A stretch of DNA of 39,583 nt, taken from the NCBI GenBank assembly GCA_016192985.1, contig JACPTC010000042.1, positions 1 to 39,583 of the forward strand, in the 5' to 3' direction. Source of the stretch: Candidatus Woesearchaeota archaeon. GTDB lineage: Archaea > Nanobdellota > Nanobdellia > Woesearchaeales > GW2011-AR4. The notes beneath the pieces are model-generated. The model ran no database searches. It was not told where the DNA came from and was given only the letters and a program-made list of their open reading frames with translations. Made by a program: the position numbers and the translations under genes. Of the stretch, positions 1-39,583 are shown one piece after another (positions within the stretch are counted from its first letter, which is position 1; the number at the start of each line of letters is the position of its first letter).

Positions 1-357
1 AAATCAAAAGATGCCAATTTTGAGGAAATCCCTTTAAGCATGAAAGATTTGACAAAAAGATATGGTTATGTGGACACAATATGCAATCCGACAAAACAAA
101 GGCAGAGCGATACCGAAGAGCTTGCAAAAGAATGCGACGTTTTTATAGTGATTGGGGGCAAAAACTCAAGCAATTCAAAAGAGCTTTATGCAAAATGCAG
201 GGAATTAGGAGTTGAAAGCCATTTTATACAATCTTCGGAGCAACTGCAGAAAGAATGGTTTGACGGAAAGAAAAAGATTGGAATAACAGCAGGCGCATCC
301 ACACCCGATTATCTAATAAATGATGTAGCAAAGAAAGTCAAGGAGTTTGTCAGCTAA
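1..357 (+). CDS. ispH: 4-hydroxy-3-methylbut-2-enyl diphosphate reductase, 3' part
   Basis: C-terminal part of IspH (LytB), the iron-sulfur enzyme that makes IPP and DMAPP in the last step of the MEP isoprenoid pathway. The frame is open from base 1, so the 5' end lies outside the window; about 118 residues remain. The family tail is clear: VDTICNPTKQRQ contains the cluster-ligand Cys that aligns with E. coli TICYATTNRQ, followed by VIGGKNSSNSKEL and GITAGASTPDYL. The gene ends with TAA and is convergent with the uS15 gene 23 nt downstream. IspH is bacterial in type and uncommon in archaea, which mostly use mevalonate routes, so this copy was probably acquired by transfer (inference). The identification is secure; whether the whole MEP pathway exists cannot be seen here. 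Confidence 0.95.
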   Translation, partial: KSKDANFEEIPLSMKDLTKRYGYVDTICNPTKQRQSDTEELAKECDVFIVIGGKNSSNSKELYAKCRELGVESHFIQSSEQLQKEWFDGKKKIGITAGASTPDYLINDVAKKVKEFVS

Positions 358-380
358 AATTAATGAATAATAAAAAAATT

Positions 381-836
381 TTATTCTGCAAAGAAACCAG
401 CCCTTTCAGAGTCAAACTTCCAAGTCTCTGGAATCCTGCCAACCCTTTTGTAGTATTTTGTCAGCCTGCCGATTTTAGATCCTGTTATCAAAATGCCCCT
501 CTTTGCTGTCTCGTCATGCTTGTTTGTGTCAATATGCTTTGCAATAGCAGCGTATCTCTTGAATAATGCAGTCAAATCCTCAGGCACTTCTGGAGTCTGT
601 TTCTTTTCATCTAGAATTGCTGTTACTGTTTTTCCGCACAATGCAGATACGCTTGGAATGCCGTAGGTGTCTCTTAAAAGCAGTCCTATCTGCGAAGGGG
701 CCTTCCCGTCCTTTGCAAGCTTCGCTATCAGGAGCTCGACTTCCTTTGCCTTGTACCTTGTCCATGAAGGGACTGTCTTCTTTGCAGGCTTTTTTGAGCC
801 ATGCTTCCCCCTCTTCCTTGAATACATGCGTGCCAA
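381..836 (-). CDS. rps15: 30S ribosomal protein S15 (uS15)
   Basis: Small-subunit ribosomal protein uS15, which binds the central-domain three-way junction of 16S rRNA. At 151 residues it has the archaeal/eukaryotic length (bacterial S15 is about 89), with the archaeal N-terminal extension MARMYSRKRGKHGSKKP and the C-terminal core ending in GRLTKYYKRVGRIPETWKF. The chosen start is TTG at 836-834, because archaeal homologues begin MARM(H/Y)S; an in-frame ATG three codons later would lose the conserved MAR. An AAGGGGCG Shine-Dalgarno-like stretch lies about 8 nt upstream. The 5' side (837-930) can fold into several stems, described separately. It is convergent with ispH. Function is certain; the TTG start is probable. 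Confidence 0.97.
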   Translation of the reverse strand: MARMYSRKRGKHGSKKPAKKTVPSWTRYKAKEVELLIAKLAKDGKAPSQIGLLLRDTYGIPSVSALCGKTVTAILDEKKQTPEVPEDLTALFKRYAAIAKHIDTNKHDETAKRGILITGSKIGRLTKYYKRVGRIPETWKFDSERAGFFAE

Positions 837-930
837 CGGTTTCGCCCCTTGACGACGACAAACTTTTCGAAAAAGTTTGATAAAAATTGTACCATTAATG
901 GCACGAATAACCTTTTTCCGTTGTCGTCTG
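837..930 (-). promoter_or_regulatory. Foldable 5' leader of the uS15 gene
   Basis: Read on the minus strand, this stretch can form an outer helix between GACGACAA (928-921) and TTGTCGTC (861-854). The helix encloses a hairpin GTGCCA-TTAA-TGGTAC (904-889) and a hairpin CAAACTTTT-TCG-AAAAGTTTG (879-859). The last hairpin and the full outer helix share three bases, so either they compete or the outer helix shortens to 5 bp. The arrangement resembles a three-way junction just before the Shine-Dalgarno sequence. The transcription start is not known, so whether all of this is transcribed is uncertain. Confidence 0.4.
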
Positions 931-1061
931 GTTTTAGTTAAATCTTCTGGAGAAAAATAATTCTTTCATCCAGCATAGCCAAGCAAATTAATTTTACCGA
1001 GCTATCTTTCAATTTTCAATAAATGGATATGGTTAATGGTTTATAAATGTTGTTGTTTGTA

Positions 1062-1250
1062 TTAATTTTCGAGAAAGGTATCTTTTATTACAATACTAAA
1101 AGGAAAATAAAAGAGTAGGATAAATGCAGCTGTTGACGGAGAAATTAAACTTTTGGCTGGGTTGAATGCCGCCCCAATCATAGCACCAAAAAAAGCAGCA
1201 ATCATAATATCTAAAGTATTCAACAATATTTTAAAGAATTTTTTGTCCAT
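1062..1250 (-). CDS. Small two-helix membrane protein, unknown
   Basis: A 62-residue hydrophobic protein that I do not recognise. Two membrane segments are visible, roughly residues 12-30 (TLDIMIAAFFGAMIGAAF) and 40-56 (TAAFILLFYFPFSIVI), with a short charged N-terminus (MDKKFFK). Its ATG lies 1 nt after the TAA of the ORFan at 1252-1641, so the two are probably translated together. Neither gene shows a Shine-Dalgarno sequence. The pair sits immediately 3' of tRNA-Gln on the same strand, which suggests either read-through from the tRNA promoter or a small inserted block at the tRNA gene (inference). No function can be proposed. Confidence 0.6.
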   Translation of the reverse strand: MDKKFFKILLNTLDIMIAAFFGAMIGAAFNPAKSLISPSTAAFILLFYFPFSIVIKDTFLEN

Positions 1251-1251
1251 A

Positions 1252-1641
1252 TTAACTTAAAATTGTTCCTTCTACTTTTGCTTGTTCTATTAATTTATCA
1301 AAATCTTTTACTGGTATAAATGGACAATATTGCCCCCAAGTCCAATGCCCATTTCTTTTTCCAATTTTACCAACAATAAAGTAACCTATACGATATTCGT
1401 AATAGTCATTTTCACGATGATTAGAGAGAATATCCCCTTCAGTTTTGATAAATTTAACTCTTTCGACAACAAAAACTTTTTCCTTATAATTACTTTGACG
1501 CATTAAAGTAATAGCTTCTTTTCTCCATATATGGTAACCTTTACGAGAAATATCCTTTACTCTGAAATCTCTAGTCTTCTCTCTTTCAAATTGGTTTTTC
1601 TTTTTTTGAATAAATTCTTTAGCATTTAATGTCTTAGTCAT
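1252..1641 (-). CDS. ORFan cytoplasmic protein downstream of tRNA-Gln
   Basis: Unrecognised 129-residue soluble protein. The N-terminal third is very basic (LNAKEFIQKKKNQFEREKTRDFRV in two pieces); the middle and C-terminus are rich in aromatic residues (YYEYRIGYFIVGKIGKR, then GHWTWGQYCPFIPVKDF), which looks like a small beta-rich fold. ATG at 1641 is preferred; a TTG at 1656 would extend it to 134 residues but would begin only 3 nt from the tRNA 3' end. There is no Shine-Dalgarno sequence. Codon choice is poorer in GGC and GCA than in the neighbouring housekeeping genes, as expected for a recently gained gene (by eye, not calculated). It is followed after 1 nt by a small membrane protein gene. 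Confidence 0.6.
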   Translation of the reverse strand: MTKTLNAKEFIQKKKNQFEREKTRDFRVKDISRKGYHIWRKEAITLMRQSNYKEKVFVVERVKFIKTEGDILSNHRENDYYEYRIGYFIVGKIGKRNGHWTWGQYCPFIPVKDFDKLIEQAKVEGTILS

Positions 1642-1694
1642 TGTATTAATAATCAAAAATAGCCCCGGGCAGATTCGAACTGCCGTCAGAGCCT

Positions 1695-1744
1695 TTCCAT
1701 TGCAGTTGCTTGTGGGGAATCTTTCGGACTCCAGTTGCCTGCAA
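1695..1744 (-). other. tRNA-Gln intron 2 (canonical, position 37/38)
   Basis: 50-nt intron in the anticodon loop. TGCAG near the 5' splice site pairs with CTGCA near the 3' splice site to make the inner helix. Bulges are GG^T and AA^A, and the central helix CTTT/ATGG has one mismatch and one G-U pair. Removal leaves the loop CTTTGGA with anticodon TTG. Confidence 0.85.
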
Positions 1745-1772
1745 CCAAAGGGCCCTATGCTTGACCGCTACA

Positions 1773-1799
1773 TTCCGCAGAATAACATGGATTATTCTT
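1773..1799 (-). other. tRNA-Gln intron 1 (non-canonical, position 10/11)
   Basis: 27-nt intron inside the D-stem, between G10 and T11. The intron core is the hairpin AGAATAA-TCCATG-TTATTCT. The 4-bp central helix pairs exon CCGT with intron GCGG, with 3-nt bulges GG^A and AA^T on opposite strands: a complete bulge-helix-bulge motif for the archaeal tRNA splicing endonuclease. Confidence 0.85.
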
Positions 1800-1911
1800 C
1801 CACGGGGCTATAAAACGAATCTGCCGAGACATATTAAAAGACTATACCTTAATATTTAAATTTAATGGCAAAAATTTATATAATACTCATAAAATTCAAG
1901 GCAGGGGGATT

Positions 1912-3804
1912 ATGGTAGAGAGCAAATTTTTCATTATAGATTTTGACAGCACTTTCACTCAAGTTGAGGCTTTGGACGAGCTGGCAGCTATCTCTCTTAA
2001 AAACAGTCCTAAAAAATTAAATATTCTCAGCGCTATAAAGCACATTACCAGTTTAGGAATGGAAGGCAAGCTATCAATCGCTGAATCGTTAAAACAGCGC
2101 ATCAAACTGCTGAATGCAAACAAAAAGCATCTTGAGATGCTGGTTAAGCTATTAAGAAGGAAAGTTACTCCTTCTTTTGTTCGCAACAAGCAATTCTTCA
2201 GATTGCACTCCAAAAACATATTCATAATCTCTAGCGGATTCAAAGACTACATAACTCCAGTTGTCAAGCAATTCAATATTCCAGAAAAAAACATCTTTTG
2301 CAATGAATTTGTTTTTGATAAAGACAAGAACATAATAGGATTTGACGAAAGAAACACTCTTGCAAAAGAAAATGGCAAAGTAGAGCTGCTTAAGTCTCTA
2401 AAACTTGAAGGGGAGATATATGTTGTGGGAGATGGCTATACGGACTATCAGCTCAAGGAGTCAGGTTTAGTTGCAAAGTTTTTTGCCTTTACAGAGAATG
2501 TTGCAAGGGAGGTGGTGGTTAAAAAAGCTGATCACGTTGCGCCTACATTTGACGAATTCCTTTACATGAGCAAACTGCCTATGTCAATTTCTTATCCAAA
2601 AAATAGAATCAAGATGCTTTTGCTTGAGAATATACACCATGAATCAATCTCTTTGTTAAAGAGGGAAGGTTACACTGTTGAGGGCATTCCAAAAAGTCTC
2701 ACCGAGGAAGAGCTGGTTGAAAGGATAAAAGATGTGTCGATACTGGGCATTAGGTCAAAAACAGAAATAACGGCCAGAATGTTGGAGAATGCACACAGGC
2801 TAATGGCTATAGGCGCTTTTTGCATTGGCACAAACCAAATAGACCTTATAGGATGCTCAAGAAAAGGAATTGCTGTTTTTAATGCGCCCTACAGCAACAC
2901 AAGAAGTGTAGTTGAGCTTGCAATGGGAGAGATAATCATGCTTATGAGAAACATCTTCGATAAGAGCAACAATGCGCATAAAGGAGTTTGGGACAAGTCA
3001 TCACATAGAAGCTATGAAGTAAGAGGCAAAAACTTAGGCATAATCGGCTATGGCAATATTGGCTCTCAATTATCCGTTCTTGCAGAGGATTTTGGAATGA
3101 ATGTGTATTATTATGATATTGTGGAAAAGCTTGCGCTCGGCAATGCAAAGAAATGCGGCTCAATGCAGGAATTGCTGAAAAAGGCAGATATAGTGTCGGT
3201 GCATGTTGACGGCAACCCCCGCAACAGAAATCTCATCGGGAAAAAGGAATTTAGAGTGATGAAAGATGGGGCAATATTCCTAAATATGAGCAGGGGATTC
3301 GTGGTTGATATGCAGGCACTTGAAAAATACATAAAAAATGGAAAAATAAGGGGCGCTGGCATAGATGTTTTTCCTACCGAGCCAAGAAGCAACTCTGAGG
3401 AATTTGTTTCTGAGCTTCGCAATCTGCCAAATGTCATTTTAACCCCACACGTAGCAGGCAGCACAGAAGAGGCGCAGCAAAACATAGGCCAGTTTGTTGC
3501 CAATAAAATTATTGATTTTATAAATACAGGGAACTCTTTTTCAAGCGTGAATTTCCCGAACATACAGCTGCCAATGCTTAGAAATGCCCACCGCTTGATA
3601 CATATCCACAAAAATGTTCCAGGAGTGCTGTCACAGATTAACGGCATATTGGCTAAAAACAACATCAACATTTTGGGGCAATACTTAAAGACAAATGAGG
3701 AAATTGGCTATTCAATTACCGACGTAAGCAAAGAATGCCCTAATCAAGTGGTTAATGAGCTTAAAAAAACATCGAACACCATAAAATTCAGGATTCTTTA
3801 CTAA
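1912..3804 (+). CDS. Phosphoserine phosphatase / 3-phosphoglycerate dehydrogenase fusion
   Basis: 630-residue fusion of the last and first enzymes of phosphorylated serine synthesis. Residues 1-220 are a HAD phosphatase (SerB-like): DFDSTFT with nucleophile D10 and acid D12, then ISSGF, and VVGDGYTDYQ as the metal-binding motif. Residues 230-545 are SerA: NAD-binding GIIGYGNIGSQLSVLAEDFG, the catalytic Arg in LNMSRGF, Glu in VFPTEPR, and His in LTPHVAGST. Residues 550-630 form an ACT-like domain, usually the serine-feedback site. A TATA-like TTTATATAA (1875-1883) and GGGGG before the ATG support this start. The serC-like gene follows after 1 nt. Similar SerB-SerA fusions are, as I recall, found in Bacteroidetes, so transfer is possible. 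Confidence 0.93.
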   Translation: MVESKFFIIDFDSTFTQVEALDELAAISLKNSPKKLNILSAIKHITSLGMEGKLSIAESLKQRIKLLNANKKHLEMLVKLLRRKVTPSFVRNKQFFRLHSKNIFIISSGFKDYITPVVKQFNIPEKNIFCNEFVFDKDKNIIGFDERNTLAKENGKVELLKSLKLEGEIYVVGDGYTDYQLKESGLVAKFFAFTENVAREVVVKKADHVAPTFDEFLYMSKLPMSISYPKNRIKMLLLENIHHESISLLKREGYTVEGIPKSLTEEELVERIKDVSILGIRSKTEITARMLENAHRLMAIGAFCIGTNQIDLIGCSRKGIAVFNAPYSNTRSVVELAMGEIIMLMRNIFDKSNNAHKGVWDKSSHRSYEVRGKNLGIIGYGNIGSQLSVLAEDFGMNVYYYDIVEKLALGNAKKCGSMQELLKKADIVSVHVDGNPRNRNLIGKKEFRVMKDGAIFLNMSRGFVVDMQALEKYIKNGKIRGAGIDVFPTEPRSNSEEFVSELRNLPNVILTPHVAGSTEEAQQNIGQFVANKIIDFINTGNSFSSVNFPNIQLPMLRNAHRLIHIHKNVPGVLSQINGILAKNNINILGQYLKTNEEIGYSITDVSKECPNQVVNELKKTSNTIKFRILY

Positions 3805-3805
3805 T

Positions 3806-4873
3806 ATGGGAAAGATATTCTTTACACCAGGGCCAACACAGGTTTATGACAGTGTTCCACATTACATTAATGATGCAATAAATAAAGATATATGCTCAAT
3901 ATCCCATCGCGGCAGGGAATTCCAGCAAATCTTTCAGGATGCCGTTTCATCTTTGAAAAAATTTCTTAATGTTCCAGATGAATTTCATGTATTCTTTTTG
4001 GGTTCAGCAACAGAAGCCATGGAAAGAATAATAGAAAATTGCGTTGCCAAGTGTAGCTACCATTTTGTAAATGGCTCTTTCTCAAAAAGGTTTTTTACAA
4101 TAGCGCAGGAGCTTGGGAAAGTTCCGCAAAAGCTTGAAGCCGATTTAGGCAGAGGCTTTGACTTTGGCAGGACAGAGATTCCAGATGAAGCAGAGATAAT
4201 ATGCTTCACACAAAACGAGACAAGCACAGGCACAGCTGTTGATGTTAATGACCTTAATTTGATAAAAGAAAACTATCCTGACAAGATTATCGCCGTTGAC
4301 ATCGTGTCATCTGTTCCTTATGTTAATATAGATTACTCTCTAATAGATTGCACATTCTTTTCTGTTCAAAAAGGATTTGGACTGCCTGCTGGCTTGGGGG
4401 TATTGATTCTTAATAACAAACTTATTGAAAAATCAAGATTGCTTGCAGGCAAAGGCTACACTGTTGGGAGCTATCACAACTTCATAAACTTACTAAAATC
4501 TGCAGAAAAAAATCAAACTCCTGAAACACCTAATGTTTTGGGGATATATCTTCTTGGAAAAATATGCAATGAATTGCATCAAAAAGGCATCGATAGGATA
4601 AGAAGAGAAACGGATAAAAAAGCTGAAATTTTGTATAAGTTTTTTGACGCCCATAACCTATACAAGCCTTTTGTTAATGACAAATCAGTAAGGTCAAAGA
4701 CAATTATTGCAATAAACGCTTCAAATCCACAAGAACTAATAAAAAAATTATCAGAAAATGGATTTGTTGTCGGCTCTGGATATGGCGACTACAAAAACAG
4801 CCAGATAAGGATAGCAAACTTTCCTATGCATAAGATCAGTGATGTGGAAGAAATGCTCGATCATGCTGAGTAA
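3806..4873 (+). CDS. serC: Class V aminotransferase, phosphoserine aminotransferase
   Basis: PLP-dependent fold-type I, class V aminotransferase of 355 residues, taken to convert 3-phosphohydroxypyruvate plus glutamate to phosphoserine. The N-terminus FFTPGPTQV is the class hallmark, SHRGREFQQI is the typical SerC His-Arg-Gly segment, and the cofactor lysine is in SVQKGFGLPAGLG, preceded by the PLP-binding Asp in AVDIVSSVP. Together with the upstream SerB-SerA fusion, 1 nt away, it completes the three-step pathway; this context separates it from alanine-glyoxylate aminotransferases of the same class. Its last 13 nt overlap the convergent dphB. Confidence 0.88.
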   Translation: MGKIFFTPGPTQVYDSVPHYINDAINKDICSISHRGREFQQIFQDAVSSLKKFLNVPDEFHVFFLGSATEAMERIIENCVAKCSYHFVNGSFSKRFFTIAQELGKVPQKLEADLGRGFDFGRTEIPDEAEIICFTQNETSTGTAVDVNDLNLIKENYPDKIIAVDIVSSVPYVNIDYSLIDCTFFSVQKGFGLPAGLGVLILNNKLIEKSRLLAGKGYTVGSYHNFINLLKSAEKNQTPETPNVLGIYLLGKICNELHQKGIDRIRRETDKKAEILYKFFDAHNLYKPFVNDKSVRSKTIIAINASNPQELIKKLSENGFVVGSGYGDYKNSQIRIANFPMHKISDVEEMLDHAE

Positions 4874-5616
4874 ATTTTCAAACACTCTTCTTCCATAAAG
4901 TGCAGCTTTCCAGGCACTATCAGGCAATGAACAGGCTTGCCGAAATCAGTTTTTAAGATTTCTTTTGCAGTTCCTGCTTTAATAGCTTGGCTTTCGCTTC
5001 CAATTCTTGCGCATCCAACACAAAATGCTTTTTCAGAAAAAATCTTTCCGTTTCTTTTAAGTTCAATTTTCAATAAATACCTTATTGCGTCATTTATTGT
5101 CAAAAATTTGTCTTCTTCGGGATTCAAGTCGAGCAAAAATAATGTGTGCAATCCCAAGGTTAGGTTATCTTTCAAAACATCATAGGGTGTTTCAATACTC
5201 TCATTTTGCAATGGAATGCTCGTTGTTTTACCAAACTTGTAAATCTGTAGTCCAGTTATACTGATTGCTGTGATTATTGAAGAACTATGAATTACCTTAC
5301 ATTTTATCCCTTCTTTTTTGGCTCTCAAAAACAAATCTATGTGTGTTGTTGCTACTAATGGATCGCCAGCAACAAGAAAAGCAACATTTTTTGTTTTTGC
5401 ATTCTCTATAATCCCATTGTCATCAGCTTCAACAACTATCCTTCTTGCAAAAATTATTTTTTTATTATAGAATTTTTCCAAATCCTCTTTTTTGCAGTTC
5501 AGAATGGAAGTATAATTCTCAAGGTAAACAACATCGCATTTTTTTATAGCTTCGAGTCCGTTGATTGTGATGTCTTTTTCGTTGTTTAAACCAAGACCGA
5601 TAAAAAAAAGTGGCAT
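4861..5616 (-). CDS. dphB: Diphthine synthase (EF-2 diphthamide methyltransferase)
   Basis: 251-residue tetrapyrrole-methylase-fold SAM enzyme that methylates the modified histidine of elongation factor 2 during diphthamide synthesis, an archaeal and eukaryotic pathway. Visible marks are the N-terminal MPLFFIGLGLNNEKDIT, VVYLENYTSI, the SAM-binding GDPLVATTH, and HSSSIITAISITGLQIYKFG, all typical of DphB. The length matches the family (about 250-270). The gene overlaps the 3' end of serC by 13 nt tail to tail. Its promoter must lie in the 5617-6000 intergenic region shared with ftsZ, where a 16-nt palindrome is found. Confidence 0.96.
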   Translation of the reverse strand: MPLFFIGLGLNNEKDITINGLEAIKKCDVVYLENYTSILNCKKEDLEKFYNKKIIFARRIVVEADDNGIIENAKTKNVAFLVAGDPLVATTHIDLFLRAKKEGIKCKVIHSSSIITAISITGLQIYKFGKTTSIPLQNESIETPYDVLKDNLTLGLHTLFLLDLNPEEDKFLTINDAIRYLLKIELKRNGKIFSEKAFCVGCARIGSESQAIKAGTAKEILKTDFGKPVHCLIVPGKLHFMEEECLKIYSA

Positions 5617-5664
5617 ATTTTAATAGAATTTCAAGATAATTTTTAAATTATTGCAGAAAATCAC

Positions 5665-5680
5665 TAAAGATATATCTTTA
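5665..5680. promoter_or_regulatory. 16-nt perfect palindrome between dphB and ftsZ
   Basis: TAAAGATATATCTTTA is a perfect 8+8 palindrome about 50 nt upstream of the dphB start and 27 nt before the ftsZ-side TATA-like box. It could be an operator for a dimeric regulator. In such AT-rich DNA chance is possible. Confidence 0.3.
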
Positions 5681-5706
5681 AACCTATACATTTAACCTTA
5701 GAAATC

Positions 5707-5714
5707 TTTATAAA
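5707..5714 (+). promoter_or_regulatory. TATA-like box upstream of the stem-loop region
   Basis: TTTATAAA at 5707-5714 would place a transcription start near 5735-5740, just before the first stem-loop at 5757. A second TATA-like element, GTTTATATT (5949-5957), could give a short leader directly before ftsZ. The two are alternatives or dual promoters. Confidence 0.4.
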
Positions 5715-5756
5715 TTAATTTAATCATTAAAGTAAAATTAAGAAAAGATTAAATAT

Positions 5757-5958
5757 GAGTTTTTTTGGCGAAAAACTCAACTAAAGCAGCTTTTTTGGCG
5801 AAAAGCAGCTTAAAATCGTCTTGTTTGATGAATTCTAGTTTTTTAGTACGGGAAAAACTATAAAACACAATTAAATCAGTTTGTTGGCACAAACTAATTC
5901 TAAATGGGTAAGTGAAGAAGAGCAATATAAACATTTCGGTAATGAGAAGTTTATATTG
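5757..5958 (+). ncRNA. Stem-loop array before ftsZ (long leader or separate small RNA)
   Basis: Four consecutive hairpins lie within 140 nt. HP1 5757-5778: GAGTTTTT, loop TTGGCG, AAAAACTC. HP2 5784-5811: AAGC-A-GCTTTT, loop TTGGCG, AAAAGC-A-GCTT, one A-A mismatch. HP3 5836-5860: TAGTTTTT, loop TAGTACGGG, AAAAACTA. HP4 5878-5895: AGTTTG, loop TTGGCA, CAAACT. A fifth hairpin, with 10-bp arms CAATATAAAC/GTTTATATTG (5923-5958), contains a TATA-like element. Three loops share TTGGCR while the stems differ, which suggests a recognised RNA loop. No family I know matches. It may be the ftsZ 5' UTR or an independent RNA. Confidence 0.5.
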
Positions 5959-6000
5959 AAAACTATATTATGAAAACCACGAGGCTGAGGTAAGAGGGGG

Positions 6001-7083
6001 ATGGTAAAAATGGATTTTTTAGTTGAAGGAGCATTAAAACAAGCTGCAGATACAAGCTTGAGCTTTGAAGTCGGACAGGCAAACATAAAAGTTATTGGGG
6101 TTGGAGGAGCTGGCAACAACATGGTCGGCTGGCTCTACAAAAAAGGAATTAAGGGTGCTGAAATCATAGCCTGCAATACTGACAAACAGCATCTTGGCAT
6201 AATAGATGCAGATCGCAAGTTTCTGATTGGAAAAGGCGTAACTAGGGGATTAGGCTGCGGCGGCTTTCCAGAAAAAGGAGCTGAAGCAGCAAAAGAGTCT
6301 TTGCAAGAGCTCAAAGAATCCTTGAAAGGGGCCGACATGGTGTTTGTATGCGCTGGCATGGGTGGCGGCACAGGCACAGGAGCTGCTCCTGTTGTAGCAA
6401 GTATTGCAAAAGATACAGGAGCTATTGTAATAGGAACTGTTACAATGCCATTCAAAATTGAAAGGGCGCGAGTAGACAAAGCTGAATTTGGGTTGCACCA
6501 GCTAAGGCAAGTTTCTGACACTGCAATTGTGATTGACAATAACCGCTTGGTGCAAATTGCAGGCAATCTGCCAATACAGCAGGCTTTTGCGGTTGCAAAT
6601 GAGCTGGTTTCAACAATGATTAAAGGAATTGTTGAAACAATTGCTGTCCCTTCATTGGTTAACTTGGACTATGCAGATGTAAAGGCAATAATGCAAAATG
6701 GCGGAGTAGCGGTTATTGGAGTGGGCTCTTCTGACACTAACAGCAGGGTAGAAGAAGCTGTAAAAGGCGCTTTGGCAAATCCACTATTGGAAGTTGATTA
6801 CAGAGGCGCAACTGGAGCTTTGATACATGTTATTGGCGGCCCTGACATGACTCTTGATGATATCAACAAAGTAGGCGAACTAGTGACAGAAAGTCTTGAT
6901 GACGATGCAAACGTTATCTGGGGCGCTAGAGTTGTTGATGACATGAAAGGCAAGCTTAGTGTTATGACTATCATAACGGGCGTCAAAAGCCCATGGGTGC
7001 TTGGCAAGGTAGATTACAGCAAGCCGTCGCAAGAAGCGGTTGCAGTCAGTCAGGAGCTTGGCATAGAATTAGTTGACTCATAA
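6001..7083 (+). CDS. ftsZ: Cell division protein FtsZ
   Basis: Tubulin-family GTPase that polymerises into the division ring on the inner face of the membrane. In 360 residues it has the N-terminal nucleotide-binding IKVIGVGGAGNNMV, the tubulin signature GMGGGTGTGAAPVV, and the T7 synergy loop NLDYADV with the catalytic Asp. The C-terminal domain runs to about residue 335, followed by a short tail ending GIELVDS. GAGGT at 5987-5991, 9 nt before the ATG, is a good Shine-Dalgarno sequence; an ATG at 6010 is an alternative that fits GAGGGGG. The gene stands alone, with hairpin-rich DNA on both sides. Confidence 0.97.
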   Translation: MVKMDFLVEGALKQAADTSLSFEVGQANIKVIGVGGAGNNMVGWLYKKGIKGAEIIACNTDKQHLGIIDADRKFLIGKGVTRGLGCGGFPEKGAEAAKESLQELKESLKGADMVFVCAGMGGGTGTGAAPVVASIAKDTGAIVIGTVTMPFKIERARVDKAEFGLHQLRQVSDTAIVIDNNRLVQIAGNLPIQQAFAVANELVSTMIKGIVETIAVPSLVNLDYADVKAIMQNGGVAVIGVGSSDTNSRVEEAVKGALANPLLEVDYRGATGALIHVIGGPDMTLDDINKVGELVTESLDDDANVIWGARVVDDMKGKLSVMTIITGVKSPWVLGKVDYSKPSQEAVAVSQELGIELVDS

Positions 7084-7117
7084 TCACCCCTTTAGTCTTT
7101 GTGGTGAGATTGTTTCT

Positions 7118-7164
7118 TTGCCTTCATTAAAAAACCACCCCCAACGTTTTTAAGATGAAGGCAA
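7118..7164 (+). other. Long hairpin in the ftsZ 3' region
   Basis: TTGCCTTCA-TTAAAAA (7118-7133) pairs with TTTTTAA-(GA)-TGAAGGCAA (7147-7164): 16 bp with a 2-nt bulge, closing a C-rich loop containing CCACCCCC. It lies 35 nt after the ftsZ stop and just before the terminator hairpin. Confidence 0.5.
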
Positions 7165-7167
7165 GCG

Positions 7168-7204
7168 GTGGCTCAGAAATGGGCCACATTTTATTTTTAT
7201 TTTT
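7168..7204 (+). terminator. Terminator-like hairpin with T-rich tail after ftsZ
   Basis: GTGGCTC-AGAAAT-GGGCCAC (7168-7187), a 7-bp stem with one G-U pair, followed by ATTTTATTTTTATTTTT. Archaeal RNA polymerase stops on T-rich tracts, so this is probably where ftsZ transcripts end. Confidence 0.6.
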
Positions 7205-7429
7205 GAAATTTTATTAGATGAACTTTTTTGTATTAGAAAATACAAAAGCTATATTCTAGAAAAATCTGGACTTTCAGAGGAAGAATATGATAAGTTAATG
7301 GTAACTTTGTTTAAGTACATAGAATTAGTACCAACAGAAGAAATAGAGAAGAATTGGAATGAATAAAAGAAAATAACGGAACATATTGACAAAGAAGATG
7401 TTGTTTTTAAGACAAAAGATATGATTTGA
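7205..7429 (+). pseudogene. Remnant of a PIN-domain protein
   Basis: A decayed coding stretch. The frame from 7205 reads FEILLDELFCIRKYKSYI, then LEKSGLSEEEYDKLMVTLF, KYIELVPTEEIEKNWNE and a TAA at 7364-7366. The same frame continues KKITEHIDKEDVVFKTKDMI to a TGA at 7427-7429. This order (LLDEL...ILEKSGLSEEEYDKL...IELVPTEE...ITEHIDKEDVVF) matches the middle and C-terminal part of PIN ribonucleases, such as archaeal VapC-like toxins, with the final Asp region still visible. The N-terminal part with the first catalytic Asp is missing and the ftsZ terminator lies there instead, so the gene is dead. Its end overlaps the methyltransferase gene on the other strand. No antitoxin is adjacent. Confidence 0.55.
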
Positions 7430-8141
7430 TTCCTATGAAAATTCCTCTATCCTTCATAAGACCACCTCTCAAGAATTTAGTTTCGAAGCCAAAATTTTCC
7501 ATTATATTGAATGTTTTTTTAATATCGAAAAGCCCTAGTTCATGTCTGTCTGCAAAATGTTTTATACCTTTGTTTTTCTCTGCAATTAAATAATGCATAT
7601 CCAAAATTGAAATATTATTCTTAACTTTTGAATCGTTAAGCCTTGCAATTTTGATATATTTGCTATCATAAGTAGTCATCCCAGGCATTCCTGCCTTGAA
7701 TTTAGGCTTGCTAAACCATGGCTCAATTATTACAATCCCACCTTGTTTCAAGTGTCTGGCAAAATTATTTATTGTTCTCTTTAAATTTAAATAAGTTTTA
7801 ACGTATCCAATAGAACTGAAGAGACATAGTATTACATCAAATTTCTTGTTAAGACTAAAATTTATCATATTCGCTCTCCTGAAAACAACTTTCTTAGCAT
7901 TTTTCTTGGCAATTTTTAACATTTTATTATTAATATCGATACCAGTACAGGAAAAACTATTCTTGAAAAAGCTTAGATGGTGCCCTGTTCCACAAGCGAC
8001 ATCAAGAAGCTCTTTTCCGTCAGATTTTTTGTATCTTGAGATTAATTTCTTGATTTTATCAGCTTCTTTTTTATAGTCCTTCCAGTGATATACTAAATCA
8101 TAGTGCTTTGCTAATTCTTTATACAGCACTTGATTCTTCAT
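7407..8141 (-). CDS. Class I SAM-dependent methyltransferase, substrate unknown
   Basis: 244-residue Rossmann-fold methyltransferase. Motif I is ELLDVACGTGHHLSFF (around residues 43-58), the acidic residue of motif II is in CTGIDINNKML, and motif IV-like FDVILCLFSSIGYV follows. The C-terminal half includes a conserved-looking LKQGGIVIIEPWFSKPKF segment, as in methyltransferase_25/11 proteins acting on small molecules. The ATG at 8141 is the only good start. The 3' end overlaps the PIN remnant on the opposite strand. The next gene upstream on this strand, a nitroreductase, is 54 nt away and could be in the same transcript. The substrate cannot be predicted. Confidence 0.85.
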   Translation of the reverse strand: MKNQVLYKELAKHYDLVYHWKDYKKEADKIKKLISRYKKSDGKELLDVACGTGHHLSFFKNSFSCTGIDINNKMLKIAKKNAKKVVFRRANMINFSLNKKFDVILCLFSSIGYVKTYLNLKRTINNFARHLKQGGIVIIEPWFSKPKFKAGMPGMTTYDSKYIKIARLNDSKVKNNISILDMHYLIAEKNKGIKHFADRHELGLFDIKKTFNIMENFGFETKFLRGGLMKDRGIFIGIKSYLLS

Positions 8142-8195
8142 AAATCTAACAAAGAATTAATCTTATTATAAAGATTTCTAAAATCAGAATTAAAA

Positions 8196-8894
8196 TCATT
8201 TCCTCTTCAACTTTTCCCTAACTTTCGCAACTACCCTATTTGCGTGCTTTTTGACATGCTCATGTGTTCTTGTGACTGCGCTTTTTATGTAAGGTCCCCA
8301 CCATCCCAATCCGGTTTTGGGACCTTCAATTCTTCCCCACCATTTTTCGAAGAACATTGCATGCTCTATCCTGTATTTTGGCGGGGGAGTTGGAGATTCA
8401 TCAGCATAGCCAATTGTTATAATTCCTTGAACATTTACATGCTCCGGCAGATTGCAAATCCTTCTTATTTCTTCCTCATCAAATGCGCCAACCCAGCAGC
8501 TGCCTAATCCAAGAGAATGGGCTGTAAGCAACATGTTTTCAATCGCGGCAGCAGAGCCTTGTATTGTGTAAAGCCTAACGCCTCTTGTGCCATAATACCT
8601 TTCCGCCTTTTCTGGCTCACCTACAACTACTATGTATACCGGAGCATCCTGCATCCAGTACTGCTGCACGCTTGCTTCCGCAATTGCCTTTCTTTTTGCC
8701 TCGCTTTTTATAACAATAAACTTGGCATTAAAAATGTTGCCAGCAAAAGGGGCATATTTGCCAGCCTGCAGAACCTCAACAACATCCTCCCATGGCACAG
8801 GCTTGTCTTTGTATTTTCTTATTGAACGGCGAGTCCTTATGCAGTCAAAGATTGTCATTTCACGCTTTAAATGCCGATGATGCTCCTCTTCCAT
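8196..8894 (-). CDS. Nitroreductase-family FMN oxidoreductase
   Basis: 232-residue nitroreductase-like flavoprotein. The N-terminal FMN-phosphate site is RTRRSIRKYKDKPVP, the central helix segment is AAIENMLLTAHSLGLGSCWVGAF, and ITIGYADESPTPPPKYRIE is the usual second FMN/NAD(P)H segment. It reduces nitro, quinone or enone-type substrates in the cytoplasm as a dimer; the physiological substrate is unknown. The ATG at 8894 is chosen because GGGTGGG sits just upstream and the 26 extra residues of a longer frame are hydrophobic and low in complexity. A basic C-terminal tail (HVKKHANRVVAKVREKLKRK) extends beyond the usual fold. It is divergent from the DNA ligase gene across an 84-nt promoter region. 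Confidence 0.92.
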   Translation of the reverse strand: MEEEHHRHLKREMTIFDCIRTRRSIRKYKDKPVPWEDVVEVLQAGKYAPFAGNIFNAKFIVIKSEAKRKAIAEASVQQYWMQDAPVYIVVVGEPEKAERYYGTRGVRLYTIQGSAAAIENMLLTAHSLGLGSCWVGAFDEEEIRRICNLPEHVNVQGIITIGYADESPTPPPKYRIEHAMFFEKWWGRIEGPKTGLGWWGPYIKSAVTRTHEHVKKHANRVVAKVREKLKRK

Positions 8895-8978
8895 AACCCA
8901 CCCTTTAATCAGGAAGTTTAAATAGTTAACTGAAATTATCAAATAAATTAATAAACAAATGAAATACAACAATTCCTT

Positions 8979-10742
8979 ATGGAATACTCAAAGCTGGTTG
9001 AAGTTTATGAGCAGTTGAATAAGACTACAAAAAGACTTGAAAAAACCCACATTATTTCAGAGTTCCTGAAGGAAATAGGCATTGATGACATGGAGTATGT
9101 CATGCTTCTTCTTGAAGGGAGAGTGTTCCCAAATTATGACGCTCGCGAAATCGGCATTGCTTCAAGGCTGATGCTAAAATCATTAAGCGCAGCAACAGGC
9201 ATTAGCATTGAGAAAATAGAAAACGAGTGGAAAAAAGAAGGTGATCTTGGCTTAGTTGCCGAATCAATAGTCAAAACAAAAAAGCAGGCTACATTACATT
9301 CAACAAAATTGACTACAAAAAAAGTTTTTGACAATATAAGAAAACTCGCAGAGCTTGAAGGAGAAGGCACTGTGGAAAGAAAAATACAGTTAATAGCAGA
9401 GCTTCTTACCTCATCAAAACCGATTGAGTCAAAATACATTGTAAAGACAATTCTTGGAGAAATGAGGATTGGAGTTGGAGAAGGCGCTATGAGGGATGCT
9501 ATTGTCTGGGCTTTTTTTGGCAATAAGATAGGAATAAAATACACAAAAGAAGGCAACAACATAGAAGTTGAGGACAGGGGGGTTTACAACAAATATCTTG
9601 ATGCTGTCCAAAGCGCTTATGATGTAACAAATGAATTTGCTGAAGTTGCAGAAGCTGCGAAATTGAGGGGATTGGTAGGACTTAAGGGAATATCCATGAG
9701 GATTGGAGTGCCGATTCAGGTTATGCTTGCATTGAAAGCTGATACAATTGAAGAGGCATTTGAAACAGTCGGCAAGCCTGCCGCAATAGAATTTAAGTAT
9801 GACGGCTTTAGAATTCAGGGACACAAAGAAGAAAGAGGAAATATAAAATTATTCACAAGAAGGCTGGAGGATGTCACAAGGCAATTTCCAGATGTTGTTG
9901 AGTTTATTAAAAAAAATGTTAAGGGAAAAAGTTTTATTATTGATTCCGAAGCAGTAGGTTATGATAAAAAAACAGAGAAATATCTGCCATTCCAGAATGT
10001 TTCCCAAAGAATTAAGAGAAAATATGAGATTGACAAAATGTCTAAGGACTTCCCAGTAGAGCTTAATGTTTTTGATATAATATACTACGAGGGTAAAAGT
10101 CTGATTAACGAGCCATTTGAGAAAAGAAGAAAATTATTGGAGAGCATAGTAAAGCAGCAGCCAAAAAAAATTGTGCTGTCAAAAAGCAGGATAATCTCAG
10201 ATAAAAAAGACGTTGAGATATTCTTTAAGGAAGCAGTTGATGCAGGAAATGAAGGACTTATGTTTAAGTCCCTTAAATCACCTTATAAGCCTGGCGCAAG
10301 AGTCGGCTATATGGTAAAATTCAAGCACATTATGGAAACTTTGGATTTAGTTGTTGTTGGCGCAGAATGGGGCGAGGGCAAGCGCGCAAAATGGCTGAGC
10401 AGCTACACAATTGCGTGCATTGATGAGAACGGCAAATTTCTTGAAATTGGGAAAGTCAGCACAGGTTTGAAGGAAAAGGAGGAAGAGGGATTGAGTTTTA
10501 TGGAGATGACAAAATTGCTCAAGCCATTGATAATCAGCGATAAGGGAAAGGAAGTGAATGTTCATCCAAAGATTGTTATTGAAGTCGGCTATGAGGAAAT
10601 ACAAAACAGCCCTTCATACAGTTCAGGTTATGCACTCAGATTTCCAAGAGTAGTCTCCTTGCGCACTATGGATAAAGGACCTGAACAGGCTAGCACTTTG
10701 GGTTATGTAAAGAAATTGTATGCAGGGCAGAATAAATCATAA
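8979..10742 (+). CDS. lig: ATP-dependent DNA ligase
   Basis: 587-residue archaeal replicative ligase that joins Okazaki fragments. Domains are an N-terminal DNA-binding domain (about 1-230), the adenylation domain with motif I EFKYDGFR, whose Lys takes the AMP, motif III in FIIDSEAVGYD, motif IV in NEGLMFKS and motif V in YMVKFKH, then the OB domain with the late EVGYEEIQNSPSYSSGYALRFPR segment. The length equals the family norm. It is divergent from the nitroreductase gene; a TATA-like TTTAAATAG lies about 50 nt upstream. Topoisomerase I follows 46 nt downstream, with its own probable leaderless promoter. Confidence 0.97.
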   Translation: MEYSKLVEVYEQLNKTTKRLEKTHIISEFLKEIGIDDMEYVMLLLEGRVFPNYDAREIGIASRLMLKSLSAATGISIEKIENEWKKEGDLGLVAESIVKTKKQATLHSTKLTTKKVFDNIRKLAELEGEGTVERKIQLIAELLTSSKPIESKYIVKTILGEMRIGVGEGAMRDAIVWAFFGNKIGIKYTKEGNNIEVEDRGVYNKYLDAVQSAYDVTNEFAEVAEAAKLRGLVGLKGISMRIGVPIQVMLALKADTIEEAFETVGKPAAIEFKYDGFRIQGHKEERGNIKLFTRRLEDVTRQFPDVVEFIKKNVKGKSFIIDSEAVGYDKKTEKYLPFQNVSQRIKRKYEIDKMSKDFPVELNVFDIIYYEGKSLINEPFEKRRKLLESIVKQQPKKIVLSKSRIISDKKDVEIFFKEAVDAGNEGLMFKSLKSPYKPGARVGYMVKFKHIMETLDLVVVGAEWGEGKRAKWLSSYTIACIDENGKFLEIGKVSTGLKEKEEEGLSFMEMTKLLKPLIISDKGKEVNVHPKIVIEVGYEEIQNSPSYSSGYALRFPRVVSLRTMDKGPEQASTLGYVKKLYAGQNKS

Positions 10743-10788
10743 TATTTTTTCATAACTTTTTTAAATGATTTATCAAATTCTAGTATTT

Positions 10789-13008
10789 ATGTATGAGCTT
10801 ATCATCACAGAGAAACCAAATGCAGCAAAAAGAATAGCAGAATCTCTAGCAGATGGCAAATCAATAAAAGAAACTATCAATGGGGTTCCTTACTATAAAC
10901 TTACTCACGGAAATAAAGATATAGTAGTAGCGTGCGCTGTCGGGCATTTGTATGGTTTAGCTGAAAAAGAGAAGAAAGGATGGAGGTTTCCAGTGTTTGA
11001 TATAGAGTGGAAACCTGTTCATGAGACTAACAAAAGTGCAGCTTTCTCTAAAAAATACCTAAACGCAATCAAAAAATTATGCAAAAACGCAAATGAATTC
11101 ACTGTAGCCACAGACTACGACCAAGAGGGTTCTGTCATAGGAAGCAACATCATAAAATTTGCTTGCAATCAGAAGGATGCCTATAGGATGAAATTCTCTA
11201 CATTGACTAAAGACGAGATAAGGGATTCTTACAAAAATAAAATGCGTCATTTAGATTTGGGACAAATAGAATCGGGCGAAGCCAGGCACTTTTTAGACTT
11301 TTTCAACGGGATTAACTATAGCCGTGCCCTTACAGCGGCAATAAAAAGCACAGGCACTTTCAAGATAATGTCAACTGGAAGAGTTCAAGGGCCTGCACTA
11401 AAAATTATTGTAGATAGGGAAAAGGAAATTAAGGCATTTGTCCCAAAACCTTTCTGGCAGGTGCAACTAATAGGCGAGCATGGCGTGCGGGAAGTGATTG
11501 CATTCCATAAAGGAGACAAATTCTGGGAAAAAAGCAAGGCTGATGAGATAATCGAAAAGACAAAAACCGAGAAAGATGCGACAATATGTAAAATCGAGAA
11601 AAAAGAATTCAGCCAAGCAGCGCCTTTTCCCTTTGACTTGACATCTTTGCAAGTTGAGGCTTACAGATGCTTTAACATTGCGCCCAAAGAAACAATGGAT
11701 ATTGCGCAAGAGCTTTACACATCAGGGCTGATATCTTATCCAAGAACCTCAAGCCAGCAATTGCCGCCGACAATAGGCTACAAAAAAATATTTAACGATT
11801 TGGCAAAGCAAAAAAATTACTTGGGTTTAAGCAAGAAGCTGCTTGGCAATCCAATGCCTTCTCCAAACAACGGGAAAAAAACAGATCCTGCTCACCCTGC
11901 GATATTCCCGACAGGAATTGCTCCTAAAGGGTTAAAAGACAAAGAAGCTAATGTTTACGATCTTATCGTAAAAAGATTTTTTGCTACTTTTGCAGAGCCT
12001 GCTGTAAGGGAAACAGTATTTGTTGATATTAACTGCAACAACGAGATTTTTATCACAAAAGGAACAAGAACTATAGAAAAAGGATGGCACAATTTCTATG
12101 CCCCATATGTAAAGTTAGAGGAAGTCGAGCTGCCTGACTTTAAGGAAAAGGATGAGATTAAGGTTAAGAAAATAGAATTGCTAAGTAAAGAAACCCAAGC
12201 GCCAAAAAGGTTCACTCCTGCTTCAATTATAAAGGAGCTTGAAAAAAGGAATCTGGGAACAAAGGCAACCAGATCAGAAATAATTGAGACATTGCTCCAG
12301 CGCGGCTACATACAAGGCAAGGCAATAGAGGCAACCAATCTTGGCTTCTCAACAATAGAAACCCTGGAAAAATATTGCCCTAAGATAATTGACGAGGAAC
12401 TGACAAGGCATTTCGAGATAGAAATGGACAAAATCAGGGACAGGCAGATGAAAAAGGAAGAGCTGCTGGAAGAGGCCAAAGCTGCAATATCAAAAATTAT
12501 CATTGATTTCAAGAAAAATGAAAAAGAGATAGGGGCAGAGCTGCAAAAGGCAAATAGAGAGACACAAGATGAAATGTCATTTCTTGGAATATGCCCAGTC
12601 TGCAAAGAAGGGAACATAGCGCTAAGAAGAGGCAAATTTGGAAGTTTTGCAGCATGCAACAGGTATCCTGACTGCAAAACCATATTTTCTATACCAAAAA
12701 ATGCGCTGATAAAGCCGGCAAAAAAAGATTGCGAAGTCTGTTCATACCCAAAGGTTCTTGCAATAAAAAAAGCAAGGCAGCCAATGGAATTTTGCCTAAA
12801 TCCAAAATGTCCGACAAAGCTTGTTGAGGGAGAAGCTGGAAAGCAGGCAAAAGCAATAGCAAAAGGCGAGGTCAAGAGAAAGTGCCCTAAGTGCAATCAA
12901 GGGGATATTGTATTGAGAAGCAGCATATATGGCAAATTTTATGGTTGTAGCTTATACCCTAAGTGCAGGCACACAGAAAAACTGCAAAATAGCGAAGAAT
13001 TCAAATGA
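10789..13008 (+). CDS. topA: DNA topoisomerase I, archaeal type IA
   Basis: 739-residue type IA topoisomerase that relaxes negative supercoils through a tyrosine-DNA link. The Toprim domain starts YELIITEKPNAAKRIAESL and carries the acidic triad in ATDYDQEGS; the active-site tyrosine is in GLISYPRTSSQQLP. Three C-terminal zinc ribbons are visible: CPVCKEG...CNRYPDC, CEVCSYPK...CLNPKC and CPKCNQG...CSLYPKC. ATG at 10789 is preferred over an upstream frame extension because TTTTTAAATG (10757-10766) lies 23-30 nt before it, fitting a leaderless start, and because homologues begin at this TEKP segment. Confidence 0.97.
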   Translation: MYELIITEKPNAAKRIAESLADGKSIKETINGVPYYKLTHGNKDIVVACAVGHLYGLAEKEKKGWRFPVFDIEWKPVHETNKSAAFSKKYLNAIKKLCKNANEFTVATDYDQEGSVIGSNIIKFACNQKDAYRMKFSTLTKDEIRDSYKNKMRHLDLGQIESGEARHFLDFFNGINYSRALTAAIKSTGTFKIMSTGRVQGPALKIIVDREKEIKAFVPKPFWQVQLIGEHGVREVIAFHKGDKFWEKSKADEIIEKTKTEKDATICKIEKKEFSQAAPFPFDLTSLQVEAYRCFNIAPKETMDIAQELYTSGLISYPRTSSQQLPPTIGYKKIFNDLAKQKNYLGLSKKLLGNPMPSPNNGKKTDPAHPAIFPTGIAPKGLKDKEANVYDLIVKRFFATFAEPAVRETVFVDINCNNEIFITKGTRTIEKGWHNFYAPYVKLEEVELPDFKEKDEIKVKKIELLSKETQAPKRFTPASIIKELEKRNLGTKATRSEIIETLLQRGYIQGKAIEATNLGFSTIETLEKYCPKIIDEELTRHFEIEMDKIRDRQMKKEELLEEAKAAISKIIIDFKKNEKEIGAELQKANRETQDEMSFLGICPVCKEGNIALRRGKFGSFAACNRYPDCKTIFSIPKNALIKPAKKDCEVCSYPKVLAIKKARQPMEFCLNPKCPTKLVEGEAGKQAKAIAKGEVKRKCPKCNQGDIVLRSSIYGKFYGCSLYPKCRHTEKLQNSEEFK

Positions 13009-13054
13009 CCCGTTAAACCAAAAATTATTAAATATTGCTCAGTTTTCCTTGTTT

Positions 13055-14827
13055 ATGAAAAGACTATTGTTTTTGTTTGTGATACTTAATGTCATATTAC
13101 TGCCTTCTGCCTTTGCCAAGCAAGGGCATATGAAACTACTGGCTGTAAAAGAGGCAGAAAGCGGCTATGAAGGCGGGATAGCTGATTTGTATCTTGAAAT
13201 AAAGCCTGGCTCAGGCAGGGTTTTTCTTGAGACATTTCCACTGACAAGAACAGATACCCAGATGTCAACAAGGTTTGCAAAGGCAATTGCCTGCGATGCT
13301 ATTCAAAGGGATTGCGATGATGTTGATTTTTTCTACACAATCACCGCAGATTCTGCAATAATAGCGGGACCGAGTGCAGGCGCTTCAATTTCTGTTCTGA
13401 CAGTTGCAATGCTAGAAAATTTTGGTTTGGATGAAAGCTATGCAATAACTGGAACTATCAATTCTGGCGGCATAATAGGGCCTGTCGGCGGCCTGAAAGC
13501 AAAAGTGGAGGCTGCAAAAAAAGCCGGCTTGAAAAAAGTTTTCATACCTGCAGGCGAAATTCTAGTCAAGGTAGGCAACAGCACAACAGACTTGAAAAAT
13601 CTTTCAAAAGAGCTGGGAATAGAAGTTATTGAAGTTTCCACTTTAAGCGAAGCAATCATGCAATTTACGGGCAAGGAGATAAAAGAGAATTTCAAGAAGA
13701 TTGACATCACAAATGAGTATACTGAAACTATGAAGAATTTGGCCAAGGACTTGTGCGATAGAAGCAATAAGCTGAAGTCCGAAGCAATTGGTTTGAATTA
13801 CTCTATCAACGCTTCTGCATTAAAAGACAATGCCCAGAATCTAACAACGAAAGGGAAAGAGTCCTTTGAAAAGAAAATTTTCTATTCAGCAGCAAGCTAC
13901 TGCTTCGGCGCAAATGTTGAATACTCAACTCTGTTGCTGCTCTCAAAGAATTTGTCAAAGGAAGATGCAACAAACGAGGCAGAGAGGCTCAAAACAGTAA
14001 TAATCAGTTTTAGGAATAAAGTTGACAAGTATGAGAAAAAGACAATAACGGATCTAGAAGCTTACATTGTTGTAAATGAAAGGCTTACTGAAGCAGAAGA
14101 CACAGCCAATCAGGCTCTGGAAATGATTAATAGGACAAACAGGACTGAAAAAGCTGCACGAACATTGGCATATGCAGCTGAAAGAATAAACTCCGCTTAT
14201 TCCTGGGCTACTTTTCTTGGCAAGAAAGGAAGGACATTCAACCTGAATAAAGATGTTCTGAAAAAATCTTGCCAGAGCAAGATAAGTGAAGCTGATGAAA
14301 GAAAGCAATATGTTGAGCTGTATTTTCCAGATACGCTGAACAACGTAAAAAAAGAAACCGAAAGAGCAGCTTCAGAGCTTGAAAAAGGCAACTATGAGCT
14401 TTGCCTGTCAATTGCAAGCAAGGCGAAAGCGGATGTTGATATTATACTGAGCATTTTTGGCGTTGACAGCACGCAATACAAAAACATTGTAGATAGAAAA
14501 CTTGAAGTTGTTAAAAACAATATTGCAAGAGAAGCCTCAAAAGGAATTTTTCCCATACTTGGCTATAGCTATTACGAGTATGCAAATTCCTTAAAGCAGA
14601 ATGACCTCTTTTCTGCACTGCTTTATTCGGAATACGCCATGGAATTAGGAAACCTTGACATATACTTTAAGGAAACCAATGGAAAAAAGAAAAATATCAA
14701 TATTGATAAAAAGTTAGTTAGCATGTTCTTACTAGGCACTCTTGTTGGTTTTGCAGCCGCTTTTTTAGTGAGAAATAAGAATGATATAGCAAAACAAAAA
14801 AGAAGAAAGCCTAGATATCGATATTAA
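13055..14827 (+). CDS. Membrane-anchored, exported Lon-like serine protease (S16 family)
   Basis: 590-residue protein with a signal peptide (MKRLLFLFVILNVILLPSAFA), an S16 (Lon) protease domain at about residues 25-205, a long helical region, a C-terminal membrane segment (SMFLLGTLVGFAAAFLV) and a basic tail (KQKRRKPRYRY). The Ser-Lys dyad is visible: S107 in GPSAGAS and K148 in GGLKAKV, 41 apart as in Lon. No AAA+ ATPase domain is present. This matches COG1750-type archaeal proteases. The topology puts the protease outside the cytoplasm (inference). ATG at 13055 has a TATA-like stretch (ATTATTAAAT) about 26 nt upstream. Substrates are unknown. Confidence 0.88.
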   Translation: MKRLLFLFVILNVILLPSAFAKQGHMKLLAVKEAESGYEGGIADLYLEIKPGSGRVFLETFPLTRTDTQMSTRFAKAIACDAIQRDCDDVDFFYTITADSAIIAGPSAGASISVLTVAMLENFGLDESYAITGTINSGGIIGPVGGLKAKVEAAKKAGLKKVFIPAGEILVKVGNSTTDLKNLSKELGIEVIEVSTLSEAIMQFTGKEIKENFKKIDITNEYTETMKNLAKDLCDRSNKLKSEAIGLNYSINASALKDNAQNLTTKGKESFEKKIFYSAASYCFGANVEYSTLLLLSKNLSKEDATNEAERLKTVIISFRNKVDKYEKKTITDLEAYIVVNERLTEAEDTANQALEMINRTNRTEKAARTLAYAAERINSAYSWATFLGKKGRTFNLNKDVLKKSCQSKISEADERKQYVELYFPDTLNNVKKETERAASELEKGNYELCLSIASKAKADVDIILSIFGVDSTQYKNIVDRKLEVVKNNIAREASKGIFPILGYSYYEYANSLKQNDLFSALLYSEYAMELGNLDIYFKETNGKKKNINIDKKLVSMFLLGTLVGFAAAFLVRNKNDIAKQKRRKPRYRY

Positions 14828-14855
14828 TCAATTAAATAAAAAACAATCAAAACTA

Positions 14856-15332
14856 TCAATCCCTTTCAAAAAACATACTATAAACATACTCATCTTTATT
14901 CTTGTAATAATGAGATTTAAGAATTGTTTCGTGCTTAAATCCTAATTTTTTATAGAATTTGTGTGCCCTTGTATTGTCAGCATGAGTAAGCAAGTATAAT
15001 TTTCTCAATTTTGATTTATTTGCCTTATAAAATTTTTTTGCATCTTTGATTAGAGCATCAAACAGCTTTTTTGCAACGCCTTTTCCTCTATATTCAGGCA
15101 GCACTGCAATCCTGTCCAATTCGCACAACTGGTGCTTTGGCAAGCCGTGCATAATCCAAGTCACAATGCCAGCAATTTTTTTATTATCTTCTGCAATTAT
15201 ATAATGATGGAATTTTTTAGTCTCGTTTTCAAACACTTTAATCCCTTCTTTGATATCTTTTATATTGTAGCTTTGGGCAAGTACATTTCCAATTCCTTTT
15301 GCATCCATTAAAGTAGCTTTTCTTATTTTCAT
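14856..15332 (-). CDS. GNAT-family N-acetyltransferase
   Basis: 158-residue GCN5-related acetyltransferase that uses acetyl-CoA. The N-terminal strand is MKIRKATLMDAKGIGNVL, the acetyl-CoA pyrophosphate loop is VLPEYRGKGVAKKLFDAL (motif A, Q/RxxGxG/A), and NTRAHKFYKKLGFKHE is the motif B region. The sequence resembles RimI-like or small-molecule acetyltransferases; the acceptor cannot be told. The start at 15332 gives the usual family N-terminus; an ATG at 15350 would overlap the upstream gene by 10 nt and add six residues. It is the last gene of a minus-strand run glmS, ICMT-like, GNAT with small gaps, so it may be co-transcribed with them. Confidence 0.9.
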   Translation of the reverse strand: MKIRKATLMDAKGIGNVLAQSYNIKDIKEGIKVFENETKKFHHYIIAEDNKKIAGIVTWIMHGLPKHQLCELDRIAVLPEYRGKGVAKKLFDALIKDAKKFYKANKSKLRKLYLLTHADNTRAHKFYKKLGFKHETILKSHYYKNKDEYVYSMFFERD

Positions 15333-15340
15333 CTTAGAAT

Positions 15341-15802
15341 TCAAATCCATCTTCCGACTCTTTTCTTGTAGTTAAGATATTTTTTACCAAAAAGATTTTT
15401 CATCAAGTTCTCTTCAAAAGGGACAAAGTAATAGTTCATTATCAAGAAAAATATCAAAGGTGACAAAAATGAAAGCGCATTGCCGAAAAAAATTGCAGCC
15501 CCAAGAAGCGCGATTGTCACTCCAAGATACATGGGGTTTCTTGTGAATTTGTAAGGCCCTTCTGCAACAACGAAAGTGGGCTTTTGCCCGGGAATAATTG
15601 GAGTTTTGTTTTTCTTGAAAAAATAAAATGCAGAGAAAGTCAATGAAAGACCTAAAATTATTATTACAATGCCTGCTTTATTGTAGGGAGAATAAATAAA
15701 TCTGAACTGCTGAAGCAGATAATCAGCAAGCCATGATAAAAACAGGAGTGAAAAGGCTATATACGGTGGCTTTATCTTTAAAGGTTTATTCATTTTTTTC
15801 AC
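15341..15802 (-). CDS. Isoprenylcysteine/phospholipid methyltransferase-like membrane protein
   Basis: 153-residue integral membrane protein of the ICMT/PEMT superfamily. Four hydrophobic segments are visible (around residues 12-30, 40-60, 95-112, 112-128). The family core is present: EGPYKFTRNPMYLG, then EENLMKNLFGKKYLNYKKRVGRWI in two pieces, which form the SAM-binding region near the membrane surface. Relatives methylate prenylated cysteines or lipid head groups; the archaeal substrate is not known. The gene lies 10 nt downstream of glmS on the same strand and ends where the GNAT gene begins. Confidence 0.88.
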   Translation of the reverse strand: MKKMNKPLKIKPPYIAFSLLFLSWLADYLLQQFRFIYSPYNKAGIVIIILGLSLTFSAFYFFKKNKTPIIPGQKPTFVVAEGPYKFTRNPMYLGVTIALLGAAIFFGNALSFLSPLIFFLIMNYYFVPFEENLMKNLFGKKYLNYKKRVGRWI

Positions 15803-15812
15803 AAACTCTAAA

Positions 15813-17645
15813 CTATTCCACTACGACACTTTTTGCTAAATTTCTTGGCTTGTCAACATCCCTTCCCAATTTATCAGCAATATGGTAAGCAAGCAATTGC
15901 AAAGGCACAACAGATAGTATGGAGCTTAATGTATATAATGTTTTTGGAATGAATATTGTATGCTTCGATTTTTGTGGAATTTCCTTGTCGCCTTCTGTTG
16001 CAATCGCTATTATGATGCCGCCTCTTGCCTTTACCTCCTCTATATTCCCAAGTACTTTTTTGTAAGTGTAAACATCATGAGGCGCAATAAAAACAACCGG
16101 CATGCTCTTGTCAATCAATGCAATAGGCCCGTGCTTCATCTCTGCTGCAGGATATCCTTCTGCATGCATGTAGCTGACCTCTTTCAGCTTTAGGGCCCCC
16201 TCCAAGGCAATAGGAAAATTTACACCCCTTCCAAGATAAAGCGAGTTTTGCTTGTTGTGGTAAAGCTCCGCGCATTTCAGAATTTCATCATATTCATCAA
16301 GCACCGACTGCAGTTGCAGGGGAATTTTTCTTATGCTCTCAATCATGTCTTTGATTTGAGTTTTATTCAATGTTTTCCTCAATTTTGAAAAAAGGATAGT
16401 GAGCAAGTACAAAACAGCAAGCTGAGTTGTAAAAGCCTTTGTTGATGCAACCCCGATCTCAGGGCCAGCTCTTGTGTAAATGACTCCGTCAGAAATCCTA
16501 GTAATGGAAGAGCCCATAACATTGCATATTGCCAATGTCTTTACTCCGTGCTTTTTTGCCTCTTTTAATGCCGCAATTGTATCAGCTGTTTCGCCTGACT
16601 GCGATATTGCAATGATTAGAGTGCTCTTGTCCAGCAATGGATGCCTGTATCGGAATTCTGAAGCGTATTCCACCTCTGTCGGAATCTTTGCAAGCTCCTC
16701 AAGCATGAATTTCCCAACCAGTCCGGCGTGCCATGAAGTGCCGCACCCTATTATAACAATCCTATTGACTTTGCTAAGGTAGTTGTTGCTGAAGCCAAAT
16801 TCTTTCCCAAAAACAATGCTGCCATTTTGCACCCTTTCATTTAGCGTATCGGCAATTGCCCTCGGCTGCTCGTAAATCTCCTTGAGCATGAAGTGCTTGT
16901 AGCCGCTCTTCTGCGCTGCCTCTGCATTCCAGTTTATAATGTGTATTTTTTTCTTCTTTTCCTTCCCTTCTAAATCAAATACCATTACATTGTCTTTTGT
17001 CAATACAGCCATCTCCTTATCTTCCAGATACACAATTTTATTTGTTTGAGTTAAGATTGAGGGTATATCTGATGAAATAAAATTTTCATTATTTCCTACG
17101 CCAATTATCAATGGGCTTTCATTTCTTGCTCCAATGAGCTTTTCAGGCTCATCAGCGCATAAAATTCCCAGAGCATAACTTCCTTCAATTTTCTTAAGCG
17201 CTTCTCTGACTGCTTTTTCAAAAGTATAAATATCCAGATAACTCTCAATCAGATGGGCAATCACCTCTGTATCTGTTTCAGAACTGAAAACATGCTTTTT
17301 TTTTTGTAATTCACCTTTAATCTCAGAATAGTTTTCTATTATCCCATTATGGACTATGCTGATTTTGTTCCTGCTTCCTGTATGGGGGTGTGCATTATTT
17401 TTTGTTACGCCCCCATGTGTGCTCCATCTACAATGCGCAATTCCAATATTGCCATGGAGACTTAGAAAATTCACCTTATTGTTGACTTGCTCTATCTTTC
17501 CAACATCTTTTTTGATTTTAAAATTTTTATCCTTAATCACGCACATGCCCACAGAATCATAACCCCTATATTCTAGATTCAATAAGCCGGAAAATAATTT
17601 TTGGCTGACATCCTTGCCTGACACAACTCCAACTATTCCACACAT
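15813..17645 (-). CDS. glmS: Glutamine-fructose-6-phosphate aminotransferase
   Basis: 610-residue GlmS, which makes glucosamine-6-phosphate from fructose-6-phosphate and glutamine, the entry to amino sugars for glycans. The N-terminal glutaminase starts MCGIVGVVSGK with the nucleophile Cys2, followed by YRGYDSVGM, HCRWSTHG and SETDTEVIAHLI. Two SIS sugar-isomerase domains follow, with GCGTSWHAGL and AISQSGETADTIAAL in the first, and YLGRGVNFPIALEGALKLKE in the second. The C-terminus DKPRNLAKSVVVE is diagnostic. GAGGTGG lies about 9 nt before the ATG. It heads a minus-strand run with the ICMT-like and GNAT genes. The leader contains a hairpin, annotated separately. Confidence 0.98.
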   Translation of the reverse strand: MCGIVGVVSGKDVSQKLFSGLLNLEYRGYDSVGMCVIKDKNFKIKKDVGKIEQVNNKVNFLSLHGNIGIAHCRWSTHGGVTKNNAHPHTGSRNKISIVHNGIIENYSEIKGELQKKKHVFSSETDTEVIAHLIESYLDIYTFEKAVREALKKIEGSYALGILCADEPEKLIGARNESPLIIGVGNNENFISSDIPSILTQTNKIVYLEDKEMAVLTKDNVMVFDLEGKEKKKKIHIINWNAEAAQKSGYKHFMLKEIYEQPRAIADTLNERVQNGSIVFGKEFGFSNNYLSKVNRIVIIGCGTSWHAGLVGKFMLEELAKIPTEVEYASEFRYRHPLLDKSTLIIAISQSGETADTIAALKEAKKHGVKTLAICNVMGSSITRISDGVIYTRAGPEIGVASTKAFTTQLAVLYLLTILFSKLRKTLNKTQIKDMIESIRKIPLQLQSVLDEYDEILKCAELYHNKQNSLYLGRGVNFPIALEGALKLKEVSYMHAEGYPAAEMKHGPIALIDKSMPVVFIAPHDVYTYKKVLGNIEEVKARGGIIIAIATEGDKEIPQKSKHTIFIPKTLYTLSSILSVVPLQLLAYHIADKLGRDVDKPRNLAKSVVVE

Positions 17646-17684
17646 TTAATAAGTCCACCTCGAGCTTCGGATTTGTTTGAAAAT

Positions 17685-17719
17685 AAGTGCACCCAAAAAA
17701 GAGAAAAATGGATGCACTT
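17685..17719 (-). promoter_or_regulatory. Hairpin in the glmS 5' region
   Basis: AAGTGCA-C-CC and GG-A-TGCACTT pair as a 9-bp stem with one C-A mismatch and a purine-rich 15-nt loop, 40 nt upstream of the glmS start. The flanks carry repeated CCTCA/CCTCG motifs. It bears no resemblance to the bacterial glmS ribozyme. The 17646-17923 interval otherwise holds only the divergent promoters of glmS and the HTH regulator. Confidence 0.35.
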
Positions 17720-17923
17720 GGAGTTTAGATGAGGTTTCATAAACTTAAGTGAGGCAGCTTATTTATATATTTTATTAAAAAATTTTTAGAAATATTATAA
17801 AAAAATTTATAACATTCATTCTAATTTCTTGATTGTTTAAGAGTTTCTTCAATATTGTTATAAACACTAAATTTATATCACCATTAAAAAACTTTTTATA
17901 GTAGTTCTGCTCTCTTCTTTACA

Positions 17924-18835
17924 ATGTTCGTCATTGACAAGCAAAAAAATGAAGTATATTCTCTGCCTGCAAAAGAGATTAGCGCAGAGCATGCCGGCTC
18001 AATAAGCTCCGAATTAGCCCAAAAAATCCTTAATTTGCTGGCAAAGGAAGCAATGTACCCAATAGATATAGCAAAAACTTTGAAAGTTCATGAGCAAAAG
18101 ATATATTACCATATAAGGAATCTGGAAAAAGCAGGAATAATAAAAATCGTCAAAAAAGAAACAAGGCAAGGAGCTACAGCAAATTTTTATGTCATAACAG
18201 AGCCTGCTTTTGTAGTAAGATTCAAGGAATTTGAAGCGACAAGCAAGATAGGCCAAATAAGAAATGAGTCAGATTTTCTTGAGCCATTCATCAAGGATGG
18301 CCAGCTAAATGCTTTGATTATTGTTGGAAGCCCGGATCCGCATGGACCTGACAAGGCAAGAAGCAGGGATGGCTACTATGGAATGGACCTTGCTTTGTTT
18401 TTAGGGACATTCCTTAATTACGTCCCAAAGTTTAATGTAAAGCTTGATACAGAAGTCAGAGACGGGGACTTGGAAAATAACCTGATTCTTATTGGGGGCC
18501 CTGTTGTAAACAAGGTGGTGGAGAAAGCGAATCCAAAACTTCCCATCAGGTTTGAGGAAGGCAACATAAAATCAACAATATCCAATGAAATATACCCACA
18601 AGATGAATGCGGATTGATTGTCAAAACAAAAAATCCCTTTAATAGGGATAAATATGTTTTGGTTGCCGCTGGCAAAAGATTCAGCGGAACAAGAGCAGCA
18701 ATAATTGCATTTTTGAAGGATTTCAATAAAATAACAGATGGAAATGTGCACAATCCAAGCATCAAAGCGAAAGTTGTTGAAGGCGTTGACTTGGACTCTG
18801 ACGGGATAATTGATGATATAGAGTTTAGGGAATGA
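17924..18835 (+). CDS. Winged-helix regulator with S-layer-like domain and EF-hand loop
   Basis: 303-residue probable transcription regulator. Residues 30-95 form an ArsR-like winged helix (LAKEAMYPIDIAKTLKVHEQ, then KIYYHIRNLEKAGIIKI). Residues 125-280 resemble the Rossmann-like domain of archaeal S-layer proteins: ALIIVGSPDPHGP, LILIGGPVVNKVV, and YVLVAAGKRFSGTRAAIIAF. The tail carries a perfect 12-residue EF-hand loop, D289-L-D291-S-D293-G-I-I-D297-D-I-E300. TTTTTATAG lies about 26 nt before the ATG, so the mRNA is probably leaderless. Tag follows after 3 nt and DUF99 2 nt after that. The regulator may control or be co-controlled with the repair genes (inference). The effector is unknown; calcium is a possibility. 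Confidence 0.8.
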   Translation: MFVIDKQKNEVYSLPAKEISAEHAGSISSELAQKILNLLAKEAMYPIDIAKTLKVHEQKIYYHIRNLEKAGIIKIVKKETRQGATANFYVITEPAFVVRFKEFEATSKIGQIRNESDFLEPFIKDGQLNALIIVGSPDPHGPDKARSRDGYYGMDLALFLGTFLNYVPKFNVKLDTEVRDGDLENNLILIGGPVVNKVVEKANPKLPIRFEEGNIKSTISNEIYPQDECGLIVKTKNPFNRDKYVLVAAGKRFSGTRAAIIAFLKDFNKITDGNVHNPSIKAKVVEGVDLDSDGIIDDIEFRE

Positions 18836-18838
18836 AAA

Positions 18839-19396
18839 ATGCGCAGGTGCTACTGGGTTGGGGATAATGAAATAATGAGAAGCTATCATGACAAAGAATG
18901 GGGAGTTCCTTTGCATGATGATATAAAGCTATTTGAATTTTTAATTTTAGAAGGGGCGCAGGCTGGCTTGACGTGGCAAATTATCCTCAACAAAAGAGAA
19001 AACTATAGGAGGGCATTCCACAATTTTAATCCAGGCAAAATAGCTAAATACGGCGAGCAAGATATAAAAAGGCTATTGAATAATTCAGGAATCATAAGGA
19101 ACAGGCTAAAGATTGAATCAACTATAATAAATGCCAAAAAATTTCTGGAAATAAAACAAGACTTTGGTACATTTGAAAAATATATCTGGCAATTTGTCAA
19201 CTACAAACAGATAAAGAACAAATTTAAATCGCTAAAAGAAGTGCCATCTTCTACAAAAGAGTCTGATGCAATGAGCGATGAACTTAAAAAAAGAGGATTC
19301 AAGTTCGTTGGCTCAACAATATGCTATGCCTTCATGCAGGCGGTTGGGATGGTTAATGACCATTTAATTGGTTGTTTTAGATACAAAAAGGTATAA
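18839..19396 (+). CDS. tag: DNA-3-methyladenine glycosylase I
   Basis: 185-residue Tag glycosylase, which removes 3-methyladenine from alkylated DNA. It aligns almost without gaps to E. coli Tag: the zinc ligands C4, H17, H175 and C179 are all present at the same positions, and LEGAQAGLTWQIILNKREN and KRGFKFVGSTICYAFMQAVG are the base-pocket and late family segments. It is the middle gene of a three-gene operon (3 nt after the regulator, 2 nt before DUF99). The family is mainly bacterial, so this copy may have been gained by transfer. Identification is secure. Confidence 0.96.
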   Translation: MRRCYWVGDNEIMRSYHDKEWGVPLHDDIKLFEFLILEGAQAGLTWQIILNKRENYRRAFHNFNPGKIAKYGEQDIKRLLNNSGIIRNRLKIESTIINAKKFLEIKQDFGTFEKYIWQFVNYKQIKNKFKSLKEVPSSTKESDAMSDELKKRGFKFVGSTICYAFMQAVGMVNDHLIGCFRYKKV

Positions 19397-19398
19397 CG

Positions 19399-19959
19399 AT
19401 GAAGAAAGAAATCCGAGTCATCGGAGTTGACGATTCGCCTTTTTATAAGTTCAAGGATAATCAAATTCTTATTGTTGGTGTTGTCATGAGAGGCGGCTCT
19501 TGGGTTGATGGGATTCTCTCAACAAAAGTTAATGTCGACGGCAATGATTCGACAAAAAAAATAATCAAGATGATTAATAAATGCAAATTTAAGCCGCAGT
19601 TGCAGTGCATTTTTCTTGATGGAATTGCTGTTGCTGGTTTTAATGTTGTTGATGTTAAAGACTTGAACAAAAAAACTGGGTTGCCTGTGATAATTGTGAT
19701 AAGAAGAAAGCCTGATATTGAAAATATAAAAAAAACACTGATTAAAATCAACAAAAAGCAAAAAATAAAATTAATTGAAAACGCTGGACATATCTATCAA
19801 ATTGACGATATTTTTGTGCAATTGACAGGGATTGATTTGGAGCAAACAAGAAAAATCCTGAAAATAGTATGCACAAGAAGCCTGATACCAGAGCCGCTGA
19901 GATTAGCGCATATTATTTCCTCTGGCGTTGTTTTGGGAGAGAGCAGAGGAAGGGCATGA
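19399..19959 (+). CDS. DUF99 / endonuclease V-like protein
   Basis: 186-residue member of the archaeal DUF99 (UPF0215) family, whose AF1548 structure is related to endonuclease V. Visible marks are IRVIGVDDSPF, matching the first catalytic Asp strand of EndoV, GVVMRGGSWVDGIL, the second acidic strand QCIFLDGIAVAGFNVVD, and the C-terminal PEPLRLAHIISSGVVLGESRGRA. A nuclease acting on damaged bases is the family expectation; direct proof of activity is not known to me. It lies 2 nt after tag in the same operon, which supports a repair role. It is convergent with the doubled Lrp regulator 3 nt away. Confidence 0.88.
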   Translation: MKKEIRVIGVDDSPFYKFKDNQILIVGVVMRGGSWVDGILSTKVNVDGNDSTKKIIKMINKCKFKPQLQCIFLDGIAVAGFNVVDVKDLNKKTGLPVIIVIRRKPDIENIKKTLIKINKKQKIKLIENAGHIYQIDDIFVQLTGIDLEQTRKILKIVCTRSLIPEPLRLAHIISSGVVLGESRGRA

Positions 19960-19962
19960 ACT

Positions 19963-20973
19963 TTAAACTGGATAGTAACTTGTATCAAGTTGATTCAGCA
20001 CCAAATAAGTGTCAATATCCTTGATAAGGTCGGAAAATTCATATTGCATTTCCCGAACTATTTTTTTGAATTCGGCTATGCTCCTAACGATAATCTCGCA
20101 CTCAATGTCTGATCTTCCAAGAGACTTTGTCATATAAATGATATTCGGATTCATGCGAAAATAATATTCAAGCTTACGCTCTTTTTCCTGGGATGGATTT
20201 TGGAAATTGATAAACACTTTGTAATGCAAGTAACCTAGCATCTGCGAGGCGATTAGCGTAGTGAACCCTAGCAGTATTTTTTTATTTTTCAGATTTTTTA
20301 TTGCATTTTTAATTGAACTTATTGATTTTTCCAGCTGCTTGGCTATTTTTGTTAACGGCATTCTGCCATCCCATCCAAGTGCAGAAAGAACCTTATTTTC
20401 AACCAGCGATAGTTTAATGTCTGCTAATTCCCGTCCCATAAATATTTCCTTATCTTCTTGTTTTTTGTCAATCAAAAATCCATATTTATATCTCGTGTGA
20501 GTAGTAATCACAGAAAAACTCATATCTTTTATGTATTTATTAAATTTCCACTTAATATTTTTTATATTATTGTCTGTTTCAATTATATCTTTTGTTAAGA
20601 ATAAGACAGCCAAGTCGTATTTTCCATGCAGCTCCAATACTGATATGACTTTCGGAAGCTTTAGGATATAATTTATTATATATTTTTCTTTTAGTTCTGT
20701 AACATTTTGGAGCTTTAAATCAATCCGATAAAAAGTATACCCCATTCTGTGAACGTCGATTAAAGCAAAATATTGCCTAATTATCCCGATTTTTTCCAGA
20801 TTGCTCATCCTTTCTTTGACTGCCTGCTTTGAAAGCCTTACTTTTTTCCCGATTTCAGAGTAAGTTGCCCTTCCGTTCAAATCCAATTCGTAAAGGATTT
20901 TTCTGTCTGTTTTGTCAATAATTATGGGTTCTTTTGGTTGTTCTAGGCTTTTTTCGGTGCTATTTTTAACCAT
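19963..20973 (-). CDS. Lrp/AsnC-type regulator with two HTH-RAM units
   Basis: 336-residue protein made of two Lrp-like halves in tandem. The first winged HTH (about residues 20-70) reads IDKTDRKILYELDLNGRATY then SEIGKKVRLSKQAVKERMSN, followed by a RAM-like ligand/oligomer domain (80-170). The second HTH (about 190-240) reads LSLVENKVLSALGWDGRMPL then TKIAKQLEKSISSIKNAIKN, followed by a second sensor-like domain. Ordinary Lrp proteins have one unit of about 150 residues. Targets and effector are unknown. The gene is divergent from the ORFan at 21145; the AT-rich 171-nt gap between them holds both promoters. Confidence 0.85.
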   Translation of the reverse strand: MVKNSTEKSLEQPKEPIIIDKTDRKILYELDLNGRATYSEIGKKVRLSKQAVKERMSNLEKIGIIRQYFALIDVHRMGYTFYRIDLKLQNVTELKEKYIINYILKLPKVISVLELHGKYDLAVLFLTKDIIETDNNIKNIKWKFNKYIKDMSFSVITTHTRYKYGFLIDKKQEDKEIFMGRELADIKLSLVENKVLSALGWDGRMPLTKIAKQLEKSISSIKNAIKNLKNKKILLGFTTLIASQMLGYLHYKVFINFQNPSQEKERKLEYYFRMNPNIIYMTKSLGRSDIECEIIVRSIAEFKKIVREMQYEFSDLIKDIDTYLVLNQLDTSYYPV

Positions 20974-21144
20974 TTTATTACAAAATGAGTCAATTATTTA
21001 AGTATTTTACTACTAAAATTCTATCTTAGTTAACTTTTTAATAAAAATAATGGATTTTTTGTTATTTTATTCCTTTTTCTTGAAGAAAATTCTATAAACT
21101 TATACTTTTTACCACTAATTAAAGATAAAATATTGGAGAATAAA

Positions 21145-21549
21145 ATGACTAAAGAGATTCCAATCGCAAATTGGCCACCAGATAGGGGAATGGGTCTGGT
21201 AGTTCAAGTATATGTAGATGATAAACCCTACTTAAGATTTAGACCGTTTAAATATGGAATGCGCAGGGGTGAATATAACCATGGAGCTATTTTAAAAGAG
21301 TTTTTAGGTCAATTAAAAATAGTTTATGACACGATAGTTGGGAGTGATTTAAGGATACCAATGCCTACTCCAAATGGGGAGAGGTATAGTGTGGTTGGTA
21401 TGGGTGATTTTGAAGTTGATGATGATAATCATTCTATCAATTTTATAAGATTTAATCCAGATTATAGAGTCTATGAATTTGGAATAAATCAAAAACATTT
21501 GGATGATATTGTAAGACTATGTCCTGAATGGACTTTAAGAAGAAAATAA
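21145..21549 (+). CDS. ORFan soluble protein
   Basis: 134-residue protein that I do not recognise. It looks like a small beta-rich cytoplasmic domain: VVQVYVDDKPYLRFRPFKYG, RRGEYNHGAILKEFLGQL, then a hydrophilic NGERYSVVGMGDFEVDDDN stretch and a C-terminal helix HLDDIVRLCPEWTLRRK. The ATG at 21145 has GGAG six nt upstream; a TTG at 21133 is a less likely start. TATA-like TCTATAAACTTATAC lies 35-50 nt before it. Codon choice (few GCA and GGC) differs by eye from the flanking housekeeping genes. The lipoprotein gene follows after 18 nt, so the two may share a transcript. Confidence 0.65.
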   Translation: MTKEIPIANWPPDRGMGLVVQVYVDDKPYLRFRPFKYGMRRGEYNHGAILKEFLGQLKIVYDTIVGSDLRIPMPTPNGERYSVVGMGDFEVDDDNHSINFIRFNPDYRVYEFGINQKHLDDIVRLCPEWTLRRK

Positions 21550-21567
21550 AATTGCCACAATAAGAAA

Positions 21568-22701
21568 ATGAGAAAACTATCAATTTCGGGATGCTTTATT
21601 TTTGCGTTGCTTCTGCTAGCATCATGTACACAGAATGCAGAGCAAAATCCCGAAAAACCAACCTACAAAATAGGAGTTATGTACCCGTTGACAGGAGATG
21701 GCGCAGCGTATGGAATCCCAATACAAAAAGCTACAATTATTGCAGCGGACGAAATCAATGCAAAAGGTGGTATTAACGGAAATCAACTAAGGCTTATATT
21801 TGAGGATAGCAAGTGCAATCCAGGTGATGGAAATTCTGCAGCGCAAAAATTGATAAATATAGATAAGGTAAAGATGATTATTGGTGGTGTATGCTCTGGC
21901 GAGACCTTAGGGGCAGTTCCAATAACCCAAGCAGCAAAAGTGATTTTGATTTCACCAGGCGCAACATCGCCGGCAATAACTTCAGCGGGAGATTATGTGT
22001 TTAGGGTTGCGCCCAGCGACTCCTATGCAGGTGTTGTTGCGTCAAATTATGCAAGTACGGATCTTCATGCAAAAAAAGCAGCTCTAATTACCGAGGCCAC
22101 TGACTACGCACAGGGATTGCGGGAAGTATTCAAAACAAACTTCAAGAAATCAGGCACTATAGTTGCAGATGAAATTTATAATCCTGACGACACAGATTTT
22201 AGGACGCAGATTACAAAGGTAAAAGCAGCAAATCCTGATATAATTTACTTGGTTCCACAGACAATTCCAAAAGCAGAACTGCTTGTCAAACAGATTAGGG
22301 AGCAGGGGCTAAAACAACAGCTACTTACCGCTGAAGTTATTGTTTCGCAAGCTGACGCGATAAAGAAAAATGCTGCTTTGTATGATAATATTATAGGAAT
22401 AATGCAAAAGTTCGATGAAAATAACCCAAAGGCCGCTATAATGCTTGCCCAATATAAAAAGCAAACAGGCCAAGAGGCTTCATTACCCTCATACATGGCT
22501 GGAGCGTATGACATAGTCTATCTGCTTGCTGATGCCATAAGCAAGAATGGGTATGATAGTGACAAAATAAAAGACTATCTTTATGCAGTAAAAGACTATG
22601 ATGGAGCTGTAGGCAAATTAACCATTGATGAAAATGGAGATCCCATTATGAATTATTCCATTAAGAAAATTACAAATGGCAGCTTAATTGTTTTGAAATA
22701 A
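21568..22701 (+). CDS. Orphan solute-binding lipoprotein, branched-chain amino acid type
   Basis: 377-residue periplasmic-binding-protein type 1 family member (LivJ/amide type). The N-terminus MRKLSISGCFIFALLLLASC is a lipoprotein signal with the lipobox LASC, followed by a polar linker and the mature start YKIGVMYPLTGDGAAYG. Family segments are AADEINAKGGINGNQL, MIIGGVCSGETLGAVPI and a C-terminal DYDGAVGKLTIDENGDP. It would bind amino acids or small amides outside the membrane. No LivH, LivM, LivG or LivF gene is adjacent, so it either works with a distant ABC transporter or acts as a receptor. It is convergent with the AbrB-like gene. Confidence 0.93.
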   Translation: MRKLSISGCFIFALLLLASCTQNAEQNPEKPTYKIGVMYPLTGDGAAYGIPIQKATIIAADEINAKGGINGNQLRLIFEDSKCNPGDGNSAAQKLINIDKVKMIIGGVCSGETLGAVPITQAAKVILISPGATSPAITSAGDYVFRVAPSDSYAGVVASNYASTDLHAKKAALITEATDYAQGLREVFKTNFKKSGTIVADEIYNPDDTDFRTQITKVKAANPDIIYLVPQTIPKAELLVKQIREQGLKQQLLTAEVIVSQADAIKKNAALYDNIIGIMQKFDENNPKAAIMLAQYKKQTGQEASLPSYMAGAYDIVYLLADAISKNGYDSDKIKDYLYAVKDYDGAVGKLTIDENGDPIMNYSIKKITNGSLIVLK

Positions 22702-22782
22702 TTTCTTTACCTGTTTGTTTCGAGATCTTTTTTTCAAAAATTTCTTAATCCCTCCTTTTGTCGAAAACATTTAGATGTAAGT

Positions 22783-23061
22783 TTAAGTTATTAATTCAAC
22801 TTTAAAATACTTAGAATCCAACGCCTCAATTTTGACTTTCTTCCCGATTTTTGCTCCAAAATTTTGAAGCCTGTCTGGCAGAGTGAGGCCCATGGAGTTG
22901 CCTCTCTTGATTATTTTTCTTTCAGCATCAATGATTTGGTGCATCTGCTTTAGCTTGACATATCTCTCCGCTTGCTCTTTTGTTAAGGTCGTAAAACTGC
23001 AATTAGGGCAGACCATTGCATCTGTTTTAAAGTGATCAAATTTGGCTGTTCCCTCTTTCAA
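22783..23061 (-). CDS. Zinc-finger/AbrB-fold DNA-binding protein, N-terminus broken or TTG start
   Basis: Up to 92 residues. The C-terminal half is a SpoVT/AbrB swapped-hairpin domain, as in antitoxin-type regulators: ERKIIKRGNSMGLTLPDRLQ then GAKIGKKVKIEAL. The N-terminal half resembles the second half of an MqsA/YgiT zinc finger (MVCPNCSFTTLTKEQAERYV), with only one CxxC; the first CxxC is missing. The frame extends upstream to an ATG at 23079-23077 that overlaps the ABCE1 stop, but a TGA at 23067-23065 interrupts it at codon 5. The gene therefore starts at TTG 23061 or ATG 23016, or is damaged. It is transcribed just behind ABCE1. No toxin gene is adjacent. Confidence 0.65.
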   Translation of the reverse strand: MKEGTAKFDHFKTDAMVCPNCSFTTLTKEQAERYVKLKQMHQIIDAERKIIKRGNSMGLTLPDRLQNFGAKIGKKVKIEALDSKYFKVELIT

Positions 23062-23071
23062 AAATCAAAAT

Positions 23072-24826
23072 TTAAGCATAATAATACTTTCCACTATCTT
23101 TCTGCTCCCTATCCAGTCTTGAATCAAGTTTATTAACTCTAGGCCTATTTGTTTCAGGGTCCCTTCTTAATGTAATTTGAAGCTCTTTCAAAAACTTATT
23201 CATGCCATCTTCCATTTCAAAAGGACCTGTAATGCTTCCTTCAATTGCAGGCTTGCCTTCAAAAACAATCAGCTTGTCGCTAATGTAGTCAATGAACAGC
23301 AAGTCATGGTCGACAATCAATGCAGACACATTCTTTTGCTCAACAAAATCCCTTATAACTTTTGATAAAATAAGCCTCTGCTCAGAGTCAAGGTACGCTG
23401 ATGGCTCGTCCAATAGGTATAAATCAGCATCCTGCTGCAGGCAGTGCGCAATTGCAACTCTTTGCAGCTCTCCTCCGGATAATTCGCTTAACTTGTTCAA
23501 TGAAAAAGGGGCAATGTCTAATGGATGTATAACCTGATTTTCATATTTGTTGAATCCCGCTTTCAAGACATCAACAACAAGCTCGTCAGATACTTCAAGG
23601 TATTGCGGCTTGTAGCTTACTGTAATTTTTTTAGCTATTTCACCTTTGTCCTGCTTCAAAACTCCAGCCAATATCCTGACAAAAGTTGTTTTTCCTATTC
23701 CGTTTTCTCCCAGAATGCCGATAATTTCATTTTTGTGGATTGTGCCTTCTTTTGCTGATAATTTAAAGTTTCCAAGCTTTTTCTCAACATTATGCCAGGA
23801 TGTAATCGCTTCTTTAGTGTGTTTCTTCTTGACTGCAGGCTTTACATCGAACTTAATCTTTGAGTCCCTGAACCTTACATTCTCTTCCTTTATGTAGCCG
23901 GAAAGATAAACATTGATGCCGTTTCTTACTGGCTTTACCCCGCTTACAGTCCCGTATGCATTTTCATTGCCGTACATCAGATGAACCAAGTCAGCTATGT
24001 AGTCAAGAATTATCAGGTCATGCTCTACAACCAAAACAGCATTGTTTTCATTTATCAATGACTTGAGGAATTTGCTGATGTTTATCCTCTGCCTTATGTC
24101 CAAGTAACTAGTCGGCTCGTCAAAAATATACAAATTTGCTTCTTTAAGCACAGTCGCAGCTATTGCAACTCTTTGTAGCTCTCCTCCTGAAATTTCTGCT
24201 ATGTCGTTGTTCAAAATTTCATTCAATTGAAGCTCATTTGCAATTTTTTTTAATTCATTTCTTTCATCAACCCTTTTTAGCAACTCAATTACCATGCCTT
24301 TTGTTGTTTTTGGAATTAAGTCAACTTGCTGCGGTTTGTAAGCAACTTTTATCCTTCCTTCTCTTATCTTTTCAAAAAATCCTTGCGCCTCAGTGCCCTT
24401 GAAAAATGATATCAATTCCTCATAATCTGCATCATGCCTTTCCCAGTCGCCCAAGTTTGGCTTTAGCACAGATGCAAGTATCTTGATTGCAGTTGACTTG
24501 CCGATTCCATTTACGCCAAGAATTCCGGTAACCTTGCCAAAGGATGGCGTTGGCAGGGAATAAAGCACAAACTTGTTTTCGCCATAGCGGTGAATCGGCT
24601 CTTGCTTTAATTCTTCTGGAAGATTAATTATTTTGATTGCATGCGGGGCAGCCTTCGGGCATATGCCGCATCCTGTGCAGAGATGCTCATCTATTGTGAG
24701 CTTGCCATCTTGCTCTATCTTAATGCATTCCTTGCCTGTCCTGTTCACAGGGCATAATCCTCTAATATACCCTTTCAGCTGCGCATCTTTGAGCTTTTCA
24801 TTGTCCACAATAGCTATTCGTGTCAT
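23072..24826 (-). CDS. rli: ABCE1 / RNase L inhibitor homologue, ribosome-recycling ATPase
   Basis: 584-residue ABCE1, which splits ribosomes after termination; universal in archaea and eukaryotes. The N-terminal iron-sulfur domain has a Cys-rich part (GLCPVNRTGKEC) and CTGCGICPKAAP. Two nucleotide-binding domains follow: GVNGIGKST, ISGGELQRVAIA and LYIFDEPTSYLD in the first; GENGIGKTT, LSGGELQRVAIA and LYLLDEPSAYLD in the second. The C-terminal KLDSRLDREQKDSGKYYYA matches the family tail. The AbrB-like gene follows with essentially no gap. The divergent gene upstream is the small zinc protein at 24992. Confidence 0.98.
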   Translation of the reverse strand: MTRIAIVDNEKLKDAQLKGYIRGLCPVNRTGKECIKIEQDGKLTIDEHLCTGCGICPKAAPHAIKIINLPEELKQEPIHRYGENKFVLYSLPTPSFGKVTGILGVNGIGKSTAIKILASVLKPNLGDWERHDADYEELISFFKGTEAQGFFEKIREGRIKVAYKPQQVDLIPKTTKGMVIELLKRVDERNELKKIANELQLNEILNNDIAEISGGELQRVAIAATVLKEANLYIFDEPTSYLDIRQRINISKFLKSLINENNAVLVVEHDLIILDYIADLVHLMYGNENAYGTVSGVKPVRNGINVYLSGYIKEENVRFRDSKIKFDVKPAVKKKHTKEAITSWHNVEKKLGNFKLSAKEGTIHKNEIIGILGENGIGKTTFVRILAGVLKQDKGEIAKKITVSYKPQYLEVSDELVVDVLKAGFNKYENQVIHPLDIAPFSLNKLSELSGGELQRVAIAHCLQQDADLYLLDEPSAYLDSEQRLILSKVIRDFVEQKNVSALIVDHDLLFIDYISDKLIVFEGKPAIEGSITGPFEMEDGMNKFLKELQITLRRDPETNRPRVNKLDSRLDREQKDSGKYYYA

Positions 24827-24991
24827 TTTGGGCTTAAATCTAGATAGAAGTCACTAGAAAAATTGCTTTGTTTCGTTTTTATTCAAAATACAAATCATAA
24901 TTCCAATAAAAATAACCCAAGTTTTTAAATATGTCGGAATATTCTGTTTTAAAATTAGGGAAACAGTTATAAAAACAAATGAATATAACAT

Positions 24992-25156
24992 ATGAAAATG
25001 AAATGCTCAATCTGCAAAAAATCAATTGATACAACCTTCCTGAACAAGATTCTCGGGACACATATAAAAGACGGAAACGGCAAACTGCATTCTGTCTGCT
25101 TTGAATGCCAGAAGAAATTCAATTCAAAAGAGGAGATTTTAAAAGCTATTAAATAA
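24992..25156 (+). CDS. Small zinc-finger protein
   Basis: 54-residue protein with two CxxC pairs: MKMKCSICKKSIDTTF near the start and HSVCFECQKKF near the end, about 30 residues apart, so one treble-clef or zinc-ribbon site. The rest (LNKILGTHIKDGNGK) is a short beta-rich linker, and the tail is a basic helix. Such mini-proteins are common in archaea, with nucleic-acid or protein-binding roles not established. The ATG at 24992 (or 24998, giving MKCSICKK) follows the TATA-like TTATAAAAAC (24967-24976) by 15-25 nt. It ends 12 nt before tRNA-Thr on the same strand. Confidence 0.75.
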   Translation: MKMKCSICKKSIDTTFLNKILGTHIKDGNGKLHSVCFECQKKFNSKEEILKAIK

Positions 25157-25168
25157 AACTTATTCTAT

Positions 25169-25256
25169 GCCTCCGTAGTTCAGCCCGGTTAGAATGACTG
25201 CCTCGTAAGCAAAACGAGTTAGCAGTAGGTCGGGAGTTCAAATCTCCTCGGAGGCT
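25169..25256 (+). tRNA. tRNA-Thr(CGU) with a 13-nt intron
   Basis: The acceptor pairs GCCTCCG with CGGAGGC, followed by discriminator T, as in archaeal tRNA-Thr. The D-stem is GTTC/GAAT, the anticodon stem ACTGC/GCAGT, the mature loop CTCGTAA with anticodon CGT, the variable loop AGGTC, and the T-arm GGGAG-TTCAAAT-CTCCT. Mature length is 75 nt after intron removal. CCA is not encoded. A T-rich tract follows directly. Confidence 0.93.
25208..25220 (+). other. tRNA-Thr intron, 13 nt, position 37/38
   Basis: Intron AGCAAAACGAGTT. Exon CTCG (25202-25205) pairs perfectly with intron CGAG (25215-25218), with bulges TA^A and TT^A. The inner helix is reduced to a GCAAAA loop, a minimal form of the bulge-helix-bulge motif. 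Confidence 0.85.
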
Positions 25257-25347
25257 TATCACTTTTCTTTCTATACTGAAAATATATAATCAACAATACA
25301 TTTTTGAATAAATTTTAAAAAGAGACATCTTTGCTGGCTATATAAAT

Positions 25348-26859
25348 ATGGGTATCTCATCATTATTCAAGCAAACAGCTTTAAGGTTGCCTGACAAAGT
25401 TGCAATTGAATTTGAAGACCAAAGGGTTACTTTCAGGGAAATTGATTTGCAGGCAAATAAAGCTGCTAATGCATTTCACGGCATTGACATAATAAAAGGA
25501 GACAGAGTTGCCCAATACATTCCAAACAGCTTGGAGCTGGTTTATTCTTTAGTTGGCAATTTTAAAAATGGCTCGATTGTTGTGCCTATGAATATCGGCT
25601 TTAAGGAGCAAGAAATACACCATATTTTAAGTGATTCAGGCGCAAAAGTAGTAATAACAGACATGGAAAGACTGCCTATTGTTAGGAATATTGCTGGAAA
25701 ACTAAAAGACCTGAAGCACATAATCCTTGTTGATGGCAAAGAACAAGGCACTTACAGTTTTAATGAACTGGTAAAAAATGCATCTGACAAAGAGTCGAAT
25801 GTCTTAATTAAGGACGAAGACCATTCAATAATCTTCTATACATCTGGAACAACCGGCAAGCCGAAAGGGGCTGCATTAAACCAGATAAACATAACCTCAA
25901 ATGTCAAGGCTCTAGCTCAGGCATGGAAATGGACAGAAGATGATGTTTTTCTTTTGACACTTCCCCTATATCATATACATGGCATTGGAGTTGCTTTGTG
26001 CGGCTCATTATACATCGGCAATTTCACAATATTAAGGAAAAAATTTGTCGCTGAAGAAGCGCTTGAAACAATACAAAAAAGGAAAGTCACCTTGTTTATG
26101 GGCGTGCCTACAATGTACTTCAAGTTGCTTGAAGTTGAGGGGCTTGAAAAATATGATCTTTCTTCAATTAGGCTTTTTGTTTCTGGCTCAGCTCCATTAT
26201 CAAAAGACCTTTTCTACAAGCTGAAAAAGGCATTTGGTCATGAAATCCTCGAAAGGGCAGGCATGTCAGAGTCAATGATGAATTTTTCCAATCCTTATGA
26301 TGGCGAGAGAATTCCAGGCTCTGTTGGCCCTTGTTTGCCCGGCGTAAAAGTTAGGATAACAGACAAAAACTTTAACGATATTCCTGCTGGAACTGAAGGG
26401 GAGATTTTGATTAAGGGACCAAATGTCTTTAATGGCTACTGGAGCAAGCTGAAATACAATAAAGAGGTATTTAAGGACGGCTGGTTTGTGACAGGCGATG
26501 TTGGCAAAGTTGATGAAAAAGGCTATGTCTATATCATTGGAAGGTCAAAGGACGTCATTATTTCTGGAGGCATCAATATATATCCGCGAGAAATTGAAGA
26601 TATAGTTGAATCAATGCCTCAAGTCAAGGAATGCGCAGTTGTTGGAGTGCCTGACAAGGAATTTGGCGAATCCGTTAAGGCTTATGTTGTTTTAAGCCCC
26701 GGGGAAACGTTGGCAGAAGACGATGTTGTTGATTATTGCAAAGAAAAACTGGCGTCTTTCAAAAAGCCGAAGTTTGTTGAATTCTTGGACGCGCTGCCAA
26801 AAAACACAATGGGCAAGATACTGAAGGAAGAGCTAAGGAAGATGCATAAAGGGAAATGA
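25348..26859 (+). CDS. AMP-forming acyl-CoA synthetase
   Basis: 503-residue ANL-superfamily enzyme that activates a carboxylic acid with ATP and joins it to CoA. The P-loop-like motif is IIFYTSGTTGKPKGA, A5 is ERAGMSES, A7 is GWFVTGDVGKVDEKGYVYI, A8 is GRSKDVIISGGINIYPREIE, and the catalytic Lys near the C-terminus is in LPKNTMGKILKEEL. Domain order and length suit fatty acyl- or malonyl-CoA synthetases of the FadD/ACSF3 type; the chain length cannot be told. TTTTAAAAAG lies about 27 nt before the ATG, so the mRNA is probably leaderless. It stands alone, convergent with the small membrane protein gene 3 nt away. Confidence 0.93.
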   Translation: MGISSLFKQTALRLPDKVAIEFEDQRVTFREIDLQANKAANAFHGIDIIKGDRVAQYIPNSLELVYSLVGNFKNGSIVVPMNIGFKEQEIHHILSDSGAKVVITDMERLPIVRNIAGKLKDLKHIILVDGKEQGTYSFNELVKNASDKESNVLIKDEDHSIIFYTSGTTGKPKGAALNQINITSNVKALAQAWKWTEDDVFLLTLPLYHIHGIGVALCGSLYIGNFTILRKKFVAEEALETIQKRKVTLFMGVPTMYFKLLEVEGLEKYDLSSIRLFVSGSAPLSKDLFYKLKKAFGHEILERAGMSESMMNFSNPYDGERIPGSVGPCLPGVKVRITDKNFNDIPAGTEGEILIKGPNVFNGYWSKLKYNKEVFKDGWFVTGDVGKVDEKGYVYIIGRSKDVIISGGINIYPREIEDIVESMPQVKECAVVGVPDKEFGESVKAYVVLSPGETLAEDDVVDYCKEKLASFKKPKFVEFLDALPKNTMGKILKEELRKMHKGK

Positions 26860-26862
26860 AAT

Positions 26863-27102
26863 TCATTTTTTCTGTTTAAAAGATTTATTCAAAAATTTTA
26901 TAAATGTAACAGCTACAAATAATAAAATCATTACAATTACACCAAGAATTACCATAATTAAAGCAGTATTTTGGATTTCTTGTTTAGGTGGTTTTTCATA
27001 TACGATTATTATTGCTACTCCAGTTAAAATAGAACTTACTACTCCCAGAGTTATGTCCATTGCTTGTCTTTCTGTGGGTAAATACTTTTTTATATTACAC
27101 AT
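26863..27102 (-). CDS. Small two-helix membrane protein, unknown
   Basis: 79-residue protein that I do not recognise. It has two membrane segments, about residues 15-33 (MDITLGVVSSILTGVAIIIV) and 46-68 (ALIMVILGVIVMILLFVAV), separated by a short polar loop EKPPKQEIQN, with a basic C-terminus KSFKQKK. ATG at 27102 is preferred to a TTG 21 nt upstream. It lies 41 nt downstream of the second ABC permease on the same strand and could be read through from that operon, but its composition differs by eye and no functional link is visible. Confidence 0.6.
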   Translation of the reverse strand: MCNIKKYLPTERQAMDITLGVVSSILTGVAIIIVYEKPPKQEIQNTALIMVILGVIVMILLFVAVTFIKFLNKSFKQKK

Positions 27103-27143
27103 TTTATATCCCAAAAATAACAAATCTAATCCTCTTATTAAAC

Positions 27144-28355
27144 CTATTCATACCTCAAAGCATCCACCGGCTTTAATCTTGATGCCCTTCTTGCTGGAAA
27201 ATAACCTGCTGCAGCCCCGACAAGAAATGAAAAAAGCAAACAGCCAAAAATCAGCATAATTGGAAATTCAGGCTTAAGCAATGCAAACCCATTTGCAGCC
27301 GCAATTCTGCCTCCTATGCTTGCAACTACGTAGCCGATGATAACCCCTGCCAATCCCCCTATTAACCCAAGAAGCCCAGACTCAAACATAAAAATGAACA
27401 GAATGTCGGAGTTTCTTGCGCCTACTGCTTTCATAACTCCAATCTCTTTTGTCCTTTCTATAATCGCAGTGTACATGGTATTCATAATGTTGACAAAAGC
27501 TACTACTAGTGATATCAAGGCGATTAAAACCAGCACACCATTTATCACATTTATAATTGTTGTGAATGTGGCAAGCGCATCCTCAAAAGTCTGGACAAAG
27601 AAATCTTCCTTGCCTTCATCCTGGTTCTTGAATTTCCTCAGCCTTTCTTTTATCCTTTCAGCAAGTTCGCTTGGGATTACTCCATTCTGGGAGCTGAGCA
27701 TTATGAATCCAAACTTGTTTTTTTTGTTTGGGTAAAGCTGCTCAAAGGCCTCTTTAGTTATGTAAAGATTTGCATCATCTTGGGGATTTCCAACCTCATC
27801 ATAAAATCCAATAGCTTCATAAGGATTGCCATTAATGCTTATTTTGTCGCCGAGCTTTATACCCTTTTTGAATATTTTGCCATCAAGTTGATAGTTGTAC
27901 CCCAATACAGCTTTATTTAAGTCACCTTCTTTAATATGTCTTCCTTTTATTATTGAGACAGCAAAAGTTTCTTCAACAAAATCAATTTTGTCAGGGTCAA
28001 TCCCAGAAACAAAATAGTATTTCCTTACATTATCAAACTCAATTTCGCCACCTGAAAAATACATTCCAATAATCTCGTCAACGCCTTTTAATTTGCTGAG
28101 AAAATTGACGTCTTCATCTGTAAGGAAAAAATTATCGTCAGTTCCAGGCGCTCCAATTCCTCTTGCCTGTATAAAAAGCTTGTCTCTGCCAGATTCATCA
28201 GCAAGAGTGTTCACATAATTTTGGATGCCAACGCCAAAGCTCAAAAGAGCGAATATAGCTGCAATTCCAATAAGTATGGAAAGGACTGTGAGCCAGCTTC
28301 TTAGTTTTCTTTTTCTTAAATTTTGGATTGAGTAAATGATTTCGTCTCTTCTCAT
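27144..28355 (-). CDS. MacB/FtsX-type ABC transporter permease (second)
   Basis: 403-residue permease with the MacB layout: the first membrane helix after RKRKLRSWLTVLSILIGIAA, a large extracytoplasmic MacB-core domain (about 45-270), and three C-terminal helices with the cytoplasmic ERTKEIGVMKAVGARNSDIL coupling segment, ending PARRASRLKPVDALRYE. It is the last core gene of the operon PadR, ATPase, COG1361, permease, permease, and its start overlaps the upstream permease stop as ATGA (4 nt), a sign of coupled translation. With its paralogue it should form the membrane dimer of a lipoprotein/peptide-type or mechanotransmitting ABC system. Substrate unknown. Confidence 0.92.
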   Translation of the reverse strand: MRRDEIIYSIQNLRKRKLRSWLTVLSILIGIAAIFALLSFGVGIQNYVNTLADESGRDKLFIQARGIGAPGTDDNFFLTDEDVNFLSKLKGVDEIIGMYFSGGEIEFDNVRKYYFVSGIDPDKIDFVEETFAVSIIKGRHIKEGDLNKAVLGYNYQLDGKIFKKGIKLGDKISINGNPYEAIGFYDEVGNPQDDANLYITKEAFEQLYPNKKNKFGFIMLSSQNGVIPSELAERIKERLRKFKNQDEGKEDFFVQTFEDALATFTTIINVINGVLVLIALISLVVAFVNIMNTMYTAIIERTKEIGVMKAVGARNSDILFIFMFESGLLGLIGGLAGVIIGYVVASIGGRIAAANGFALLKPEFPIMLIFGCLLFSFLVGAAAGYFPARRASRLKPVDALRYE

Positions 28356-29578
28356 TTTACACTCCTGAGCGAATCCACTGGATTGAGTTTTGATGCCTGA
28401 TAAGCAGGCAACAGACCAAAAGCAGTGCCTAATGTGAATGAGAATAATAAGGCTCCAAAGATAAGGAATAGGCTTACGCTTGCCTGTATAAGTTCAGAGC
28501 CTAAGAATACGCGTCCTGCTGCAGAAAGCCCAAATGCAAATATCATCCCGAGAATTATCCCTATTATTCCGCCCACCATGCCCAAAAGCCCCGATTCAAC
28601 AAAAAATATAGTGAATATTGCGGAGTTTTTCGCTCCAATAGACTTCATCACTCCAATTTCTTTTGTCCTTTCAAGAACTGAAGTGTACATATTATTCATT
28701 ATCCCAATGCCCCCCACAGCAAGGGATATTGCAGCAATTATGTAAACAAACAGCTGCACAGCAAACAATGTCGAATTTAATGCCTCAAGCGTCTGCTGCG
28801 GGCTCTGCACTTGAAAATTCTCCTCGCCTTCCTTAACGTCTCTTTCCTTTCTAAGCAGTTTATCTATATTCTTTTTGACTTGATTTACATTGTTTATGTT
28901 ATCTACTTTAACAGCTACTACATCAACCTCTTCCTTTTTGACTCCAATAACATCGAACATAGTGCGCTCGTTCATTAACACTACATTATCAAAAATAAAG
29001 CTGCCTTTTTTTTCAAGAATCCCAACAGCTTCAAAATCAATTCCATTAATCTGAACTTTGTCGCCTACTCTTATACCTTTTCCAAAGTCATCATTGTCCT
29101 TAAAATTATTCCCCAAAACTACCTTCTTTGTATCGCTGTCTTTTAGTAATCTGCCTTCCTCAGCTTTTAGGTTTACCATAGCCTCAAAAATTTTCCTGTT
29201 TTTACCTTCTGGAACTGAGCCTGAAATACCTATCTCTTGCCTGTCGTTGAATTCTACAGTAACTGACTCAATGTACCTGTTAAAGGACGCTTCTACCCCA
29301 TTCACCTTCCTTATCTTGTCTGCTATTTCATCGCTCAATGGCTCTACAACTCCTGTGCCTGGAGGACCTGCAAAAGCCAATCCTGATGCTTGTACACCCA
29401 GCACATCAGGCCCAAGAAATCCAAACTGCGACATTACTGTAATTCTTAACCCTTCTCCAAGGCCTATCAAAGAAACCACCGCAGCTATTCCTATAAATAT
29501 TCCTATCATGGTGAGCCATGAACGCAATCCCCTATTCTTTAGATTCCTGACAGAATAAATGAAATAGTCCTTTAACAT
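28352..29578 (-). CDS. MacB/FtsX-type ABC transporter permease (first)
   Basis: 408-residue permease, paralogous to the next gene. It has the N-terminal helix NRGLRSWLTMIGIFIGIAAV, an extracytoplasmic MacB core (about 50-280), then three helices around ERTKEIGVMKSIGAKNSAIF and a C-terminal PAYQASKLNPVDSLRSVK. ATG at 29578 is preferred: it lies 9 nt after the upstream stop with AGGAAA before it, and gives the usual MLKDYFIYSVRNLK start. A longer frame from 29608 would overlap the previous gene by 22 nt. The two unlike permeases probably form a heterodimer (inference). Confidence 0.92.
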   Translation of the reverse strand: MLKDYFIYSVRNLKNRGLRSWLTMIGIFIGIAAVVSLIGLGEGLRITVMSQFGFLGPDVLGVQASGLAFAGPPGTGVVEPLSDEIADKIRKVNGVEASFNRYIESVTVEFNDRQEIGISGSVPEGKNRKIFEAMVNLKAEEGRLLKDSDTKKVVLGNNFKDNDDFGKGIRVGDKVQINGIDFEAVGILEKKGSFIFDNVVLMNERTMFDVIGVKKEEVDVVAVKVDNINNVNQVKKNIDKLLRKERDVKEGEENFQVQSPQQTLEALNSTLFAVQLFVYIIAAISLAVGGIGIMNNMYTSVLERTKEIGVMKSIGAKNSAIFTIFFVESGLLGMVGGIIGIILGMIFAFGLSAAGRVFLGSELIQASVSLFLIFGALLFSFTLGTAFGLLPAYQASKLNPVDSLRSVK

Positions 29579-29586
29579 ATTGCTGG

Positions 29587-30834
29587 CTATTTCCTGCGCT
29601 TCTTCCAAATCCCGTAAGTAAAAAATGCTGCTGCAAGCACAATTACTACAACAAATATTAAGCTGTAATTGCTGCTTTCAACCAATCCTAATTTTTTTGC
29701 CTCTGAATTGCTATAAAGCGGAAGCTCAAGATTTACTTTTTTTGTGTAGTCTTTGTTGTTTGCGTCCTTGTACTCAATTATCAATGGCAGCACTGCTTTA
29801 TCTTTGCTTGTCTTTTCAACGCTTAGCCTGAAATCAGCTGTCTCGTAGTCATCAGAATCTATGTTTCCTATATACATTTCATAAGGAGAAAGGACTTTAT
29901 AATTTTCAGACTTATCAAGCTTGACATTCAGGAATTTGATATCTGTTAGTCCTTTGTTTACAATTTTAACAGTCACATCTCCAGTATTGCCAGCTGTATA
30001 AACCTTTGTGCTGTCTATATAGACAGATACGTCTGGCTCGACTCCAACAATCAATGCTAAAGTCAATGTTTTAGAATGATTCTTGTTGAGAATATCTGAA
30101 TACTGCAAATCCAAAGGCACTTTATACACATTTGAGCCTGCGTTTGGATCAACTACAAGATTAAAATCCAAAGGCACAGATGATTGTGCATTAATCAATG
30201 GGATGACTTTCTCATTTGTAGAGCCTATAGGCGCAAATGGAGTTACCTTGTCTCCGCTTTTTCCCAGATCAAGCGTGACTTTTATATCTTTGAGCAGGGA
30301 AGTTGCATGATTCTTAAGGTCAATGACAAGTCTTGCTTTTGAACCAGGAGCCACTATCTCAGGAATAGTGCTCACCTTTTCTATAGAAAGGATAGCATCT
30401 TTTGACTGCACTTTTACTGTAAGGTCTTCCACCGTGGTCCAGCTGTCAAAGCCGCTAATCTTATACCTTACCTTCATTTCATGGTTGCCGTCAACAGCAG
30501 TTTGGTCAACTTTGAGCTTGTATTTTACAAAAACACTAGTGGCAGTGTCTTGGGATGTCCCTAAAGTGCCAACATCTTTGGCAGAACTTTCTCCTGGCAA
30601 AATTGAAAAAGGATATTCCGGCATTATTTCGAATACCACCTCCTTAGCCAAAGCCCCTTGGTTGTCAAGCTTGAAGCTAACCTCTACAATTTTGCCTGGC
30701 TCTACAGGGTCCGGGTCCTGGCTAGCAAGACTTACAGCAATTCTTGGACTCTCTCCATAATAAACTGTATTTACAGCAGCTAATGCAAAAGATGTGCACA
30801 TGATAAATACAATAACTAATATTGCCTTTTTCAT
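29587..30834 (-). CDS. Exported COG1361-type Ig-like protein of the ABC operon
   Basis: 415-residue surface protein with a signal peptide (MKKAILVIVFIMCTSFALAA), three or so beta-sandwich repeats, a C-terminal membrane helix (YSLIFVVVIVLAAAFFTYGIW) and a KKRRK tail. The first repeat begins RIAVSLASQDPDPVEPGK; similar proline/glycine starts (PEIVAPGSKARLVIDLKNHA, TAGNTGDVTVKIVNKG) mark the next ones, as in COG1361/CARDB domains. Such proteins commonly sit between the ATPase and permeases of archaeal MacB-like systems and may act as the extracytoplasmic partner, like MacA in bacteria (inference). ATG at 30834 has GGTGG about 6 nt upstream, inside the end of the ATPase gene. Confidence 0.88.
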   Translation of the reverse strand: MKKAILVIVFIMCTSFALAAVNTVYYGESPRIAVSLASQDPDPVEPGKIVEVSFKLDNQGALAKEVVFEIMPEYPFSILPGESSAKDVGTLGTSQDTATSVFVKYKLKVDQTAVDGNHEMKVRYKISGFDSWTTVEDLTVKVQSKDAILSIEKVSTIPEIVAPGSKARLVIDLKNHATSLLKDIKVTLDLGKSGDKVTPFAPIGSTNEKVIPLINAQSSVPLDFNLVVDPNAGSNVYKVPLDLQYSDILNKNHSKTLTLALIVGVEPDVSVYIDSTKVYTAGNTGDVTVKIVNKGLTDIKFLNVKLDKSENYKVLSPYEMYIGNIDSDDYETADFRLSVEKTSKDKAVLPLIIEYKDANNKDYTKKVNLELPLYSNSEAKKLGLVESSNYSLIFVVVIVLAAAFFTYGIWKKRRK

Positions 30835-30835
30835 T

Positions 30836-31534
30836 TTAACCACCTTTTCTGTTTAAAGATTTTATAATCTTGCCATCTTTCAGGAATTCAATCCTGTCGG
30901 CATGGGTTGCCACATTCTTGTCATGAGTAACCAAAATTATTGTCTTGCCTTCTTTTCTATTTAGCTTTTGCAAAAAGCTCATAACTGTTTCGCCTGTGCT
31001 TGAGTCAAGGTTTCCAGTTGGCTCATCTGCCAGAATAACTTCTGGGTTATTAGCCAAAGCCCTTGCAATTGCAACTCTTTGTTGCTGTCCTCCTGATAAT
31101 TCAGTAGGCTTGTGCTCCATCCTGTCGCCCAATTCAACAATCTCCAACAACTCAGTTGACCTTTTTCTTCTTGTTTCCCTGTCAACTGATTGGAACACTA
31201 TAGGCAAAGCGACATTTTCCAATGCCGTTAATGTTGGAATCAAGTTGAATTGCTGGAATATGAAGCCTATTTTTCTTCCCCTGATTTGCGCTAGCTCTGA
31301 TTCTCCAAGTTTCGATATATCATGGGCATCAAGCAGTATTCTGCCCTTTGTAGGCACGTCCAAACAGCCAATCATATTGACAGCAGTGGATTTGCCGCTT
31401 CCAGAAGGGCCCATTATGGCCAAGAATTCGCCTTCCTTGACCTCAAGATTCAGCCCTTGAAGGGCATTAACCTCCACATTTCCCATTGTGTAGGTTTTCC
31501 AAACATTTTCTAATTTAATGATGCTTTTCCTCAT
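30836..31534 (-). CDS. ABC transporter ATPase, LolD/MacB type
   Basis: 232-residue ATPase of the MacB/LolD group. Walker A is GPSGSGKST, the Q-loop FIFQQFNLIPTL, the signature LSGGQQQRVAIARAL, Walker B VILADEPTGNLDS, and the switch His is in ILVTHDKNVA. It powers the two permeases encoded downstream. Its start overlaps the PadR stop by 4 nt (ATGA), and its stop lies 1 nt before the COG1361 start. The operon order is fixed and tightly coupled, so all five proteins probably act together under PadR control. Confidence 0.97.
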   Translation of the reverse strand: MRKSIIKLENVWKTYTMGNVEVNALQGLNLEVKEGEFLAIMGPSGSGKSTAVNMIGCLDVPTKGRILLDAHDISKLGESELAQIRGRKIGFIFQQFNLIPTLTALENVALPIVFQSVDRETRRKRSTELLEIVELGDRMEHKPTELSGGQQQRVAIARALANNPEVILADEPTGNLDSSTGETVMSFLQKLNRKEGKTIILVTHDKNVATHADRIEFLKDGKIIKSLNRKGG

Positions 31535-32028
31535 CTTATTGTCTTTAATTTTCTGACTGTTTCCTTCAACACATGCTTGATTTTATTACTGTCCTTTCCT
31601 GCTGAGTAAATTTCAAACATAGTTGCTCTGAGCTCATTTAGTTCTGGATTAAGCTCCTTGAAAGGAAGCTGCCCTTTTTTTAGGCTGTTGAACACTTCCA
31701 GCATAAAGCTCATATCCCTTCTGTCAGTTATTTTTCCAAATACCTTCCATGTTGCTATTAGCTTATCAACCAATGCATTATTCGATTTATCTATACTTTT
31801 CAAGTATTTTTTACCATCGTTTGTCAAGAAATAAACTTTTCTCCTGCCTTGCGCTTCAACTTCAACAAGGTTTTCTTTCAGCAGCCTTTCAAGTAGAGGG
31901 TAGATTGAGCCAAAACTGGGCTTCCATGTGCCTGTATCCTTTTCTATTTGCTTTGTTAGATCATACCCTGACAATTTCCTGTCTACCAAAGTCTTCATAA
32001 CTATCATTCTTAGATAACCAACCATCAT
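31531..32028 (-). CDS. PadR-family transcription regulator
   Basis: 165-residue PadR regulator. The N-terminal winged helix reads LRMIVMKTLVDRKLSGYDLT, then KPSFGSIYPLLERLLKENLV and a beta wing GRRKVYFLTNDGKKYL; the C-terminal helices (from about residue 85) make the dimer. It heads the ABC operon and should repress it and itself, releasing on binding a small molecule or lipid, as in other PadR systems. No Shine-Dalgarno sequence precedes the ATG, so the mRNA may be leaderless or nearly so. Three ATATATCG-type repeats lie 25-60 nt upstream between TATA and start, a likely operator. Confidence 0.93.
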   Translation of the reverse strand: MMVGYLRMIVMKTLVDRKLSGYDLTKQIEKDTGTWKPSFGSIYPLLERLLKENLVEVEAQGRRKVYFLTNDGKKYLKSIDKSNNALVDKLIATWKVFGKITDRRDMSFMLEVFNSLKKGQLPFKELNPELNELRATMFEIYSAGKDSNKIKHVLKETVRKLKTIR

Positions 32029-32052
32029 TTTATTTGCAAATACCTAATCTAG

Positions 32053-32086
32053 ATATATCGCTTTCGATATATTGGTAACGATATAT
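32053..32086. promoter_or_regulatory. Probable PadR operator: inverted plus direct ATATATCG repeats
   Basis: ATATATCG (32053-32060), CTTT, CGATATAT (32065-32072) form an 8+8 perfect inverted repeat. A third copy CGATATAT (32079-32086) follows 6 nt later. The block sits between padR and a TATTTAAAT-type box (32090-32100), so a bound dimer would cover the padR transcription start and could also affect the divergent genes at 32167. Confidence 0.6.
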
Positions 32087-32166
32087 TACTATTTAAATAT
32101 TTTGGATTTTTGGTTTATCATTAAATGCAACAAAAATTTTTAAATAAACCTTTATTTGCAATACCT

Positions 32167-32745
32167 ATGAAAGAGAAAAAAGAAAAGAAGAAATGGGGCC
32201 TTATAGTCCTAATAATTATTATAATGATAGGCACCAGCTTTAGCTTTGTGCTTGTTGGATTCCAGCCTCAGAAAGATGTTGTGAGGTATAATGACTTAAA
32301 GTTTGTAAAGCACCCAGATAGGTGGGAAGCGAAAATAAAAGACAGGAATGCTGCCTTCAGCTTTTTGCCTAATGAAGTGGAGGATATTCCTGCATCAGGC
32401 GACATTGCATCAAGGCTGCAAAACCGATTGGAGATAGATGTTACATCTGATTCAAACAGTACCTATAAAGAAGCAATAGCGGTTGCCCAGCATCAAATGG
32501 GATTGACTTTGTCACAGTACAATATTTATGTTAGGAGGGGATTTACCTCAAATAACACTTTCAATTTGCCAATTATAACCTGTAGCGATTCAACTGCAGC
32601 TGTGCCTGTTGTGTATTTTAGGCATGGCAATGTAACAGGAGTTAGTCTTGAAAATAACTGCATTATCGCAGCAGCCTCGATAAATAATGATTTTATCAAG
32701 GTGAAGGACAAGTTGCTTTATGCACTATTGGGAGTTGCGAAATAA
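32167..32745 (+). CDS. Membrane-anchored ectodomain protein A, unknown family
   Basis: 192-residue protein not recognised by name. The N-terminus is basic (MKEKKEKKKWG), followed by one membrane segment (LIVLIIIIMIGTSFSFVLVG) and a folded ectodomain of about 155 residues with two cysteines (ITCSDS and ENNCII). The ectodomain is paralogous to that of the next gene: FLPNEVEDI matches YSPNDLKDI, LPIITCSD matches IPIVTCED, and NNCI...KVKDKLLYALL matches DNCI...LVKGVDRVLYNLY. ATG at 32167 follows TTTTAAATAA (32137-32146) by about 25 nt, so the mRNA is probably leaderless; an ATG at 32125 is less likely. Its stop overlaps the next start (TAATG). It is divergent from the PadR operon. Confidence 0.72.
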   Translation: MKEKKEKKKWGLIVLIIIIMIGTSFSFVLVGFQPQKDVVRYNDLKFVKHPDRWEAKIKDRNAAFSFLPNEVEDIPASGDIASRLQNRLEIDVTSDSNSTYKEAIAVAQHQMGLTLSQYNIYVRRGFTSNNTFNLPIITCSDSTAAVPVVYFRHGNVTGVSLENNCIIAAASINNDFIKVKDKLLYALLGVAK

Positions 32746-33569
32746 TGGACCAAAGAAGAAGGTTAGAGATTCTGAAAGGCAGCTTCGAGTCTGGAACTAT
32801 AGGGAAAGAAGAGTATGATAAATTGAAAGAAAAACTAGAACCCCAAGTTAAACAGTTCAATGAAAATCTGGAGGAAACCAAAAATGCAGATGAGCACGAA
32901 AGCCCAAAAAAGTATTCCGAAAAAACTTTGATTATAAGCATTGGCGTTATTATATCTTTGCTTGCTGCCATACTGGCGTTCAGCTTTATTAACAAGCAAC
33001 AGCCAAAAACCTTGGAGGAGTTGCATGTTCTGAACTTGAAAGGCAAGCTGAATCCTTCTCAAGGATATGTCTACAAAGGAGTTTACAGCTTTGTATCTCT
33101 CGATAATCAATGGTATACCCAACTTACATCCCCAAAAGGGACTAAGACATACAGCCTGGCTTTGCGTTACTCTCCCAATGATTTAAAAGACATAGTAATA
33201 GAAGGTCAACTCGATTCAAAACTTTTTGATAATAAAAGCGAATTTTATTATACCTTTAACCCAATTGGAAAAGAATTATCATTCGTCACATTGGCAGTAG
33301 CGGATTTCAGTACACATATGGCAAGGGTATTCGAAAAAATGCCTATTGCCGCATGCGACAGAAATGAGACAGAGCCCTGCAAAACAATACCAATCGTAAC
33401 TTGCGAGGACAATGATAAGCTGGTGCTTTATGTGAAAGAATCCCCAAGGTTCAGGGTTTATTATAATGATAACTGCATTGTTGTAGAGGGAAATAATTTT
33501 GATTTGGTAAAAGGAGTTGATAGGGTTTTATACAACCTTTATAATATAATGGAGCAGGAAGAAGTATAA
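32745..33569 (+). CDS. Membrane-anchored ectodomain protein B with SHOCT-like N-terminus
   Basis: 274-residue protein. Residues 1-30 (RRRLEILKGSFESGTIGKEE, then YDKLKEKL) resemble the SHOCT oligomerisation motif. A charged linker, one membrane helix (about 60-82, TLIISIGVIISLLAAILAFSF) and an ectodomain of about 185 residues follow. The ectodomain is homologous to the upstream protein and has four cysteines; two (VTCEDND and NDNCIVV) are shared with the paralogue and may form a disulfide. The gene overlaps the previous one by 1 nt and the methyltransferase follows after 2 nt. Function unknown; the context suggests a link with the PadR-ABC system (inference). Confidence 0.75.
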   Translation: MDQRRRLEILKGSFESGTIGKEEYDKLKEKLEPQVKQFNENLEETKNADEHESPKKYSEKTLIISIGVIISLLAAILAFSFINKQQPKTLEELHVLNLKGKLNPSQGYVYKGVYSFVSLDNQWYTQLTSPKGTKTYSLALRYSPNDLKDIVIEGQLDSKLFDNKSEFYYTFNPIGKELSFVTLAVADFSTHMARVFEKMPIAACDRNETEPCKTIPIVTCEDNDKLVLYVKESPRFRVYYNDNCIVVEGNNFDLVKGVDRVLYNLYNIMEQEEV

Positions 33570-33571
33570 AT

Positions 33572-34162
33572 ATGGAACATTATTATTCTGAGCAACAAAA
33601 ATCTTTTATGAATTTAAAAAAAATAAAACAAAAAATAAATGGTAAAAAATTTGAGTTTTATACTGGATCAGGAGTTTTTTCAAAAGAAGGAGTTGACAAG
33701 GGAACTTTATTATTGGCAGAGAGCATGGTTGTTCAGCAAAATTCCAATGTTCTTGATATAGGCTGCGGCATCGGCGTTCTTGGAATTGTTGCTGCAAAGA
33801 TTTTTAATGCCAATATTGCGATGAGTGATATTAATAAAAGGGCTATTATGTTAGCTAAAATGAACATTAAACTAAATAAAGCAAAAGCTGAAATTTATCA
33901 AGGCAACTTATACGAAAAAATAAAAGACAAGAATTTTGATGTGATTTTATCAAATCCTCCGCAGACAGCCGGAAAGGGTACTTGCTTTAAGTTGATAGAG
34001 CAGTCAAAAGAGCATCTAAAAACTAATGGGAACATCCAATTGATTGCAAGACATAACAAAGGCGGAAAATCATTGAGCAAGAAGATGGAAGAGGTTTTTG
34101 GAAACGTAAAAGTCATTGCAAAGAAATCAGGTTATTGGGTTTATGTGAGTGTGAAGGAATAA
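33572..34162 (+). CDS. RsmC/MTS-type SAM-dependent methyltransferase
   Basis: 196-residue methyltransferase of the COG2813 type. Motif I is NVLDIGCGIGVLGIVAA, and the NPPQ motif (DVILSNPPQTAGKG) is typical of enzymes that methylate exocyclic amino groups of bases in RNA, or glutamine/adenine. The family segment FYTGSGVFSKEGVDKGTLLLAE precedes motif I as in RsmC. A tRNA or rRNA guanine-N2 target is likely but not proven. It is third in a plus-strand run with the two ectodomain genes (1-nt overlap, then 2-nt gap), although a functional tie to them is not evident. Confidence 0.88.
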   Translation: MEHYYSEQQKSFMNLKKIKQKINGKKFEFYTGSGVFSKEGVDKGTLLLAESMVVQQNSNVLDIGCGIGVLGIVAAKIFNANIAMSDINKRAIMLAKMNIKLNKAKAEIYQGNLYEKIKDKNFDVILSNPPQTAGKGTCFKLIEQSKEHLKTNGNIQLIARHNKGGKSLSKKMEEVFGNVKVIAKKSGYWVYVSVKE

Positions 34163-34283
34163 AATGGATAACACGGTACTGTTAAAAAGGGTAGAGTAGT
34201 TAAAGATATCCTTAAAAATTAAAATATAAATATTTATTGATTTTCAGCCTTTTAAATAAAGAAAATAAACGAAAAACAAAAAC

Positions 34284-35117
34284 TCAGGCATTGATCGCAG
34301 TCATAACATCCTTCGCAATGTTGTTTTTCTTAAATCTGCCGTCTTGCAGCTTTTCCAATGAAAGCTTTGCAGCCTTTATCCCGCTCAGGAACATTCCCCC
34401 AAATATTGGCCCCATTCTTGGCAACCCGGCAACTGAATTGGCTGCCATCCCTGCAACGATCAAGTTTGGAAAAACTTCCCTTGTGTTTTGCACTGTTGCA
34501 ATTTCAGCCTTCTCAACCCACATAGAGCCTTCATGCCCGACAAAGCCTCCTTTAATAGGCTTTATTTTCTCATTTACAATCTTGCAGACTTCTGCATTGT
34601 GGCCTGTTGCGTCGATCACAAGCTTGCTTTCTACCGATAAAGGATCAATGCATTCAGCAGTCAAGTGAGCCACTTGCGTCCAGTTGATAACAACACCGTG
34701 CAGCCCGTCATTTCTGTAAATAACATCCTGCACTTTAACAGAGTTAAGCATCTTTGCTCCATGCTCAAATGCTTGTGCAAGAAGCTTTGCCGTTACATAA
34801 TAGCTGTCCGCAATGTACAAACTGCCTTGTTTCTGCATCTTTATTCCAAAAGCTTCCAAAAACTTGTTTGCAGGCTCCTCAACAACTATCTTTGGAAACA
34901 GCATGCCGCCTTGCCACATTCCTCCTCCTGCTTTGATGTCTTTCTCTATAATCAAAGTCTTAATACCTTCCCTTGCGAGCAGTAAAGCTGCTGTTGCCCC
35001 TGCAGGGCCGCCTCCAACAATCGCAACATCAGTTTCAGCGTATTCAGAAAAATCTTTCATAAAATTTTCAAGAATTGCCCTTGTTATATCTACTTCTCTT
35101 ACTTTGCTGTTTATCAC
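34284..35117 (-). CDS. thi4: Thiazole synthase Thi4 (Cys at the sulfur-donor position)
   Basis: 277-residue Thi4, which builds the ADP-thiazole of thiamine from NAD and glycine. The dinucleotide-binding VAIVGGGPAGATAALLLA lies at residues 31-48. KAGGGMWQGGMLF, VIDATGHNAEV and the C-terminal GLPRMGPIFGGMFLSG are family marks. At the site that is Cys205 in yeast (sulfur donor, ...C-MDP) and His in methanococcal sulfide-using enzymes (...H-VDP), this protein has C156 in AEC-IDPL. It may therefore be a single-turnover, self-sacrificing type (inference). GTG at 35117 is chosen, with GAGGTGG 5 nt upstream; a frame start at 35126 overlaps that site. Confidence 0.92.
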   Translation of the reverse strand: MINSKVREVDITRAILENFMKDFSEYAETDVAIVGGGPAGATAALLLAREGIKTLIIEKDIKAGGGMWQGGMLFPKIVVEEPANKFLEAFGIKMQKQGSLYIADSYYVTAKLLAQAFEHGAKMLNSVKVQDVIYRNDGLHGVVINWTQVAHLTAECIDPLSVESKLVIDATGHNAEVCKIVNEKIKPIKGGFVGHEGSMWVEKAEIATVQNTREVFPNLIVAGMAANSVAGLPRMGPIFGGMFLSGIKAAKLSLEKLQDGRFKKNNIAKDVMTAINA

Positions 35118-35167
35118 AAAAACCACCTCAAAATTAGATTATTTTTGTAGTTTAAATAGTTTTTGAC

Positions 35168-35524
35168 TTACAATTCTTTAACTCCTTCCTTTGTCACAGC
35201 CATCAGCCTTATCCCAACTCCTAGCTTTAGCAAAGCGGATAAAACAGCCATATGCTCCTTTCCATTTCCAGAAACAAGATTCAAAGCAATTTCCAAATCC
35301 GTAAACTTCCCTCTGAGGCTTTTTTGTATTTCATCAATAAGTTCAAAAGCAGGCTTTTGGAAATCAACAACTGTGAAATTAATATTTTTCTCCGATTTAA
35401 AATTTTTTTTGCCGAATTCATTTGTGATCAAAAATATATTTTTCCAATCACCCTCATTAATTAATCTTGCTACATGAGCCCAGCTTTTCTCGCCAGATGA
35501 AAGGCAAGCAACTAAATCAGTCAT
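35168..35524 (-). CDS. Small Rossmann-like (CARF-like) protein, unknown
   Basis: 118-residue protein. It starts TDLVACLSSGEKSWAHVARL and has FLITNEFGKKNF, then a C-terminal ALNLVSGNGKEHMAVLSALL and KLGVGIRLMAVTKEGVKEL. The first strand-loop and the late NLVSGNGKEHMA resemble the ligand loops of CARF domains (typically N-x-T-G-G-T-K), which bind cyclic oligoadenylates, but here there is no effector domain and no CRISPR locus in the window. A small archaeal conserved protein with this fold seems likely; the CARF link is only a resemblance. It is transcribed in the same direction as thi4, 50 nt upstream of it. Confidence 0.65.
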   Translation of the reverse strand: MTDLVACLSSGEKSWAHVARLINEGDWKNIFLITNEFGKKNFKSEKNINFTVVDFQKPAFELIDEIQKSLRGKFTDLEIALNLVSGNGKEHMAVLSALLKLGVGIRLMAVTKEGVKEL

Positions 35525-35584
35525 AGATTATTGGAGTCACCTAGATATATTAATGTTTTTATTGCGATAATCTATATCAAAGAA

Positions 35585-35809
35585 TCACCGTATCTCATAA
35601 ACTAGGCTGACAGATGCTGACACATCAAGCTTTTGCGGGTTAATGGCAGTTGAAGGCGCTGATGCATCTGCTTTTTCGAGCAAAGCGCCTCGTGTGTAGA
35701 TATCAAAAGGCTGATAGTAAAAGCTTCATTCGGAAATGCTTACAGGCTTCAGCAAGTTGACTCCTAACCCCACAGCAAGAATTGACGTCAAATAATTTTT
35801 TTGTTCCAT
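35585..35809 (-). pseudogene. Small exported-type protein gene interrupted by TGA
   Basis: A strong Shine-Dalgarno AAGGAGGTC lies before ATG 35809-35807. The frame reads MEQKNYLTSILAVGLGVNLL, then KPVSISE, a TGA at codon 28 (35728-35726), then SFYYQPFDIYTRGALLEKAD, ASAPSTAINPQKLDVSASVS, LVYEIR and TGA (35587-35585). Apart from the internal TGA the 74 codons read like one small protein with a hydrophobic N-terminus. Genuine genes here (topA, tag's upstream regulator, DUF99) end with TGA, so general read-through is unlikely. It follows the 109-residue membrane protein gene by 23 nt. It is either a point-mutated pseudogene or a 27-residue hydrophobic peptide. The rest of 35525-35584 holds nothing clear. 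Confidence 0.55.
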
Positions 35810-35832
35810 TTTTGACCTCCTTGATTCTTTAT

Positions 35833-36162
35833 TTAATCCCCTTTTTTAAAAGTAAGGTACTCTGTTAGCAAATACAACAAAGCTATTGATAATGCCCCAC
35901 CTAAAAACCACAAGTAAGCAGTGTTTGTAACCAAATTCATATTTAAAGCTGCAGATGCCTGCTTTGCAGCTATATTCTCCCCAAATGACTGTGCGGCAAT
36001 TGCCGCTTCTTGCGCCATTGCAGCGCTATTCTTTGTTGTTTGAAAAGCTGCTAGTCTTTGGTTTAAATTAAAATCAATATATTTAATAATAAACAATGTA
36101 TACACCAAAACAACAAAAATAAAAAATAACAAAATGCCTTTGATTACTCTTTCGGAAATCAT
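35833..36162 (-). CDS. Small membrane protein, unknown
   Basis: 109-residue protein with membrane segments at about residues 8-28 (KGILLFFIFVVLVYTLFII) and 80-100 (TAYLWFLGGALSIALLYLL), and between them an alanine- and glutamine-rich helix (AMAQEAAIAAQSFGENIAAK) that may be a coiled coil outside or between membranes. I do not recognise it. Its ATG at 36162 lies inside the 5' end of the divergent site-2 protease gene (29-nt overlap), which is unusual. A small gene with a strong Shine-Dalgarno sequence follows, now interrupted by TGA. Confidence 0.65.
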   Translation of the reverse strand: MISERVIKGILLFFIFVVLVYTLFIIKYIDFNLNQRLAAFQTTKNSAAMAQEAAIAAQSFGENIAAKQASAALNMNLVTNTAYLWFLGGALSIALLYLLTEYLTFKKGD

Positions 36163-36724
36163 TGACCTTGTCCTTATGACCTTTTTCGTGGGTTACATAT
36201 TTTCTGATATGATTCCAGTCAGAAGAGAATCTTATGATCCCTTGCTTCATTACAGCAAGAGATTTGATTTTGAAAGTTTGAAATTTGCAGTTATGGCAAC
36301 AGCCCCTGCAATTATTCTTCATGAGCTTGCCCATAAGTTTGTTGCTCTTGGTTTTGGCTTGGACGCAATATTCTTCGCCTTTTACAGGAACTCATTTACC
36401 CTAATTCTTGGGATATTCACCATTATCTCAAAATTAACGGGATTTGGATTTATGTTCTTTGTGCCGGGGTTTGTTGCAATAAGCGGCACTGGCACAAACC
36501 TTCAGTTTGCTCTTGCGGCGCTTGCAGGACCTCTGGTTAACTTATGCTTATGGCTGGGAGCCTGGCATTTGCTTAAATACAAAAAATACAGGAAGAAACA
36601 TCATCTTTTATTGATTTTAACGCAAAGGATTAATATGTTCCTGTTCATATTCAACATGCTGCCTATTCCTGGCTTTGACGGCTACAAGGTTTTCACAGGA
36701 CTGATAAGGGCATTTATCGGTTAA
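36134..36724 (+). CDS. Site-2-protease-like membrane metalloprotease (M50)
   Basis: 196-residue membrane protein of the archaeal M50 group. The zinc motif HELAH (residues 63-67) lies in a membrane segment (TAPAIILHELAHKFVALG). A second conserved segment AALAGPLVNLCLWLGAWHLL and the third-ligand motif NMLPIPGFDGYKVF are present near the C-terminus. It would cut other proteins within the membrane; the substrate is unknown. There is no PDZ or CBS domain. The start at 36134 overlaps head to head with the 109-residue gene on the other strand. The GDT1-like gene follows 31 nt downstream. Confidence 0.88.
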   Translation: MPLITLSEIIDLVLMTFFVGYIFSDMIPVRRESYDPLLHYSKRFDFESLKFAVMATAPAIILHELAHKFVALGFGLDAIFFAFYRNSFTLILGIFTIISKLTGFGFMFFVPGFVAISGTGTNLQFALAALAGPLVNLCLWLGAWHLLKYKKYRKKHHLLLILTQRINMFLFIFNMLPIPGFDGYKVFTGLIRAFIG

Positions 36725-36755
36725 GTTTTTATACTTTAAAAATAATTAAAGTAAA

Positions 36756-37322
36756 ATGCCAGAAGCATTTTTCATTGCATTGTTCTTCACATTTATTTCA
36801 GAGATAGCAGACAAAACACAGCTTGTTATTCTTGGGCTTGCACTCAAATACAAAGCAGCTTTGCAGGTTTTCCTAGGAGCTCTTATTGCACACTCATTTA
36901 TGGACGGAATTGCAATTCTGCTAGGCTATTTTTTTGGCTTTCAATTTAACACTGCTCTGCTAAAAATAATAATTGGTGTTTCATTCATATTTTTGGGGAT
37001 TTACGGCTTGATGAAGCATTATATGCAAGGAGCAAAGAAAGAAAAAAGGAAAATTGAAGGCAAAATGCCGTTTGCAGTTGCATTTCTGACTGTTTTGGCA
37101 AGCGAGTTTGGCGACAAAACCCAGATAAGTTCCGGGCTGCTGGCTGCAAAGTATTTGCTGCCTTGGCATATTTTGATTGGCGTAATTTTGGCACTTATCT
37201 TAGCCATTGGCCTGAATGTTTTTGTAGGCGCAAAAATAGCAAAAAAATTGCCAGCAAAAGCAATAAAGGCTGCAGCCTCTGTTTTGTTTATTCTATTTGG
37301 AATCATTAGTTTATTTGCCTAA
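36756..37322 (+). CDS. GDT1/TMEM165-family cation transporter (UPF0016)
   Basis: 188-residue membrane protein with six predicted helices in two inverted halves. Each half has the family's acidic motif: SEIADKTQ (residues 15-22) and SEFGDKTQ in the second. Relatives (GDT1, TMEM165, bacterial MneA/MntX) move Mn2+ or Ca2+ out of the cytoplasm in exchange for protons. A basic cytoplasmic loop (GAKKEKRKIEGK) joins the halves. TTTTATACTTTAAAAATAA lies 5-30 nt before the ATG. The 3' end overlaps the pterin dehydratase gene by 12 nt tail to tail. The metal is not known. Confidence 0.92.
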   Translation: MPEAFFIALFFTFISEIADKTQLVILGLALKYKAALQVFLGALIAHSFMDGIAILLGYFFGFQFNTALLKIIIGVSFIFLGIYGLMKHYMQGAKKEKRKIEGKMPFAVAFLTVLASEFGDKTQISSGLLAAKYLLPWHILIGVILALILAIGLNVFVGAKIAKKLPAKAIKAAASVLFILFGIISLFA

Positions 37323-37634
37323 TTTCTCAATCTTGGCAGCGACAATAAAATCATTTTCTGACAAGCCATTTATCGCATGTGTCCAAAGCTCAATCTCGAC
37401 CTTGTTATAATGCACGCAAAAATCAGGATGATGATGCTCCTGCTCAGCAATCCCGGCAACAGCATTGACAAACTTCATCGCCTCAAGAAAATTCTTAAAT
37501 TTGAACTTTTTGTATAAATGTCCGTCTTTTAAAGTCCATGTTGGGATTTCTTTAAACAATTCGTTTATTTCTGATTCTCCCAATGGCGGAGTTCCAGCCT
37601 CGCAAGGAACGCATTTCTTGTTTGACAGTTCCAT
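37311..37634 (-). CDS. phhB: Pterin-4a-carbinolamine dehydratase
   Basis: 107-residue PCD/DCoH-like enzyme that dehydrates 4a-hydroxytetrahydrobiopterin. The family core is intact: EIPTWTLKDGHLYKKFKF, FVNAVAGIAEQEHHHPDF with the catalytic histidines, NKVEIELWTHAINGLSENDF. The length is normal. No aromatic amino acid hydroxylase is in the window; in archaea these proteins may instead serve molybdopterin or other pterins (known suggestion for the family, not shown here). It is convergent with the GDT1 gene (12-nt overlap) and divergent from pyrG over a 179-nt promoter region. Confidence 0.95.
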   Translation of the reverse strand: MELSNKKCVPCEAGTPPLGESEINELFKEIPTWTLKDGHLYKKFKFKNFLEAMKFVNAVAGIAEQEHHHPDFCVHYNKVEIELWTHAINGLSENDFIVAAKIEKLGK

Positions 37635-37782
37635 AATATTTTTGAATTTGTCAAAATATTTAAAATTATTTGTTTCGCTGTTTATTTGTAATTTTTGCGG
37701 ATTAAAAATGACAAAATTATAAACTTATCTATCTATATTTTCCATATTGAAAATAATTTTAGCTTATTCATTAAACCATAAA

Positions 37783-37792
37783 TTATAAATAA
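37783..37792 (+). promoter_or_regulatory. TATA box of pyrG
   Basis: TTATAAATAA, about 26 nt before the ATG at 37814, as expected for a leaderless archaeal transcript that begins at or next to the start codon. Confidence 0.6.
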
Positions 37793-37813
37793 GACTTGTT
37801 TCATTTCCAAGTA

Positions 37814-39583
37814 ATGCAACGACATAGTATTAAAAAAAACTTCACATCGGATGTGAAATTTTTTTCTAATTCTAAATATATCATAGTAGCTGGCGGAGTT
37901 ATGAGCGGTGTTGGAAAAGGCGTAACAACTGCCTCTATTGGCAAGATTCTGCAGGAGCATGGCTATAAAGTAACTGCAATAAAAATCGACCCGTACCTTA
38001 ACTATGATGCAGGCACTTTAAGACCAACAGAGCATGGTGAAGTGTGGGTCACAGATGACGGCGGTGAGATTGACCAGGACCTTGGCACCTATGAAAGATT
38101 TCTGAATACAGACATCCCGAAAAAGAACAATATTACAACAGGGCAAATCTACAAAACGGTCATTGACAAGGAAAGGCAAGGCATGTATCTTGGACAAACA
38201 GTTCAGTTCATTCCACATATTCCAGATGAAATAAAGAGAAGGCTTAAAGAAGCAAGCAATGACTATGATTTTGTTTTGATTGAGGTTGGAGGCACAATTG
38301 GAGACTATGAGAACATTCCTTTTTTGTTTGCGGTCAAAAGCCTTGAAAGGGAAGTCGGAAAACAAAACCTGAGCTATGTTCTTGTCACTTATCTGCCGAT
38401 TCCAAGTCATATTGAGGAAATGAAAACAAAGCCCACTCAACAGGCAATAAGGCTGCTCAGCGAATCCGGCATTTTCCCAGATTTCATAATCTGTAGGGCA
38501 AAAAATCCATTGGACACTGTAAGAAAAAAGAAAATTGAAACTTACGCCAATATAATATCGGAGCATGTAATTTCTGAGCCTGATATTGATACAGTCTATC
38601 AGATTCCTTTGGATTTGGAAAAGGAAAAGTTGGGAGAGAAAATATTGAAGGAGTTTGGCATGAAATCGAAAAAGCTGCCGAACTGGGTTTCGTGGCATAA
38701 GCTTGTTGGCAATATTCTGAAACCAAAGAAAACTGTCAAAATAGCCATTGTCGGCAAGTATATCGACATCGGAGATTACAACTTGGCCGATTCTTATATC
38801 TCAATTAACCAGTCCTTGCTTCATGCGGGCGCTTCCTTAAACATCGGCGTCGAGATCAACTGGCTTGACTCAAAGATGTTTGAAACCAGCAGAAAATATT
38901 TAAGCGTGTTAAAGGGCTATGACGGAATTATAGTGCCGGGCGGCTTCGGCGCATCAGGAGTGGAGGGCAAGATAAACTCAATCAATTACGCAAGAACAAA
39001 TAAAATCCCGTATCTTGGCTTGTGCTATGGCTTGCAATTGGCAGTTGTTGAATTTGCAAGAAAAGAATGTGGATTAAAGGATGCGCATACAACAGAGGTA
39101 AATCCAAAAACATCTGCGCCGGTTATTGATGTGCAGCCAGCTCAAAAGGAAATCCTCGAAAAGCATTTGTACGGAGGCACAATGAGATTGGGAGCCTATG
39201 CTGCGATTTTAAAAGACAAAAGCCAAATCTTGAAATTGTACGAGGAAACCGGGAGATTGAAGGAAGATGAAAAAAGAATCGAAGAATTAATGAAGGACAA
39301 AAGCCAAACATTTAGAATTGGGATTCTGGAAAAAAACAAGAAGACTGTTTTGGAAAGGCACAGGCATCGCTATGAAGTAAATCCGAAGTTTGTTGATTTA
39401 CTTGAAAAAAATGGAATGGTGTTTTCAGGGTACTATGAAAGGTTTGATAAGACGAAATTAATGGAGTATGTTGAACTTCCTGGACAAAGTTTTCGAGGAA
39501 CCCAAGGGCATCCGGAGTTTAAGTCACGTCTAGGAAACCCATCGCCTCTTTTCTATGGATTTGTACGAGATGCTTTAAAATAT
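37814..39583 (+). CDS. pyrG: CTP synthase, 3' end cut by the window
   Basis: CTP synthase, which aminates UTP with glutamine-derived ammonia. 590 codons are open to the last base, so only a few residues are missing (the family ends just after PSPLFYGFVRDAL). The synthetase domain has GGVMSGVGKGVTTASIGKIL, KIDPYLNYDAGTLRP and EHGEVWVTDDGGEIDQDLG. The glutaminase has VPGGFGASG, the nucleophile Cys404 in YLGLCYGLQ, and the late HPEFKSR His-Glu pair. The start at ATG 37814 adds about 22 residues before the normal SKYIIVAGGV start; it is chosen from the TATA position and because no other good start exists. The extension contains a hairpin and a T-run. Confidence 0.95.
   Translation, partial: MQRHSIKKNFTSDVKFFSNSKYIIVAGGVMSGVGKGVTTASIGKILQEHGYKVTAIKIDPYLNYDAGTLRPTEHGEVWVTDDGGEIDQDLGTYERFLNTDIPKKNNITTGQIYKTVIDKERQGMYLGQTVQFIPHIPDEIKRRLKEASNDYDFVLIEVGGTIGDYENIPFLFAVKSLEREVGKQNLSYVLVTYLPIPSHIEEMKTKPTQQAIRLLSESGIFPDFIICRAKNPLDTVRKKKIETYANIISEHVISEPDIDTVYQIPLDLEKEKLGEKILKEFGMKSKKLPNWVSWHKLVGNILKPKKTVKIAIVGKYIDIGDYNLADSYISINQSLLHAGASLNIGVEINWLDSKMFETSRKYLSVLKGYDGIIVPGGFGASGVEGKINSINYARTNKIPYLGLCYGLQLAVVEFARKECGLKDAHTTEVNPKTSAPVIDVQPAQKEILEKHLYGGTMRLGAYAAILKDKSQILKLYEETGRLKEDEKRIEELMKDKSQTFRIGILEKNKKTVLERHRHRYEVNPKFVDLLEKNGMVFSGYYERFDKTKLMEYVELPGQSFRGTQGHPEFKSRLGNPSPLFYGFVRDALKY
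37833..37865 (+). promoter_or_regulatory. Terminator-like hairpin in the first codons of pyrG
   Basis: AAAAAAA-C-TTCACAT, loop CGG, ATGTGAA-A-TTTTTTT: 14 bp with one C-A mismatch, the 3' arm ending in seven T. It lies within 20-52 nt of the pyrG start, inside a non-conserved N-terminal extension. A U-run at this place could stop archaeal RNA polymerase, so it may act as an attenuator. Confidence 0.5.

Follow-up and report, generated by a model that had tools for sequence, protein, structure and literature searches.

The window, by which we mean the whole 39,583-nucleotide stretch of DNA analyzed here (JACPTC010000042.1), is contig C33 of a 1.26-Mb, 65-contig metagenome-assembled genome (MAG) of a Candidatus Woesearchaeota archaeon that is 77% complete (GCA_016192985.1; G000 in our labeling, in which G denotes genomes, C contigs, L loci and f families). 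Its minus strand carries, at 1660-1809, a gene that gives a complete 73-nt tRNA-Gln(UUG) once 27 nt at position 10/11 and 50 nt at position 37/38 are excised. In the direction of transcription, the features are:

1853..1860, minus strand: TATA-like box TTTAAATA, at -51, placed with our own weight matrix
1816..1830, minus strand: leader element GUCUCGGCAGAUUCG, complementary to the 3' half of the T-arm and the 3' strand of the acceptor stem in a predicted fold
1800..1809, minus strand: exon 1 of tRNA-Gln(UUG), positions 1-10 (5' strand of the acceptor stem, U8, G9 and G10)
1773..1799, minus strand: intron at 10/11, 27 nt, with central helix CCGU/GCGG and inner helix of 8 bp, HBh' form, based on covariation and 18 genes
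1745..1772, minus strand: exon 2, positions 11-37, including the anticodon UUG
1695..1744, minus strand: intron at the canonical position 37/38, 50 nt, with three of four central-helix pairs
1660..1694, minus strand: exon 3, positions 38-73

The weight matrix for the box at 1853..1860 was built on what we take to be the TATA-like box motif. Beside the tRNA gene, window positions 1912-3804 encode a 630-aa fusion of a HAD-type phosphatase with phosphoglycerate dehydrogenase. Its two best archaeal matches (73 and 75% identical) are from Candidatus Woesearchaeota MAGs with isolate names that point to groundwater; most other matches of the fusion come from Bacteroidota, Ignavibacteria and similar bacteria, so that a transfer is likely. 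Elsewhere in the window (25169-25256) lies a tRNA-Thr(CGU) gene with a 13-nt intron at 37/38.

Recognition of the Gene and Its Splice Motifs

The tRNA-Gln(UUG) gene at 1660-1809 is missed by ARAGORN as well as by Rfam at the gathering threshold; in practice, this gene is overlooked by these two standard searches. We used our own script, which enumerates bulge-helix-bulge (BHB) motifs with a 4-bp helix and 3-nt bulges and scores the cloverleaf together with the BHB. Its top solution (score 61.4; runner-up 51.0) has the same two junctions, and the resulting 73-nt tRNA, that the initial annotation had proposed, which is thereby reproduced by an independent route. Other junctions for the two introns were rejected, the best alternative lying 10 points lower. 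None of 80 interior shuffles of the gene reached 61.4 (maximum 55.5). As the script is permissive, finding some lower-scoring solution in 57 of the 80 shuffles, the comparison with relatives described below is the stronger support for the junctions. An intact second tRNA-Gln(UUG) gene, which the initial annotation had set against its own reading, was looked for with BLAST and not found in the 77%-complete host assembly; besides the gene's own exons, the matches were a piece of tRNA-Gln(CUG) on C12 and a stretch on C13 that is no tRNA.

The two splice motifs differ in form. At 10/11, the central helix CCGU/GCGG has all four pairs, flanked by 3-nt bulges and an inner helix of 8 bp, with an outer helix of only 1 bp, which makes it the relaxed form HBh' and not a full hBHBh'. 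The motif at the canonical 37/38 site has an outer helix of 7 and an inner helix of 5 pairs, with three of four central pairs formed (U-U mismatch). The BHB geometry claimed earlier for both junctions thus stands, and the first motif is indeed perfect in its central helix and bulges but not in its outer helix; an outer helix of at least 3 bp is absent from the 10/11 motif in all 11 genes of the family that have it (11/11).

The central helix at 10/11 recruits C5, C6 and G7 of the acceptor stem plus U8, so that the motif and a full acceptor stem are mutually exclusive. In our fold model, forming the 10/11 motif in a leaderless molecule costs +8.0 kcal/mol on average (18 genes; 6.7 for the gene in the window), and the best fold of the unspliced, leaderless molecule retains an intact acceptor stem. 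In the nascent first 42 nt, the motif lies at most 0.8 kcal/mol from the best fold.

Conservation and Covariation Among Relatives

A BLAST search with the spliced tRNA gave matches in 32 of the 36 genomes of the family. Among 50 solved family tRNA-Gln genes (UUG and CUG), nine are intronless, 11 have one intron, 23 have two and seven have three. Of the 78 introns, 30 are located at 37/38, 25 in the D loop, 11 at 10/11, 10 at 59/60 and two elsewhere. In eight of the 50 genes, the mature tRNA has an unusual length (71 or 74-82 nt), and individual junctions may be misplaced as a result. Excluded from the counts were candidates longer than 260 nt (junction comparison) or 200 nt (leader, TATA and intron-position counts), genes left unsolved by the script (among them L090, L096 and L161) and loci without a fitting acceptor stem (L152, L160, L162, L164, L167 and L168).

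Within the family, the 10/11 intron occurs in the UUG genes of G000, G005, G009, G010, G011 and G017 and in the CUG genes of G002, G005, G010, G019 and G023, and the same first exon is found without it in, e.g., the UUG genes of G001, G002 and G020. At the orthologous serA-linked locus, G001 has identical exons, no 10/11 intron and a 12-nt intron at 37/38, and G017 has the 10/11 intron. A pattern search across 352 genomes of the order returned at least 18 matches (a lower bound, the pattern being exact) in 16 genomes from six families, and a reversed-pattern control returned none. All 18 are tRNA-Gln genes with a 10/11 intron, and the seven outside the host family are all tRNA-Gln(UUG).

These genes hold 17 distinct 10/11 introns, in which 98.7% of 149 cells are paired, against 26-56% in slid controls. 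In the inner helix, all five counted pairs change on both sides in a compensatory manner, with 26 double-change cells. Compared with 500 shuffles, no shuffle was as high in cells paired, double-change cells or covariation score, and the other two of the five measures were unremarkable (70 of 500 shuffles as high for pairs with a double change, 307 of 500 for further pair types). The central helix CCGU/GCGG is invariant across the 17 introns, so covariation speaks neither for nor against it. At the level of sequence, then, the comparison shows the exon/intron borders, the conservation of the predicted intron structure and the link between the 10/11 intron and a leader element.

A Leader Element Associated With the 10/11 Intron

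In the predicted fold, GUCUCGGCAGAUUCG (minus 1830-1816) forms 15 bp, interrupted by a single bulged C, with the 3' end of the tRNA. We scored the complementarity between the 30-nt leader and the last 25 nt of the tRNA in all solved genes. A score of at least 7.5 was reached by 15 of the 18 genes with a 10/11 intron and by 1 of 39 without (Fisher 5.5e-10, kinship ignored); at a score of at least 6, the numbers are 17 of 18 and 3 of 39. In 15 of the 18 intron genes, the leader outscores its shuffled versions (p <= 0.02); the remaining three give 0.10, 0.16 and 0.31. Two designs can be distinguished: an anti-T-arm element, GGCAGAUUCG against CGAAUCUGCC (f1-UUG, f8 and f29), and an acceptor mimic, UAGCCCCG(C) against (G)CGGGGCUA (f1-CUG, f40 and f81). 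In G042 and G104, variants of the leader fit the variants of their own T-arm. The association has its exceptions: G241 has the 10/11 intron and no clear leader element, the pairing is limited to 6 bp in G002-CUG and G019-CUG, and G004 combines a leader element with a D-loop intron and a TATA-like box placed upstream, yet has no 10/11 intron, which it may have lost. Among 18 other tRNA loci of the host, one leader score passes (tRNA-Thr, L003), and the stretch concerned is, as we read it, at or above its TATA box.

The TATA-like boxes start at a median of -53 in the 18 genes with the 10/11 intron and of -33 in 40 rows without it (p=3e-4), one of the 40 rows being misread (L100, 'TGG'). The matrix is crude, picking boxes at -47 to -73 in several genes that lack the 10/11 intron. 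The shift of about 20 nt upstream is expected if the leader element is transcribed.

In the fold model, the mean cost of forming the 10/11 motif in the 18 genes is +2.5 kcal/mol with the real leader and +5.5 kcal/mol with a shuffled one. Shuffled leaders did as well in at most 4 of 40 cases in 13 of the 18 genes, and in 8, 9, 16, 17 and 29 of 40 in the other five; for G019-CUG the real leader was worse than the shuffled mean. A swap test, in which leaders scored 8.65 against their own 3' end and 8.02 against those of others, is uninformative because the 3' ends of tRNA-Gln are much alike. After splicing, the energy of the acceptor-stem form still exceeds that of the free ensemble in each of the 11 family genes, by 1.6-6.7 kcal/mol, the gap narrowing in eight, and the leader remains paired in the three post-splicing folds inspected. 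The folds of these 11 genes thus do not support a simple thermodynamic switch in which splicing frees the leader, and release of the leader would need tertiary folding or RNase P.

tRNA Introns in the Host Genome

Eighteen further tRNA loci of the host were looked at, of which 16 were resolved, with 19 introns; among these, tRNA-Val(CAC) is the sole intronless gene. Together with both tRNA-Gln genes, this amounts to 24 introns in 18 resolved genes, or 1.3 per gene, in an incomplete genome, with junctions set by the script and with L010 and L012 omitted as unresolved. For comparison, introns per tRNA gene have been given as 0.84 for Thermoproteales and 0.21 overall, with 71 introns in 46 tRNA genes in Pyrobaculum calidifontis (PMC8450103). 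The two-intron tRNA-Gln and the intron-rich genome around it agree with the earlier suggestion of a DPANN archaeon with multiple and non-canonical tRNA introns.

The host tRNA-Gln(CUG) gene (L156, G000:C12:13550-14100, near 13.8 kb) has three introns, in the D loop, in the anticodon loop and at 59/60; its D-loop and anticodon junctions are uncertain. A 44/45 intron of tRNA-Phe (L017, G000:C15:8226-8304, and L220 in G129) has the splice motif CCGU.GG^...GCGG.AA^U, which is that of the tRNA-Gln 10/11 intron. The latter could possibly have been transposed from there, an idea weakened by the fact that the common letters of the motif are partly dictated by the exons. At G000:C30:5697-5912 (L011 and L015), tRNA-Val(UAC) and tRNA-Gly(GCC) stand in tandem, separated by an additional copy of the 3' end of tRNA-Val. 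Two host tRNA genes (L013 and L014) have a near-identical hairpin, AACCUUUUCUUU...AAAGAAAAGCUUGA, inside their 59/60 introns, and in relatives (L075, L077, L080, L082 and L087) a similar hairpin separates tRNA-Gln from a duplicate of its 3' end; this may be a mobile hairpin that creates T-loop introns. Two conserved cores recur in the 37/38 introns. The core GCGAAAAUCAGAGAUUUUCUGGUCUUUC or a close form is present in L095, L139, L146, L148 and L092, with a similar form in the D-loop intron of L159, and a second, 50-nt type is shared by window 1695-1744, L141, L089 and L155. A search of the longer 37/38 introns of six loci against Rfam at the gathering threshold gave no match to a known RNA.

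Splicing Endonuclease and Ligase

A single EndA match was found in the host, of 198 aa (C49:8394-8987), with PF02778 and PF01974. In the family, 30 of the 36 genomes have a match (E<=1), which is the only one in 27 of these 30; the extra matches are a second full copy in G013, a fragment with 75% identity at a contig end in G002, and 22 residues in G018 (E 0.017). Tyr134, His144 and Lys174, presumably the catalytic residues, are invariant in 13 sequences. The closest solved chains are Nanoarchaeum equitans alpha, followed by Methanocaldococcus jannaschii. In A. pernix, K44 is named as a residue of the specificity loop (PMC6379350); in our alignment, the residues around it, which form the crenarchaea-specific loop, have no counterpart in the host protein. 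An AlphaFold model of the latter (mean pLDDT 40.7) was unusable. No beta subunit was recognized in the host or the family with a profile that may miss distant betas. At E<=10, PF01974 gave two weak scattered extra matches in eight selected genomes. Window ORF 21133-21549 was rejected as a beta subunit (12.3-bit match, no Pfam match at E<=0.1).

Relaxed motifs are reported to be removed efficiently only by (alpha-beta)2 and epsilon2 enzymes (PMC6379350). The initial annotation had argued from the introns to an endonuclease of broad specificity and had pointed to the EndA type as a check. Such an enzyme would be a fair need, yet the host genome does not establish it, the one catalytic EndA found there lacking the crenarchaeal loop. 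Either the relaxed motifs would be cut by this loop-less single-subunit EndA, or a beta subunit is hidden or absent from the assembly.

RtcB, the ligase, was not found in the 77%-complete host MAG, and is present in 30 of the 36 family genomes; its absence from the host is likely an assembly gap. In six genomes (G003, G010, G001, G013, G024 and G011; L209, L210, L212, L213, L214 and L216), a 30-33-nt insert that forms the BHB GGGG.AU^U...CCCU.UG^A splits the HWGYG motif of rtcB, and a second insert of hBHBh' form lies in GFDI^NCG in L216 and L218 (G011 and G016). Excision restores the reading frame, in G011 for only a few codons past the first site; for L211, L215, L217 and L218 the script gave no solution at the first site. 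A ligase mRNA that needs the ligase could possibly amount to self-regulation of rtcB.

Proposed Mechanism and Alternatives

We propose that the transcript would start about 25 nt upstream of the tRNA and that its 15-nt leader element (minus 1830-1816) would pair with the 3' half of the T-arm and the 3' strand of the acceptor stem, as a placeholder for the 5' strand of that stem. C5, C6, G7 and U8 would thereby become available for pairing with GCGG in the 10/11 intron, giving the bulge-helix-bulge, whose two bulges EndA would cleave, as it would the 37/38 site. The exons would be joined by RtcB, and the mature cloverleaf would form only after ligation, upon which RNase P would take off the leader. 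From the sequence comparison and the fold model, a leader that occupies the 3' strand and leaves the 5' strand to the splice motif appears the most likely arrangement. We estimate at roughly two in three the probability that, jointly with this leader mechanism, the tRNA-Gln(UUG) of the window is a working gene with two EndA-type archaeal introns. On the fuller account, in which the leader is a stand-in for the acceptor strand, two designs of it arose in the Woesearchaeales, splicing comes before 5' maturation and a loop-less single-subunit EndA cuts the relaxed motif, our judgment is evenly balanced.

If the leader acts as a placeholder, splicing must precede its removal. This prediction is sharp, since in Methanopyrus kandleri the order is the reverse, end trimming coming before intron removal (PMC3695527), and the processing order here would be contrary to the one reported there. 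It would also mean that an intron whose splice motif disrupts the end-defining stem of the tRNA can persist, by way of a co-evolved leader.

The introns might instead be spliced with the leader complementarity as a functionless by-product, owing to kinship or to an insertion that copied a piece of the tRNA, and with the 10/11 motif forming on the nascent 5' part. The small distance of the nascent 42-nt motif from the best fold (within 0.8 kcal/mol) fits this explanation, as do the CUG leaders, which look like the acceptor 5' strand copied in tandem, and the swap test, which does not discriminate. It sits less well with two distinct elements, of T-arm and acceptor type, that achieve the same kind of pairing, with leader variants that track T-arm variants in G042 and G104, and with TATA-like boxes that lie further upstream in genes with the 10/11 intron; we consider it unlikely. 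We give very little credence to a decayed pseudogene or an unspliced tRNA that retains the 27-nt hairpin, for which the intact acceptor stem in the best fold of the leaderless, unspliced molecule could be cited: relatives have almost the same exons and introns of varying length, the 10/11 inner helix has compensatory changes, and the 77%-complete host assembly yielded no other UUG gene.

For the endonuclease, an ordinary broad-specificity (alpha-beta)2 enzyme with an overlooked beta subunit is a possibility that we would take seriously without favoring it. The host EndA is nearest to N. equitans alpha, which has a beta; the profile returned no crenarchaeal beta among PDB chains up to E 10, so a distant beta could escape; and the nanoarchaeon Nst1 is likewise described without an identified beta gene (PMC3655853). 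The same profile, though, reaches the N. equitans beta at 1.6e-15, the scattered PF01974 matches in the eight selected genomes are just two and weak, and with a single EndA in 27 of 30 matching family genomes, the extras in G013, G002 and G018 are unlike a shared beta.

Comparison With Known Systems

EndA-type introns, several per gene and in the D and T arms, are already known. The non-canonical BHB introns of Thermoproteales, Caldiarchaeum, N. equitans and M. kandleri (PMC4090602, PMC4033280, PMC8450103, PMC3293823) share with those described here the 3-nt bulges and 4-bp helix, the occurrence of several introns per gene and the D-arm and T-arm sites. The present case differs in the use of acceptor-stem bases in the motif, in the associated leader element and in its Woesearchaeote host. 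Position 10/11 is absent from the positions named in PMC4090602 (20/21, 22/23, 25/26, 29/30, 30/31, 45/46, 53/54, 56/57, 59/60, 3/4, 'etc.'), an open list that does not establish its newness; the available text of PMC3293823 has no match for 10 11 (slash form excluded). Literature searches on leaders and tRNA introns gave no similar case by title or abstract start among the matches listed, and none of the matches listed for tRNA introns in Woesearchaeota or DPANN was on the subject. If right, the leader mechanism would be the novel element, an undescribed way to make a 10/11 intron removable.

With regard to the endonuclease, the M. jannaschii alpha4 EndA (1A79) and N. equitans EndA alpha (3IEY_A) have, like the host protein, a single catalytic subunit of about 200 aa with PF02778 and PF01974, without a loop inserted at the position of A. 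pernix K44. The M. jannaschii alpha4 enzyme is classed as narrow (PMC6379350); the host is instead rich in relaxed motifs. A Woesearchaeote thus ranks beside the Thermoproteales in tRNA intron density with an EndA that lacks the testable features held to permit this, and the combination makes the idea of co-evolution between endonuclease and introns directly testable.

The closest parallel to the leader is found in split tRNAs (PMC4033280, PMC3491384), in which leader pairing likewise brings the splice motif together. In split tRNAs, the pairing joins the leaders of two separate transcripts; in the present gene, one 5' leader would pair with the 3' end of an exon in the same transcript.

Follow-up and report, generated by a model that had tools for sequence, protein, structure and literature searches.

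Stem-loops with closely similar loops precede ftsZ in a 39,583-nucleotide stretch of DNA from Candidatus Woesearchaeota archaeon (the window, meaning the whole stretch that was analysed), which raises the question of what such an array does ahead of a cell division gene. To our knowledge, the means by which archaea adjust the amount of FtsZ have been little explored; we know of no RNA regulator of this protein.

Hairpins with a common hexaloop precede ftsZ

The sequence-only reading had described four hairpins, three of them with the loops TTGGCG, TTGGCG and TTGGCA, plus a fifth, larger one, and all were found where it had placed them:

5757-5778, plus strand: HP1, GAGTTTTT and AAAAACTC around the hexaloop TTGGCG (5765-5770), which reads CGCCAA on the minus strand
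5784-5811, plus strand: HP2, core GCTTTT and AAAAGC around TTGGCG (5795-5800), with an A.A mismatch in the stem
5836-5860, plus strand: HP3, TAGTTTTT and AAAAACTA around the larger loop TAGTACGGG
5878-5895, plus strand: HP4, AGTTTG and CAAACT around TTGGCA (5884-5889)
5923-5958, no strand assigned: 'HP5', an inverted repeat, CAATATAAAC...GTTTATATTG, whose 5' arm is the promoter PAS described below
5996-6000, plus strand: GGGGG, ribosome-binding-site-like; a G-rich stretch before the start is kept in relatives
6010-7083, plus strand: ftsZ (Pfam Tubulin PF00091, 4.4e-47; FtsZ_C PF12327, 6e-32)

These hairpins are genuine and under strong selection, and a chance origin is excluded because relatives keep the array. 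The segment 5740-6010 folds at -57.5 kcal/mol, compared with -44.9 ± 4.18 for shuffled sequences (z -3.0; 0 of 200 shuffles as good). HP3 lies outside the TTGGCR set in the window's genus and can be aligned across that genus. A coding role for the array was rejected, as its reading frames are about as long as those of shuffled sequence and the loop spacing is spread over three frames; the short frame MSFFGEKLN had rightly been taken for a by-product of the repeat, its ATG not being conserved.

Rfam covariance models gave no match at the gathering threshold over the array in the window and 18 relatives, and at E up to 10 only chance-level matches over the array; the Rfam-style name 'ftsZ-DE' was not found. 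Within its own genome, the single-hairpin model at E<=0.05 matched HP1 alone, and the exact sequence TTTTTGGCGAAA occurs three times, the third copy within apparent coding sequence. The genome holds three ftsZ copies, the others being on C65 (77%) and C5 (51%). Since the homology of relatives starts at 6010, the start of the gene is most likely the ATG at 6010 rather than that at 6001.

One loop is kept on changing stems

The array is present in 26/26 family loci of this ftsZ, and HP1 is kept in every one of the 26. Absence of stems and loops from close relatives, which had been named as grounds for abandoning the sequence-only reading, was thus not what we found. We then examined 86 same-order leaders from genomes outside the window's family, of which 65 carry a TTGGCG hexaloop on at least 4 paired bases before ftsZ, while a paired TTGGCR loop is absent from 21. 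These 86 leaders hold 178 copies of TTGGCG, each point variant occurring 0-15 times, and its orientation is constant, with 0 occurrences of CGCCAA on the plus strand. An unbiased tally of hairpin loops returned TTGGCG at the top as well (71 copies in 48 genomes; 8 for the runner-up). The stems are diverse: among 146 there are 88 distinct 6-nt stems. When every TTGGCG copy was taken, with pairing not required (200 copies, 76 genomes), flanking pairs 1-6 were Watson-Crick at a frequency of 0.69-0.81 versus 0.27-0.45 in shuffled sequence (sd 0.03), and the covarying flanks use all four Watson-Crick pair types. The earlier proposal that selection acts on the loop and leaves the stems free is borne out by this conserved hexamer on varying, paired stems.

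Outside the order but within the class, TTGGCG flanked by 4 or more paired bases is present in 7/30 leaders, and others carry related loops, such as TTGGGCG, TTGAGCG or CGGCTAA, on paired stems. Seven leaders (L178, L179, L197, L204, L205, L212 and L223) have no TTGGCG array and show different short repeats (TTGGTT, AGGCGG, CGGCTA, TGGGTT, CGGTAG), several of which precede a TTCT motif. At one further locus (L014, 1208-1509), a 36-nt duplication lies in the array between HP2 and HP3.

The array is tied to ftsZ

A two-hairpin pattern scanned over 84,980 genomes gave 105 matches, 36 of them before ftsZ with stems of 5-12 bp. The remaining 69 have stems of 3-5 bp, as chance would give, apart from three exceptions: two are copies of the array for which ftsZ was not detected within 400 nt, and the third is an odd case. 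The named carriers are filed as Woesearchaeota, as Nanoarchaeota or as unnamed archaeal MAGs, together with one contig under Deltaproteobacteria (L096) that bears an archaeal array with ftsZ, and whose filing is probably a binning error. These names suggest that the window's order is Woesearchaeales. The single-hairpin covariance model, run on whole genomes, matched almost exclusively before ftsZ, and a genome-wide regulon was rejected on that ground.

In genome G045 (C2, near 20358; L279 1499-1522), one of the UUGGCG hairpins of the ftsZ leader recurs, identical over all 24 nt, in a second leader, which is multibranched, has its own promoter and precedes the gene of a 73-aa antitoxin-like protein. 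This second leader is a possible trans target by its sequence; we set the candidate aside, the site being confined to one genome and TTGGCG or CGCCAA occurring in only 5/30 upstream regions of related genes.

Promoter signatures converge on the array

Two TATA-like boxes had been reported to bracket the array. Both are real; the right one, taken without regard to its direction, reads canonically on the minus strand and therefore points back into the array. The features are as follows, with rough scores from a promoter model built from 9 window sites:

5700-5715, plus strand: sense promoter P1, AGAAATCTTTATAAAT (BRE + TATA), rough PWM score 13.2, predicted start near 5736
5736-6009, plus strand: predicted ftsZ leader (sense RNA), ~270 nt, deduced from P1 and the ftsZ start
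5923-5938, minus strand: antisense promoter PAS, CGAAATGTTTATATTG on the minus strand, rough PWM score 10.0, inside 'HP5'
5898-5902, minus strand: conserved TTCTA (TAGAA on the minus strand), predicted antisense start near 5901
5736-5901, minus strand: predicted antisense RNA, ~165 nt, with TGCCAA/CGCCAA loops and a U-rich end (complement of 5736-5755)

P1 reads as a canonical plus-strand promoter and ranks in the top two of the ~79,000 positions that the model scored in the window, and 62/67 same-order genomes have a plus-strand site ahead of the first loop, mostly 43-71 nt away. On the other side, a BRE/TATA signature within the leader points through the hairpins on the opposite strand. The spacing between PAS and TTCTA is 25-27 nt in 24/25 family genomes. 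In the same order, 70/78 genomes have a minus-strand site at most 60 nt after TTCT[AGT], in 68 of them at a spacing of 24-32 nt, mostly 25-27, with two outliers at 48 and 53. This fixed spacing is independent of the promoter model, and when genomes were aligned with the TTCT that follows the last loop as their sole anchor, a minus-strand box appeared at the same place. As transcription is expected to start at about this distance from a TATA box, we predict an antisense RNA that begins near 5901. Runs of A4, which would be U-tracts in the antisense RNA, precede HP1 in 43/59 same-order genomes and runs of T4 in 9. The predicted extent of the antisense RNA was deduced from PAS, TTCTA and the U-tract.

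The fifth 'hairpin' accordingly reads differently from how it had been presented. The inverted repeat is there, and it appears to be mainly the PAS promoter: its pairing as an RNA hairpin shows a weak excess (flank complementarity 4.67 vs 4.22 ± 0.11), and we rejected that role. Its 3' arm is a weaker plus-strand TATA-like site (score 6.3 on the same rough scale) that may serve as a second, short-leader promoter of ftsZ; such second plus-strand sites number 26 in 78 genomes, ~2x chance.

Stem mismatches suggest folding of the minus strand

At interior stem positions, A.C on the plus strand, which is G.U on the minus strand, outnumbers plus-strand G.U by 51 to 11 (37 vs 10 genomes); with the 3'-most hairpin left out, the counts are 25 and 9 (binomial 2.8e-7 for all and 0.009 for this subset, with shared ancestry ignored). 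At the HP4 position, for instance, many relatives have a C.A pair on the plus strand, which is G.U on the minus strand. The spacers are richer in G than in C on the plus strand (458 vs 303), and this would favour the opposite bias; the A.C excess therefore suggests selection on the minus-strand fold, that of the antisense RNA. Directly beside the loop the wobble bias is reversed (T.G 10 vs C.A 2), and the two strands are not distinguished by mean fold energy.

Proposed antisense kissing-loop control of ftsZ and its rivals

Taken together, we consider it somewhat more probable than the contrary that a chromosomal pair of sense and antisense RNAs controls ftsZ by kissing loops and that the array is where the two interact. 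P1 would produce the ftsZ mRNA, whose ~270-nt leader would display hairpins with U-turn-type UUGGCR loops; PAS, lying within that leader, would produce the ~165-nt antisense RNA from near 5901, with complementary YGCCAA loops. The loops would kiss, pairing would then extend along the stems, and ftsZ output would be lowered or tuned by the resulting duplex or by convergent transcription itself, the sign of the effect being as conjectural as the production of the two RNAs. Conserved hairpins in the ftsZ leader do share a recognition loop, and UUGG of UUGGCG fits YUNR, a U-turn motif described as ubiquitous among the recognition loops of antisense RNAs whose pairing begins with loop-loop contact (PMC4485353). 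The variants UUGGGCG, UUGAGCG, UUAGCG and CGGCUAA each contain a YUNR as well.

Several observations sit less easily with kissing. An antisense RNA that overlaps its target over the full length will match whatever loops are there, and kissing by itself does not require them to be alike; the wobble bias next to the loop is reversed; 21/86 leaders have no paired TTGGCR; and the weak second plus-strand promoter could yield a short ftsZ mRNA free of the array. The first of these bears on a loop-binding protein, for which the UUGGCR hairpins of the sense leader would form a multivalent site, as GGA loops do for CsrA. Such a factor would demand alike loops within each leader, which kissing alone does not, and each leader does use one loop sequence, as a single recognising factor would expect; lineages also switch the motif in concert (TTGGCG, TTGGGCG, TTGAGCG, CGGCTAA), and T.G closing pairs are tolerated on the plus strand. 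Nevertheless we hold this explanation to be unlikely. It predicts neither the minus-strand promoter nor the bias to A.C over G.U on the plus strand, it has no candidate protein to offer, and matches of the whole-genome model fall almost solely at ftsZ. The sequence-only reading, which had proposed a loop-recognising partner, was thus right about selection on the loop, whereas a purely sense-strand protein leaves the A.C bias unpredicted.

That reading had also offered a separate small RNA or a long structured leader. A stand-alone small RNA, transcribed from the minus strand and acting in trans on other mRNAs, with its place beside ftsZ due to no more than linkage through a shared promoter, would account for the apparent selection on PAS and on the minus-strand fold and for the identical hairpin in the antitoxin-like leader of G045; we rate it as rather improbable, since that second site occurs in one genome, the related upstream regions mostly lack the motif (the 5/30 above), and P1, aimed through the array at ftsZ, is also well conserved. 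A leader that acts by itself on mRNA stability, translation or leader folding, with no partner, is the simplest plus-strand reading and agrees with P1, the leader position of the hairpins and the strong fold. It explains neither a near-invariant loop on changing stems nor PAS, and we give it little credence. Least probable, to our mind, is an element that works as DNA, as binding sites or cruciforms between promoters: the palindromes are indeed flanked by two promoters, but their arms have no common sequence, and nothing in DNA explains the A.C over G.U bias.

If antisense kissing-loop control holds, cell division would be under the control of a chromosomal RNA widely among DPANN archaea, with a striking convergence on a plasmid kissing loop; the proposal makes one exact prediction, an antisense RNA from near 5901. 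The array is also a natural experiment on RNA loop requirements, with dozens of unrelated stems on one loop. The broader proposal, that an antisense RNA kept across a DPANN order and its neighbours sets the FtsZ dose, that UUGGCG converged with plasmids and that loop copies change together, we put forward more cautiously, as tenable and a little short of probable.

Likeness to known systems

The closest parallel is the antisense control of replication in IncI/IncB/IncK/IncL-M/IncF plasmids, as in the Inc RNA and repZ leader of ColIb-P9, in which the same loop, 5'-rUUGGCG-3', stands on a hairpin of the sense leader and is the Inc RNA target loop according to Asano et al. (1998, J Biol Chem 273:11826), as cited in PMC10724649 and PMC4374534. 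Shared features are an antisense RNA transcribed off the other strand (here predicted), complementary loops, a U-turn, interior stem mismatches, and pairing begun by loop kissing, which at ftsZ is suggested by sequence. The differences are that the locus described here lies on an archaeal chromosome with archaeal promoters, that its target is ftsZ and not a plasmid rep gene, and that it usually has two to four hairpins with unrelated stems. The pseudoknot partner of the ColIb-P9 type, CGCCAA before the ribosome-binding site, occurs in 0/86 same-order leaders. The resemblance is one of loop and layout and gives no evidence of common descent.

The antisense recognition loops of hok/sok and CopA/CopT are examples of the YUNR/U-turn type, which UUGG fits; at ftsZ the kissing is proposed. 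CsrA/Rsm arrays present GGA in a hexaloop; they are similar in having several leader hairpins with a GG-containing hexaloop, whereas the loops here lack GGA and a candidate CsrA was not identified. In haloarchaea, CdrS, a ribbon-helix-helix transcriptional regulator (PMC7439475, PMC8406309), is a dedicated regulator of ftsZ, though a protein rather than an RNA. In the literature that we searched on ftsZ leaders or antisense RNA of Woesearchaeota and DPANN, and on kissing-loop antisense RNAs of archaea, we found no such report.

Neighbouring genes and paralogue loci

The divergent neighbour at 4861-5616 on the minus strand encodes a TP_methylase-family protein, diphthine-synthase-like, and antisense read-through would run into this gene. 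At the loci of the 77% ftsZ paralogue, three relatives (L028, L030 and L031) have no such array. The upstream regions of these three paralogues have in common an element like AGTATACNAAAACGT ahead of the TATA box, and many array loci have the similar AATATACTAAAACCTATA upstream of P1; elements of this kind are perhaps the site of a common regulator.
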